A DNA stretch of 64,000 bases from Polychytrium aggregatum (taxonomy: Eukaryota; Chytridiomycota; Chytridiomycetes; Polychytriales): NCBI RefSeq assembly GCF_025602895.1, contig NW_026516251.1, positions 124,001 to 188,000 of the forward strand, given 5' to 3'. The notes under the pieces are model-generated. The model worked only from the letters and a program-made list of their open reading frames with translations, was not told the origin of the DNA and did no database searches. This document shows, one piece after another, positions 1-64,000 of the stretch. The position numbers were made by a program, and so were the translations under genes. The number at the start of each line of letters is the position of its first letter. Position 1 is the first letter of the stretch.

Positions 1-90
1 TGATATAGCGCAGTCGCGATGGCCCGCGCCGACAGACGATTGCGTTTTTCAAGCCGAGTGAATTTCTGGTGAGAATATATGGGAGCAAGC

Positions 91-320
91 GAGGAAGGAA
101 GGAAGGAAGGAAGGAAGGAAGGAAGGAAGGAAGGAAGGAAGGAAGGAAGGAAGGAAGGAAGGAAGGAAGGAAGGAAGGAAGGAAGGAAGGAAGGAAGGAA
201 GGAAGGAAGGAAGGAAGGAAGGAAGGAAGGAAGGAAGGAAGGAAGGAAGGAAGGAAGGAAGGAAGGAAGGAAGGAAGGAAGGAAGGAAGGAAGGAAGGAA
301 GGAAGGAAGGAAGGAAGGAA
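91..320. repeat. (GGAA)n microsatellite
   Basis: About 57 near-perfect copies of the tetranucleotide GGAA. It lies just upstream of the first well-supported exon of the coiled-coil gene and may sit in its first intron. The long KEGR or FLPS open frames across it are only a consequence of the repeat. Confidence 0.97.
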
Positions 321-370
321 AGATATGATCGAATATGCTCGATAGATTATGGGTTAACACGGGTTATAGC

Positions 371-3300
371 TTGAGGATACAGCTGATGATGAAAACGGCG
401 GCACTGCCGAAGGCAACGTCGGTGAAATCGACGGAGAGCCTGTGCGCAAAAAACGACATGTAGGTTGTTCGATCGTGTACGCCATGATCGATGGCGTTCG
501 TTTCATGCCGCCGCATACTCCTCGATGATGCCTTGTCGCTAACCGCCATGAACTCAATCCAAGGTTTCGTTTGGAACAAGTACGAAGGGTGAGCAAAGCC
601 TTGTGGCCCCATCCTACGTCGAGTTTGCCGAGCTGTCCAAGGTAAGGAAAGATTGCGTCGTCGGCTCCGATTCCGGAAGAGCGTTGTCTTGGATCAACCC
701 CATATTCACCCTTTGAGTTCCGAATCTGTGCCACATCTAGAGTGCTTGGAAAGCTAAAACACTGCAAGTTGTCGACCATCTTGTCAACGAAGTCGATTGT
801 CCCGATCCTCCGTCTGAGCTCAAAGTATGCTGCCCAACTATTTCGAGGCTACGCGCTTGTATGGTGCCTGGAGAGCGACGAGTACCTGTGTTATTTGGTT
901 GACCCGATGCGATTTGCAGAGCCTGGTCGACTATGTGGAGAATCTTCGCGATTCAAATTTCGAGTTGGCCAAGATTCACCAACGTCACAGCCGGAGGCTG
1001 CAATCCGAACATGCATCAATCGAGTTTTTGGAGCTTGAAGCGACATGCAATAGCGCTGTACTCCTCGAACGAGCCGAGAACGCCCAAAAGGTACTCATGC
1101 AGACTCACCATCGTAGTGTTTGAATACTTGCGAGGCGATCGTGGGCTCTGACAAACTCAGGCATGCACGAAGCTGTTACAGCAAGTACTAACACCGTTAC
1201 CGCCTCCATTTTTCAACGGTGTATTTAGGTCATACGGCAGCTTGAAGCCGAGGTTGAGCGATACAAAGCACAAATACTCGAGACTCAGCTAACCTCGATA
1301 TCTCTGGAGGAGCAGTTGCGGGTTTCAATGGAGAGCGTTTCTCGCCTTGAATTTGCTGTACAGGGGTCACAAAATGAGCTTGAACAGCTCCGCTCCCAGC
1401 GTTCCAATGCCGTAAACGAACTAGCGGCACTGGCGGAAAGCTCATCCAAGGCCGCTGCCGACCAAGGGCGGCAGATCAAAGCGCTTGAAGTTCAGTGCTC
1501 CGACTACACGCATCAAATCACGGCAATGACCCAGACCGTGGAGAGCCAAAATGCCGAGATCCTACAGCAACAGGAGGCGCTGAAGCAGAGCCGACAAGAG
1601 TCATCCGAGCTTAGAGTCGCGAACGAGCGCTGGGCTGCCGAAGTTGCACACGCCCGGACGCTGCTGGACTCTCAGCAAACTGAGTCACAGTCGTTCTCCA
1701 GCTTCTATAGAGCCCTCAAGGACAGCATCCTCCAGCACGTGGGGACGTTGGCTGATTCGAAATCCATCTCCACGACTGGTGGCTCTGACGACGGGCTCGA
1801 ACACATCCGTGTCCTGCTGAATCAGACTCTGGCCCCAGGCGACCTTGCTGCCGAGATGGGTCGGATGCTGGGACTCCTCGATGCAAACATCCGCCGTGCT
1901 TCTGTGGATAAGTCAAAGTCAGAGCTTTCTGAGATGCAACTAGCAAGTGAGCTGACTCAAGTAAAGGCTGAGCTTGAGAGCGTGGTTGACAAGTTGAGCC
2001 GCTCCCAGTCGGAACTCGAGAGCCAAAGCACCAAATTGCACCAACTCCAAGCACATTATGACCAGCAGGAGGCTACCAGCGGAGAGCTGCTTGTAAAGGT
2101 GAGCAAGCCACCGTCCCAGTAGCCGGATATACTTGTGTTTGGTGACGGAGGTGTTTGCTTCGGCTTCGTCCCAACTGATGGTCAATGCTTGGCTGGAACG
2201 TACAGATGGAAGATGAGCAAAAGCAAGAGAAAGATTTGCATCGAACCGAAATAGCTGAGCAAAAGAGCATGCTGAGCTCATCCGAGGCCCAGGTTGCGGC
2301 CCTCAAAGCCGAGCTTCATGAGAAGGTTCGAGCTACACCTCACTTTCATCTGCGTTGCTCGACTCTCTGACTCAAGACCACACAACTAACCAATTCGCTT
2401 TGCAGACTGCCAGACTGAGGGAGCTTGAGCCTCTCGAGGCCTTACGCCAAGCCCATACTACTCTAGAGCGCAGGCTTGTGGACCTCGAAACAGAGCTGAG
2501 AAACTGCACAAACGAGCGCGATCAACTCATCAACGAGCGGGTAAGCGACGATGGAGCCCGTGGGTGACTTTATAGCAGCAACATCCACTCATCGACTCTG
2601 CTCTACAGGAAGCCGAGGTTGCTGTAGCAAAGGGACTGACTGAGAGCTTCGAGGCTGTTGAGGCAGGCCTGAGAACCGTGGAGCAGCGGCTGGCACAAGC
2701 AAAGTCGAATCTCGCTGAAGTAAGTGATATTTGGGGCATTTTCGCTGGCAACAGGCCCTCGGCGCTGTCTAGCGATCGATACACGACAGTTTGAAGACCT
2801 GCAGCCTTCAAGGCACGAGGCACTACTAACCTGGACTGGCGGCGCCTGCAGTCCAATGCCCAAAATTCAGAACTGAAAGCCCAGAACACACAAATGCTGA
2901 GTGAGATCAAGGCCAGTGCCGAATCGACTCAAGAGCTTCAGCGCGAGAACGCCCAGGTGCGTCGGTGCACGATTTTTGCTCCAGTAGTGCTGTCCATTGG
3001 ATCTGTACTCATTTCCACACCACTTTCAGCTCGAACAGCGTATTCAGACTCTTTCCCAGAGGCTCGTGGAGCTGGAGAGTCAACACCAATCCCAGACTGA
3101 AGCGCTGGCGCAAAGTAACCTGAGCCTTGAGGAGGTCGGTGCTCGAACTTTGTTTACGCCTCCACTGTCCTCTCCACTTTGCGGACTGCATATATCATAT
3201 CTGTGGGAGGGGCTGCTGTTGATCCCTTGGATCGATACAGGTGGCTCACTTGCTCTGACTACTATCTCTGCGCTTCTCAATGGACACTGTTTTCAGATCA

Positions 3301-6300
3301 AGGCAGAGCGAGCTCAACTTTCGCTGCGTGTGTCGGAGCTGCAATCGTTCGAGCAGAGGTAAGATGTTTTGCGTCCAGCGGAGTGCAAATATGCAGGAGA
3401 TGATACCTCTATGTTGAGTATTGATGAACAGCTGTGAAGGAGTGCTGACTGAAAGTGTATCAACTTGGTTCAGATACCTGAATGCGCAATCGGAAATGCA
3501 AAGTGCCCAGGAAAGCCTCCAAGAACATGTAGGTCTAGGCACAATTCCACGCCTGAGCGAACTTTGAGGATGCTGATTCATGCGTTTCTGTCAACCGATC
3601 TCAGAGTGACAGCATCGTGGTCCTCTCCGGTCAAGTAGAAGCCACGAACCAAGCCTACGAGGTAGATACCGATAGCATCTCCTTTGGAACGCCGAGTACC
3701 GACGGCTCTTGTCGCGCGTGCCACCTGCTGATTCCCAAATTTCGGTACTATACCACATCGAACGTCCCACAGGCGCAAAAAGTCGAAAACCACTCTCTGA
3801 AAGATGCGCTTTCCAAAACGGCCGCTCAGAGCATGCTGTTGGAAGGGCAAGTTGCCGATCTGCAGCGACAGCTCGATGAGAACGTGAGCAGCTTGGCTGC
3901 TCTCGGGACCGCCCAGGCCAAAAATGGCGATTTTGAGTTGGTTATCGCCCAGCTCGAGGCCAAGATTCAGGTAAGGCCGTGACGGCGCAAAAGTAAATTT
4001 GCGTACATGGCAGCTCGACAGCTGATATTTTGCGGCAACAGACACAGCGAGATCAGTTGGAAGCCGACTCGACACGAAACCAGCAGCTTGAAACTCAGAT
4101 AAGCGAACTTTGCAAGAATCTCGACCGCCAAAGCGAAGAGCGCGAGAGCATGCTGCGGGATCACTCGGATGCGTCCGATGCCTGTTTGAAGAAGATTTGC
4201 GCTCTTGAAGCACGGGTCCAGGTGCGATAGCCATAGCACGGAGGCCCAACACTGCGGGTGCGTGGCGTAGTGGCTGCTTCGAGGCGAGTGTCTGATATGG
4301 CCTTTGGTATGCGTTAGGAGCTGCAAGCCGCCGTCGATGTTGCCTCGGAAAACTTGACCTCCAAAGCCACCGAGTCCGAGTCGCTACAACGCCAGCTGGA
4401 CGAGCTCAACCGAGCCTTCGAAGCACAAAAGACTTGCGCAGAGAATGGTGTTGTGGCAGAGTCGCGAAACCAAGACCTGCAAGAGAAGGTGAAGCGTCTC
4501 GAGGTGGATCTAGAGGTAAGGCTCTAGGGTTCGAAAGCAGCCTTCGAGTGGGTCCCAAAATGCGCCTCTTATTCCCGATGCGAACATTTTTGATAGGCTG
4601 AGAGATGCAAAGCTGAGGAGCTACTCGTCGAGATCGAGCAAGTCACAGTAGCTCGAAACGAATTGGAGGCTCAGCTCTGCAGCTCACGTTCGCTCGCTGA
4701 GCAATTTGAAGCCGATCTGGCGAATCAAAAATGCGCTTCCGAAAGTCTACGTAGTCAGCTGCAATCGGTTCAAGAGGACTTGCGGGTAAGCGATGTATTT
4801 CACCCTGCTGAGAACGTGCACACTCATCATCAGGCGCGCTAACATGGTCTTGGTGATGTACTAGATGCAAGCACAACAGCTTGCCTTGGTGGCAGCTGAG
4901 AAAGAGGAATGCTCCCAAGTAGTGAGGCGGCTTGAAGAGCACCTGGAGACCCAGAAGACCACTGCTGCTGTGGAGGCTGCACGCGCTTCGGAAGAATACC
5001 GCAAGCTGTCACTGCAGCTGGAGCAGGCCGAGGCTGAACATCTGGTACGACCCTAACTCAGTCGGTCGCGCTCGAAGCGGCATGGGGTACTTGATGCTTC
5101 GAGGAATCTGATGATCGGTTCATTTGCATGATTGATTGTAGATCCAGAATACGCGAATTGCTGAGCTCCAAGACAGACAACAAGAGAGGGACGCCCAGAC
5201 ACAAGAGCACCAACGTCAGTATAGCAACATGCAGGAGCGGTGCCAAAAAATGGAGCACGAGGTTATTTCGACCCACAAGGACTTGCAAACCTTATCCGAG
5301 ATGCACAAGAGTGTCAAAGAAGCCTCCGATACCCTTGAACAGCAACTAAATAGCGTCCGTTCGGGTAAGCTGTCGCTCGCGTTTGCAAAGCTCAAGCGGT
5401 GTCTCATCCCGAATCATAACACGCATCCATCATGCCCACAACATGCGATCTCCAGAAAAAGAGGCCCACGCCAAATCTATCCAAGATCTTGAGCTGCGAC
5501 TGGAAAATATGACTACAGTCATCAAGGTATGCTCTTGCTGTGTCTATCGGAGCGACCGGATGGAGACTAACACTGTGGCATGTCACAGACCCGCGATGAC
5601 CGCATTCAAAGTCTACAGAGCGAACTTGAGGAGCGCACCGAAAACATGCACCGAGCACACCAGGTAGCGCTGAGCGTGATCGATTGCAATGACACGGGCT
5701 GTGGCTCAGGGGCTCACTGTGGCTATCCTTACCATCAATCAATGGCACCAGGAGCTGTGCGCTCATCGAGAAGATCTCCAAGCTCAGCTCGAGTCCTGCC
5801 TGAATGATCTCAATGCCGCTCGTCACGGTCAGTATCTTTTCCAAAGGATGTAGCTGGACAAAATCATTTGTTTGTTTCTTTGCTAACATTGCGCCTGACC
5901 CGCTGTAGACCTCTCGTTGGAGAAAAAGTCTGTCCTGACGGCCAAGAATGAGCTCTCTGTCCAAGTCCAGGCTGCCCGATCGCAAATCGAAGAGCTTTCG
6001 ACCAGAAACGAAGTGAGTCTCCATTTGTTTCCCTTGGAATGGCGCAGTAGAGCATCGGCGACATTGTATGTGCAGCGCTATATAATAACCACAGTCATTC
6101 CACCAGGGGCTGCTGATACAAGTCCAGGATCTATCTGAGGAGCTGAAGCACAAGCAGCAGTCGCTCGATGAGATAAAGGCTCGCCAAAGTCAGCTTCTTG
6201 AGGTTAGTCGTGACTGGTAATTGGTTTTGCAGTTGGACCCGAGCTAAAACCAATTGGCCATCCAGAACATGCAACAAAAATCCAACGAATATGAGATTTT

Positions 6301-6818
6301 GGAGCAACGATCGATCGGACAGGAGAAGCAACTCCAGCAACAGTCTGAAGAAATCGAGCGTCTTGGCACCGAACTGCATGATGTGGTAAGCTCGACAGCG
6401 ATTTCGAATACCGTAGCTAGCATTGCTTCACAGCTGCAAGCGCGCTCGCGTACTAATATTGCTAATCGACGCCATCAAATCAAAACACTGTGGACACACA
6501 GGAATCCAAGATCTCCGCCAAGGAAAAAGAGCTGCATAGTGCCATGCGGTGCCGCGAAGAAGAGCTGCAGGCCAAGCTGGAGCAGTCCCACGCCGAAAAA
6601 ATACGGGCCATAGAAAAGGAACGGAGATCTCTTCAAGAGCTCATCAATGAGGCCACCAAAGGCGTGCAGCTGTCGAACGATGAAAAGTATGCGAAGCTCA
6701 TGCAAACACAGACCGCAAAATATTCTCTGGACATCCAAGCACTCAAGGTACTATTGTAACTGGCTGGGCGCTGCCGGCTCGAAGCGATGGTGCAACTGCA
6801 ATACTGATGCGTTCTCTC

Positions 6819-6852
<34 letters not shown>

Positions 6853-8062
6853 CCTCTCTCTCCAGGAAAAGTACACCAAACTCCAGACGACGCATGAGAA
6901 AGAGTGCCAGCATTTCCGAAAACTTATCGAAGAGCAAGACGAGCGGATTCGGCTGCTCCAGTAAGCCAAGCCGGACGAGATCTACCTTCTGACTTCGGTG
7001 GTGCTCTGCTCGTCGTTCGGCTCCGTAACTCGTACACTATGCTCATCAACCTATCCTCTCGCCCATACACGCGCGTCCCCTTGCCCACCAAACACAGGTC
7101 CGCGGCCCACGAAAGCGCCGCAACGGTAAGTTTCGTCATGTGCTACTGAGCCGAGGCGGAGAGACAGCCACGCCACTGACAACATTTCGGCTGATGTTTA
7201 TTATTGTCCCACTGCATAGGCGAGCGATGATCAGGTAAGCCCCACTATTCCCGTTCACGTGCTGGTCTGTACAAATATGGCGCCAGCCTCTGTGGCTGAG
7301 TGCTGGATGACTGGCCCGTGTGTATTCATGCCATAAACTCTCCTGGACAGACCATCAACATCGACAAGTTTGGCGATGAGTCACAGCGTCTCCGAGACGA
7401 AGTCGAGATTCTTAAGCGCGAGCGCAAGCAAGCATCCTTGGCATTCAAAGAGAGTGAGTCTGGCAGCGCAGTACTGCATCGCGGCTCTGCTCAGCAATCA
7501 CAATGGGATGGCTGAGACGTACTCGTTCCCACAGCTGAAAGCAAGCTCGTGAAGGCCGAAAGTCGTATCATCAAGCTTGAAGCGGCGCTTTTGTCTCAGG
7601 TTTGTTTCGCGTGTCCACTTTGCTCCATGTGCTGATCGATGCTGGGCTGACAGTCGGTGACTCTCCTCCAGCCCAAGGAGTCTGGCACCTTGGATTCATC
7701 TGCCCCAAGCGAAAGCCAAGTCCCACCAGAGCCTGCGAGCGATGCTCCCCCAATGCGCGAGCTTCCGATGCGGCGCACTCGCCAGCAACAACGGGCACAG
7801 CTGGCCGAGGCAGAAAAGACTGCTGCAGCAGCGACGGTGGCATGCGAGAATGCGCCACCCAATCCAAGTAATGCGAGCTCCGCCGGATCACGGGTAAGGA
7901 TCGCTGACTATCCTCAGTGCATTCAGTGTCCCTGACTGGCTGGCCGACTGGCTGCTCACCACGCTGCGTCTCAATCTACAGAAATTTGCCAGAGGACGTG
8001 TGGGCGCCAAGCCCAAGACCGATTCCAAAGAAGAGAATGTCCCTGAGTGCAAAACGCAATAA
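371..8062 (+). CDS. Long coiled-coil protein, many introns (5' end uncertain)
   Basis: This gene is spread over more than 20 short exons with canonical GT-AG junctions. Clear exons include 740-824, ending SELK before GTATGC, one near 926-1090 starting SLVDYVENLR, and 1230-2098. The last exon starts at 7981 and ends with the TAA at 8060-8062. Almost the whole product is rich in Glu, Gln, Leu, Lys and Ala with heptad spacing, so it should form a long rod-like coiled coil. The predicted C-terminus is basic (FARGRVGAKPK). I see no motor, kinase or membrane segment. Proteins of this kind are usually cytoskeletal, centrosomal, Golgi-tether or kinetochore scaffolds, but I do not recognise a specific family. 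An ATG at 19 starts a small open exon (MARADRRLRFSSRV) followed by a GT donor, but its phase does not match the exon at 371, so the true start is unresolved and could lie outside the window. Confidence 0.75.
6813..6863. repeat. (CT)n microsatellite in intron
   Basis: A nearly pure CT tract ends directly at the acceptor CAG of an intron in the coiled-coil gene, so it forms an extended polypyrimidine tract for that 3' splice site. Confidence 0.9.
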
Positions 8063-8438
8063 ACGATATTCATAATGAGCGATACGTCCCACGAGATTGA
8101 CCTGCCGGCGATGTTGGTGAGCTTGCGCTATTCTCTCACCGGGTCTTGGCTGCGGATGGCCCATCAGCGGTATCGTCTTGGAGCGGTGTGCAGGACTCGC
8201 TGGCTCCAACACTCCAAACTCCGACGTGGCGCAGGCAGGGCCGTGCCACGTGAGCCCAAGCCAAATTTTGTTTGCCAGGCGATCTGCAAAACAGCGACGA
8301 TCGACAGACGAGAGCGACGATCGACAGGCGAAAGCGACGATCGACAGACGAGAGCGCTTCTGGACGCTGAAAAGTCCACTCGACAAGCTCAAGTACGCAA
8401 CGCTAGCCACCCCAGTCGCACCTCTCCTTCATTTTACC
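8063..8438. other. Intergenic region between coiled-coil and Rix1 genes
   Basis: This stretch holds the 3' flank of the coiled-coil gene and the promoter side of the Rix1-like gene. The only notable structure is the 20-bp tandem repeat at 8293-8352. I see no gene in it. Confidence 0.6.
8293..8352. repeat. 20-bp tandem repeat, three copies
   Basis: Three copies of a 20-bp unit beginning AGCGACGATCGACAG follow head to tail. The outer two copies are identical and the middle one has two changes. It lies 90-150 bp upstream of the Rix1/PELP1 start codon, so it could be a promoter element array. Confidence 0.9.
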
Positions 8439-11400
8439 ATGGATGCCGCAAAGGCTCTCTCAACGCTCATCTCCAAGTTCCTTTTGGACGACTCCGAGGC
8501 GCCGTCGCATCTGGCATTCATCTCCGATATCCTCCGGAGCAATCGATACATCGAAGTTGTCGACCAGGCCATCGCTCGTCCCGAATATTCTGGCAGTGTC
8601 CCGGCCTTGAGCAGTGCTCTCCAAAAATGGGCAACGAGAATTAGCTCCCTCCTGCAAAGCAAGGACGAGGCGGTGCGATGGGTCGCCATCGGCTTGATCC
8701 GGCTTTCGATTGCCCAGTCCCCTTCGCTCTTCAAGCAGTCGGTCGCGTCGTGGTGCAATATCATCATGTCCCATATCTCTGTAAGTGCCACTGTGCTTGG
8801 ATGTGTTTGCCTTTCGCCTGTCAGTGGAGCTGTTCATCAACTTCGCGATCGTCCGTGTTTCAGAGACCTCAAAAGGATGTCATACTATTTGAGTCGCTCG
8901 CCCTGCTGCTTGATCTTGTGGAGCGAACCCGGAGATTCCCCGATCTGGTCCGCGACACCTCAGCGCCATATCTTCACAAACTCATCCCGGTCGTCATTGC
9001 GAATTTGGACAAGAGTAGCGAGTGCTTCGTAAGTGATCTGGCCATCGAGTGTCGCATCACGACCGTCGCTGACCCGGGCACCCAGAGATGCTCGATTATC
9101 CTATTGCCGCACATGCTTGGGGAGGACTCTCGTCCCACCGAGCCGCTGGGCGGTTGTATTGTGCTATTGTCGCTTGCTGACCTGCCAACGCCCCGTTAGA
9201 CTGCGATTTCCAAGAATCTCACCCGCGCAATCGATGCCTTTCCAACGGCATTCCGCGGACACATTGAAAAGCTCGAGTCGGCTTGCCTTCGAGTGCTGCT
9301 TCCTACAGAACAAGTGACGCTGCCGAGCGATTTTGTCGAGGCCGCATCGAATATTCTGCTCGCTGTTGGATCGCTCGGGTTACAGAAGGGTGACCACGAA
9401 GATGCACACATGCGCTTGCAAAAGAAACTCATCGGCACGACGCATTCCCTGTTGGACCGCGCCTTTAGCTGCATCGACGAAGGTAAGCTTGATGCAGCGC
9501 AAACATCCCTAATCTGCCCGCGAAGCATCAATCTGACTGGCTGGGATGTTTGTGACCATGTGAATGGCTCCTTCAGAGGAATACGCCAAGATTTCGTATC
9601 CATCCTTCCATATCCCCGCACTCGAGACAGCACGGGATGAATCTCGACTGCTCATTTTGACCGCATGGGTCCGCACGATTCTGGAATGTCTATCCAGAAG
9701 CCTATGGTAGTGCCTCCTGACGAGCATGCGGCTCGAGTTGTCTGTTTCCGGCATCGCTCTGGTCCGATATGCACTGGATATGCTGTTCCCCTGCCTTGGC
9801 CATGACAATGCTGCTGGTCTGCGGCGCTAAAAGCGCACCTGTCGTATTCCATCTCCAGCATGGCACGGTCTGGTGTCCAGTCGCTTCAGTCCCGCCCGTA
9901 TCTGAATCTCATTTCGCGAATCATGAATGTGTCGCGCGGCGCTTTGGTAAGCTCAGCAAGTGCTCAATCGAGCGACCACTGCCACACCGTGGAGGCTTGC
10001 TGGCTATGAATATGCGGCACTGATATGATTGCCTGCCACAGCCATCGCAGGGCAGTTTGACCATCGAGTTTGAGTCACTTCTCATGGCTATGGCTTCAAT
10101 TCATGAGGTCACCATGGATCTACTCGTGAATCTCGTGACGAGGTGACTGGCATTAGAGCAGATGCATTCAAGTTCACGATATGGAATCGCATCCGGTTGA
10201 CCCCCATCTTGGACCAGCATCGTCTCGTCTGTGTTCTCGGATGTGCTTATTTATGCTTGTCAAAATCTCCATAACTCGCTGCAGGTTCCGTGCTCACTTG
10301 CTGCGCGATGCAGCCTCGATCTGGTCGGCCTGTGCCAAGTGCCTCTCAATTTCCGAGCACTCGACGTATGTAGTTGGCTGTGCTTTATGCGAGCGTTTCT
10401 GTCACTGTCCCAGTGATCCGAGTGCCAGGGTATGTCGATCGTAAACATGCAACCAACGTTTGTCTCCCAACTCTTAGCACGCTCCGCATTCGAGCCTTCC
10501 ACGCGGTTCGAAGGTGTGCCCAGATCCTCGGGCCCCATTTTGTGTCGCTGAGTATCGATCACACTATAGTTGAAGCATTGAAGTCTCTTGAGCAACGTGG
10601 TGCATCGCAAACAGTCAATCTTGAAGTTCAGCAGGTCCCTGGCCGCCCTCTGTTCGATTGAGCTTGCTGGGTCGATACGTGCGTCGCTGTTTGGATTGTT
10701 GTGCCTTTGTGCCGATATTGATACCCTGCTCAATTATCAGTCCAAAAAGTCCAAGGGCCACGACTCTCAAAACCACGGCCTCCCAAGCGACAATAGGCCG
10801 TGGGAACTAAAGACCGCTGCTGTCCAGGGTACGAGTGCGAGCCTGTTAGAGCCACTATATTTGAATCGTGTCGATCCTTATCCGTATTCGTAATCCATAC
10901 AGCCATCGATGCGATTGTCAGCTCATCGCGTACCGTCGAGCCAAAGTTCCAGTATCGTATAACTCGCGCTCTACTTTCGACGCTCATGACCTCGAGTGTC
11001 CCTACCTATCACTGCGATTCCTACGACACCTTCAAGCTATCGTTGTATACGTGTCTGCTGGATACGCTGCTCAGCAGCTCTGCTACACACTCCGTCGCCC
11101 TGGCTCCGGCCATCCAGCTGTTCTCGCTCGGACTGTCCGACATCAATCCTGAGGTAAAAGCCCTCCCGATCGCGCGTATTTGATCAGCAAAACGCTTATC
11201 TTTCCAAACTGCTTCTACAGATCCGGGAGCTCTGCATTCGTGCCTTGAATATCACCGACTTGATTCAGCACGCGCGTCTGCCCCCCATCCAACGACAGAC
11301 TCATGCCAAAGATGCGCACCTCCCACTCGACGAAAGCGCCAAAGATGCGCTGCATCTGGAGCAGTCCACGAATAAAGCTGGCACCTCGGCTCCGCTCGCG

Positions 11401-12000
11401 GGCTCGGGTCCCGAGGGCCGCTTTGAAGCGCCATCGAAGCGACCCAATGAGAGCTTGATCTCTGTACACGAGCCCAAGAAAATCAAGGTGTGTACATCAT
11501 AAAATGGCAAGTCGTGCTGACTCTGAATCCCATATTGAACAGCTGTATGTTTTCTAGCCATCCTTCACGGAGTCGATGCGCACTCAAATCGCAGCTCATT
11601 CGGAGGTAAGCGCAGCTGCAGCACTGAGACCTCCTCCACATGATCGACACAGTCGGTTCTCGCTCTATTTACGCATCCGTCGCTTCCATCCGCATCAATG
11701 CAGTCGAAGGTGACTTACAGCCCGGCATTGCCCCTGGAGGCCAAAGAACCCGTACCTGCCCAGTCAGTTGATAGACCGCAAGTCGCTGTCCACAACTCTG
11801 CTCCCCCGCAGCCATCTGCTGATCCCTCTCCGCTCGGAGGGGCCGCCAGCACTGAGGGCAGCCATTTCACAAGCAGCCGTACGATCGAGGCCGAAGGTGA
11901 TGGTAATGATGAAGATGAGTACGACTTTCCCTCCATCAACATGGATGGGGACGATGAGAGCGACGAGGAAGAAAGCGAAGAGAACGAGGAAGACGAGTAA
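8439..12000 (+). CDS. RIX1: Rix1/PELP1-like pre-60S ribosome maturation factor
   Basis: The product resembles Rix1/PELP1, a scaffold of the Rix1-Ipi complex that acts with the AAA ATPase Rea1/Mdn1 in nuclear pre-60S particle maturation and ITS2 processing. The first exon (8439-8779) encodes an alpha-helical repeat with the family pattern (WATRISSLLQSKDEAVRWVA, then LIRLSIAQSPSLFKQSV). The next exons continue it with FPTAFRGHIEKLESACLRVL, matching the RIX1 domain. The C-terminus is a long acidic tail (EDEYDFPSINMDGDDESDEE) ending at 11998-12000, a hallmark of PELP1-type proteins. A basic Pro-rich stretch precedes the tail. Coding continues through at least eight introns, and exon limits between 9.7 and 11.1 kb are approximate. 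The gene ends 45 bp before the left arm of the inverted repeat. Confidence 0.82.
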
Positions 12001-12044
12001 CATACCAACACCCGTGAGGAAATGGGTTGCTTACAAGTATCCAC

Positions 12045-12420
12045 AGCTCGCCCAAGCCAGAGAACATGCGCCTGGACCCTCAACATCGACGCTGTCATCG
12101 ACGCTGTCGCCAGTGATCGGGACGAGCTGTTCGGGGCGATCAGGTCTTGACAATACACGACGATGACGATGGCTGATTTGCACAGCGATCACACTCCGCT
12201 GCGTTGATTTGATGCTGCGACGGCGGACTGTGATCCATCGAGCACCGGGCTGGACATGGGATCGATGGGCAGGGGCGATCACGAGTGCATCGACAGTGAT
12301 GGCCCTCTTGTGGTGGGTGTGAATCGGCACTTTGCAGTGCGCCGATCCATGAGGCGAAGGTATTGCATGTGGAGCATTTGGATTTCCGCTCGCACTGGCG
12401 GCACTCGCTGGTGAACAGAT
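12045..12420. repeat. Inverted repeat, left arm
   Basis: About 375 bp that reappear in reverse complement at 14357-14728. Differences are few: scattered substitutions, a 12-bp duplication of the CGACGCTGTCAT type in the left arm, and a GCC triplet. The arms face each other across about 1.9 kb containing the MCP1-like gene, a miniature transposon and the tRNA-Sec. Frames open on both copies, but there is no recognisable protein. It lies just past the stop codon of the Rix1 gene. Confidence 0.9.
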
Positions 12421-12563
12421 GTGCATCGAGTGTCAGTGCCCAGACCCAGTCCCAGACCCGGTGTCCATCGTCTATCGTCCAGGAAGAAGAGCAGCGCCTC
12501 GGAATGGATGCCAGGCGATCTTTGTATTTTGTTTTGGAAAGTATATGAGGAAAGGTGACCCGA

Positions 12564-13679
12564 TCAGCCCAGTAAGCCCATGCCAGCACTGTGAACCATA
12601 TCCTCCTGCATTTCCTTCCAGATTGGAGCCTTCGTCATATCAATAGGATACAAAAATCCAGAGAGGGCAAGGCTCGTGAGGGTCATGACGGCAAGCGAGC
12701 CATAGCCAACCCACGTCATGACTCCCCGCTTCGTTTTCAGCTTCAAGACCCTAGCTGTTCCATAGAGTGCGTGATAGAGGCCGGCGGTGCCAAGGACGGC
12801 ATAGTAGATAGGGAAAAAGTAGGGGTAGGTCATGGCCGAATAGGTGACCATGGACAGGTCCATCACAGACGGATCGACGAGATCTGTGGTTCAATAATCC
12901 AGATTTAGCCTTCGCATCTGCCAAGCCAAAGGGCCAAGCAACGTGTTCATTCACAGGCCACCGAGCATGCCCAGATCATCTTCTGTAGATTCTCCAGCCA
13001 GACCGGGGTCAAACTTACGATAGAGAGGAAACAGTCTAACGGCAAAGATGTGGCCGCTAATGAAAAACGCCAGAGTGTAGCCTGCTTTTCGATGCCAGTC
13101 GATCTCCCGCTGTGCAGCAACGATTGCAGGCGTTCCCTTGACGGCGGACTGTCCCTGAGAGGCCGACTTGTCCTTGGACTTGCTCTTGCTCTTGCGGAGC
13201 CAAACTCGTGCCAGACTGGCCAAGCCGTGAGTGGCCAGAGTCACGGCAAAGATTGGCTCGAGCAAAGGATGCTGGTAGATGGGCCGGACGAGCAAAAGAG
13301 CTCTGTTGGCCCACTCGTAGGAGACAATCGACAAGGCATGCCCGCTAAGATGGGCAAGAAGGACGCCGGAGAGCGTGGCGCCGCTGATGGCCTGTATCCT
13401 GGCGAGGCTGGAGTCCATGGTGAGAAGCAGATCGTGGCTGCGAGATGGAAAGGGCCGTGCGGACTGCGTTATATGGGGCAGGCGAGTCTGGAAAATCGGC
13501 TGGCGGGCCTCGACGCCGATTCGCTCGTTGGGCGGGATGCCAGGCTTGGCAGCGAACAACCTCCGGGTATTCGGGAGCATCAGTGCGCTGCTCCAGCGGT
13601 TCGCGGGCATCCGTAACGCCTGCGGCCGAGCCGGCGCACAGCACAAGCGGCCCAAACATTGCAGCAATCGCAACCCCAA
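12564..13679 (-). CDS. MCP1-like mitochondrial membrane protein (DUF1691)
   Basis: There are two exons on the minus strand, about 13679-12953 and about 12880-12564. The protein has several hydrophobic helices: the first around ISGATLSGVLLAHLSGHAL, then AGYTLAFFISGHIF, FFPIYYAVLGTAGLYHAL and GYGSLAVMTLTSLALSGFL. The pattern SGxxLxxxLxxHxxxH, then LLEPIFxxxLxxHGLASLxR, is that of the fungal MCP1/DUF1691 family. In yeast, MCP1 is a mitochondrial membrane protein that suppresses ERMES lipid-transfer defects and works with Vps13. From the upstream ATG at 13679 the N-terminus is Arg-rich and lacks acidic residues (MGLRLLQCLGRLCC), like a targeting presequence. An internal ATG at 13418 is the alternative start. 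The splice pair giving GML-DLVDPSVMD is my preferred reading but is not certain. Confidence 0.65.
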
Positions 13680-13736
13680 GCAAGATGCTGCCCGAGGTCG
13701 ATCTCAACGATCCTGCGTCGGGGGGGGGGGCAATTA

Positions 13737-14036
13737 CAAATGCGGGACACACTCGCTTCCGCTGTCAAAGAGGAGTCTCCAATCGACTGCGTCCATTTAC
13801 AATCGAAAGAACAACTTTGACCATCTCCGGGTGAAGATCGTAGGCGGCCCTGCAGTCCCCACAATCACCCTGCACACGGCGGTCGTGCTGTGTGCTGCAT
13901 TGATGCTGGGGCTCTGTTCAGGATGACAGCCGTGATTGCAGCATCGCAGTGCAGCGACACATGAATCAATGTATTCAGAACCCCGACGGACGTGCGGGCT
14001 CGGGAAGCAGTGTCCCGTTTCGCTGGCGACAACAAA
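13737..14036. mobile_element. Miniature transposon (MITE) with Fanzor 3' remnant
   Basis: A 300-bp non-autonomous element flanked by TA at 13735-13736 and 14037-14038. Its ends carry the GGGACAC core shared with the Fanzor transposon at 47.4 kb: GCGGGACACAC on the left and GTGTCCCGTTTCGC, inverted, on the right. On the right, the core sits 20 bp from the flanking TA, the same spacing as in the other two family members. On the minus strand, 13914-13797 still reads NAAHSTTAVCRVIVGT then TIFTRRW, matching the Fanzor C-terminus NAARNMIAVCRSIVET then AVFTRRL. Everything else of the nuclease and the transposase is missing. It lies between the MCP1-like gene and the tRNA-Sec. Confidence 0.75.
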
Positions 14037-14061
14037 TACGCACACAGCACCAGGAATCGGT

Positions 14062-14148
14062 GGTGATTTGAGCCCGGGTGGCCCCGGGAGTGGACTTCAA
14101 ATCCACTGGTCGCGAAAGCGGCAGGGGTTCGATTCCTCCTTATCGCCG
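14062..14148 (+). tRNA. tRNA-Sec (UCA anticodon)
   Basis: The 87-nt sequence folds as a eukaryotic selenocysteine tRNA. The 9-position acceptor pairs 14062-14070 with 14139-14147, with seven pairs and two U-U mismatches, followed by discriminator G and an encoded CA. A two-base linker leads to a D arm with a 6-bp stem CCCGGG/CCCGGG and a 4-nt loop UGGC, the most diagnostic tRNA-Sec feature. The anticodon arm has a 6-bp stem AGTGGA/TCCACT, loop CTTCAAA and anticodon TCA at 14097-14099. The long variable arm is a 5-bp stem with a GAAA loop (14109-14122). A 4-bp T stem with TTCGATT loop follows. The B box GGTTCGATTCC is intact and a TTTT stop lies at 14162. It would decode UGA as Sec with the SECIS/EFSec machinery. 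Only upstream promoter elements could be affected by the MITE ending 25 bp before it. Confidence 0.88.
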
Positions 14149-14356
14149 CACAGCCAACAATTGTTTTCAATCAGGGCTACCGTTTTGCTGGCCGCATACT
14201 CACACCGCCCAATCCCATGATCTTGGCTAGATTCATCAATCTCTGTCTGGAGTGCACCACCATCACACAGGCTTCCATCCAACTCAATATACTTTGCATG
14301 CACTACAACGCCCACAAAGCGGAACGGGCCGCTGTGTGAGAGAAGACACAGTCATC

Positions 14357-14728
14357 TTTCCCTGTTCGTCCAGCGAGTGCCAGTGCGAGCGGAAATCCAA
14401 ATGCTCCACATGCAATACCCTCGCCTCATGGATCGGCGCACTGCAAAGTGCCGATTCACACCCACCACAAGAGGGCCATCACTGTCGATGCACTCGTGAT
14501 CGCCCCTGCCCATCGATCCCATGTCCAGCCCGGTGCTCGATGGATCACAGTCCGCCGTCGCAGCATCAAATCAACGCAGCGGAGTGTGATCACTGTGCAA
14601 ATCAGCCATCGTCATCGTCGTGTATTGTCAAGACCTGATCGCCCCGAACAACTCGTCCCGATCACTGGCGACAGCGTCGATGTTGAGGGTCCAGGCGCAT
14701 GTTCTTTGGCTTGGGCGAGCTGTTTCAG
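14357..14728. repeat. Inverted repeat, right arm
   Basis: Reverse-complement partner of 12045-12420, about 95 percent identical by eye. It ends about 50 bp before the stop codon of the XPB gene, so both arms sit in 3' flanks of genes. The frame MPIHTHHKRAITVDAL is open in this copy and its counterpart, but I regard it as a repeat-encoded coincidence. Confidence 0.9.
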
Positions 14729-14776
14729 TAAAGCTTCACTCGTCTGCTATCGCAGCGGCGGATTGTATCAGGCAGA

Positions 14777-17700
14777 CTACACCCCACTGCGCCGCCAGGC
14801 CCGGAAAAGAGGATTTTGGCGCTTCTCCCGTTCATCTGCCTCTCGTTTCAGACGCTTCCGTTCTTCGGCTTGGGCCAAGGCAGTGCTCTTGGCGCGTGCG
14901 CTACTTCCCCACATGCGCTTGCGTTGTATCTGCTGATGCTGGAAAACGCCGGCCAAGTCATCCTCCTTGATGTCGCGCACAAACTCATCGTCGCCATCGG
15001 CGTCGCCAGCATCCTGTACATAGCACAGCAGCTCGTCCGACTCTCGCTGGACCGAGTAGTGGAGCGGCGGGTCGAGGTTGGGCGGAATAAGTTGATCGGC
15101 GCTTGGAATGATCTACACAACCAAACACGAAGCATCCGGACTTAGTGGTATGGCGCATCTGGCGACATCCCTATGGTGGACATGTGAGGTGCGGGAATAG
15201 TCGATGCATCGGCTTTGCGTCCATGACAAGCTCCGTTGTCATTCGAAGCTGGGGCAGCTGATCCGCCGCACCGGCAGCACACTCCTCGCGACATGGTGCA
15301 AGTTAGCATTACATGAAATTCGTAGCCTTGGTCAACCAGAAACCTTCTACGTTTTGCGCTGAATGCCACTTCGTCTGTGTCTTTGCAAACGAGCGTGTAG
15401 AACCGACTTTTGAAGCCCTCTTCATTTCTGCGCTTTGCTCGGAGAATACGACCCATGCGCTGGGCTTCTTGACGCCGACTGCCGAACTGCGACGATATCT
15501 GTATCAAGCACGTGGCTTCGGGTAAGTCCAGCGATGTGTCGCCGACCTTGGACAAAAAGATCGTGCGAAACCGCGGGTCGTTTTGCCGGAATCGGTTGAG
15601 GATCGACTTTCGCTCCTCGATATGAGTCTCGCCAAAGATATATGGCCTGCCGAGTTTGGTTGCGTAGTGCTGTTGGAGGGGCCGACAGCGATCCGATTTA
15701 GGACAAGAGAAAGGGAAGCGAGTCGGACGAGAGAGAGAAAGAAAAAAAGATCGGTCGTGGGGTGAGCGAGGCGATCACCGCAGTCACGAAACACTCCAAG
15801 AACGATCAACTCGTAGCACAATCATCCGTGTCCGCTCGATTCTCACAACTTGCCTTGAGGGCGCAGACATTGTCTGAGAACACAATGATCTTGTCGCCTT
15901 CGCGCTCCCGCCATCGAATCAAGTATTCGCAGGCTCGGAACTTTGTTGGATTCATTGCACAAAGTAGTCTTCTCTTGCTGAAGGATCGATCGGGAATACA
16001 AGGCGAACTTTAGCACCTGCCCTGCTGTATACAAGGCCGCCGAGCTACCTGCCCGTTTCAGGCCGTCCAGACAGGGATCCAGCTGTGTTGTTGCAAACAT
16101 ACCCAGGTGTAGATTCAAGATAATGCTTGTAAAACTTGCCATCCATTCCACACCATATTTCGGTGGCCTGGAATTGGCTCCGGCAATGGAGGGATTGAGT
16201 GAGCTTCCCGAGTCTGCGGGAGCTATCGGCGCCCGATCGGTGGAATGCACTCCCTCGCCACAACGTCATCGCTGGCTGAAGAGTAATCAGGATCAATCCT
16301 GCCGCGCCCGCCGACATCTATGACCCTACCTCGACCTTGGCAATGTGACCCCTGCCAGCAAGATCCATCCAATTCGCTTCAAAGAGCTTTGGGCCAATCA
16401 GAAAGTTCAGGTCTTCGATCTTATCGTCTTCACGGACCAGCGTCGCCGTCAAGCCAAGCTTGGTGTGGGCTGCCACCGTTGTCAGGACTCTACGGAAAAC
16501 GTTGGCGGGCACGACGTGCACTTCGTCGAGGATGAGCAGACCCCACTCGCGGGAGTTGATGAATTCCAACATGCGCTGGGTATCCCAGGCTCGCTTGCCC
16601 GAGTGCGAGATCATGGTGTATGTCGAGATAACAATGCCGGCATCTCCTGCAAACTAGAGCACAGACATGATCAGGGCAGGCATCGATTTGGGTGCTGTGA
16701 TATGTGTGTATATGGATGGGGTGGCTCTACGGATGGATAGGCGGAGCAATACCAGTCACACAAGCATAGGGGGCACGATACCTTGGCTTTCTGATCTGCA
16801 GTAAATTTAGCAATCTTCCCCTCTTGGATCGTGGTCCAATTCTTGAATTCGTTTGACCACTGCTCGACTGAGATGCTGGATGGATGTGCAGAGCCCGTCA
16901 ATATGCCGCCAGTCAATATGCCGCCAGTCGATACGCCGTCCATCGATACGCCGCCATCGTCGACCCGGAGACACTCGACTCATTTGCTCCAAGATTTGGA
17001 ATCAAACTCATCGGAACCTTGGACTCTCATCCATATGCACTTCATCTTTCCCCAGACTGCGTCGTGGCTGCGATTGGTCGTGTGCTGAACCCTTGTATCA
17101 GTACGGCCTGCCACTGAACAAAGCTAACTTACGCATTCGTACAGAGAACCAAGGTACTCTTCTTGACTGTGCAGGCAGCAGTGATGCCTACGAGGGTTTT
17201 GCCGGCGCCAGTGGGCAGGACAATGATACCGCTTCGCGCCCGGCCGCCGCCGCCACCAAACATCTTGCTCAGACTCTTCTCCTGATAGTCTCGGATGATG
17301 GTTTTTGGACTCAGATCCATGTCCAGATTGGGGTTGACATCGTCGTTGCGAAAGTCGTATTCCTCCATCAAGGGATAGTCCAGGTCACGGCACTGTTTCT
17401 TGACGTCCTCGACTGCCTCCTTGGCGATCTCGAAGCTGTGCGAAAAATCCGACTCCTCCATGCCATCGTCTTCCTGATCGTCTTCCCGATCAAGGGTGAT
17501 AACAGCGCCAAAGTCGTCCGAGTCCTGTCGCGCGGAGCCGTCGCCCATCTTTCCGGCCCCGGAATTGAGCTTTGACTCGCCGACTCCTTTGTGGGTCTTC
17601 TTGAGGAGGCTGTTGAGATCGTCTTCGTCGCCCTCGTCGCGTACCACCCGAGCCCTCTTGATCGTTTCATCCCGCAGAAGCAGCCGCAGGGTTTCTGGGT

Positions 17701-18442
17701 AACTTGACTCGATAAAATACCTTGGGATGCGATCGGCTGGGTTAATTCGGCCCCTGGTCGGCCTCCGTCAGAACAGCCAGCGCATATGGTCCTCTTGCAC
17801 ACTCGGTGAGGCAATCCCGACTCGATCACGGACACGGATTCGCTACCTGTTGTGCTTGAGGACAAGCTTGACCTTTCCATAGGACACCGTGCAGTCTTTG
17901 ATGAATCGGACAACCCGATCCGGCACCTTCACCTTGGAGAATCGCTCGAGGACCTCGATGATGGTGGAGGTTTCCATGCCCACCGAGACGGCCGCATACA
18001 GAGAGTAGGCCGTGAGCTTGTATTCGTGGACTCGCGAAGGACGAGTGACCGGCTCGGATATGGTGGTCAGAAAGTCCTGCGCCTGCGAAGAGAGCGACGA
18101 AAAGGCCTCGAGGATGATCTTGCCATCGTCGCAGACCCAGATGGGCCGGGCTTGGTGGTCGGGTTTGAGGGTAAGGTAGGTGTAGTCGGACTTTGGCGGG
18201 GCAAAGAGCGGGGTCACGGTATCGACGAGGATGCGTTCGCTGTTCCGATAGAGATCGTCCTGGTCATCGACCCGCAGCGAGGCCTTCTTGGGCAGCAGCA
18301 GGGCATGCTCGGAGGCTGCTGGGTTCGGGTTGTTGTCGTAGTCGAAGGACGAGATCGCCGACTGGCTCTGGTCGAGCGCATCCGACGGCACAGGGCTGCT
18401 AGCCGAGATGTCTTTCCGCTTCAGCGAAATGGCGATGCTCAT
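14777..18442 (-). CDS. SSL2: TFIIH DNA helicase/translocase XPB (Ssl2)
   Basis: XPB is the 3'-5' translocase of TFIIH that opens promoters for RNA polymerase II and acts in nucleotide excision repair. The N-terminal exon (18442-17843) carries the XPB N-domain with [19 protein letters not shown] and the damage-recognition-like region. The next exon holds the Walker A motif LPTGAGKT near 17200 after an acidic linker. Then follow the DEVH box ([17 protein letters not shown], near 16520), [14 protein letters not shown] with the RED motif typical of XPB, IIVFSDN, and the [11 protein letters not shown] arginine-finger motif near 15440. The C-terminal exon encodes [15 protein letters not shown] and a basic tail ending at 14777. 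All motifs look intact, and at least seven introns are present. The gene shares a short divergent promoter with the KIF-binding-protein gene. Confidence 0.95.
16897..16956. repeat. 15-bp minisatellite in XPB intron
   Basis: Four degenerate head-to-tail copies of a 15-bp unit, GTCAATATGCCGCCA, lie inside an intron of the XPB gene. The first two copies are identical and the last two have diverged. Confidence 0.85.
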
Positions 18443-18785
18443 GGCTCAGGTCCCGATACTGGCACCGCTCGTTCGAACGGCAAACGCTGCTGATCCCGCT
18501 GCACTCTGGCCAGGGCTCTGCTCTGACGCCGAGCAGCCCAGCGGCTTCATCTGCCCAACGAGCACCGATCGGCGCGGCATCAGGGGGAAGGGCAAGGGCG
18601 TGGCTATATTTGGTGCTGGGTGCAAGCCCGCCGCGCTGCCTGGCGGATCGCCAAACAACAACCAATCGCCCAACCGACCATCCAGCCGATCACTCTGCCA
18701 ATCGCTCTGCCGATCGCTCTGCCAGCTGCCCGGTGTGCTGCCTCCTCATTCAGCAACGACGTCTCGCACAGCCCGACGACCGACA
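18443..18785. promoter_or_regulatory. Divergent promoter region XPB / KIFBP
   Basis: The 343 bp between two start codons facing away from each other must hold both promoters. At 18660-18730 it contains degenerate repeats of the type AATCGCTCTGCC. I see no clear TATA box. Confidence 0.55.
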
Positions 18786-21700
18786 TGAACGACCTGCTCG
18801 CATCGCCCGCATTCGCCTCGACATACCAAAAGTATGTCGACGCCAAGCTCCTCCATCAGAAGCACCACAGCGCCAACAGCCCCTTCGAGCATCTGTATGA
18901 GGCCCGACAGCACCTGGTGAGCAGCCCGTGTTGCTGCGGCAGCCAGCGAGCTGGCTTCGTGCATTCCTATGGTCGTCCGCACCCCCGTATCAATGCTGAC
19001 GTCCTCCCGAACCATATCCATTCCGTTTGTGGCTGTTGTCTCTTGGCGACGATCTGCAGCTTGAACTGAAATCCATTGTCGAAGACTTCTCCGGGGCTGA
19101 GAAGCACCAGGTTGATTCGGAGCTCCACCGTTCGCCCAGGCAGCGCAGTGACCGGATGAGTTGCTCGAGAAGCACATCCTTTGCCGCGATTAACGCCGGA
19201 CAACATGATATCTAGATCCTGGCTGTCCTGGACTATCATCTCGGATGCAACTATGCAAACACCGAGGAGGGCTCCCAGGGCGAAAAGCTCTTGACGAAGA
19301 GGTTGGTTGTGCTATTTTGGTCCAACAGATGTCGAGCACGAACAGCCGCCGCCGTCCCGGAACCCGCACTCGAGCGGCAACATGATTAACGAGTCATGTT
19401 TCTTGCCAGTCTGGAAGTGCTGCGGCCTTTGGCATCACAGCCCTCATTCGTCGTCATCGTCATCGACGCCCTTAACCAGCTTGGAACACTTTGGGCTGGC
19501 TGGGACCAGGACAAGAAGGCGTCGGCCTTGCTCGAGGAAGCCGAGCAGCTCTATACGCAATTCACCTCTGGTGAACGGCAGCTGCCCCAAGAGTAAGCGA
19601 CCATTCGAGAGCGGGACCAACGTACCGTGGATTGACCGAGTCCCTGCGTTGCGGCTCACATTGCTACGCTGTCATATCTTTCTGCAACGACCCAGCCCTT
19701 TGGTCTTCCCTGTGGTCGCCCATGAAGATGCAGTCACCAGTCTGGAGGATGCACACACCTACACCATTTACTATCTTGCCCAAATATACGGGGCCCGCCA
19801 GCTGACGGACAAATCGGCCGAATACTGTCGCCGAACCCTGGATCGGCAGCTCAAGAGATCCGACTTGAACAAGCTGGTAAAGTGACAGTGGGCGCTATCG
19901 TGCAAGTCCACGGCCTCAAAGAACGCCAGGTGCTGCAGGTCGGGCGAGGGTTGAGCTGATATTGAGCATATCTCTACCTCCAAGACATGGGCCCTCGACT
20001 GCATGACACTCTCGAACTACTACACCGATATCAATGCCTATCCAATGGCCTACCACTGTCTGGGTAAGCTGGCGATCCCCCTGCCTCCTATCTGGACATA
20101 ACGGGACAGTGCCGATAGCTTCCAGAGCCTCCGAGGACCAGGGGCGTGCCACCGGATGATCCCACCCTTGATTCACCCAGCCCGGCTCGGCCTTCATACG
20201 TTTGTTTCACAGCGGCTTCTGAGCAAATGCTGGGGGCTGTCGACCCGAAGCAATATTCTGGCGACGGCGACGACGACGACGAGAATCCCATTGAGCGAGC
20301 AAAAGCCGATTTGTCCTGGATTTGGGGAAAGTTTTATCTGGCCGCTTTGGACTTTGGCGGGTATGAGTCGAGCCAACATCCCCAGGGCCACATCCAGTGT
20401 TGCAAGTGGTTAGAGCCGCGGGAGCTCTGACCGAGTCAGCGCCTTTTCACCTTTCCATCAGTCAAATGAAACAAGAGAGTGATTTCGATCCAACCGTCGC
20501 TGCATCGACTTTAGATTCGCCCGAGGCATAGTAAGTGCATGCAAGTCGATTTCCGGTTCATCAGTTGGTATATTGATGCAGCGCTCGTACGCATCACATC
20601 ATCCATAGCGATCAAGCCGGCGTGTCTCTCTTCAAGGACTTTGAGGTCTCGTACAAGCGTCCCAAGATTCCCTCGTCCAACATTCTTACATATCAGCAGG
20701 TCAGTGTTAAGCTTCCGGGCATAGGCCGTTCGTTCATTGGCTCCCAAATACTGAGCTATCACTAACACCTGTCCGTCAATGGCCTCTGCAGGCGCGCGAC
20801 CCCTTCTTGGAGGGACTCAAGTGTGTCTCCGATGCGCAAAAGTTCTTTGCGTTCGACGGCCACGTCACAGACTATGTGTCCCTGGTGCAGGTATGGCTTG
20901 TCTGTCTCGGTGCTCCGTGATACGGCCAAATGGCATCACAGGCAGCAAGCTCTTCCCCTGTCTTTGAAATGCCCAGCCGCTACATCTTGAGAGTTGATGC
21001 ACAATCACGGCAGCTCGCTGCACCGACAGCAGTACAGCGTACCTCTGCCTACTCGTTCAGTGGTCGATCGTGAAGTCGTGTGCTGCATCTGACTAAGCGC
21101 TGTGCCCCACCCAGGATATGAGCCAGCTGTACAAAGCCTTGTCCGTCTTTGAGGAAGATCCGGCACGGCGATTGTGAGTGCGGACGTCGATGCGCCTGGA
21201 TTGGAGTCAAGAAAGACTCTGGGATACTTGTTGTTTGCGCAGACTCGACCCTATGGCTCACATGCACATTGCCTTGCCGGAACTATGCCTCAACCTGCAC
21301 CTTCAGGAAGCTCCACAAGCGCCGGGCCGAGCTGGTCGCTCCAGTTCTTGTGGAAGTCAGCCCGGTTCACTACCTCCCTCAGACTCAGCAGCTTCAGTTT
21401 GAATTGGCTGCAGCCAATGAAGCCATGGTCGACTGTCGTTTGGTCATGTGGGAAGCTGAGCACAAGTCTATGGTTCCTGCCGATCGCGCAGTGGCGGCCG
21501 ACCTGATTAACGAACTGTAAGCGCACACATATGCTTGCTGGTGCATTAGCGTACAGCTCAATCCCAGACGTAGCCGGTGCAACCTGGTGCTTACGAGGCG
21601 ATACAAGGGCTTCCATCATCGTCGACCCACACTGTGGACTAACTCGATCGGGCTTCGATGTCCTTGGCTTGGCTGGATTGTCTCAGGGCGCTGGCATCCG

Positions 21701-22257
21701 TCCGACTCTACAGCGACTTTATCACGAGCTTTGCGGATGCCCAGACTCGGCAGCTTCCTGATCCTATTCCGGATGAGGACAACCTGGTACATATCCCGGA
21801 TTTGAAGGATTGCCCGCGTCTGCCGGCCAGGATTCGTGGATTGCGGAACATGGCAACTGACACCGCGGTTGTGTTTCAGAAATCGGTTATGATGGCCCGC
21901 TGGAAAATCGCCCGTCTGTGGTCCCGAATGATACCTGTTCCGAGTAACAAGGCCGTCTTTGATCATGTCCAGCTGCGCGAACAAAAAGTCGAGTGGCTGC
22001 AGAGAAGGTAGGAGAACCGTGGTGCTTTGGGTGCCGGCCGCGGATGGCGTGCAATCGGCGGATGGCTCCAGGAAGGTGCTTGGTCTGATTCAGGATGTAA
22101 TTGCTGGCCCTCAAGCCTGACTCAGTACGAGCGCATCAAGTCGTACAACAGTCGACACAAGATTCCTGGATTTGATATCGAAATGCAGATCATCGAGGAA
22201 ATGTGCCGGCTGCTTCCCCAGCAAATCAAAGAAACTCGCCTGGGCATGGATATTTAG
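18786..22257 (+). CDS. KIF-binding protein (KIFBP/KBP) homologue
   Basis: KIFBP is a TPR-like alpha-solenoid that binds the motor domains of some kinesins and blocks their microtubule attachment. Family-type segments occur in order across about ten exons: AVLDYHLGCNYANTEEG near 19220, ALNQLGTLWAGWDQDKKAS near 19470, HTYTIYYLAQIYGARQL near 19760, and ARDPFLEGLKCVSDAQKFFA then GHVTDYVSLVQ near 20800. RRLLRMHKRRAELVAPVL, HYLPQTQQLQFELAAANEA and finally GFDIEMQIIEEMCRLLPQQI precede the TAG at 22255-22257. This follows the order of the animal protein from the N-terminal helices to the C-terminal EMVSLLP-like end. The start MNDLLASPAF is the first ATG after the divergent promoter. Its presence fits an organism with a flagellated stage. 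Some exon edges near 20.0-20.7 kb and 21.5-22.0 kb are approximate. Confidence 0.82.
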
Positions 22258-22617
22258 CACCTGCCCAAAACAGAACGGACATGCTGTCGTTTCTGGGTTG
22301 GTTGTCCATTTGTTTTGGATGCGAAATACACACAGGCTCGTGATTTGTCCGAGAACGAACACCGCTACTGTCATTCGTCCCGCTGGGACGGGGCAAAGGG
22401 ATGTCTCCCGTCCCTGTCGTGAGGTTCCCCAGCTACCTTGAGCCTCACCACCAGAGATATGTTTCCCAGGACGGCCCTCCCAACATCGGCTGACGGCAAC
22501 AGCGGCAGTGACGAGCCAATTGCGTCTCATCAGTGAACCGCTCAAGTATGTGCGATATATTCCGAATCAAGCGAGGTGACCCATGTCGTCATATATGAGC
22601 CGCTGCATGCCTTGCAG
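22258..22617. other. Convergent intergenic region
   Basis: Shared 3' flank of the KIFBP gene (+) and the uridine phosphorylase gene (-). I see no gene or repeat in it. Confidence 0.5.
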
Positions 22618-23871
22618 CTACAGACGGGCAGATTCCAATGGATACGCCACCAAGGCCTCCAAGAGAGCGAGGCCGCCCTCGCGCTCAAGAACCTCGATTC
22701 TGGGCGCTGGGATGACCGAGTTGTCCATACGGTTCATGAAAACCATTGTGCAGGCCGAGGCCCGGATCGTCGCCGGGCTTGAGGGAGCCGAGCGAGAGCA
22801 GTGGGCCAGATGAAGGAGGGTGAAGCTCTCCATCTCCAGGGTCTGCACGTCGGGCTGCTTCTGAAGGATATGCGGGATCAGATCCTCGTTCCGGTCGGTA
22901 AATTGTGGATCGATGCGCCCCTGCGACGAGTAGAACGAGTCGGCGGTTGCGTTCATGCACTCGACCACGTTTTGGCTGCCGATCCGCTTCCTCATGCTAT
23001 TGGCGACCTGCCGCGTGGAGGGGTGAGGGCGTGCCAAGCAGATTAGCTGATGCGGTGCCGGACACCAATCGGCAACATGCGCAGATGCCAAATGCAAATG
23101 CCACCGTCCACGGGCTGTGGTTCGTTGGCGGAGGACAGCCAGCGCGCTCATGGGCAGCACATGCAACTTCCTGGGACGCCCGTGCAACATTGCACCCACC
23201 AGCTGCGACAGTAAGGGGTCCGCAGGGACGGGCTTGGAGATGCGATAGGGGACATCGGCTTGGGCTCCGGAGAAAGCATCGACGTCGCGCTGGATGAGCA
23301 CCGAGCCCTTGGTGGCGACTGCGATTTGCCCGGCGCTGATGCCGCGGATGCCGCCGCAGCTCCCGAAGCGTACAATCGCCATGGGTCCCCGGACGACGAA
23401 GCGAGCCTCACGCACGAAAAAGTCCATCATGGACGTGCCCATCCCGATGGCGACGATGCTGACCGGGACCGACTTGAACGAGCCCGTGATGGTCAAGAAC
23501 CCACGGGAGGAGCAGTACTCAAACTCTGGGGCAGCATCGAGGAGCGCCGAGATTCTGCGGGCGCGCTCGAGGTCCCCGACTGTTATGATGCGATTAGCGA
23601 CTGCAGAGACAGAGATGTTGGTTAGGGTCACAATCCCGGCCGGTGCGCTGTCAGTGGAATGGGATTGAGCGGAATGGGATTGAGTGGAATGGAGTGGAGG
23701 ACGGCGCCGGGCCGAACCAGTGCGCAGATGTGTCGGTGGTGGTGGTGGTGGTGGTGGTTCGCCGGCCACCGAACGGAGACGACGAAACGTACTGTCTCCT
23801 GGCTTTGTGCCGAGATGGTAAGTCCTGCCGTCCTCATAGACGGGGAAGTTGGCGTTCTGCAGTTGGGGCAT
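22618..23871 (-). CDS. Uridine phosphorylase-type nucleoside phosphorylase
   Basis: This enzyme would cleave uridine with phosphate to uracil and ribose-1-phosphate (pyrimidine salvage, cytosol). The start MPQLQNANFPVYEDGRTYH at 23871 leads to HLGTKPGD. After an intron (about 23793-23603) the PNP_UDP_1 core follows: VANRIITVGDLERARRIS, then the substrate-pocket region GMGTSMMDFFVREAR, then MAIVRFGSCGGI, the phosphate-binding type loop. After a second intron near 23.0 kb, QNVVECMNATADSFYSSQGR and QTLEMESFTLLHLA provide the nucleoside-binding residues (ME with a following S/T). It ends ESARL at 22618. The introns happen to be free of stops, so one reading frame runs through the whole gene. Purine-specific members of the superfamily are less likely given the GTSMMDFFVRE motif. 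Confidence 0.85.
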   Translation of the reverse strand: MPQLQNANFPVYEDGRTYHLGTKPGDSTFRRLRSVAGEPPPPPPPPTHLRTGSARRRPPLHSTQSHSAQSHSTDSAPAGIVTLTNISVSAVANRIITVGDLERARRISALLDAAPEFEYCSSRGFLTITGSFKSVPVSIVAIGMGTSMMDFFVREARFVVRGPMAIVRFGSCGGIRGISAGQIAVATKGSVLIQRDVDAFSGAQADVPYRISKPVPADPLLSQLVGAMLHGRPRKLHVLPMSALAVLRQRTTARGRWHLHLASAHVADWCPAPHQLICLARPHPSTRQVANSMRKRIGSQNVVECMNATADSFYSSQGRIDPQFTDRNEDLIPHILQKQPDVQTLEMESFTLLHLAHCSRSAPSSPATIRASACTMVFMNRMDNSVIPAPRIEVLEREGGLALLEALVAYPLESARL

Positions 23872-24192
23872 TGGTGCGCGCCAGAGGGATTGGATTTGCG
23901 GGGGATGCTGGCGCCCGCAGCGGTCACGGAGGAGCGGTCGATGAGGACACCGGCACGTTGCTCGGCGAGAAGAGGAGCGCTTCTCGGCGAGGACGAGGGC
24001 TTCTCGCCGGGCCGGGGCCATGGAGAGTGGATGCGCAGCACGCCGCCGCCGCCGCCACCGCGCCGCCACCCGCGCCCATATATGCCATCCATCCCACATC
24101 GCCATCCCATCCCACATCTCGGCCAGCCAGCCAGCCAGCACCGCATTGCGACCACCTCCCCGCCGTCGTTCTCCGCTGTTCGCTCACTCAGG
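23872..24192. promoter_or_regulatory. Divergent promoter region with TATA-like box
   Basis: This is the space between the uridine phosphorylase gene (-) and the Gln-rich protein gene (+). It contains CCATATATGCC near 24076, a plausible TATA box about 115 bp upstream of the + gene start, plus CCATCCCACAT repeats and GCC-rich sequence. Confidence 0.45.
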
Positions 24193-25925
24193 ATGGACTT
24201 TGTTAACTTTGGTAGGTTGCGGGCTGTCGCCGATGAGTGCAGGGCACTTCCTGCCTCCCAGTCCAGAGCGGTGGCGACAGAGCGGAGCGCTCACCGGCGA
24301 CGGGCGGCTGGGTGCGTCTCTCTCCCTCTTGCAGCAAGTCGCTCTGTTGCTGACCGTCCTGCTCTCTGTTGTCAACAGCTCAAGCCGCTGTCGAGTCGCA
24401 AGTGCACCACCGCCAGGAAGGTGGCACACGAGACGGCTCGCAGAACCCTGACGGGCTGAACCTCCAGCTGCCCCACTTCATCACTTCGGCCATTGACAAG
24501 TTTTTGGACGGTATGTCTCCCAGCAGTGCGGGGCAGCGACTCGAGCAGGGAATCTCTCAGAACAGAGAACTCGACAAGTTTAGCCTTCTCGAGACTCGCG
24601 GTGGCAATGCTCTGCAATCTCTGGGCCAGTCTTGGATTCTGTGTGCACCAGGCGCTAACGCTTGCCACTGATCGTTATGCAGGACTCAAGCCCGACCTTC
24701 ACCCCAGGGTGGTTACCGAGATTCAAGTTGCCCAAGACTGGGTCCTGCAGACCTTTGAGGATAAATGCCGTGAAGTCTTCCAGGATGTAAGTTGGAGGGG
24801 CAGAGGCTCTCTCGGGCGAGGCTGCTGTAGCTCAACAGGCCCACACAGCTTGCATCCACTGCTGCCATACCAACATGTGTCGCCGCTCACTGTGCTTGAT
24901 AGATTGCCAATGGGGATTTCAAGGAGGCCGCTCTCGACTTGATCGGAGAAGGTGAGAAGCCTTACAACGCCGGCCAGAACCAAGGCCAACAGTATCAGCA
25001 GAACCAAGGTCAACAGTACCAGCAGAACCAAGGTCAACAGTACCAGCAGAACCAAGGTCAACAGTACCAGCAGAACCAGGGCCAACAGTACCAGCAGTAC
25101 CAGGGCCAGCAGAACCAGCAGTACCAGCAATATCAGGGCTCCAGGGCTGTTGCTGGTGAGCGTGGAATCGGCGGCGACCGCGGCATCTTGCAGGAAATCG
25201 GACAGGTTGCTTCGGAAGTCATTGGCAGTGCCGCTGTCGGTGGCTTCATTGGCTCCGCCACCAAGGGTCGCTTCAACCGAGACAACGCCAGAGATATCGC
25301 CGATCAGATGCTTCCTCTCCTCAAGAACGAAATTGGCCAAATGCTCGCCAGCGGCCACCAGACGCTCGCCACCCAGTTCACCGAAGCATCGATCAACCAT
25401 ATCAAGCTTTATCTCCATGGCAACATCACCACCCATGAGGTCGCCCAAGCCTCGGCCCGCGATCTTGGCGGCTTTGCCTCCAACATTTTCGGTGGCCAGC
25501 ATCAGGCTGCCTCTCGCGATGTCGAGTCGGATGAGCACCACGGTGGTCTGTTCGAGATGTTCAACCGCAAGGTGAGCGAAGGTGTTCACCACATCCGCGA
25601 CAAGGTTCGCCTTTCGCTCCACCAGATCGTCCTTCAAATCGAAGACCACCTCTGGTCTCTCCTCCCCGACGGTATTCGCCGCCCGCTTTCCGCCATTTTC
25701 GGCAACAACGGCCAGCGCGGCATCCCGAACGACCGCGGCATCATCGAAGAGATCGAGCAAGTCTTTGAGGAGGAGGTGCAGAAGCTGGAAAACGGTCTTC
25801 ACCAGCACGTCCGCGGCCTCGTCTCCCAGGCGCACACTACCCTGGAGACCAAGGCGGTCATGCATTTCCAGGATGTGATCATGATCCAGGTTCACAAGGT
25901 TTTGCCCAACGCTCGCGTCGATTGA
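24193..25925 (+). CDS. Unknown protein with Gln/Asn tandem repeat and helical C-terminal domain
   Basis: The first exon is tiny (MDFVNF) and splices at GTAGGT to the exon beginning near 24380 with QAAVESQVHHRQEGG. Further exons encode LNLQLPHFITSAIDKFLDG, LKPDLHPRVVTEIQVAQDW and, from about 24902, IANGDFKEAALDLIGEGEKP. Then comes a run of five to six NQGQQYQQ repeats, followed by about 260 residues predicted helical: GDRGILQEIGQVASEVIG, AVGGFIGSATKGRF, DIADQMLPLLKNEIGQML. A second similar block, NDRGIIEEIEQVFEEEV, suggests an internal duplication with GDRGILQEIGQVASEV. It has no signal peptide and no catalytic motif that I recognise. The strong G/C third-position bias of this exon indicates high expression. 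Family unknown to me. Confidence 0.75.
24978..25139 (+). repeat. 24-bp coding tandem repeat (NQGQQYQQ)
   Basis: Five to six in-frame copies of a 24-bp unit encode the octapeptide NQGQQYQQ, with later copies drifting to QYQGQQNQ. Central copies are nearly identical at DNA level, so length variation between strains is likely. Confidence 0.95.
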
Positions 25926-26624
25926 AAAACCAAACGCTCCTCACAGCGTTGGCAGCCAATGAGCATCAGCTTCGTCTTGAAGGTCAGCACTAGCGCTTGC
26001 GCTAGATGGCCCGGTCGATGTGACTGTAGTTCGTGATGTACTTGCATCACGAGGCACTCTTTGTAAATGTGTGACCCGCTCGGTGTGCTTGTACACTGTA
26101 TTCAGGGGAAAATGGGACACCTGCCCACAACCCATTTGTCAGCGTAGTATGCGATGGCATGTGTCTAGCTAAGCCATAAGAAATATAACAGATCACTTTG
26201 GCAGCCTCCGAGTCAACACCACCGGTCGCACTGCAGCGATGCGGAAATCGAGGGTGCTGTGTTTGGCCATGAATGCAATGAGTGGGTGGGTGTATTCAGG
26301 TTCTAGAGAAAAACCCCTGTCATGACTCAAAACGGGGTGTCCCATTTCATTTTGGAATCGCTGTATCAGCACAGGCAGAAGTGTGGCTACGGCGTGCTAG
26401 TTGACTGTTGCTCACGAATATTGGTCAGGGGCACAAATGGTATGCGGATGGTGCTCTTGAAACGGCAAGCACAGTGTATTGAAGGAACCAGCGTCGGACA
26501 AACAATCGTCTTGGAGACAGGATACTACATTTGCGAGTGATGTGCAACAACACATGCCTGGTTCAGGCCGCAGTCCGCGATGAGCATCTGGTAAACTTGA
26601 GCACATCAGAGACACGGCCGGCGA
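25926..26624. other. Convergent intergenic region with MITE
   Basis: This is the 3' flank of the Gln-repeat gene (+) and of the YbaK gene (-). It is mostly filled by the miniature transposon at 26101-26363. I see no further gene. Confidence 0.55.
26101..26363. mobile_element. Miniature transposon (MITE) retaining Fanzor 3' end
   Basis: A 263-bp element flanked by TA at 26099-26100 and 26364-26365. The left end TTCAGGGGAAAATGGGACAC closely resembles the left end of the Fanzor element (TTCAG, A-run, CGGGACA). The right end, inverted, reads CAG, 17 bp, then GGGACACC, with the same 20-bp spacing as in the big element. Inside, 26171-26228 aligns with 47463-47520, the last codons and immediate 3' flank of the Fanzor gene, including an identical run of more than 20 bases from 26181. 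The segment from the terminus to the end of the Fanzor frame is kept, and the rest of the nuclease and the transposase are gone. Confidence 0.82.
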
Positions 26625-28265
26625 TCAGGTTGAAATGTCTGCAATCAATGCCGACGTGGCTTGGATGAACGACTGGACGGGAATGGCCACTTTCCAGTCG
26701 ATGTGGCCAGCGCCCAAATACATCAAAGCAGGCTGGATAGATGAGGAGTCGGCAATGTCAGAGCATCGCTTTACTGTCCAAAGGACTCCAGGACAAGCCA
26801 CAGCAACGGCCTGCCTCGGAAGTCTACGCTCTATTTCACCACTACACCAGAGTCGATGACCGCTTCAATCCCCACACTTACTTCCAGGGATAGGATGCTC
26901 TCGGTGACAATGATGGGCAGATTGGCTTGCATTCCTGTGAGTTGGAGGTATACCGTTCAATGAGTCCGACGCTCGCTTGCTGCAAGGACATGGGCCTGAT
27001 GGAGCCAGCAGTCGCACCAACGATAACCTACCAAAGGGACTGACGGCGTTGTTTTCATACCCGGTAAGCTCAAGCGAAATGTCTTCCGGAGCCACCCGGA
27101 GATTGTAGTTCTTCTTGCTGACTGTCTTTTGCTTGAGATCGCGCACAAAGTTCATGAGCTTCTGGGTGTTGAGTTTATCGACATACTGCTCAAAACGGCA
27201 AGAGAGTTAGGCAACTACCCTTCAAGGTATATTCTGCTATCTGCTCGATGCCCACCTGGACAATAACACAGTAGTACTTGGAGTTGGACGGGTCTGCGTG
27301 CAACAAAGAAGCGTTACTATCCGGTGCGTCGAGGCGGCGAGAGGGCTACGTGCAACCGCAGCATGACAGATGACTGACCCAGCAAGTCTCCGGTTGGCAA
27401 GTGCCGGGTGTTTTCAAACACAATCGATTTGCAGAGATGCGCCTGGCTGGGAGCAGCCAAGCGGAGTCTGTGGCCCCGAGAAAGCGATAAAAATGAGACG
27501 GCTTCCTGGACAGTGGTGCTGGGATTCCTGTTGCGGGCGGTGCTGGGATTACTGCGACGGGCGGTGATACTCTTCAAGAAACTTACGCCCGTTTCTGGAG
27601 AGGCCAGTCGTAATAGTCTGTTTACAGATGAGGATTGGGTCAGTACACAGAAGATCCAAGTCAGCACCGAGGGGATTCTTACCGGATTCAACTGAGTAGA
27701 AGCGACCAAGTCGATCGAGATTCAGACGCCTGAGTCCCTCCAGAACCTTGACAAGGGAGCAGGTCAGCATCGGTGCCGCCATACAGTGCCATTCCAGACC
27801 ACTCTCATCCGGACCAATGACGCACCAAGGTGCAGCCCTGCAGAACATCTCTGTTTCTACAGACACAATCCCGCTGACAGCCACGGGAACGTTGTTTGAT
27901 TCCCGCCGACCAAGTATGGCTCTAAAAGGAGTTACCTTCTTGACGCCGCTGGGTGCCTCCGAGCACAGCTCCTCGGCCTCTGCCGTTCTTCTCCACCAAT
28001 TCCAGAAGCGAGCTTCGAGAGCAGGATCGGCATAGAGCTCCGAAACTTGCGAGATCAAGCCGGATATCTGGTCATTCAGCGACGCCCATTCGGCAGAGCG
28101 ATCCACAGCGGCTTTGGCTGGAGATTCGAGCTTTGGTGCAGCGCACGCCGTTACAGTGCGAGCAACGGGGCCCTTGGGCTGCTCGAACCATGGGGCTCCG
28201 AGCCGTTCGAACATGGCGGGCGATGGCGATGCATCAAGCAAACGCTGCCGATCTGCAAAAGCCAT
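26625..28265 (-). CDS. YbaK/aminoacyl-tRNA deacylase-domain protein
   Basis: YbaK-fold proteins hydrolyse misacylated tRNAs; the fungal members are poorly studied. Exon 1 (28265-27683) encodes MAFADRQRLL, a helical region (ISGLISQVSELYADP) and LDRLGRFYSVES. A short exon gives DYYDWPLQKR, characteristic of the fungal family. Then come RLRLAAPSQAHLCKSIVFEN with TRHLPTGDL, YYCVIVQ, VDKLNTQKLMNFVRDLKQK, NYNLRVAPEDISLELTGYEN and NAVSPFG, followed by MQANLPIIVTESILSL and, in the last exon, MYLGAGHIDWKVAIPVQSF. The C-terminal half matches the YbaK domain from the KxIxF strand to the GGGxxDxKL-like motif, here GAGHIDWKV. The stop is at 26625-26627. An upstream in-frame ATG at 28334 is an alternative start. 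It is divergent with the proteasome beta-2 gene. Confidence 0.8.
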
Positions 28266-28469
28266 CAAGACACCAGAGATGCTCTCACACACACACCGAG
28301 GCACATGGATCCACGTGACCTGTACCCTTGCCATGGCGACGGCAGCCAGCGATCGGGGGCGCAACCGCATCCCCGCTGCTGGCCGTCGTCTCGTCTCGTC
28401 TCATCGCTCCAGCATCCAGCCCGCCAGCCCACCAGAAGGAAAAGCAGCCGCAGAGCATCGCAGCCGATA
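28266..28469. promoter_or_regulatory. Bidirectional promoter YbaK / proteasome beta-2
   Basis: Only about 200 bp separate the two divergent start codons. The repeated GTCTCGTCTCGTCTCATCG stretch near 28390 is the only visible motif cluster. Confidence 0.5.
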
Positions 28470-30105
28470 TGGTCTCGACGACAGCCGTCCCCAGTGGGGG
28501 CTTCAACTTTGAAAACTTCACCAGGTAAGCTGCCTGTGAGGATCGCTCCCACTGCTCATCGAAACGGCCCCCGATGCCTGTTCGCTTTGGCCCTGGGTGC
28601 TGTCGATGCGCTCGCTCTTGTCTCTGGTTGAATCACCCAAGCCGGAGCCTAGGCCGATGACTCGCCTGATAAAGCGAAAGAGGTTTCAGAAATCTCTCTG
28701 GGGCCTCCGCCGCTCGCTGGGCCGTCAGTCCAGGGATTGGCTCTCGAAGGCAGTGTGTGCGTTCCGGATTCTGAGATCCGCTCGCTTGCTCTTGGCACAT
28801 CGATCCAGAAATGCAATGATGCTCAACAATGGAACAGCCATCCCCAAGGCCACCAAGACCGGCACCACAATTGTGGGACTGATCTTCAAGGTACTTTCTC
28901 CGTGCCAAAGCGACGTGTTTGGTCTGGTCCCTGCCTCACCGTCTCGACGGAGGCGGCTCTGTCCATGGCTTCCCATCGGACCCAGGCCGGAGTGATTCAC
29001 ACCCAGCTCGTTTTTCTCGTCGCTACTCATCGATACGAAGGACGGTGTCGTTCTGGGCGCCGATACTCGAGCCACAGAGGGCCCGATTGTCGCCGACAAG
29101 AACTGCGAGAAGATTCACTATCTTGCGCCAAACATGTACTGCTGTGGCGCTGGTACCGCTGCCGACACCGAGATGACGACCAACTTGATTTCCTCCAAGC
29201 TTGAGCTGCATGCCTTGTCGACTGGTCGTGAAGCTCGGGTTGTGACGGCCATGACCATGCTGAAGCAGATGCTCTTCAAGTAAGCGCATTCCCACTTGCC
29301 ACTCGACGCTCGCCTGGGTGGCACTGCTGCCGAGTGAGAAAGCATACGGAGCTCTCTCCATCACACACCGGCCTAAATTAATGCGGGCCCGAACCTCACA
29401 CCAAAGGTACCAAGGACATATCGGTGCAGCTCTTGTCCTGGGCGGCTACGACATCAGTGGCCCGCAGCTGTACACCATCGCGCCCCATGGCAGTACCGAT
29501 AAGCTTCCATACGTCACCATGGGTAGTGGATCGCTCGCGGCCATGGCCATTTTTGAAGCCAGATGGAGAAGAGACATGACGGTGAGTCGGCGTGGAATCT
29601 GGCTCCCAAGATATCCTCCTCACCCTGCCGCCGATGAGTCCATTATCCATCAGAGCCAGAGCCGGTCGTGTCCAGAGTCTCACCTCTGGTTTCCCAACAC
29701 AGCGCGAAGAAGGAATCCAGCTGGTCAACGACGCTATTGAGGCCGGTATTTTCAATGACCTTGGATCCGGCAGTAATGTGGATGTATGTGTGATCACCAA
29801 AGGAAACGTGGAGTATCTGCGAAACTACAATCGGCCCAACGAGCGCGGTGCAAAGGAGCAAAGCTACGCACGACTGCTTCCCCCGGGAACAACAGGTTCG
29901 TTGACAAGCACCAACATCCATCCATCGCACTTATCGACCCATGCCCACCACAGGAGGCGTAGCGCATACCCCGTCCGGTCATGAATCTGTGTTAACCGAC
30001 TATCTTGCTCATCCATGGCTGTACTCCTTCTCTCCAGCCATTCGCTCGACCGATATCCGTCAATTCGTCACCGTCGCTGAGGCCGATGCCATGGATACAA
30101 GCTAA
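28470..30105 (+). CDS. PUP1: 20S proteasome subunit beta-2 (trypsin-like)
   Basis: This is the trypsin-like catalytic subunit of the 20S proteasome. Six exons are read as 28470-28525, 28809-28890, 29041-29279, 29407-29581, 29703-29895 and 30038-30105. The propeptide [17 protein letters not shown] ends before the catalytic Thr of [19 protein letters not shown], exposed by autocleavage after AtK in KATKTG. The Asp of GADTRATEG and Lys of [19 protein letters not shown] complete the Ntn-hydrolase triad. [19 protein letters not shown] follows and marks the beta-2 type. The last acceptor at 30037 gives [20 protein letters not shown], matching the GTTAVL ending of the family; an earlier acceptor at 29953 would add an unlikely 28 residues. 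The gene looks intact. Confidence 0.95.
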
Positions 30106-30971
30106 AGGGGCTGATAAGGAGAATCGGGCCACTCGGTCTTGTGTTAACCCGTCTAAGCCCGGTACCCTTGACGGCCAAATACATCCAATAAACAGCCATT
30201 TATCCGCGACAACCGTGCCAGCACTCATAGTGTGAAGCGGGACACTACGAAATCATCAAGCGTTTAGCGATCGCTGTGGGCGCGCTCGGGTGCTCATTGT
30301 GGATCCATCTCGATTACGGCTAGTGCGATTGCGAGGCGCAGCATTATCGACAGCGAATGCTGTGGTGGCTCTGCTCTCGAGTCGATAAGCACTGCTTTGA
30401 AGATCAGTCGCCGATTCTCGGCAAACGCCCGCCTGGCTCGCATCATCATGAGCGGCCCGCGTTGTATCGCGCAGTAAATGCAATGCATCCAGAGTTTCGA
30501 CCAACAACCACATCTTTTGTTGCCCCAAAACATCGTGCCCTGGCTGTGACACCCACTCAGAGGCCGCCGAAGTGATCAGCTTCCACTGCATATGGCATTA
30601 TGTACACAATCTATCTCATTCAACGCGTTCATTTCGAATGAGGCCAGCGCTCCGTTTTCCCATGTGCTGAGTGCAGCAAGCAGCCGTGATTGATGCCCAG
30701 GCTCGCTCATCCGAGCAAAGCATCCTCCTTGGCGGCTTCTTGGCCTTGATCTCGCCCGTTGGCCACACGATTGAGAGCAATTGGCATAAGCCGCATTGGG
30801 CGCAATGGAGACAGTTGTGGATTCGGTCCTGGCCGGGGCAGATGCTCACGGAAGAAAGCCCAAGTAAGCCCTGAACACGATCGAGGATCTCTATCGATCG
30901 AGCAGCTTCTCGCCGTGGCATCGGCGCCGCTCCGAGGCCCTAATGTGGGTTCATCACACGCTCGCAGACCC
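30106..30971. other. Intergenic region, possible upstream exons of SPRY gene
   Basis: Several frames are open here, but none has family resemblance or clear splice structure. The open frame running into 30972 from about 30759 could be a 5' exon of the next gene. A lone GGGACAC at 30241 is not accompanied by a matching end. Confidence 0.4.
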
Positions 30972-33690
30972 ATGGACAAGCGGCAGAGGATGCCGAATCT
31001 TGCAAATCCACGCGATGTTCAAATCATGAGCGACATTTGCGCGCACATTCAGCAATTTTCGATGCTGCAGAAGCGAGAGAGCGCGATGAAAGGCTACCGG
31101 GATTTATTGAACTTGCAGGTATGACCGAGGCAAAGAAAGGGCAGCGACTGAACAACGGGTCGAGGACCGAGGGGCAATCGCATCGTCCTTGGATCGTCTT
31201 CGTTATCGTCTCGCCGGTTAGCGTGCCGCTGCGGAGAACTCCAATGTAACCATTCTCTCTTTTTCGAGAGATTTATCACCATGTCGATTGTGCTTTGACT
31301 CCGACTTGATTGTTTCTCTATTGCAGGAGATGACAGAGTCCTCCAAGCGCGAAGACGAGCTCTCGCTTGTTACAATGGAATGCATCATTGCCGTTCCCAA
31401 CATTGCGAAGCGAAAGGAGCTGCTGCACGAGCGACTGATGTCAAGAATCACTGACGAGCGAGGCAAGTCCGACTCGGCAGCCCTTGCCACACACATCGTT
31501 ATAATGCTCGATCTATCGATGGCTCACGCAGTATCTTGTGGTCAGAGCTGGCAAACTCGCTACAGAACCATCGCGATGAGTTTTCCCAGTTTATTTGGAA
31601 GCGACGGATGGTGGCACGTAAAGAACTTCGGGGTCTCTTCCGAACTGGGTCAGTTGAGCCAATTTGGTGTCATGGCGAACTCACCGAGACTTCCCAGAGT
31701 GAGGCGCTGCGGATGACTGAGTGCCGGCGAAGGTGGGCGGGGATGTCGGTTGCATATCCCTGGCAGAGACGTTGATCAGTGGCACTGTGAATTCGATTTC
31801 CTTTCTTCCGAGTTGCGGCCTCCCTCACGCTTGCTGATGATGCGCTTTGTTTCTCGCCGCGTAGTCCTGAAGTCATTGGGCGGTTCGGTGATATGATATC
31901 CAATGCCACCATCGAGGCCATCCAAGGATTTGAAAAAACCAACTTGTCGCGCCTGTGCAAGAACGCCATATCCACAGGAATCTGTGATGCCGACGACGTT
32001 GGTGGATACCTTCAGCGCAAGGCAGGTATCGCAGTGATTGCAATGCAGGCCGTAGTATCGGCATATCTATGCGGCTCAACCTTGGCGGTGGGCATCGCCG
32101 CGATCGCAGTTGATTCGAGTCACTCCAGTTTAGTAACTGTAGGACGACCCTCAGTTTTTTCTGGAGGCACCCAGAGATCCGACTCTTGGATCTATGAGCC
32201 AAGATCGTCTCTTTTTTCAAGTAACCCCGAACCCGTTCAACCCCGAAGCCCCAGATCATTCCAAGGCACGAGAGTGGATATGCATCTATGCGACGAATGG
32301 CATCTGGAAACACAGACTACTGGCCCAGCCGTCCATCAAGAGGTTGGTCCAAGACATAACTGAGAAGATTCGGCAGAACCCCGGGGCTTCTGGCAGCAAC
32401 TCGTACAATCAGGCCATTGCCCGCGTTCTCGACGCAGTGCACCCATCTCACCGGCTGCTAGCCTCGACATTGGCCTATCCGATGTCAGCACCGAGCTTGA
32501 TCAAGAAGCGGCTATCCTTTCTTGGCTACGCGCCGCCTAATCCTAGCGACGAGATATCCAACATTAGTCAGATGGACTGCTTGACGACGCTGAGACAGCT
32601 CAACAAAAGGCTTGATGAAGATCACCGGTTCTATTTCGAGTTCACCGTCCTTGACAAGAGCGACTGGAGATGCGGTGAGTATCATGCATCTTGTCCTCAG
32701 GGACCTTCACAAGCCTTCGGGGGGGGGTTGTCGAGTCAGTATTCAAGGGTACTGAGTTTATCAACACTGATGGACATACCTCAGGCTTCATCTGTGGCAA
32801 GCACATCAGCCCAAGAAACCACCTCACATTTCCGGGGAAAGACCCGCAAAGCCTCGGGTTCTCCTCGGACGGAAGTGTATATTACAACGGAGAAGCACGA
32901 CCGTAAGTCGCAAGTGAATGGATCAAATATGATGGCAGTGGACCCAAATCGAGCTGCATAAGCTTGCCATTTGAATTATCGGGCAGAGGCTAACGTCCAG
33001 TGCACAGGTTTGACTCCTTCGCTGAAATCAAGGACATGATGGTCTTTGCAGCAATACGCACGTACGGGATTCTGGTTGATCTGGGCAAGAATCAAATATG
33101 CCTGGTGGTTGATAACAAGATCTTACCTCCCGGATTTGGGACCGACGCGGCGGAATATTCCTTAGAGGAGCAGATCGAGCAGAGGTGAGGAATCAAAGCC
33201 ACGAACCCGCTCTCGATCGTGGTGGCTATGCAGCACCGTAGCCAGAACATGGATTCCTACGAACTTCCATGAGGCTAACAATATTCGCTTGGATGCAGCG
33301 AGTTGATATCTACTTGCCAATTGACTCCAATGCTGTCATTGAGTGGTACGTCTCGTAGCCCGGAAGCATTGCTGTGCCATTGTCGATCGTTACTTTGACG
33401 AAACTCCTGAGGGTCGATGCTTGCAGAATTGCACCGAGCGGGCTCGATAGGTGTGATTTCGTTTGCAGAGTACTTTGCGCACTCACTAGTGTTCTCCCTT
33501 ACTCACCCTCACTCACTCGCTCGATCCTTGCATCGGTCAAACGCAGCCAACTTATCCTCGGCATACGCCGACCCGCCGCAATTGAAGGCCAACTTTGGCA
33601 GCGCTCCATTTTCTTTCAGCGTCCTGGGTCGTTCCTTCGACAGCATTTTGGCTCATCGCCCAGCAAAGCGTGCGTGCTGTTGCCTAAATT
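30972..33690 (+). CDS. SPRY (B30.2)-domain protein, partial model
   Basis: The exons encode a helical N-terminal part: VQIMSDICAHIQQFSMLQKR to 31120, then EMTESSKREDELSLVTMECI, ELANSLQNHRDEFSQFIWKR, PEVIGRFGDMISNATIEAIQ and EAREWICIYATNGIWKH-like sequence near 32270. From 32740 a SPRY fold is visible. GFICGKHISPRN is followed by LGFSSDGSVYYNG, the typical GFxxDG...xxNG strand pair, then TYGILVDLGKNQICLVVDNK and LPPGFG, then the closing PPQLKANFGSAPFSF strand near 33580. SPRY domains are protein-interaction modules, so the partner here is unknown. The start at 30972 (MDKRQRMPNL) is tentative. The gene may continue into the IQ-motif exons that follow on the same strand without a clear stop or promoter between them. 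Confidence 0.55.
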
Positions 33691-33837
33691 GGTATCTGAC
33701 GCGACGGCGATTTGCCGGCACATCTGCGCTGTAGAGCTCAGGAAGTAAAGCTGGGGTTCATGTGCAATCACTCTTTCATCCTGTGCAACACTTGCCCGAC
33801 ATGATCTCACATCTTTCTCGTCCCTCCTGATTGAAGA

Positions 33838-35723
33838 CTTTGACTCGGACGGGATATTTGATCCTGCCTCTGTCGAGCACCATAGAGCAAGCCAGGAAGA
33901 GGAGGAGCGCCTGCAATTGGTATAGTCTCTGTTACCTCACAAGTTAGATGCGGCACCCATAAGCAACATTGGTGGACGGCTCTCTGTAACAGTGGTCTCA
34001 CTGACAAGATGTGGTTGTACAGACTCTGGAGAAAACACAATTCAAGGCGTCGATGCTTGCGGACACGCTCAAGAGCTTTTCGCAGTTCCCGCCTTCGATC
34101 TATCGGCGGTCGCTGGCTTGTATGAGGATTCAACGAGGTATGCGTCCGTTGTGTTGGTGCGTAAAACCTGCGAGACAGTGAGTCTCTCCGTCGGACTTAC
34201 TGTCGTCTTTGCATATTAGTATGGAGACGCCACAGAGGTAGAATGGAGCGCAAGCGTATTCGTGAGGAGCAATACGCCGCAGCTACGATCATCCAGCGCA
34301 TGGCACGAAACAAGCTCAAGAAGCTCCGAGCGCGGAAGAACGAGGCTGCTGCGATAATTCAGCGAAACTGGAGAAAGCTCATGTACATCCGGCTGGCCCT
34401 TCTCCGTATGTATCAGTCGCCACAACATGCTTCCATAGGCCCCGACGGTGATTCTGTACGTTGACTTTTTTTGTTGCCGCAGGGTGCATATACCAGCAGC
34501 CCATTCCTGAGCTGCACCGATGTGCCGAAGTCATACAAAGAAAATGGAGGCATTGGTTCATGTTCCGCAACTCGCCCATTGCGACGAGATACAATGCTCG
34601 GATCGAGGGTGAGATCCAGCATCGGTCACTCTGGAGGAGACCATCTCGCTCGTTTGGCGGCTCGTTTCTGCTATATTGCGAGCTTCATATTCTCGTACTC
34701 ATGCCGTGCTCACGCCGTGCTCATGCCGTGCTCACGCCGTGCTCATGCCGTGCTCACGCTGTGCTCGTTCGAAAACCATAGTTCTCAATGTTGCTGCAAA
34801 CAAAATTATCAATTGGTGGCGACCGCTTTTCAAGAAAATCAACGAAACGAAGAAGATACGAGAGGTGCGTGTCCTCTGCAGCGCCGACAGATCGATGGCG
34901 TACAGTTGTGAATGTGGGCACGAATTTCGTAAGCGAGGCGATGCTGACAGCGGCGCTTTGAACCAACAGAGACACAAGGCCGCCACGGATATTCAAAGAG
35001 TGTACCGAGGTGTGGAACTACGCAAGGTTCATTGGCCGACGAGTTTTGCGGGGTCCGTTGGGTCTAACCATGCTGTTGACCTACAGGATACTACTTGCGG
35101 CAGCTCCTTCGCCCAGATTTGCGAGAAAGGCTGCGCAGACTTGGTGAATCCGTGGCATCCCATCGGTGGGTTTTGGACCGGCTGTCACGGTGCCGATGGC
35201 AATGCCACATGCTGGCACTCCGACACAGCGAGGCGGTGATGGGGATGTGATGCGAGAAGCAGACATCGATACTGTTTCCGGGACACTAACTCAGCATTCG
35301 CTGATACTCGGTCCTCACCAGGGAAGAGCTTTTCCGCATCCGTGGTGCATACATCTTGCAGAACGCTTGGAGAGCTTTCCTCGTCAAACGCGTCCGCTCC
35401 GATAAGATCAAAACAAGAAATAGGGCCGCCGCACGCATCCAGGCTTTCTGGAAGGGCTACTGGGTTCGCTCGCGTATGTCGCTGATCATGCCGGCGGTTT
35501 GGGCGGCAGCGAAGGTGTATATTGACTTGCACATGTCTGCGTTGTGCCTCTCACCGAGATATATCTGGTTGTCTCAGATATCCATCTGCGCTTCAGCTAT
35601 GGCGAGTCCGTGTTCCTGAATGCGGTGCAGCGGGCCATGAAAAACTGCCACTTTATCATCAAGATGTACAAGCCGTGTGGAATCGTCTGCCCACGACGAG
35701 ATTTATCGTCGCTGCACACCTGA
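33838..35723 (+). CDS. Multi-IQ-motif (calmodulin-binding) protein, possibly same gene as upstream SPRY exons
   Basis: From DFDSDGIFDPASVEHHRASQ onward, the exons encode a chain of IQ motifs: AAATIIQRMARNKLKKL, AAAIIQRNWRKLMYIRL, CAEVIQRKWRHWFMFRN, VAANKIINWWRPLFKK, AATDIQRVYRGVELRK, GAYILQNAWRAFLVKRV and AAARIQAFWKGYWVRSR. The final exon reads EIYLVVSDIHLRFSYGESVF and ends at the TGA 35721-35723. IQ motifs bind calmodulin or light chains, and such arrays occur in flagellar, spindle and unconventional-myosin-like proteins. No motor domain is present. Introns are short, and one carries a 12-bp repeat array. Whether this is a separate gene or the 3' half of the SPRY gene cannot be settled here. 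Confidence 0.65.
34701..34765. repeat. 12-bp tandem repeat in intron
   Basis: About five and a half copies of the unit ATGCCGTGCTCA/CACGCCGTGCTC lie within an intron of the IQ-motif gene (about 34609-34783). Confidence 0.9.
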
Positions 35724-35878
35724 CCGACTGGGTGGATCCAAGGCGGCGACCACAAAGATGCGTGCGATGTATTTGGAAACAGATGCAGTTCAGTTTATCG
35801 TAAAGGAGGAATGATGGTCATGCGTGTGCTTCTCAAAGACAGAAGCGAGCAGTGCACTTGGGCATTGTATCCGTTGGA

Positions 35879-37629
35879 TCACTTTGTGAGCGCCGCAACC
35901 TGCAACTGCGACTGATCCCACATCCGCGATAGTTTTTTGAGCTGCTCCAGAAACACGAATGTGAAGACTATGTGCGGCCTGGGCATCGAGAAGCGCAGTT
36001 GTGTCAATAGACTTGTGAGTGTTCCGAGGGCCACACTCAGCACACTACACTTACCCGATGCGCATGTAATGTGCCGTGAAGCCTTTGTAGAGCGCAGCCA
36101 CGCCCTCGGCCCGAACAGTCTTCATGATGCAGTCGAGTGTGCCCGAATACAGGACTCCATGTCCGCCAGTTGCTTTTTGGTTGTACTAGATGTCGTCGGC
36201 ATGGGGAATCGGTGAGAAGGTGCACTTTCGGACATTTCTCTCTCTCCAAACTCAAGAACGAATCGATTATACTAGGGGCACCGCCGTCACGTCGACGATC
36301 AGCGACAGCACAAGCAAGTGCAGCCACAGCATCGAGCCCATCGGCGGTTGGCTCCCGTTACATTGCGGCCGATCAAGCGTACAGCAAGCAGCGAGCTCGC
36401 CGCACACTTGGTTAAACTTGTCACCCACCATTCTTGTCATGGTCACGTCAAAAGGATTCATGGCTATGCACATCAACAAGCCCGTGATACTGCTTGCGGC
36501 CAGATGCAGGTCGAGGTTGCCATCGCCATACGGGCCGAGATGGAACCATCCTGTGCCCTTCAAGAGCTGCTTGGACTTGTCGTAGCTCGCCAGCTGGACA
36601 GCCGAGGCAACACCGGACCGGAACATGGCGGCATCCACACCTCTCCACAATCCGCGGAGGCCTTCGTTTCGGTAGATGATCTGCAGTGACCGGAGGGTGC
36701 CTTGCGTGACGTAGGCATGCTGGTGTCCGACCGACGACAGCTCAGGAGAATAGGACTGCATTCGCTATAAACCGAGCGATGTGGGATCGATTGAAGCGGT
36801 ACGGATGGAGACGATGTCAGAGGGCTTCAACACTGGAAATGCCACCAGCACAGGCTCCAACACCAAGTGGCCTCCGCTTCGTTGGCCGGGCATTCCCGGT
36901 CGGCCCAGGCCGCGCCGTCAGGTGCTCACCGTTTTGACGAGGAACAGCGGACTGGCTGTCAGGGCACCAAGAATGCCGCTCGTTGCGCCGGCAGCCAGCA
37001 TCACTGGAAGCGAATTGTGCTGGCTGTTTGACGACCACAGCTGGCCAATGACTTGCTGGTAGAACTGCTTGATGGGCTCGTACAGGCCGATACGACAGCC
37101 GTTATTGAATAACTGGTAGCCATAGGCAGGAATCAGACCCTTCTGGAGGCCGCGGATTCCCTCGTTCCTCCTGATGGTGATCAGCGCAGAGAAGGCATTT
37201 CCATAGAGCTTGCCACCGTTGGAGGTCTTTGAGAGCTCGCCCTGGAGCTGCAGCCGGGTCTTGACCACTTCCATTGGATTGGTGAGGGTGGCTGAGGCTG
37301 GGTTCCGTGAATAGACAGATGTGGTGAGAGCCCTGCACATGTTAAGCTTGCAGAATCAACCGGTGAAAGTGATGGCGAAGGCCGTGGGCGGCCACCCGAA
37401 TGGAGCTGCATCACGCTGATCCACGATAGCGACGAGCCGGATATCGAGCGCTCAGAGACGGAAGCGCCAGAGGCCCAGCCAGTGGGTCTTGTGTGGAATT
37501 CAGCATGTCATCGGTGCTAGGGGCGGACGATCGGGGCCAGAGTCGCAAATAGACATTACCACATGCGGCGATGGAGGCCATAGCGAATCCTCGGGCATGG
37601 CCGAGGAAGGTGACGTTATCGGAGGACAT
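35879..37629 (-). CDS. OAC1: Mitochondrial carrier, OAC1/SLC25A34-35 type
   Basis: A six-helix inner-membrane carrier, likely exchanging oxaloacetate, sulfate or related dicarboxylates. Exon 1 (37629-37560) encodes MSSDNVTFLGHARGFAMASI. It splices to exon 2 (37297-36930), giving AACASATLTNPMEVVKTRLQ, the first carrier signature. Exon 2 continues with KTSNGGKLYGNAFSAL, GIRGLQKGLIPAYGYQ and ends ASPLFLVKT. Exon 3 (36764-36429) joins to make the second signature PLFLVKTRMQ, then QIIYRNEGLRGLWRGVDAAM and the third signature AMNPFDVTMTRM. Exon 4 holds YNQKATGGHGVLYSGTLDCI and GVAALYKGFTAHYMRIG. Exon 5 has RPHIVFTFVFLEQLKKLSRM with the stop at 35879-35881. All three PxD/ExxK/R repeats are intact. 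Substrate assignment rests on overall resemblance only. Confidence 0.88.
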
Positions 37630-37759
37630 CTTGGCTGGCAACGCTGTGCAGACACTGTGCAGAAATGTAGAAATGCAGATGATGTGCACCCAATCTTGGA
37701 ATGCAGCCCGCAGACGATCAGCCTCCTTCAGCCCGACCGATCCAGAGGAGCAGAGGCCG

Positions 37760-37790
<31 letters not shown>

Positions 37791-38158
37791 GGTGGTGGTG
37801 GGGGCAGCGGACGCATTTGCTCTGGGTTGTGCCTGACAGCTCAGCCGGTCGCACACAAAAACGCCATCGAAAAATAGCCGCCGTCGCGATTGGCCCAGTG
37901 GCCGTGCCGGTCACGCCAGCGCTGCGCACAGCAAGGACCGCGAGACACGCCCCACGACACGCATCAGACCCGTTTGCAACCCGAATCGATGGCCCTGGGA
38001 TGGCTCCGAGCATGCCAGCTCCATGTGTATTCATCAGAAGACCCCGTCGATGGCTGTGGTCTGCGGGAAGCAGCTGGGGCCAGGCCGTGTGTCTTGGCCG
38101 CGATATATCGGCGATGGCACAGCATCCATGGTCGGTGGCAATGCACCCACACGCACAG
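37630..38158. other. OAC1 promoter / MMS19 3' flank
   Basis: The 529 bp between the carrier start and the MMS19 stop hold the carrier promoter. It contains a (GAT)n(GGT)n tract. I see no gene in it. Confidence 0.5.
37759..37802. repeat. (GAT)n(GGT)n microsatellite
   Basis: Five ATG/GAT triplets are followed by about nine GTG/GGT triplets, about 130 bp upstream of the OAC1-like start codon. Confidence 0.93.
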
Positions 38159-41100
38159 CTAGTTGCTCTTCTTGGGACCGGTGAGCAAATACCACTTGTT
38201 CCGGCTGTTGGCAGCCTCCTTGCGAACGGCTCGCTTAGTGTCGTCCAAGGCGGGGGCAAGGCCGCTCAGAACGACGGGCTTGAAGGGATGGAGATCAGAG
38301 TAGGCCAGCGCAGAGGGAAGCATGCCAATACAACGTATGGCGCCAACTCGGACGGGCTAATGGGGTTCACGGAACGGAAGCACATTGGTCAGCACTGGCG
38401 CCGCTTTCCATGGCTCTGCCCAGGATCTCTTCGCTGCTAAGCGCCATCGCGAGTAGCCCAATGACGTATCAACTCACGATTTTGTTTGTCTGCTCGGCAT
38501 CCACTTGCGTCAGCTTCAAGAGGAGGGGCACGAAGGTCGACAGGTGTGTCGTCACCAGGTCTGGCACATCCTTGAGCATAGACTGCAGCGTGGCCAGCGT
38601 GCTGAGCTTGAGCGTTGAATCAGCCGATTCCAACGACGGTATGATCAACGGAACCAGCTACATAGGAGCGACAGGCCGCCGAGATAACAATGCCACGACA
38701 GCGTGAGTCAAGGCAGCCGGATGACGGGCGAGTCGCTGGTGGAGCAAGCCGTATCTATGGCATCGATACCCAAGGACCAGTGATACACACCGAAGGCAGA
38801 GCGCCCAACAGGACTTGTTTCGGCGCGTTGCTGAGGAAGTACGACAGAGCCACAAGGTAGTTCGATTTGGCACCCGGGCCGGACGCATTGAATCCAGACG
38901 AAATCTTGGGGACAGCTTCAGCGAACAGACGCTGCTTGTACAAAGGCTGTCGAGCGAGACAATGAACGAACGATGGAAATCAGCACGACCGTCCGCTGCA
39001 GTCCCTGTGCGGTGCTGAGACACATACCTTGACTGTGCAAAATGCCTTCTTGGTCAGGATCGAATCGTCAGACTCCTTTACGACGATGCTCAAGGCCCGA
39101 GCAGCATCGAGGCCCAGAGTCTGGTTTTCGATGAGAGCGAGCAGATCGCGGGCCATCTCGTAGCCAAGCTTGCTGGATTTAATCACCAGGCCTTTGGTGA
39201 GCTGCAAACGCAGGAAAAGGGGGGGGGTTAACAGCCGTACTCTTGTGGTGCGTTCGGTCGTGTCAAAACTCTGTCCGAGTCAGTATACTCAAGCTGGCTG
39301 CTTGCGTTTCCTACCCATCCATAAACGAGAATCAAATGCTGCCTCTGGGGCATGCTGCCCGTCCCGGCGGAGATGAGGGCCCACAGCTGCTGTTTGACGT
39401 CAGCGCAAAGTGTCTCCGAGGCTTTCTCTGTGCGGTGGGCCAAAGGAGAAGGGTCAGTGGGCTTTTGGATGCTTCCTTTCACGATGAACTGCTGGGTGGC
39501 CTCGGCATACCATCGGCCCCTTTGTTAATGATCGTTGCTGCAATCTGGGCCAGCGAACCAAACCAGATTGCCGTGGCTTCATCTACTGTCGCCTCCGACG
39601 CATCTAGCATTGGTTGCACGAGGGTCTTGACAAACTGGACCTCTGATCCGCCTGGCAGAGGCACTGTGGAGCGAAGGCAGCAGGCAACCGAGGCAAGAGG
39701 CTGGACAAGCACACGCTGCGAGGGCGATGCGAGAGGCTGCGAGTGTCGAGAAGGATGAATGAGCAGCTGAGCATAGCCAAGAGACACATCGTACGGAGCG
39801 ATATACCGCCCATTCAACCCACCGAGAGCGGCCTCCAGGTGGCACGAAGGGCTTGGTCAGAAACGACGGCCTCGATGTCGCTCTCGATGAAAATCCGATA
39901 AACAAAGCTGGCGACTTCAGACTGCTCGCTGGAGACACAGAGACTGCGGGTCAGCAACAAACATGGCTCGTGCGGGATGACTGCGGCCATGGCAAGTGGT
40001 CAAGCATGAAGAGATGTGACCTACGTGAGAGGAAGCTCGCGCACGACGAGACCAAGAATGCTGGACAGCTTGTGCACCAGGCTTGCTGCGAGGGTCTGCT
40101 TGGACACGAGGCTGTTCACAACGAGCATCCGGAACATGGGTTTGACGACGCTGTCGACGCATTGCTTCAGCACATCGGCCTTATTGTCTGCCGTCTCGTC
40201 TTCGGCGTGGGTCCGCAGAACTGCAGCGATGGCATCGATCACATCCTCTGTGAACGGGAGACCGCTTTCCAGCTCCAAATGCTCTATAGGGCGGCGCGTT
40301 TCCAAAGACAAAATGTCAAAGAACCACCACAGAGCACTGCATGTTCGGCTGTGCTGATCTCTGCGTGTTTGAGTGATTGTGGCTCACTTGACAGCACAAA
40401 GTAGGGTACCAAGTCTAGCAATCGCAACGCGGATGGCTGTGATCAACATCCCGGGTGGTGGCCTTACCGTTCAAGATTCGAATCAGTCCAGGAACGATGA
40501 CATCAAAGATATCGGGACGGATGCTCTCCTTTGTCAGGGCCTCGAGGTACAGCTTGGTGTTGTGTGTGTAATTTTGTGGATGGGTGTCTGAAAATAGCAG
40601 CATATTTCATCAGCTCTGGCCATTCGCCAGATAGGGCAGCGAGTGGCAGCAGACATGAACGCCATACCCCGCAGGAGTGCCAGGAGCGGGGACACAGAAA
40701 GCTCCAAAACGATATCAGCCCGGCTGTCCGAAACGGCCACGATGGCTTGGACGGCTTCATTGTATATCTCGACATCCACATCGCCCGTTATCAAGCTGTT
40801 CCAAAGCTGAACTACGGCCCGTATCTTGAGAGCATAGTGGCTGTTTAGTTGATACTCCACTCGAAGTGTTGTTGGCGTCGGCTGGACTGTAAGCACAAGA
40901 CACCTACCTCAATTTCGGCAAGGCAACCAAGGTGAAGGGCCAACTCAAGAAGGGCCTTGATCGACACCAGTCGAACAGGGGCGTACTCTGATGCCAAGAT
41001 GGCAGACACCCGGAACACTTCCAAGAGTCGATCTTTGTAGGCCAGAACAGGGAATTCTACCTCCCCGTCAACTGTGAAGCAAAGGACAGCAGCTCCGTCA

Positions 41101-43185
41101 GCCCAGTGAGTGTCGCCAATGTCGCAGACTACCCCAATCTTTGATGCTATCGTGCCTACCCTGCCGAGTTGATCCGGATGTGCCGTAAAGCTCACGACTT
41201 GCCACCAGCAGCTGAAGGAGCACGTCCATGAGCACCTTTCGGCAAACCGGCCGCTCTTCGGTCTTGAGCCACTCGAGCAGGACAGGCATAGCCTGCGATA
41301 CGATGAACTGGTTGGCGGGATCTGGAGAACGGCGATGCATCAGTGGCTGCAATTGGCTTCGCTCTGGCATACTTCATTGCAACAGCACCAGCCGACTCTC
41401 ACCAGAGGTTGCCGAAATGCAAGCGATGATTCTGCCGCTGCCCTTGGCGAATTTGTGGTCAGGGTCCTTCAAATATCCAAGGCACTTGTCTGTAGCCTCT
41501 TTGAGCAGGCCGCCAAATGCATCTTGCTTGTTTGTAGTGGCCGCAAGCGAGAGTGTTTGGGAAATGGCTTTGAGAGCATCCAAAGCAGCCGTCTGGAGCT
41601 CGTCGTTCGAGGCATGGAAGACTTCTTCGCTCAGGAGCTGCCATAGCCGATCGGTGTGGGGAACTAGGCACTCGGATCCATATGTCGCAGCACCGCTGAC
41701 CAAAGCCTCCATCGAGTCACGCTTTGCACTGATCGAACTCGACGACAGCTTCTCAAGCAAGAACGGGACAGCAAGGGGGCCGAAGAGGAACGATCCGGTG
41801 ATACATTCCCTAGCAGAGAGAGAGAGGGGCGGGTGAGATCCTCCGTGCGTGGTCGGGTGAGGTATGGAGCGGGTGTCGGCGTCGATCCTACCTTAGGCCC
41901 AGCCGGAGATCATCGGCGGTGATTCCATAGATGTCATCCGGAGGCGGTCTGAAAGTGATTGGGAAGTAGCAGGACACGACTTCGAATAGATCCTGTTCCA
42001 AACCAAGGGGCCGCGGCGACAGGGTGAGATACAGCTGCGTTGCATGCTCTCACAGCCGTGATATCACAAGCGACGACCTTAGAATCCCCGAGGACTCTGC
42101 GGTTACCTCGGTGTGTCCGGCAATGTCCATATGGCGCAAAATGCTCTTGATCGACCTGAATGACAGCATGAGGTTTCGGGGATCCTTTTCGCCATCGATA
42201 CACTGGATAAAGCCACCAACAAAGTCTTTGTGGGCCTTACTCAGACCTGTGTGTGCGATGGATGTGAGTGCACTGGGGGAAGTCCTTCGCCAAGGAGTCG
42301 ATACTCATCGACCCACTGACCCACTCGATCGATGCCGGACACACCATACCGTCGGCGTGGTTGCTGAGGAGATAATCAAATATACGGAGGACGGAATGGC
42401 GAACGGTTTGCTGGAAATCCTGGACCGACAGCTCGTCAAAGATCCTGTTGGATAAGGTCAAGAGCCGGGTCAGACAAGGGATCCGCCCAGGACGTTCGGG
42501 TTTTGCAACTTGCGAGCACAGCAAGCGCTTGCTTGCAGACGCACCGCTTGGGGATTTCGAGGACATCGAGCTTTGGAAGGCACTCGAGCGAGAGCAGCTG
42601 AAAGATACCCTTGAGGGCATCGCCGACGCTTGGAGTATCGTGCAGGCGGTCCAAGAAGAAGCTCAGAAGAACGGACGCTGATGGGAGCAAACCAGACACA
42701 CGGGGGCAGTTAGGAAACGCCCGCCATGAATCGTGTCCGCATATACAGCGAGGCTGGCTCTGCTCAGAAGCAATAGTGGAGCGCCGCTTGATCGTACCAG
42801 CCTTGGTGCCGACGGACTCGGGCTTGAGCCGAGCCAGAGTGTCGGAGAGCAGCCCGACCCCTCTGGAGCGCACAAATGGATCCGAGTTGGTCAGCGTGGG
42901 CCCCAGCAGCTCGACCAGGACAAATAACTCGCCGGAAGACGCATCGATGCGGGCGGCGATGGATTCGAGCGCATGGCGGTGGGCGGACGAGTCCGCGGTG
43001 GCCTTCAACGAGGCATCGATCTCTGTCTGCATTTCTGTTGCCGTGGGCTGTGCGATGGATTTGGCGTGCTGATGGATGCTTGTATGGGTCGACGGCAGCT
43101 CGGATGCGGTGTCGCCGTCGGTGCAGTCGCCCAGAACGAATGACAGGGATGCGATCGATCGATCAACAGGACCGCCGTTTGTCAT
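38159..43185 (-). CDS. MMS19: MMS19 (Met18) cytosolic Fe-S assembly factor
   Basis: MMS19 is a HEAT-repeat scaffold of the cytosolic iron-sulfur targeting complex (with CIAO1 and CIAO2B) that delivers clusters to DNA polymerases, primase, XPD and others. The start MTNGGPVDRSIASLSF is at 43185. Family segments follow in order: LLGPTLTNSDPFVRSRGVGL with LLSDTL (the conserved N-terminal HEAT), ASVLLSFFLDRLHDTPS, GDALKGIFQLL, QDFQQTVRHSVLRIFDYLLS, DFVGGFIQCIDGEKDPRNL, LFEVVSCYFPITFRPPPDD then YGITADDLRLGLR (the MMS19 signature), PFLLEKLSSSSISAKRDSM, and many HEAT helices. The last exon has DLHPFKPVVLSGLAPALDD, TKRAVRKEAANSRNKWYLL and the stop at 38159-38161. There are at least ten exons. Substrate link to TFIIH: XPD is a client, while XPB encoded at 14.8-18.4 kb is its partner. 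Confidence 0.92.
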
Positions 43186-43502
43186 CCGACATCGATAAGC
43201 GGCGGCTGCGCAGCCGCCAATATGGATTTAATAACTGCGCTGCGCTGTTTTCTGTCGGCCCACCGGAGTTTCTGTTCGGAAGGACGATCGGCTGCACCCG
43301 AACGGCATAACAGCCAGGCGTGCGACTTGGCCCGCTCGTCTCTGTTCCTGCAAAGGTCGCTGTTGGCTGAGTCTCCCACAACCCAACCAAGCCAAGCCAA
43401 GCCAACCCAAGCCAACCCAAGTCCCGCGGGATCGCCCACCGACGAGATCAACCCGCCATATCAACGGCCGCAAGATTACCCAAGCCAAAACCACCTCCCG
43501 CC
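43186..43502. promoter_or_regulatory. Bidirectional promoter MMS19 / MTD1
   Basis: The 317 bp between divergent starts contain six to seven CCAAG/CCAAC pentamers at 43382-43425, a short minisatellite. I see no clear TATA box. Confidence 0.5.
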
Positions 43503-45356
43503 ATGTCATCTACCTGCCGAGTCGTCCAGGCATCCGAGGTCGCTGCCCGCTTCAGGTAATGCCAGCCGACTGCAGGGATGCGTTCGCATTGAGCGGCATC
43601 CACGTTGAGCACTGGCATAGCCCGACCCAATATGCAGACGATTGCCACACGCAGCATATTCTTGGTGAAAGGGCCGATGCCCAGATTGCGCGTGGCCTGG
43701 ATCCGAATAGGAGAGTGACATCGGGCGCAGGGCCATCCGGGTGCTGCGGACGACGTTGGCAGTCGAACGGCCATGGGCTGCCATCAGACCGGATCGGTGC
43801 GGGCCTGTGACAGCCGCAGTGCGCCGGTACCGACGCTGGATTCGCACGGTCTGACGAATGCGGCTGCTCCTCTCGATAAACGCAGCCAAGAAATCAAGGC
43901 GGGCATATCCGAAAAGCAGGTCTCCCCGCTGCTGGTGGGATTCCTTGCCAATGAGGATCCTGCGGCCCATACCTACGCGCAATGGACCCAGAAGGCTTGC
44001 GAGGCTCTTGGCCTCCGATTTGAGCTGCGTGTCTGCTCGCGCACCGAGCTGGAAGACAAGGTCGTCGATGCCAACGTCGACGATAACGTCCATGGCATCA
44101 TGGTCTACTACCCCGTCTTTGGCGGCTCCCAGGTAACGCCTGGCCACCAAGCATTCAAATGCTGTCGACTCCCCCCCCGGCAGTCCAGCCATTTCCATCT
44201 TGCCACGGGGATTCAGCGCTCGCCGTATGATTCATCCGATCGAGATAGACGCCGATCTAACAGCAACGGCTGTGCACCATGCAGGACCAGTACATTCAAA
44301 ACATTGTCAGCGTCCAGAAGGATGTTGAGGTGAGGCTCCGCTGTCGTCGCCGACGTCGCTGCCGGTGCTTAAAGGCCGGCATGCTCACCCACCCGAAACA
44401 CCAATCTCCCAGGGCCTTTCCCACACCTACCGATACAACATGTACCACAACATCCGCTACCTTGACAAAGAGGAGAAAGTCAAGTGCATCATTCCCTGTA
44501 CTCCTCTGGCGGTGATCAAGGTAGGTGTTGGTACTTGTTTCCTGGTTCTCGTGCGATGCGGGCTCCTTGTGATGATGTGTGGAGAGATCGATGGAGCTCC
44601 CAAGCTGCTAAGGCTGTACTCTCGGGTCCAGCGAAGTCTCCTCACCGAATGCCCTTTGGCCAACCCCACAGATTCTGGAGTACGTCGGGGCGTACAACCC
44701 CATCATCCCATACGGCAACCGACTGTTTGGAAAAACCATCACCGTCATCAACCGCAGTGAAGTCGTTGGACGGCCGCTGGCCGCACTGATGGCCAACGAT
44801 GGCGCGAGGGTATTCTCGGTGGACGAGTTTGGAATCCTCGAATTCACTCGAGGCCAAGGTATCAAGCTCAACAAGCACGAGGTTGGTCGTCGTCCGTGCC
44901 GTTTATCGGCTTGTGTTTGGATCGTGCAGTCCCCACTCTCCCCAAGCGATCGCTGCCTGCATGGAATGGATGGGGGAGTGTCCGTTGGCGGTCGGCGCGG
45001 CTCCAACGCCGCAGCGCTGCCAAGAAATGTTGCTGAACTGTATTGGTGGACATACCCCGCGGAATACTGCTGCTGGTGATAAAACCCGCTAGATCAAGGA
45101 GTCCAGCGTGAAGCTCGAGGAAGCTCTGTCTATTTCGGACGTCGTGATCACGGGTGTGCCCTCTCCAAACTACAAGATGAAGACCGCTTCCCTCAAGGAC
45201 GGCGTCATTGCCATCAACTTTTCGACCTTCAAGAACTACGATCAGGACATCCAAGAAAAGGCGTCGATCTTTGTGCCCTCTGTCGGCAAGGTCACGATTG
45301 CCATGCTTCAAAGGAATCTGCTGAGATGCTACGACTACATGCAATTGGCCAAGTAA
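43503..45356 (+). CDS. MTD1: NAD-dependent methylenetetrahydrofolate dehydrogenase
   Basis: This enzyme oxidises 5,10-methylene-THF to methenyl-THF in cytosolic one-carbon metabolism. Exons: 43503-43555, 43820-44132, 44285-44329, 44413-44520, 44672-44881 and 45093-45356. The protein begins MSSTCRVVQASEVAARF. It continues with the catalytic-domain region SPLLVGFLANEDPAAHTYAQ, containing the Y near which the catalytic residue lies, and VHGIMVYYPVFGGSQDQYIQ. The NAD-binding half has IPYGNRLFGKTITVINRSEV, VGRPLAALMANDGARVFSVD, ISDVVITGVPSPNYKMKT and AINFSTFKN. It ends LLRCYDYMQLAK. The length, about 330 residues, and lack of a formyl-THF synthetase domain identify the monofunctional fungal MTD1 type. 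Confidence 0.95.
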
Positions 45357-45691
45357 GCCTCTGTGCAGGACAGTCCGCGCAAGACACAAGAAGGAGAGGG
45401 AGAGGAGGCTCTTGGCCCCCCCCCCGACCTTCTGAATACAGTGTCTGCGATCCCTGCCCGCTGTAATCGACGACAGCGACACTCTGTTGTCCAGCCGGCG
45501 AGGCGGATTGTGTTCGGGACACTGGAGGGGATGAGTTTCGACCCAGGTAACAGCATGCGGACTCTCTCGCAGAAGCAGGACTGTGCCACGAACGGTCAAA
45601 ACATGTATTTGAATCATACGAGAACGAGTGACGACTCTGGGACTCGCATTGGAGATGCCGTTCCCTTGGGTGCACATCGCGGAGAGCCCTC
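45357..45691. other. Convergent intergenic region
   Basis: Between MTD1 (+) and the HNH-like protein gene (-). It contains a run of nine to ten C at 45417. No gene seen. Confidence 0.5.
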
Positions 45692-46933
45692 CTACAGCCG
45701 ACGTGCGGCCTGGCGATCGCCAATCGAGTTCAGGTAGCTTTTCAGAAAGACGCGCTGCTTCTTGGCCAGGTCCTTGATCTTGTCAATCTCGGAATCTGTC
45801 AGGAGGAAAAGCATGCGGTTGCCCTTGCTCCGGTTGACCTTGCTGTCGAGAATGACGCCGTTCTCGGTGTCCCGGTTGTCGGTTCCGAACGAATTGGAGA
45901 CAATGTGCTCGATGTCAAAGGCGTGCACGCAGCAATCGGGTGACGAAAAGGGTGCATGCTTGGCATCGGTCGCAGAGACGGTCCACAGCCCGAGCACATC
46001 TAGAATGAGCTCAATGCCATTGGAGCACTGGATGAGATGGCCGGGGCGGGTCTTCCAGTGCTCAACGATGGTCTTCTTGACCGACTCGGGAAAGACCGGG
46101 GGGCGGTCGAGGCTCTGGATGTGGGCGTCGTTGGGCCGGTCTGGATCGAGATTGGCGCGGATGAGGAACTTGAGCACCTGGTAGGCCAGCTTGCCGCGGA
46201 CCTGGGTGTCCTGCAGCCACGAGGCCATGAAGGCGGGGTCCTTGACGGACGTCAGGATCTGCTCGATGTACTTTGCTCGCTTGTACGAGAAACTTGGGGC
46301 AACCTTGAGCGAGGCGGGAGCGGTAGGTTTCCCGTGGGTGCTGGGCGGCCGCGAGTGCGAGTGCGAGTGCGAGTGTGGGTGCGAGTGGGAGTCGGTGGGC
46401 GACGATGTGGGCGACGTCTTGGCCTTCTTGCGCTTGGGGCCGCTAGCATGGCGGTCGCTCGGGTCGGCATCGAGGGTGCTTGGTGGCGGACTGGGTGGCT
46501 CGGGCGAGAAGAGCGAGCTCCAAATCGGACCCAGGAAGGTCGAGAGTCCCAAAAACCCGAGGATACCAGAAGCCGCCGCATCGTCGCAGGCCGCAGTGTC
46601 GTAGAGCAGCTCGTGCAGATGATGTCCGTCAAAGACAAAGTAGCGGCGTCGGTGCGAGCTCGACGATGCCGACGACAGAAACTTGAAGCCCTGGTCGCGG
46701 GCATGGGTTTCGCTCACGCACGAGTAGGAGCGATAGAGCCCAAGGATGACGGTCTTGTCGACGTGGACAAATTCGTAGGTATAGTTGCCGCGGCCCTTGC
46801 CAGGGTCCTTGGTGCCGGTCACGACGCTGACCCGCCGACGATCCTTCCAGACGACGAAGAGGGTGTCCTCTCTCAGACGCTCGGAGACGAGCCCCAGGAG
46901 GGTCTGCATGGATGCGTCCATGGGTGCATCCAT
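45692..46933 (-). CDS. Unknown single-exon protein with C-terminal HNH-like motif
   Basis: An uninterrupted frame of about 413 codons from MDAPMDASMQTLLGLVSERL. An upstream in-frame ATG at 47194 would add 87 low-complexity residues. An N-terminal folded part (LREDTLFVVWKDRRRVSVVT, YEFVHVDKTVILGLYRSYSC) is followed by a Pro/Ser linker with (SH)n repeats and KRKKAK, a possible nuclear signal. The C-terminal domain begins YKRAKYIEQILTSVKDPAF and ends with CVHAFDIEHIVSNSFGTDN, then ENGVILDSKVNRSKGNRM. DxEHI(V), an Asn-containing loop and NRSKGxR resemble HNH nuclease or DUF1524 active sites (His343, Asn about 359 and 368 by my count). I do not recognise the full-length family. The absence of introns contrasts with most neighbours. 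It is the closest host gene to the Fanzor element. Confidence 0.7.
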   Translation of the reverse strand: MDAPMDASMQTLLGLVSERLREDTLFVVWKDRRRVSVVTGTKDPGKGRGNYTYEFVHVDKTVILGLYRSYSCVSETHARDQGFKFLSSASSSSHRRRYFVFDGHHLHELLYDTAACDDAAASGILGFLGLSTFLGPIWSSLFSPEPPSPPPSTLDADPSDRHASGPKRKKAKTSPTSSPTDSHSHPHSHSHSHSRPPSTHGKPTAPASLKVAPSFSYKRAKYIEQILTSVKDPAFMASWLQDTQVRGKLAYQVLKFLIRANLDPDRPNDAHIQSLDRPPVFPESVKKTIVEHWKTRPGHLIQCSNGIELILDVLGLWTVSATDAKHAPFSSPDCCVHAFDIEHIVSNSFGTDNRDTENGVILDSKVNRSKGNRMLFLLTDSEIDKIKDLAKKQRVFLKSYLNSIGDRQAARRL

Positions 46934-47386
46934 GGGTGCGGGAGACGGTTTGGTTTGGCGCCGGTGGGTGTGGATGTGGCAGAGCGAGAGCGAGAGCCGA
47001 GGATGCGCTGCTTTTGGATCGGGAGCAGAAGCAGATCCGACAATCCTGGCAGAGACGGTGGGGTATTTGACGGCGGCTGCCAGGGAGGCGACGGCGACGG
47101 CGACGGTGCTGTGGATGTGCTTGCGGCTGGCAGGCAGGGGCTGGTGGAGACAGAGTTTGGTCCTGTGTATGGATGGTGCGGTGCGCCCGGACATGGGCCG
47201 CCTTGGTCTGGTGTGATTTGGTCTGGCGGCGGTCTTGGCTGCAAGAGCGCTCTGGGGTTGACAGAGGGCGACGCACGAACGAAAAGGAGACGGACGGCGC
47301 TGCGTTGTTATCGTTCCTGTGGGATCGTTCCCGTGGGCGAGTGCATCGTCGATTGTGATGAGATTATGATAGGCCTCGCTACACTT
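46934..47386. promoter_or_regulatory. Promoter side of the HNH-like gene
   Basis: The frame stays open upstream of 46933 as far as 47194, but its composition is low-complexity. The rest, to the transposon boundary at 47387, holds the presumed promoter. No other gene seen. Confidence 0.4.
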
Positions 47387-47388
47387 TA

Positions 47389-47600
47389 TTCAGAAAAAAC
47401 GGGACAATATAGCCGTTTCCATGAACATGTAGTATGTGCTGTGCTTGCGTCAAGCAAAGCCACAAGAAATAAAACAGATCACTTTGGCAGCCTCCGAGTG
47501 AAGACCGCTGGTCGCTCTCCGGTCTCCACAATCGACCTGCACACTGCGATCATGTTGCGCGCCGCATTGACGTCGCGATTCCACACTGTCCGGCAGCTGG
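47389..47600 (-). ncRNA. Candidate omega-RNA region at the Fanzor 3' end
   Basis: In TnpB and Fanzor systems the guide RNA scaffold is transcribed from the 3' end of the nuclease gene through the transposon end, and the guide comes from adjoining host DNA. Here that corresponds to the last codons and the 90 bp from the stop to the left end. Support in this window is indirect: the miniature element at 26.1 kb conserves exactly this stretch (26115-26228 against about 47401-47520). I did not compute a fold, and the 5' limit is arbitrary. Confidence 0.35.
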
Positions 47601-49845
47601 GATTCTTGCAGCTCCTGACAAAGTGGGAATTCGCAACACTGGGCGCATCGAGTCCTTCCAACCGAACTGGCTCCAGGCACTTGGAGCACACTTGCGAGGT
47701 GTTGAACTCGTTCGTCGAGACTACCTTGACGCTTCCATGATGGTGATTGGGACGGCGTCGGTGGTGCTCGAACTGCTCAAAGTACCGAGCAAACCGCTGC
47801 CTCCGAGGGCTGGATGCATAGCCCTTGCCCTGTCGCCATGACGCATTGCCAAAGGCGATCACCACATCGGTCCGTATCGGGGCGTGCTTCAGGACGGCCT
47901 TGCACATCTTGTCAACGGCCACTTGGCGCCTCTTGTGGCCCGTGAAGCGATGGTGACGGGCCTTCTTGCCAAGGTGGAAGTCGAGCTGCACTCGCAGCTC
48001 CGGTCGCAGGACATGGGTGAGATGGACCTTGAAGGCCTCCGAGGACGACACCTTGGGCGAGGGAGTGGTCGCCATCCAGGTCTCGATGCTGAGTCGATAC
48101 TTCATGGTGTTGTGCCACTTGGTGTTGGACGTATGGCCACACATTTGCTGGTAGTGGCCATTGGAGAATGAGACCACCTCGTCTTGGTGGCCCGGTGCTT
48201 GGATGACCGCCGTGAAGATGGAGCCGACTCCAGGATCGATGCCAATCCAAGTGGTGCGATCGGGGTCTGGGTCGCCGATGTGGGCCTGGATGCGCTGCTC
48301 GGCAGTCGGAGGAGGCTCGATGGTCTCGGTGTGATCGGTTCGAGGCAGAAACTTGACGAGACCGATGGTGCATCCAATGCCATCGGTGCTGATCTCGTAG
48401 TTGAACAGCTTCTTGTTCACGTCCCGCTCTTGGAAGAGGGAACTACGCAGCTTGAAGCAACTGCGCCAGAGACGATCCTGGTTGTTGACACCGTCCTCAC
48501 CTTCTTCCTTGAGCATGTCCCGGGTGAGGCCAAGGCGCTTCTTTGGACCCAGGAGCTCCCAGAGTGCGACGGTGTCAATCTTGACATACTTGGCCGTGGC
48601 AGTGCATAGAGGAACCATCGTGCACACGGCCGGAGGAGTGTCGACGGCGAGCTGCTTGAGTGCCCAGTTGAGCCTGGATGCCAGCTTGTTGATCTTGGCC
48701 TTGGTGGTGCCGAGCTCAGACTTGGCCTTGGTGAACCTCTTGTCGTCGGAGGGAATGCCTTGGGTAGTGAGGCTGTCCAGCTTGGCCTGGCGCTGCAGCT
48801 CGGTGACTCGGAGGGCGGGCATGTCGCAGTCGATCCACTTGTGGACATTGTCGACCATCTTGTCTCGGGCGAGGATTCCCACATGGTGTGAGAGGCGATG
48901 GAGGGCCCGGAAGCGGTCCTGGTCGTTGCTGTACCGAAACTCGTCCAGGACGTGGCCAAAGTCTGGATAGAGGAACTCGAGATCGGCCTTGGGTGGAGTC
49001 TGCCCTGGTTTCTCGAAGAGCTCGAGACAGGCCTCGATGGCGTCGTGCTTATGCTTGTTGGCTGGGAAGACGGCAGCGCAGAAGCGGCGAAGAAGTCGCC
49101 AGTAGGCCAGGTCGAGGTGGGTGGTGCAGTTGGTGGCATAGGCATTGACAGCCAGTGTGAGAAGCTGACTGTGAGCACCATCAGGCAGACGAGGGGCCGG
49201 AGGCAGGTCTGCGTGCCGAGTGGTCTGGTAGTCGCCAAAGGAATCAACCAACTGCTCGTTGTATTTCTCATTGTCCCCGGTCGGCGAGAGGGCATCGGCC
49301 TGGACGATCTTAAAGCACTGGCGGATGAATGCAGGGGTGGCCCTGGAGATGACAGGGACGGGAAGATCCTGCTCGATGCACCGGAGGATGTGCAGGTTGA
49401 GCAGCCTGGATGCCTCGAACTGGATCTGGGTCATGGCCTCGACGGTGGCCTGGATCTTGTCGCGGAGAGCGGGATTGAGACAACAGCCATCCATCGTCTG
49501 CTTGAAGCAGCCGAACTGAGGGGCGGATGACCTTCCATCCACGAGTGGGACGACGGAGCTCTTGAGGGGCCGGTATTTGGGACACCTGTTGGTGTTGCTT
49601 CGCTGATGATCGGTGCCATCGCACTTGGGACATCGCTTGACAGGACCAGATGAGGGACCAGGCTCGGTGGGATCGACATCCATTGGATCTGCAGAAGCAG
49701 TGGTGGTGAGCGACGGAGCAACAGACGACCAAGCATACGTGGGGTCAGAATACGAACCAGAGACAGGCTCCGACTGTGACTTGGCTTTCTTGGGCCTGGG
49801 TGGCCGAGGCTGGCCATCACCGGTACCCTTGCGCTTCGGAGGCAT
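47479..49845 (-). CDS. Fanzor (TnpB-like) RNA-guided endonuclease
   Basis: An uninterrupted 788-codon frame encoding a eukaryotic TnpB homologue, a RuvC nuclease directed by an omega-RNA. The N-terminus is basic (MPPKRKGTGD with KKAK, a likely nuclear signal). A Cys-rich knuckle CPKCDGTDHQ with a further Cys lies at residues 72-88. A helical middle region follows. RuvC-I is WIGIDPGVGS with Asp537. The next RuvC strand is DVVIAFGNASW near 660-670, where the usual Glu is absent. The conserved TNEFNTSQVCSKC carries Glu713, a candidate for the relocated catalytic Glu reported for Fanzors. The zinc ribbon uses Cys720, 723, 746 and 751. RuvC-III is WNRDVNAARN with Asp758. No stop or frameshift is visible, so the protein could be active. 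At 788 residues it is somewhat longer than well-studied Fanzors because of its N-terminal extension. Confidence 0.93.
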   Translation of the reverse strand: MPPKRKGTGDGQPRPPRPKKAKSQSEPVSGSYSDPTYAWSSVAPSLTTTASADPMDVDPTEPGPSSGPVKRCPKCDGTDHQRSNTNRCPKYRPLKSSVVPLVDGRSSAPQFGCFKQTMDGCCLNPALRDKIQATVEAMTQIQFEASRLLNLHILRCIEQDLPVPVISRATPAFIRQCFKIVQADALSPTGDNEKYNEQLVDSFGDYQTTRHADLPPAPRLPDGAHSQLLTLAVNAYATNCTTHLDLAYWRLLRRFCAAVFPANKHKHDAIEACLELFEKPGQTPPKADLEFLYPDFGHVLDEFRYSNDQDRFRALHRLSHHVGILARDKMVDNVHKWIDCDMPALRVTELQRQAKLDSLTTQGIPSDDKRFTKAKSELGTTKAKINKLASRLNWALKQLAVDTPPAVCTMVPLCTATAKYVKIDTVALWELLGPKKRLGLTRDMLKEEGEDGVNNQDRLWRSCFKLRSSLFQERDVNKKLFNYEISTDGIGCTIGLVKFLPRTDHTETIEPPPTAEQRIQAHIGDPDPDRTTWIGIDPGVGSIFTAVIQAPGHQDEVVSFSNGHYQQMCGHTSNTKWHNTMKYRLSIETWMATTPSPKVSSSEAFKVHLTHVLRPELRVQLDFHLGKKARHHRFTGHKRRQVAVDKMCKAVLKHAPIRTDVVIAFGNASWRQGKGYASSPRRQRFARYFEQFEHHRRRPNHHHGSVKVVSTNEFNTSQVCSKCLEPVRLEGLDAPSVANSHFVRSCKNPSCRTVWNRDVNAARNMIAVCRSIVETGERPAVFTRRLPK

Positions 49846-50115
49846 GGGGGCAGAGGATGCTGGATGCCTGCCAGTGGTACTGGTCAGAGCAGAGACTTCT
49901 CTTTATCGTACAATAGCGCGATGATCAGATCAAGGCGAGATGAGGGAAGAAAGCAGCAGGACGAAGGTGTGGCATTTATACCCGAGAGCAGGAGCCCGTC
50001 TGCGCGGGCTGGTTGGGGAAGTGACCCTGTTCAAAAATCGCCGAGAGGTTCAAGCCAGGGATGTGAACGTGAGAACGGCGGCTTGATTGGAGGGACAACC
50101 CCAAATTGGAGGAAC
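49846..50115. other. Transposon internal spacer
   Basis: Lies between the truncated transposase and the Fanzor start, so it should contain the Fanzor promoter. CATTTATACCC at 49972 could supply a TATA-like element on either strand. No gene seen. Confidence 0.4.
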
Positions 50116-50148
50116 TCAACCCCAAATCGGTGGGGACTCAACCCCAAA
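50088..50148. repeat. Short direct repeat at the transposase 3' end
   Basis: Three copies of a unit of about 22 bp around AACCCCAAATTGGAGG / AACCCCAAATCGGTGG. The last copy overlaps the transposase C-terminal codons and brings the stop codon at 50116. Confidence 0.8.
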
Positions 50149-50922
50149 GAAGTTCTCGATGGGATTGAAGTCGGGCGAGGCAGGTGGGGTGAAGATCACT
50201 GACCATCCTCGGCGCTCGATGCAGTCCAGGACAGCCATTGTCTTGTGCATGCTGACATTGTCCATCACAATCACAGAGTCGTCCGGGAAGCTCGCTCGCT
50301 CAAAGAACTCGACCATCGAGTGTGTCTTGAATGATGTGGGGATGTACATGCGATGCAGCACACCAGAGTGGTTGATGGCAAATGCAGCCGAGACAGACTT
50401 GTGCTTCATGTGATTGCGCTGGCGAAGCGGAGCACCCTTCGGTGAGTATCCGTAGAGAGGGAAAATGGATTTCCTGATCCCTGTCTCGTCGACAAAAACG
50501 AATCGCCGCGGGTCGATGGAGCGGGCCTGGTCCCTGAACTGTGCCACTCGCTCATCCAGTCGCTTGGACTTGTAGAGGTGTGTTGCCCTCTTGTGTGAGA
50601 GACCTGCTCGGTGGATGGCAGTGTGGCAGAGTGAGAGTGATACTTTCCTCTGGAGGATGGACTCGAGCATGCACCGCAACACAGGACCAGTCTGGAACGG
50701 GTCCTGTTCAATCAGGGTGCGAATGACTGGACATGCCTGCTCGAAGAAAGTGGATCTGCGAGCTGGGACCCGGGATGGGTCATCCAGCTTGCATCCTCGG
50801 TGCCAGCGATGGATGGTGCTCTTGGATACACTGAATATGGAGGCGACCTTACGCAGGCTATGGATGAGGGCGTAGCATCGCAATGCGGCGGTGCGAAAGT
50901 CGGATGTGTGGCGAATGGTCAT
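50116..50922 (-). pseudogene. DDE transposase (Tc1/mariner, IS630 superfamily), C-terminally truncated
   Basis: The protein begins MTIRHTSDFRTAALRCYALI with a helix-turn-helix (SLRKVASIFSVSKSTIHRWH). A second DNA-binding region follows (PVIRTLIEQDPFQTGPVLRC). The DDE catalytic core has the first Asp in RRFVFVDETGIRK, the second in SVIVMDNVSMHKTMAVLD and the final Glu in SPDFNPIENFFG. Directly after that Glu the frame runs into a short tandem repeat and stops (VESPPIWG). The usual 30 to 60 C-terminal residues after the NPIE motif are therefore missing. All three acidic residues remain. No Asp/Glu is mutated, but loss of the C-terminus probably impairs activity. It is transcribed in the same direction as, and upstream of, the Fanzor gene. 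Confidence 0.85.
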
Positions 50923-51006
50923 GGCCAGCGCGCGATAACATTGGGTAGCAAAATATTCGATGAATGGTCAAAAACCCGGGTGTCCCGTTTTTTATTGGAT
51001 TGCCTG

Positions 51007-51337
51007 TAACGACGATCAGCCACCAGATTGTATTCAAGACCGAGCTTCCAGAGGAAGCGATTGCGAACAGAAGGAGCCGCTGCACGAGCGAGACCCCCGA
51101 TTAGCGAAACAAAAAGGCGCCGTGCACCACCCATTGCCAGAGACGAGATGGAACGGATGCGCTTTTTGTCGGAACAACAGATAGAAATCAATAAAAATGT
51201 GCAGCCACCAAAAAGGAGTCTGGGAGCGAGTGTATCGGGCCAACGCAACATCATACACCCGGAAGCTCCACCACTCCACCTCCACCACTCTAGATCACCA
51301 TTGCAGCCTCGGAGAGCGAGAGACAGCCTCCCTCTCT
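51007..51337. other. Transposon flank / aconitase 3' region
   Basis: 331 bp between the transposon end and the aconitase stop codon. It has a relatively AT-rich patch (AATCAATAAAAATG near 51190). No gene seen. Confidence 0.45.
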
Positions 51338-54300
51338 TTAGGCAGAGGCGGCCATCTTGTTGAGGGCGCTACCCCACTGGAACCACTCGATCTGGTTCTC
51401 GTTGAAGGTGTGGTTGACGGTGAGGTCGACGACACGGCCGTCCTTCTTGGTGAGGCGGAGGGTAAGGGGCTTGCCGGGAACAAAGTTGCTCTCAAGGCCA
51501 ATGATCGAGACCTTGTCGGTAGACTCGACCTTCTCGTAGTCAGCGGCGTTGGCAAAGGTGAGAGGGAGCATGCCCTGCTTCTTGAGGTTGGTCTCTGTTG
51601 AAGGAAACGCCGAGATGAGGGGGTCAGGACATCGCAGACAAGTCGGGCGAGCGGACGACATGATGCGATCGGCATGATGTGATCGCCATGATGCAATCAG
51701 CAAGCACAGACCCGCACGCATGCCGGCGAGTCGGATCAACGATCGGGTCAGTGGGCAACAGGCGGTCTCATCTTACGCACCGTGGATGCGGGCAAAGCTC
51801 TTGACAATGACGGCAACACCACCGAGGTGGCGGACCTCGAGGGCGGCGTGCTCACGGGAAGAGCCCTCGCCGTAGTTCTCGTCACCGATGACGACCCAGT
51901 TGATGCCCTTGGCCTTGAGGTCGCGGGCGGTCTTGGGGACAGCCTCGTACTCGCCCGTGATGGGGTTGAGGACAGAGTTGGCCAGGCCGTTCTCAATGTT
52001 GATGGCACCGATCAGCATGTTGTTGGAGATGTTGTCGAGGTGACCACGGTACTTGAGCCAGGGGCCAGCCATGGAGATGTGGTCGGTGGTACACTTTCCC
52101 TTGACCTTGATGAGGATGGGAAGATCCTTGTAGTCCTTGCCGTTCCACTTGCTGAAGGGAGTCAGGAGCTGGAGGCGGTTGGACTCGGGGCTGACCGAGA
52201 CAGAGACCGAGGAGCGGTCGGCGGGAGGGGCCTGGTAGGTGTTCTCGCCGGCGTCGTAGCCGCGGGGAGGGAGCTCGGGGCCCTGGGGAGCCTGGAACTT
52301 GAAGTCCTTGCCGTCCTTGGTCTTGAGCGAGTCGGTGAGGGGGTTGAAGGTGAGGTCGCCCGAGAAGACAAAGGCGGTGACGAGCTCGGGGCTGGCAACA
52401 AAGGCGTGGGTCTGGGGGTTGGAGTCGTTGCGGCCGGTGAAGTTGCGGTTGTAGGAGGTGACGATCGAGTTCTTGTCGCCCTTCTTGATGTCCTGGCGAT
52501 CCCACTGGCCAATGCAAGGGCCGCAGGCGTTGGCAAGGACAACACCGCCGATCTGGTCAAAGACATCAGACTGGCCGTCGCGCTGGATGGTGGCGCGGAT
52601 CTGCTCAGAGCCAGGGGTGATGATGAACTTGGCCTTGGCGGGGACACCGGCATCGATGGCCTGCTGGGCGAGCGAGGCGGCGCGGGCCATGTCCTCGTAC
52701 GAGGAGTTGGTGCACGAGCCGATCAGGCCGACCTTCATCTCGGCGGGCCAGCCGTTCTTCTGGACGGCATCGGCGAACTTGCTGATGGGAGTGGCAAGAT
52801 CGGGGGTGAAGGGGCCGTTGATATGGGGCTCGAGGGTGCTGAGGTCGATCTCGATGACCTGGTCGTACCTAGAATTGGATTAAATTGAATGGCAGGGCCG
52901 AGAAACAAAGTGGTCAGCAACAGTGGCCTGGCAACGCTCGAGGGGCGGGGGCGGATCCGAGAGGTAGAAAGCGACGGACCGACGGACGGACGGATCAGGC
53001 TCCATCGGTACAGCATACAGGATACATACTTGGCACCGGCATCGGCAGTGAGGTTCTGCTGGAACGCATCGGCCCAGTCGGCAATGTAAGGGCGGGTGGT
53101 AGCACGGAGGTAGTCGGCCATGCGTTTGCTGTAGGGGAACAGAGAGGTGGTGGCACCAATCTCGGCACCCATGTTGCAGATGGTGGCCATGCCAGTGCAG
53201 GAGATCGAGTCAAGACCAGGGCCAAAGTACTCGACGATGGAGCCGGTTCCACCCTTGACGGTCAGGATGCCAGCGAGCTTCAGGATGATGTCTGTAGCGT
53301 CGGCCCAGCGTGCGTGATTGTCAGTCAAGGGAATCAGAGGGTCGCTTCAAAGTACACACAATCGACATTGCAGGTGCATGACATGTGTACACGACGAATC
53401 GACGCGGTGCACTGCTGAATGCGCAAGCACACCCATCATGGCAACAGAGAGCACAATACACACCCTTGGGGGAGGTCCAGCCGCTGAGCTTGCCGGTGAG
53501 CTTGACACCGATGACCTTGGGGCACTTGAGCTCCCAGGGGATGTTGGCCATGACATCGACGGCATCGGCACCACCGACACCGATGGCAACCATGCCAAGA
53601 CCACCAGCGTTGGGGGTGTGAGAGTCAGTACCAATCATGAGACCGCCAGGGAAGGCATAGTTTTCGAGGATGATCTGGTGGATGATGCCGGAGCCGGGGC
53701 GCCAGAAGCCAATGTTGTACTTGGCCGAGCAGGTGGACAGGAAGTCGTAGACCTCCTTGTTGAGCTCGTTGGCACGAGAGAGATCCTTGGGACCACCGAG
53801 TTGGGCCTCAATCAAGTGGTCGCAGTGGACAGTGGTGGGAACGGCGACGCTGGGGAGGCCGGCAGACATGAACTGCAGGAGAGCCATCTGGAAAATGCAT
53901 ACAGCATCAGTAACACGTACAATGCCATTTCGCCGAGGATGCCGTATCGTACTCGAGCCCAAACAAGACCGAGATGGGAAGGCCCTCGATGGCTTGTGCA
54001 GCCGCGTTTGGCCGACAGCAGCAGTGGTCACAGCAGCAAGACGAACCTGGGCAGTGGCATCCTGGCAGGCAACACGATCGGGGCGGAGCTTGAGGTAGGA
54101 AGAGCCACGGGCAATATCCTGGTTAACAGCATCGTCCAAGTGACCATAGACGATCTTCTCGGCAAGGGTCAGAGGGTGCTGGAGTCTGGGAGAGCAAGTG
54201 GCGGTTAGACCTTGATGGCGACAGAGCCACGGCAAAGAAAACAGAAGCCGAGATGGGTGCAAGAAAACGGGCTCGCCGCCCATTGGCGCCAACCCCGCCC

Positions 54301-54573
54301 GCGCATCTATCCGCCTGCCGCTGCGCTTGCCCAAAGGGCTCTGGGGGTCTGGGGGTGTTCTGGCAGATGGCTCACCTGTCCTTGACGATCTTGAGGTTGT
54401 TCTCAATGCGCTGGTAGTTGATGTACTGGCCCTTCTCGAGGTTCGAGATGGGAACCTGGGCAGCAGCAGAGGCAAAGGCTCTGGTGGAGATGATGCGAGA
54501 AGCGCCGCGGTGGGCAGACTGAGGGCGTCGGTAGCAAAGCGATGGGAGAGCAGACGGGCGGCCGTTAGAGACA
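51338..54573 (-). CDS. ACO1: Mitochondrial aconitase
   Basis: Aconitase isomerises citrate to isocitrate in the TCA cycle with a [4Fe-4S] cluster. The first core exon gives [20 protein letters not shown], then [17 protein letters not shown] near 54380-54480. Later exons contain [52 protein letters not shown] and [11 protein letters not shown]. Then come [39 protein letters not shown] (first cluster Cys), [11 protein letters not shown] (two cluster Cys), [40 protein letters not shown] and [17 protein letters not shown] with the catalytic Ser loop. The C-terminal exon ends [14 protein letters not shown] at 51338. The presequence-like [15 protein letters not shown] starts at 54573, but its frame differs from the RAFASA frame, so an intron or alternative start remains to be defined. 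High GC3 indicates strong expression. Confidence 0.95.
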
Positions 54574-55411
54574 TGTTGTTTGGCAGGACAATACGGCGAC
54601 TGCGCACCAGGTCGGTTCGTTGACAGTCAGCGTGGGATGAGCCCAGTCCAGGAAGGAGCGGGATGGCCATCGAGTCGCCAGGATCTTGGCCCACCAGCCG
54701 GCCACGATCGCATCCCATAACCAAGACGAGCTCTAACAACACCCGGAGACTGGTACTGCACGAGCGCACTCCATCCACCGAGCACTGGCCGGTTTCAGCA
54801 AACGGCAGTGCCGGGTGATTGAGGGAGGCGAGAGGCAGGGTGATGGTGGTGGTGCATATCTATCCGCATATCGACCTCCCCTGGCAGCGACGCGTGATGC
54901 AGATGGAGGGAAATGGAGGAGAATGGAGCGTGGAGCAAAGCAAGGCAGCCCAGAGGCGTAGCTACCTTCAGTTGCTGGGTCAGAAGCATCTTTCCTCAGA
55001 AGGAAGTAGGTCGGGTATGGGAGAAGGGAGGACTCGCGAAGAGGCAAAAAAAAAGTCGACACCGATAAGATGGGGGTGTGGCGATCGGAGGTTTGATATT
55101 TATGCGGCCACGGGGTGGCTGGAACCGGCGAGGCAATTCATTTTGCAGCACAGAGCGCGGCAGAAAAGAGAGAGAAAAAAAAAATGAAACGATAAGCAGG
55201 CGTGCCTGTGGGCGTGCCTGTGGGCGCGAGCAAGGCCGTTGTTTGGTCTGGAGACCTCGCAGGCGCGGCGGCGAATGTGATTTCGGGCGGTGGGGCGGCC
55301 TGATTGGCGGGCGGGGCGGCTGCTGCGCATGTGGCGGCGAGGGGGCGGGGCGGCGAGAGCGGCGAGAGAGCGACGAGAGCGAGCGAGAGAGACGCCGTCG
55401 ATTGGTGAACG

Positions 55412-55515
55412 TCGATTGCCGCGTATCAGTTAGCGAATGTCAATTGCCGAGTATCAAATGGCGAATGTCAATCGTTGAACACCAATGTGTGAACATCAAT
55501 CGTTGAGCGTCCGCG
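55412..55515. repeat. 28-bp tandem repeat
   Basis: Three and a half degenerate copies of a 28-bp unit starting TCAATTGCCGAGTATCAA and ending GGCGAATG, at 55412, 55440, 55468 and 55496. The first two copies are closest to each other. Confidence 0.85.
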
Positions 55516-55631
55516 CCAAGTGCTCCAATGCAGCCGCCACGAACATCCATCCACCGCCATCGCCGTGTCGTTATCGCCGTCGCAGGCAGCAAGGTGTCCG
55601 TGGCGGCATGGTCTGCAGGCCCGCCGGCCTT

Positions 55632-55729
55632 GGTCTGGAGACCTCTCCCACCGGCCTGCAGACCAAATGCGGCTGGTCTCCAGACCGCTCCCGCCAGCCT
55701 GCAGACCTTGCACAACGGGTCTCCAGACC
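55632..55729. repeat. 43-bp tandem repeat carrying a palindromic 12-mer
   Basis: The palindrome-like 12-mer GGTCTGGAGACC (or its complement GGTCTCCAGACC) occurs at 55632, 55675 and 55718, exactly 43 bp apart. CCTGCAGACC recurs midway with the same period. A fourth copy of the 12-mer is at 55245. It may bind a dimeric regulator upstream of the aconitase gene, which is inference only. Confidence 0.85.
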
Positions 55730-56543
55730 AGCCCTGTGCCACCGCTGCCCCGGCCCGCCCGCGCACAGGCGTCTTGCTGTGCGCATCCTGTCCACTCGCC
55801 TTTGGGCCCAGACAGGACCCCGCCACAGCAGGGGGACAGATCGCACTGCCGAGGGAGCGCCGACTCCTGCTTCTGCCTGCCTGCGTCGGCCCTCGCTGCT
55901 CGGGCTGCGGCTCCTGTCGTCTGCACATCGCTGAAGAGCTCCACCGCCTCAGTCCCGGCGCATCCGATGTGCAAATCGCCGTGGCTCTTCACATGCACGC
56001 CGCGCGACCACCTCCACCTTCGCACAGCGTCCGCTGCCTGTGGATCGCTCAACCGGCCAATCGCCCGCCGGAGAGCGTCGCACAAGATGCTTCCCACACG
56101 CCTCCGTTCGTGCGCCCTTGCTTGTGTGGGATGGGCGAGGCCGATCGATCTGGCCGAATGACTCCGATCGGCGCTCGCACTGATGGGAGGGACTCGGCCG
56201 ATGAGATACTGGAGTCTCGGACCAACTCGATGGGACGGACAGCCGAGAAAAGGATTTGACCCACTTGGTTGGTGTTGGCGAGATGACATCGTGGTATACG
56301 ATGTGATCGGAACACGAACGAACGGTGTGTCCTATTGTCGTTTCAACATGCCGCACACCTGCTCGGCGCGGGCTCCCCAATGTTCTTGCCGGCTCGCTTC
56401 TGCACAGCATGCTCTGGGGCCACAGCGGCTCGTCATGACTCCGGGCATGTGCAGAAGGACGACCAAGCCAGCCAAGTCAGCGCATGTCTCCTCCCACTAC
56501 CTCGTTCGCCTCCCAAAAAATAGCCGCAGGCACCGCATCGGCC

Positions 56544-59500
56544 TCAGTACACCGTGCGGTTGTTCTCGTAGATTGCGTCCAGGAGCGCAAAGAGTCCATC
56601 GGTGAGCTGTGGGACGTGGCCGTTGTCGAGCAGCTCCGATGCCCCCAGCTGGGACTCGGCGCCATATCGCATGCGCAAGGTCGAATCCGCGGGCCCGTCG
56701 CTTCGTCCCGAGCCAGAGGCTGCGTTTGGATTGAGACGCGATTCATCCAGAGCGGCTCGCTGCAAGGGACATGGTCACAGAGCACATGGCCGCAAGACAT
56801 GGACCGCACAAGATCATGTAGAATCGAGTCAGTGAAACGCGAGACAATCCGAGCCGGCCTCGAGGCATCGCCAGCACCACCAGCATCGCCAGCATCGCCA
56901 GCATCGCCAGCATCGCCAATATCGATTTGCACTTCCTACCTTGCCGGCATCGAGCTTGTCGGTCGGGAAGAACATGAGCCTGCTGTCGGCGGTTCTGGAC
57001 ATGATGTTCGACAGGTACATGGATCCCTCCATGTTGTTGGGCTCCCAGTCGGGGTTGTGCAGCTGCAGCAAACCGTGGTGTGGCAGTTGTCAAAGTCGGC
57101 TCAAGCCCACAATAGCCCCTCCCCTGTGCAATCAAGCAGTCCAGAGATCGGGGCTCCGAGTGCGTCTCGGTGCTGCCCGGAAATCGTGCCAGTAGAGTCT
57201 CAGATCCTCACCTTGAAGTTCAAAAACGACTGCTCCATCTTGCCGCCTTTGGACATGAAATAATCGTCTTGGGTTCCGGTGGGGGCGCCGTACTGGAGAG
57301 ATGCGGTTCACAAAGAATGGCAAATGTCGTTGCCCAACACCGGGTCACAGGGGGGGAACAGGGTCAGTCGGATGAGCAGTGTCGTGACTCGACAAGCACC
57401 TCCAACCATGAGACTGGACCCGGACCGAATGTCATCACAGGGCTCAATGCACCTACCATGGAGTTGCCGTGCTTCTTGAAGTCAAACACCGCAAACGAGC
57501 AGACGTGGCCAAGCGACTCCTCATGGACCGTAAAGTTCCGGAAAAAGTCAATGATCGCCTCGCAACTCTTGGGCAGCGAGAAGCAAAAGATCAGCGGCAC
57601 CAGGAAGATGCTCAGGATCTCTTTGAGGAAGGTCGCGACCTTGATGTCAAACAGCGACGAGAACTCGGTTTTGACCTACGAACAATGACAGCGTGAGATA
57701 TCGACAATGTGTCGGTCAACCTCTTGATGTACTACATGCCCATCAAGTGCATCCCCGCAAGGACAGAAATCTATCCCAGCAGCGACAATCCTTTCCAGCA
57801 GTAGCAGCAGCAGCACACTCATGCTGGCCAGCTTGACAAATGCGAGGCGCAGCCAAACCGCAGACGACTTTGCTGTCGACTCTCGGCTGCGCTCACCTCC
57901 TCGGTGTGGAGCCTCTTTTTCCACTCCGGCGGGAGATAGTGGGTATCGTTTGCAACCGTCCGGATCAGCCGCTCGGGCTCGAAGAGCGTGTACTCGGCGG
58001 GGACCATGCCGCGACTCACGGCCAGGATCGATCCGAAGATGCCGATGTAGAACAGGACGGAGCCACCAGGGTGGAGCTCAAAGCCGAGCAGAATGTCTTG
58101 ATCTACGAGTGTGATCACCGTCAACACCGCAGCAAACGATCCTGCTATGAACGACACAAATCTGGAGAGTTGTTGTGTCTGTGAGCATGGTGGTGCCTCG
58201 CTGCTCCGTGTGTCCATCGGCCAGTTCCGCGCCCACGCCATGATTGTGGGCGAGGCACAGCGACACAGACGTTCCGTGATCACAGCAATCGACTCACCTG
58301 GCCAGAATGATCATCCACTCCTTGGGAAACTGCTCGAGATACTTGACCGCGTTCTCGTAGCTTCGGTTCATCCGCTCTTGCAGCAGATGAGGAAGCTCGT
58401 TGAACTCGCGGAATCGCCAAGCCGCCTCGGGCGTGTACTGCCGAGCGCTGATCTTTCCGGGGTTTTTTTGGAACTCCTGTTTCGGTCGGGGGACATTGCC
58501 AGTGATCAGGGTACCGAGCACCGCGACGGGTTTATCCCTCCACCCAAACCGGCAGCAGCATCTTTGGCGGCGGATGACGCTGGCTTGTCATATTCACCTA
58601 CCTCGGCATATCGGAAGAAAAAGTACATGACCAGCAAAATGACAAGGAAGGGCGAGACAACCAGGTTGATGATGCCCATCGTGATGAAACGCTGTCGGAG
58701 CCTGCAGGGAAGTGCAAGGAGTGTTGATTGACTGCTGCTTTCCTTCCCTCTTCACAGTGGTATCCAAAGCACTGAGGTCACCCGCCAACAGCACTCCATG
58801 AGTGCCATATGCAATGCTACCCGAAGCCACAACCTAGTTGATATCCCCATTTCTGTCGCATTAACTTTGGCCGAGCCCCGGGAGATACGTACCCATTGAT
58901 CAGCGCCTCCCTGGTAAGGCCGTCCGGAAGATCGTTCGAAAGCCAGAAGGAGCACACACGTCAGTGTCAGTTCCAAGGCAAATTGAACGCAGTATGCGAT
59001 AGCGGTGCAATCGGCATCAGCACCAGACAGAGAATGCCAGACAGAACAAAGTAGTGCCTATCTGTGTGTGTGTGCGTGCAATCGAACAGGCTCAAACAAT
59101 CAAAAGTCAAAGGACGTTCCCGTACCTGTTCCTGTCCTTCAGGAAGTGCTTGCGCATCCTTCCTTTCTCGTCAAAGATATAGTAGAAGATGCAAAACTGC
59201 AGGTTCCACTCAATGATCTTTGTCAGGAACATGCGGCTGCCAAAGAACGGCAGGAATGGCACCTTCAGATCAAGAAGATCCTTGTTGAAGAGCGCAATCA
59301 TATAGTTGTCGTATCGCATGATTCGGTTGGCGATGATGTACGAGTCCAAGTTGCCGTGTCGAGTGTCTGCGCTGGTGTTGTTGATTTCCAGGATCCGGGC
59401 GACGACATCCCGCCATTTGATGGTCTGCAGCTCAGACTGAACAGCAGGGTGAGCATCACAAATGTCAGAGCCGGGATGGGGCTTTCGCAGGACGGGGAGC

Positions 59501-61831
59501 TCGTGCTGTGGTGAACCCTCACTGTGCTCTGGGCAGCCACATTATCGCTAGGGTCGAGGTGTCAAAAGGCAGAAAGCACAGGACTCACGTTTCCGATTCC
59601 GAGCAGATCCACATAGAAGGCGTTGACCTCGAACAACTTGGGAATGTCCATAATGAGCCTCGCCATTTGATAGACCCACCAGATGATAAAGATGATCATT
59701 GTGGTGTAAGGAATGCCATGGATCCTGCGCAATCATCAGCATCGCGTCCATGAAGACGAGTTAGAAGCCGGTTCGCATGCTTGCTCGTTACTACCACTAC
59801 CACCGCTACTGCTGCTGCTACCACCACTACTGCTGTTGCTGCTTCCCGCAATCAATATGCCTTCGCCGCGGATCCAACAGCCCCTGTGAACCATTTCGCT
59901 GCCTATCGACTCTTTGCCTTGCACTATATCGCCCCCTACCTGCTGACGCAGTTTTGGTGCACGACCTCGTAGAGGTATTTTTTGTCGTGAATCAACGGAT
60001 AGTCGATGCAGTAGAACAGAAACGTGGAGAACACGACGATAAACGCCAGGATGCTGTGGGGCCGGCGTGGAAATGGTCATAGGTACGGAAAAAACATCGT
60101 GAGAATCTCTGGAGGTCACCTATCTGCTCGTGACTTGCGCCTGAGCCAACACCGGCAACCCTGGACGATGGCAGCTCAACCTCATGCAAACGGACCATAG
60201 GATGCTCCTCGACTCATACCGCCTGCAGGGTGCAGATCGACGACTTACAACAAGTTCGTGAAGCGGGCCAAGATAATCGCATAGACACCCTTGCCGGTGT
60301 AGTGATAGTAGACCTGGCCATGAATGAGTCGGTACATCACATAGTGAGATTGGCGCAATCGGACAGCACTACACCCACGTATCAGATCCATCTCTGATAT
60401 CACCCATCATAGCGACGAAGCGTCGCAGTATACTGCTGACCAGGACGAGCACGTTTCCTTGGATCAATACTCGGGTCCCTCCGAGTTGACGTTAGAGTCC
60501 TTCTGCCTCTCCTTGCTCCTCGTCACAAGAGGCATATGTGATGCTTACCCTAGACAGAAACTGGTCCAGATCTCGAACTTCAACCCAGATGCGATATGCG
60601 CGCTCCCGGGCCTCAAGGGTTGCCCGGGTGACCCGAGGATGTTGGGTGGATGCTGCTGATGGAGACGTCGGCGCCCCTCCGTCACCGTGGGCACCTCGAC
60701 GGGCACGGGGCCGAGGATACGGCAGCCCCAGTCCCCGCCGCAGGAGCTTTGCTGTTTTGCGAAGGTGCGAGCCCAGCAGCGACCGATACATCGGGGACGG
60801 ACGCTCGCCTCGAGCCTCGAGACCTGACCGGATGGCTCGCGGGCGAACTGGGTCCATTTCGATCATGAGCGACTGAGAAGCTTCGCCGCTGTCCGAATCA
60901 TCATCGTCGTCATAGTTGTCGCTACGGTCGTCATCCTCGTCATCTTCGTCGGAATAGTGGTGGGTAACGACGTTGGAGAATCGGTACGGCGCCGACGGAT
61001 GCGGCACGGCGCTTGGGTCCGACTGGGGAACGACAATCGATATTCGGGCCGGGGGAGGTCCTCCGGATGTCTGCGGGATTGCATGGCTGCCAGCGGCTCC
61101 ACGGCTTAGAATGCCTACAGCGGCCGAGCACCAAGAGTCCGTGATTAGTCGAGCACCGCTGTGGATGCAGTAACACCACCTGAGCCACCGGAGACGAGCA
61201 CAAGAGGGACCCTGCTCTTCCTTGGAGCAGCCAAGCGTGCAGCGACTGGGTGCAGAACGCCCTGCATCGACGACATACCAACGGGCTGGCCAAATGATTG
61301 CCTCGGGTCGACGGCACCCAGTGGCACTTCGCTTTCGACAGGCCCCATGAGGGGACCAAAGTGGGTATAGGCGCCACTGTCGCGGCTTGGTGGCGACATC
61401 GACAGGCCCGCTGACGGGCCAAATGGTGGGCGAGAGGCAGAGTCATACTGCGGAAAGAGGATGCCTGCTTGGCCCTGGAAACTTGGAGGCGGGGGTGGTG
61501 TCGGCCTCGATACAGGGCCGGCAAGAGGACCGGAAAGGGGACCTGCGCGAGTGTCGGCAAATTGTGTCGGGTCAGGGGCGGTGGCGGTCTGGTCCTCTTG
61601 GAAGGACAGCAACGGAAAGTCTGAGCCTTGGTTGTCCAAGAGAAGCGACGGGGGCGGGCCGTCGTCGTCGTCATCGTCATCGTCGTCCAAGATGCTGTTT
61701 CTTGGCGAGCGGTCGGATTGTGGGAAAGCCGGAGCGACATTGAAGGGCGGAAGCGCCGAGAGCGGATTTGGTGATGCCGGGAACTTGGAAAGGGGGCTGC
61801 TCGATGGGGGCGTCTTGGAGTGAGGATCCAT
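56544..61831 (-). CDS. ATG9: Autophagy scramblase ATG9
   Basis: ATG9 is the only multispanning membrane protein of the core autophagy set. It is a lipid scramblase on vesicles that seed the phagophore. The long first exon (61831-61145) is a disordered Pro/Ser-rich N-terminus (MDPHSKTPPSSSPLSKFP) with a run of about nine Asp. A second acidic region follows (DEDDEDDDRSDNYDDDDD). The conserved core starts at VYYHYTGKGVYAIILARFTN. It continues with HGIPYTTMIIFIIWWVYQMA, NLDSYIIANRIMRYDNYMIA, KIIEWNLQFCIFYYIFDEKG, MGIINLVVSPFLVILLVMYF, TPEAAWRFREFNELPHLLQE, FVSFIAGSFAAVLTVITLVD, SILAVSRGMVPAEYTLFEPE, VPLIFCFSLPKSCEAIIDFF and ESLGHVCSFAVFDFKKHGNS. The tail ends LDAIYENNRTVY at 56544. There are about 14 exons. 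All core helices are present, and the gene looks intact. Confidence 0.94.
59786..59842. repeat. Imperfect ACC/CTG trinucleotide repeat in ATG9 intron
   Basis: A mixed run of ACT, ACC and CTG triplets lies in an ATG9 intron (about 59740-59935). It is degenerate, so old. Confidence 0.8.
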
Positions 61832-62417
61832 TATCAGCGGCGCTGGTGGTGAGATGGGCGGGATGGCTGGGTGGGACTCGGGAATAGAACCAAACTGCGC
61901 GAAATGCAGGCGAGGGATGCAGCAGTGTGGGTATTGGACACTGAGACGAGCTGGGAATTGGATGCCGAATCGAACCGGGAGTCGAGTTGAGAACTGGGTT
62001 TGGAACGGGGGCGGGAATCGAATGCAGAGAGAGCCGAGGCTGATGAGGAAGGGCTTCCCAGCAGGGCAGATGGAGGAAGAGCGACAGGCAAGCAGGATGG
62101 GGCAACGACCCTGGCTTGGAGTGCGGAGCGTTCGGGCATGTCCGGCCACGAGGACAGCAACGCCGCCCGGACTGTGCCGCATCGCACTGTTTGCAGGCCG
62201 ACGGCGAGTCAAATCCAGCACCATGAACCCACACGGCCGAGGCTCATGGCGCACGGCATCGCACTGCTGCTGTCGGCCGCTGGAGTCTCGGCTCTCGTAT
62301 AATTCCTTGCAACAGTCCCGCAGCAGCCTCGCAAGCAGGCATTTTGTCGCCGTGCTAGCGCCATGCGTCCAGCGATGATCAGGAATCGACTTCTGTGGCG
62401 ATCGACAGACACCCGCT
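61832..62417. promoter_or_regulatory. ATG9 promoter / SWP1 3' flank
   Basis: 586 bp between the ATG9 start and the SWP1 stop. The ATG9 frame is open further upstream with low-complexity sequence (repeats of LPVRFGIQFPARL type), but no earlier credible start is seen. No gene or known motif recognised. Confidence 0.45.
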
Positions 62418-63668
62418 TTATTTGTTGCCAGCAATGCGTCTGTTGTGGCGAAGAACGAGCGCCTGTCGTCCGATGATGAGTGTGGCCACGGCGAGCACAC
62501 TGCCGTAGCCAAGGAACTGGAACAGGTTCAGGCGCACCCAGTAAAAGTAGAACAGCGTAAACCACGAGACAAAGGTGCCGATAAAGGCCACGCCAAAGAC
62601 CGAGTGGCCGACCGAGGCAAAGAGCTCTCGTACGTTGGCACCCAGGAAGCTCCATGCGCCGAGCAGAAGCACCCAAGGAGCGATCGAAAGCAGGGCAAAG
62701 ACCTGGGAAATGAGAGGAAGGGGCTGCTTCTCGTCAGGTCGGAAGACGTGGTGGATTTCGGGGAGAGGGCCGTAGTGCTCGCCGTAGCTGTGCTTGACAA
62801 AGAACTCGGGGTCGGCGGGGAAGCTGAGGTTGACGTTGCCGATGGGATAGACCACGCCAGCTTGGTCAAAGCGGCCGACACTGATGGCGACGGCATAGAC
62901 GCCGGGCTGGCCCTTGAAGGTCTCCTGGATGGCCTTGCTGCCCAGGGTCTGCGCGGCACCGCCGCAGATCAAAACTGTCAGCACGACGAGACATTGCAGG
63001 AAGCCAGGATCGGCCGCAGGTGCCTCAGGCCGCGACATCGTCGTCACTCACCAGGTCGATTTTGCGGAGCCCAGCAGCGCCGCTGGGGCTTTCCAGAACC
63101 AAGGTCGTAGGCAGCTGGCTGCCGGCGTGGACAAAGGTGACAAAGGTGGCCCGAGAGTCGAGGCCCTTGCCGTTGTCGTCCTTGGTCAGGGCAGAGATCG
63201 AGAGCTGCTCGTCGACCTCGACGGCGACAATGTCATCGAGCTGCTTCGGGTATTTGAGGCTGGAGGGTGCCGGGACGGGTCGCCGAGCGGATCGGTGTGT
63301 CAGCGGGATCGGTCGATGGTTGATCAAGACGCACACGAGTCGAGCATGCGCGAGCAAGCATGGAACGGCGTCCTATCGCCAACCAGGCCGAATAAAGGCC
63401 ATGCTCGACAGTCGCGAAGAAGAAGCCACCCGCGACGGAGAACAACCAGCGCCCCCCCCCGGCAGCCATCCACGGCGCTGTGTTTCTCCGCTTGCACCAG
63501 ATCAGCATGACGATCGCCGGCGCACACCTACGTTTGTGTGAGTTTTGGGCCGCTGGCGCTGGCGACACGAATCGCCACTTCCGAGACATGGACTTTGGCA
63601 GAGGCAAGAGCGACGAGCGCTGCCAGGACGATGCACAGCAGGACAGAGATACGGCTTGGGACACCCAT
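62418..63668 (-). CDS. SWP1: Oligosaccharyltransferase subunit Swp1/ribophorin II
   Basis: A subunit of the ER oligosaccharyltransferase that N-glycosylates nascent proteins. Exon 1 starts at 63668 with a clear signal peptide (MGVPSRISVLLCIVLAALVA, cleavage after LASA) followed by KVHVSEVAIRVAS. Exon 2 (about 63260-63050) encodes YPKQLDDIVAVEVDEQLSIS and SRATFVTFVHAG, then TLVLESPSGAAGLRKIDL. Exon 3 (about 62953-62418) has TLGSKAIQETFKGQPGVYAV and VYPIGNVNLSFPADPEFF. It then has three hydrophobic helices (FALLSIAPWVLLLGAWSFLG, GVAFIGTFVSWFTLFYFYWV, FLGYGSVLAVATLIIGRQAL) and a basic tail RHNRRIAGNK. Length and topology (lumenal domain, then three C-terminal helices) fit Swp1 rather than the longer animal ribophorin II. 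Confidence 0.87.
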
Positions 63669-64000
63669 GGCGGCTCGTTGGACGGGTCCGGTGGGGAGGC
63701 GAGCCTGGATAGCAGGGCGCTCCTCGAGATGGCTGAGAAAACGAGGCCGACAGGATCCAGAGCGCAGATTTCAGAATCTCGGCTGGGGTTGCGCGGCGGT
63801 GTGTGTGTGTGTGTGTGAGCGTGTGTGTGTGTGCTGGCTAGGGCTTTGGTTAGGGCTGCACAGGGTCAGGGCGCGGTGTGAAGGGGCAAGGGGACCACGG
63901 AGATGTGAAGGGCCAAGGAGATGCGAAAGGCCATGGAGGACCAAGAGCTGCTGGATGCTGCAGCCACAGTGGAATGGATGCTCTCCTGGTAGGCTCGTCT
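63669..64000. promoter_or_regulatory. SWP1 promoter region with (GT)n
   Basis: Contains (GT)n tracts at 63797-63814 and 63819-63831 and GGTTAGGGCT near 63850. The TTAGGG appears once and does not form a telomeric array. No gene seen before the window end. Confidence 0.5.

Follow-up and report, generated by a model that had tools for sequence, protein, structure and literature searches.

Fanzor1 genes have been described in TA-flanked elements with terminal inverted repeats, as in Spu-1, the element of Spizellomyces punctatus that carries SpuFz1 (PMC3627910, PMC10432273), and the element analysed here, from the chytrid Polychytrium aggregatum, is of the same kind. Like it, Spu-1 is reported to have conserved host bases 5' of its left end only and to include protein-less short derivatives in which the right end is kept; the ghost loci of S. 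punctatus are likewise described as keeping the omegaRNA region without the protein (PMC10432273). The two elements differ in the upstream motif, which is CA-TA in Spu-1 and T-TA here, in the size of the Fanzor protein (788 aa here; Bao and Jurka, PMC3627910, give 633 aa for the Spu-1 protein), and in the transposase, which lies within the same element here, whereas Saito et al. 2023 (PMC10432273) report finding none within Spu-1 repeats. The left termini of the present family contain target-derived bases, a feature that goes without mention in the passages on Spu-1 covered from PMC3627910 and PMC10432273.

A mariner-like transposase and a Fanzor1 protein share one TA-flanked element, as they do here, in PGv-1 and PUl-1 (PMC3627910). 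PGv-1, however, is described as a single-copy virus element with an extra GIY-YIG protein, whereas in the P. aggregatum element we identified no third protein and the genome holds hundreds of its ends. The logic that we propose below for this family is the one put forward for IS200/IS605 TnpB (PMC11870625, PMC10432273), in which the guide corresponds to the right flank and the motif to the left flank, and in which the nuclease cuts the empty site and the element is copied into it; the present element differs in having a DDE transposase and a TA duplication instead of TnpA, and in its eukaryotic host. TnpB-driven copying is reported as shown in plasmids (PMC11870625), and nuclease-driven copying was raised for Fanzor by Saito et al. 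(PMC10432273), in whose account the biological roles of Fanzors stay unknown.

Results

A Fanzor1-type gene inside a mariner-type transposon

The window, that is, the whole 64,000-nucleotide stretch of P. aggregatum DNA that was analysed, contains a reading frame that an earlier note had proposed to be an intact Fanzor gene, on the grounds of a stop-free run of 788 codons, the catalytic residues D537 and D758 and four zinc-ribbon cysteines. This description was borne out: the frame runs from ATG to stop on the minus strand (47479-49845), both aspartates are found at those positions, and the cysteines are C720, C723, C746 and C751. The third catalytic residue, which the note had not named, is E713. 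The fingerprint of Fanzors is given as a DPG motif at RuvC-I together with an alternative glutamate six residues before the zinc finger (PMC10711439), and we find both in this protein, in which D537 lies within IDPG and the spacer between E713 and C720 is FNTSQV (EFNTSQVC). Downstream of the C4 zinc ribbon there is an RD motif (R757-D758), again as in Fanzors. Alignment with relatives of 49 and 62 percent identity shows no change at E713 or D758, and the N-terminus (MPPKRK...PRPKKAK) resembles, by eye, a nuclear localisation signal.

Profile searches, which the note had suggested as a check of Fanzor identity, gave a consistent picture. The Pfam family PF07282 matches the protein with E 1.7e-9 (38.1 bits; curated cut-off 26.3), and the NCBIfam model guided_TnpB reaches 27.7 bits against a cut-off of 100, so that the protein is only remotely TnpB-like. 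A nine-sequence profile of copies and relatives, searched against the PDB, placed SpuFz1 at the top (E 6.2e-4, over aa 703-787) and GtFz1 next (E 0.11, over aa 705-767), both matches covering the C-terminal part of the protein only; a single-sequence search against solved structures put LaTranC (E 0.083) narrowly ahead of SpuFz1 (E 0.45). Taken with the fingerprint, these matches support the assignment of the protein to the Fanzor1-type nucleases, with a nuclease activity that is predicted from sequence. Its nearest profiles, SpuFz1 and GtFz1, and its non-IS607 eukaryotic carrier transposon point to Fanzor1 rather than Fanzor2. The frame is more than a chance one because of the PF07282 match, the many genomic copies and the nonsynonymous deficit reported below. 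A lone or domesticated host gene was ruled out, since the frame lies inside a repeated element with common ends. No relatives were found in plasmids, and none was confirmed in viral contigs.

The Fanzor gene is carried, as the note had not recognised, by a 3.6-kb TA-flanked DNA transposon of the IS630/Tc1-mariner type (Table 1), which has what is expected of a Tc1/mariner element: a DDE transposase of this family, terminal inverted repeats and a TA duplication. The inverted repeats are imperfect and a TA stands on both sides, the left end reading TA followed by CAGGCAATCCAATAAAAAACGGGACA and the right end TGTCCCGTTTTTTCTGAATAAAGTG followed by TA. The transposase is encoded on the same strand as the Fanzor and matches DDE_3 with E 1.7e-21 and NCBIfam IS630 with E 1.9e-33 (116.2 bits, cut-off 100); compared with the 268 aa of the window copy, the sister copies L010, L019, L026, L115, L117, L118 and L119 have frames of 310 aa. 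The footprint of insertion can be seen at one sister insertion, in a repeat for which a search with the joined flanks gave at least 40 matching places: in six empty copies that were fetched the site reads TTAACA, and the filled copies have TTA, the element, and then TAACA. It follows that the TA is duplicated and that the T is the target's own, and at this one site with empty copies an element-borne origin of the T was thereby ruled out.

Table 1. Features of the element in the window; positions are those of the window.
Feature	Position	Strand	Basis
Whole transposon including both TA target duplications	47380..51008	-	copy-shared stretch ends, end comparison
Element proper (without TA duplications)	47382-51006	-	
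TTA at left junction (host T + left TA), predicted TAM	51007..51009	-	T frequency; TAM role inferred
Left terminal inverted repeat CAGGCAATCCAATAAAAAACGGGACA	50981..51006	-	
IS630/Tc1-mariner-like DDE transposase, 268 aa, C-terminally truncated	50116..50922	-	DDE_3, NCBIfam IS630
TATAAA 5' of Fanzor ATG, possible TATA box	49975..49980	-	sequence reading
Fanzor1-type nuclease ORF, 788 aa	47479..49845	-	frame, profile matches, fingerprint
RuvC-I Asp537 (DPG motif)	48235..48237	-	
RuvC-II Glu713, alternative Fanzor position, six residues before C720	47707..47709	-	
Zinc ribbon C720-C723-C746-C751	47593..47688	-	PF07282 match and residue check
RuvC-III Asp758	47572..47574	-	
Right 167 bp: Fanzor ORF end, 3' region, right repeat, TA	47380..47546	-	kept in short derivatives
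Candidate omegaRNA scaffold, last 100 nt	47380-47479	-	fold
Right terminal inverted repeat TGTCCCGTTTTTTCTGAATAAAGTG	47382..47406	-	
First 15 host bases past right TA, predicted guide	47365..47379	-	SpuFz1 analogy

Copies and short derivatives across the genome

Across the 64.68 Mb of the genome (418 contigs), the Fanzor protein was scored in at least 57 places including the window copy, and 47 of these 57, the best matches among 1310 initial candidates, are stop-free. The other scored copies are 93-96 percent identical to the window copy. Most of the copies that were fetched have window positions 47380-51009 in common and differ in their flanks; the exceptions are L013, which is part of a larger duplicated segment and has flanks in common with the window, L025, in which the left part is missing, and copies with internal gaps, among them L011, L014 and L023. 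A 31-base left-end pattern, allowing up to 3 mismatches, occurs 355 times genome-wide (181 + 174), and as a control the reversed pattern occurs 0 times.

Left and right ends could be joined into 66 pairs among the ends listed, namely the first 100 of the 172 places at which each exact end occurs. Of these pairs 53 span 3.2-3.8 kb, 3 span 1.1 kb and 10 span 283-385 bp. Every one of the short derivatives L075-L090 (284 to 386 bp, and 1115 bp) retains at least the right-most 167 bp (16/16), and on the left side no less than about 96 bp is kept as well. At four sites (C312/C368, C373/C135, C79/C9 and C223/C156) one homologous copy carries the long form and the other the short form, where for C79/C9 and C223/C156 the long form is judged from end positions and the comparison is of right flanks alone; either exchange between copies or the recurrence of identical deletions would give such pairs. 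A Fanzor-free mariner family was not found in the sequence searched for relatives of this element.

A one-sided T beside the left end

Genome-wide, 172 of the 178 exact left ends have a T immediately 5' of the left TA, TTACAGGCAATCCAATAAAAAACGGGACA occurring 172 times and its variant with A, C or G in first place 6 times. On the other side, the right end GTGTA is followed by A in 41 of 213 cases and by C, G or T in the remaining 172. Both totals include homologous duplicates; when unique sites are considered (n=50), T stands on the left in 44 and A on the right in 14. As background, T precedes TA in 0.14 of cases within the window (both strands pooled). The remaining flank positions hold at most 0.18 bits each, position -2 being A or T in 37 of 51 sites. 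Given the symmetry of the TA target, a preference of the mariner type alone would be expected on both sides.

The one-sided T is a motif kept beside the left end, of the kind looked for in a homing element, where it may serve as part of the target-adjacent motif (TAM). In S. punctatus, the conserved CA 5' of the left repeat plus the TA corresponds to the TAM measured for SpuFz1, CATA, and the TAM of GtFz1 is given as TTAAN (both PMC10432273). By like logic, the TAM of the P. aggregatum Fanzor should be TTA, a prediction made by analogy with the S. punctatus system.

Target-derived bases in the left termini

Most left ends of the family start CAGGC. Set against the 178 canonical ends are 36 in which the first base is not C and 22 in which the second base is not A, counts that again include homologous duplicates. 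A cut-and-paste transposase brings its own ends, and bases of the right flank should therefore not occur inside the left end. Where the first base is not C, it nevertheless equals the first base of the right flank at 17 of 19 unique sites, these being the unique sites with such a base for which the right flank is known. The lengths of the matches at the 19 sites are 9 bases at one (TAGTCAATC), 7 at two, 5 at four, 4 at four, 3 at three, 2 at one, 1 at two and 0 at two. The two sites without a match are L009/L057 and C400/C386, and the two of the 17 that match by one base only are C358:134481 and C2:927951. For C52:26304 and L009, whose right end reads GTGCA, the register presumes that CA is a mutated TA. 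Of 18 overwritten tracts, all but those of L015 and C358:134481 end in 1-5 bases that agree with the canonical terminus (16 of 18). At 16 of the 19 sites the left TA is preceded by T, and at 3 by A.

The homologous duplicates L013, L016, L053, L075 and L082, together with L057 (the same site as L009), were dropped before counting, and the other non-C left ends omitted were either recognised from sequence or position as homologous duplicates or not pursued further. A further four deviating left ends (C24:452960, C112:954811, C168:156020 and C52:31361), none with T before the TA (three have C and one has A), fall outside the 19, as their right end is absent from the fetched stretches.

The correspondence was assessed by shuffling flanks among sites. 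In a set of 58 sites that was deliberately enriched for deviating ends, the base agrees with the right flank at 34 of the 54 deviating positions; 20000 shuffles averaged 14.0 and never gave more than 27. The sites found through the ORF alone (n=36) yield a weaker signal, with 13 of 29 deviating positions matching against a shuffle mean of 7.4 (p 0.018); overwritten left ends are present at 5 of these 36 sites (L012, L015, L056, L061 and L068). Among the right termini, a deviation in the last four bases is seen in 1 of 50, and 0 of 50 match the left flank. The event that overwrites a left end is not obligatory, because L058 and L060 have canonical left ends despite 3-4 right-flank bases common in register. 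The subfamily variants CGGGCG and CAGCGTATCC mostly lack a right-flank match, as should be the case when later insertions inherit an already altered terminus.

Because the right flank is the predicted target of the guide, these tracts can be read as scars left when a cut on the right side of TTA was repaired by copying of the element. On this reading, for which we see about even odds, the left termini preserve in the genome a record of homing by a eukaryotic Fanzor, with bases of the guide target retained. Target-derived left termini are not reported for Fanzor elements in those portions of the Fanzor and TnpB literature that our search covered.

The right end as a putative guide RNA

The right end may be transcribed as an omegaRNA that takes its guide from the flank. 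Its last 100 nt are predicted to fold with -24.9 kcal/mol (z -2.73), 2 of 200 shuffles being equally stable, and the terminal repeat and the TA sit in a stem of this fold, as has been described for Fanzor1 guide RNAs (PMC10711439). When the fold was compared across six right ends, three divergent and three from the family, two-sided changes were seen in 2 of 21 pairs, and the RNAalifold covariation term for the same six was +1.89, which is unfavourable. An overlap of guide RNA and reading frame could appear as a drop in synonymous variation at the 3' end of the Fanzor gene, and there was no clear drop among 23 copies. The guides of SpuFz1 are reported to be 14-15 nt long (PMC10432273).

Constraint, integrity and age

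For the analysis of variants we used 23 Fanzor copies, 20 obtained via protein similarity and 3 via the ends, leaving L114, L115 (frameshifts) and L116 aside. Variants present in at least two copies comprise 131 synonymous and 120 nonsynonymous changes and 2 stops, and those present in a single copy comprise 92, 95 and 5, respectively, where the neutral expectation (single-copy spectrum) is about 55 synonymous to 130 nonsynonymous to 7 stops. This nonsynonymous deficit indicates that the Fanzor protein has been under constraint, in a set of which 20 of 23 copies were chosen by protein similarity.

The idea that the Fanzor is better preserved than the transposase was rejected, since the 18 of 20 open Fanzor frames are an ascertainment effect: among six long elements picked by their ends alone, an intact frame remains for the Fanzor in 2 and for the 310-aa transposase in 4. 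Both frames are open in L117. An empty allele of an ordinary site was sought in two further joined-flank searches, and none was present among the matches listed in the first search (46 matches; best 40 of 376 candidates) or in the second (47 matches; best 40 of 127 candidates). The homologous sites with flank matches carried the element, and in this one assembly the insertions may predate the duplication.

Discussion

We propose that the P. aggregatum family represents a Fanzor1 RNA-guided nuclease on an IS630/Tc1-mariner element that homes into empty sites by cut and copy, and we put the probability of this reading at roughly 0.55. In such a system the transposase would move the element into TA sites, and the right end would be transcribed into a guide RNA that takes its guide portion from the adjoining host sequence. 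Each copy would therefore target the empty version of its own site, with TTA on the left. The Fanzor would then cut the empty site at a point some bases rightward of the TTA, and the left fragment, ending in the TTA and a tail of target bases, would pair with a filled copy and prime copying of the element. Where the tail partly matches the left terminus, trimming might be incomplete, proceeding back only to a matching base, and the target bases would stay. SpuFz1 is reported to cut the non-target strand after base 16-17 (PMC10432273), and a similar cut would leave a tail of this kind. With a cut to the right of the TTA, the right end would receive no bases from the left flank, and 0 were seen there; short derivatives that possess the right end could be driven in trans.

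The asymmetry of the flanks could instead be the work of the transposase alone, with a left end that joins preferentially beside T-TA and with the Fanzor as a passenger, an explanation that we hold to be unlikely. Its strength is that the inverted repeats are imperfect, so that the two ends are not equivalent, and that the left T also accompanies short derivatives without the Fanzor gene (9/10 short pairs; 12/14 unique short-derivative sites), although these derivatives keep the putative omegaRNA end and thus provide no Fanzor-free control. The target is a symmetric TA, however, and no mirrored preference for A is seen on the right (41/213); nor does a preference of this sort explain why right-flank bases are found in the left terminus at 17 of 19 sites. 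Those bases might have entered without any nuclease, through slipped pairing and mismatch repair between filled and empty alleles or through a template switch in replication. In-register pairing would indeed give tracts that end in bases of the canonical terminus, as 16 of 18 do, and exchange between copies occurs or recurs, to judge from the long and short forms at four sites. We nonetheless regard this route as very unlikely, given that it should overwrite right ends as often as left ones, where 0/50 right ends and 5/36 left ends are affected (Fisher p 0.011; the 36 are a subset of the 50 sites), and that it leaves the left T unexplained.

It could also be that the copies are relics of an element that once spread and is now dead, its Fanzor having no present function. 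The truncated transposase of the window copy, the intact Fanzor frame in only 2 of the 6 elements chosen by their ends, and the lack of a polymorphic empty allele of an ordinary site among the matches listed are all in keeping with this. Against it stand L117, with both frames open, the 47 stop-free copies among the 57 scored best matches, the invariance of E713 and D758 against relatives as distant as 49 percent identity, and the ratio of shared variants (120 nonsynonymous to 131 synonymous, where about 130 to 55 would be neutral), and we consider the relic explanation quite unlikely. It concerns the present state of the family, and is compatible with homing in the past.

If homing by cut and copy is indeed what these elements did, Fanzor gains a function that genome sequence alone suffices to reveal. 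As the family combines, within one genome, a Fanzor with a transposase and a putative guide-RNA end, and has hundreds of ends there, that role becomes testable, and a Fanzor with many open copies is at the same time an added enzyme candidate. The family predicts a TAM (TTA), the position of the guide, and a scar that would separate nuclease-driven copying from plain transposition, and the scar test could be applied to any genome with a multi-copy Fanzor family.

Long and short forms of the element share insertion sites

At four insertion sites, two homologous copies differ in what they carry: the long element is present in one, and the other has a short form, a derivative keeping the right 167 bp of the element, with the breakpoints that are standard for the family; at C79/C9 and C223/C156 the long form is inferred from end positions, with right flanks compared. 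The occurrence of both forms at the same site reflects either exchange between copies or recurrent deletion.

Features in the window and at related loci of the assembly
Feature	Position	Strand	Details
Selenocysteine tRNA gene, predicted	window 14062-14149	+	Rfam RF01852, 68.3 bits (gathering 47)
Decayed fragment of Fanzor C-terminus	window 13814-13943	-	43 aa, 44% identity
Short element relative	window 26092-26365	-	84% identity to element positions 3492-3581
500-aa ORF, weak HNH_4 match	window 45692-47194	-	E 0.0013, 19.1 bits, under cut-off of 22
Zinc-knuckle-like C-x2-C-x4-H-x7-C motif	window 49582-49632 (aa 72-88)	-	close to Fanzor N-terminus, read by eye
Long/short sites	C312/C368, C373/C135, C79/C9, C223/C156		loci L015/L075, L051/L082, L092/L089, L094/L085
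Deviating left termini	C24:452960, C112:954811, C168:156020, C52:31361		loci L133-L136

Deviating termini and neighbouring genes

The four deviating left termini in the table are preceded, before the TA, by C, C, A and C, respectively; these loci are known by their left ends, the fetched stretches not reaching the right ends, and may represent another branch of the element family. Within the window, the short relative has the left end TACAGCGATTCC preceded by A, both read by eye. The 500-aa ORF is next to the element and lies outside its boundaries. ARAGORN concurs with Rfam on the selenocysteine tRNA, a gene that, if genuine, narrows the range of eukaryotes that could be the host.

Fanzor families in the genome

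Across the whole genome (663 candidates), all 150 of the further Fanzor-like places that were scored exceeded the PF07282 cut-off, and their scores fall into several classes. Partial Fanzor relatives with approximately 50-66% identity were present in the fetched loci L017 (6441-6977), L024 (1433-2341) and L028 (113-626). Several Fanzor families seem to be present in the P. aggregatum genome.
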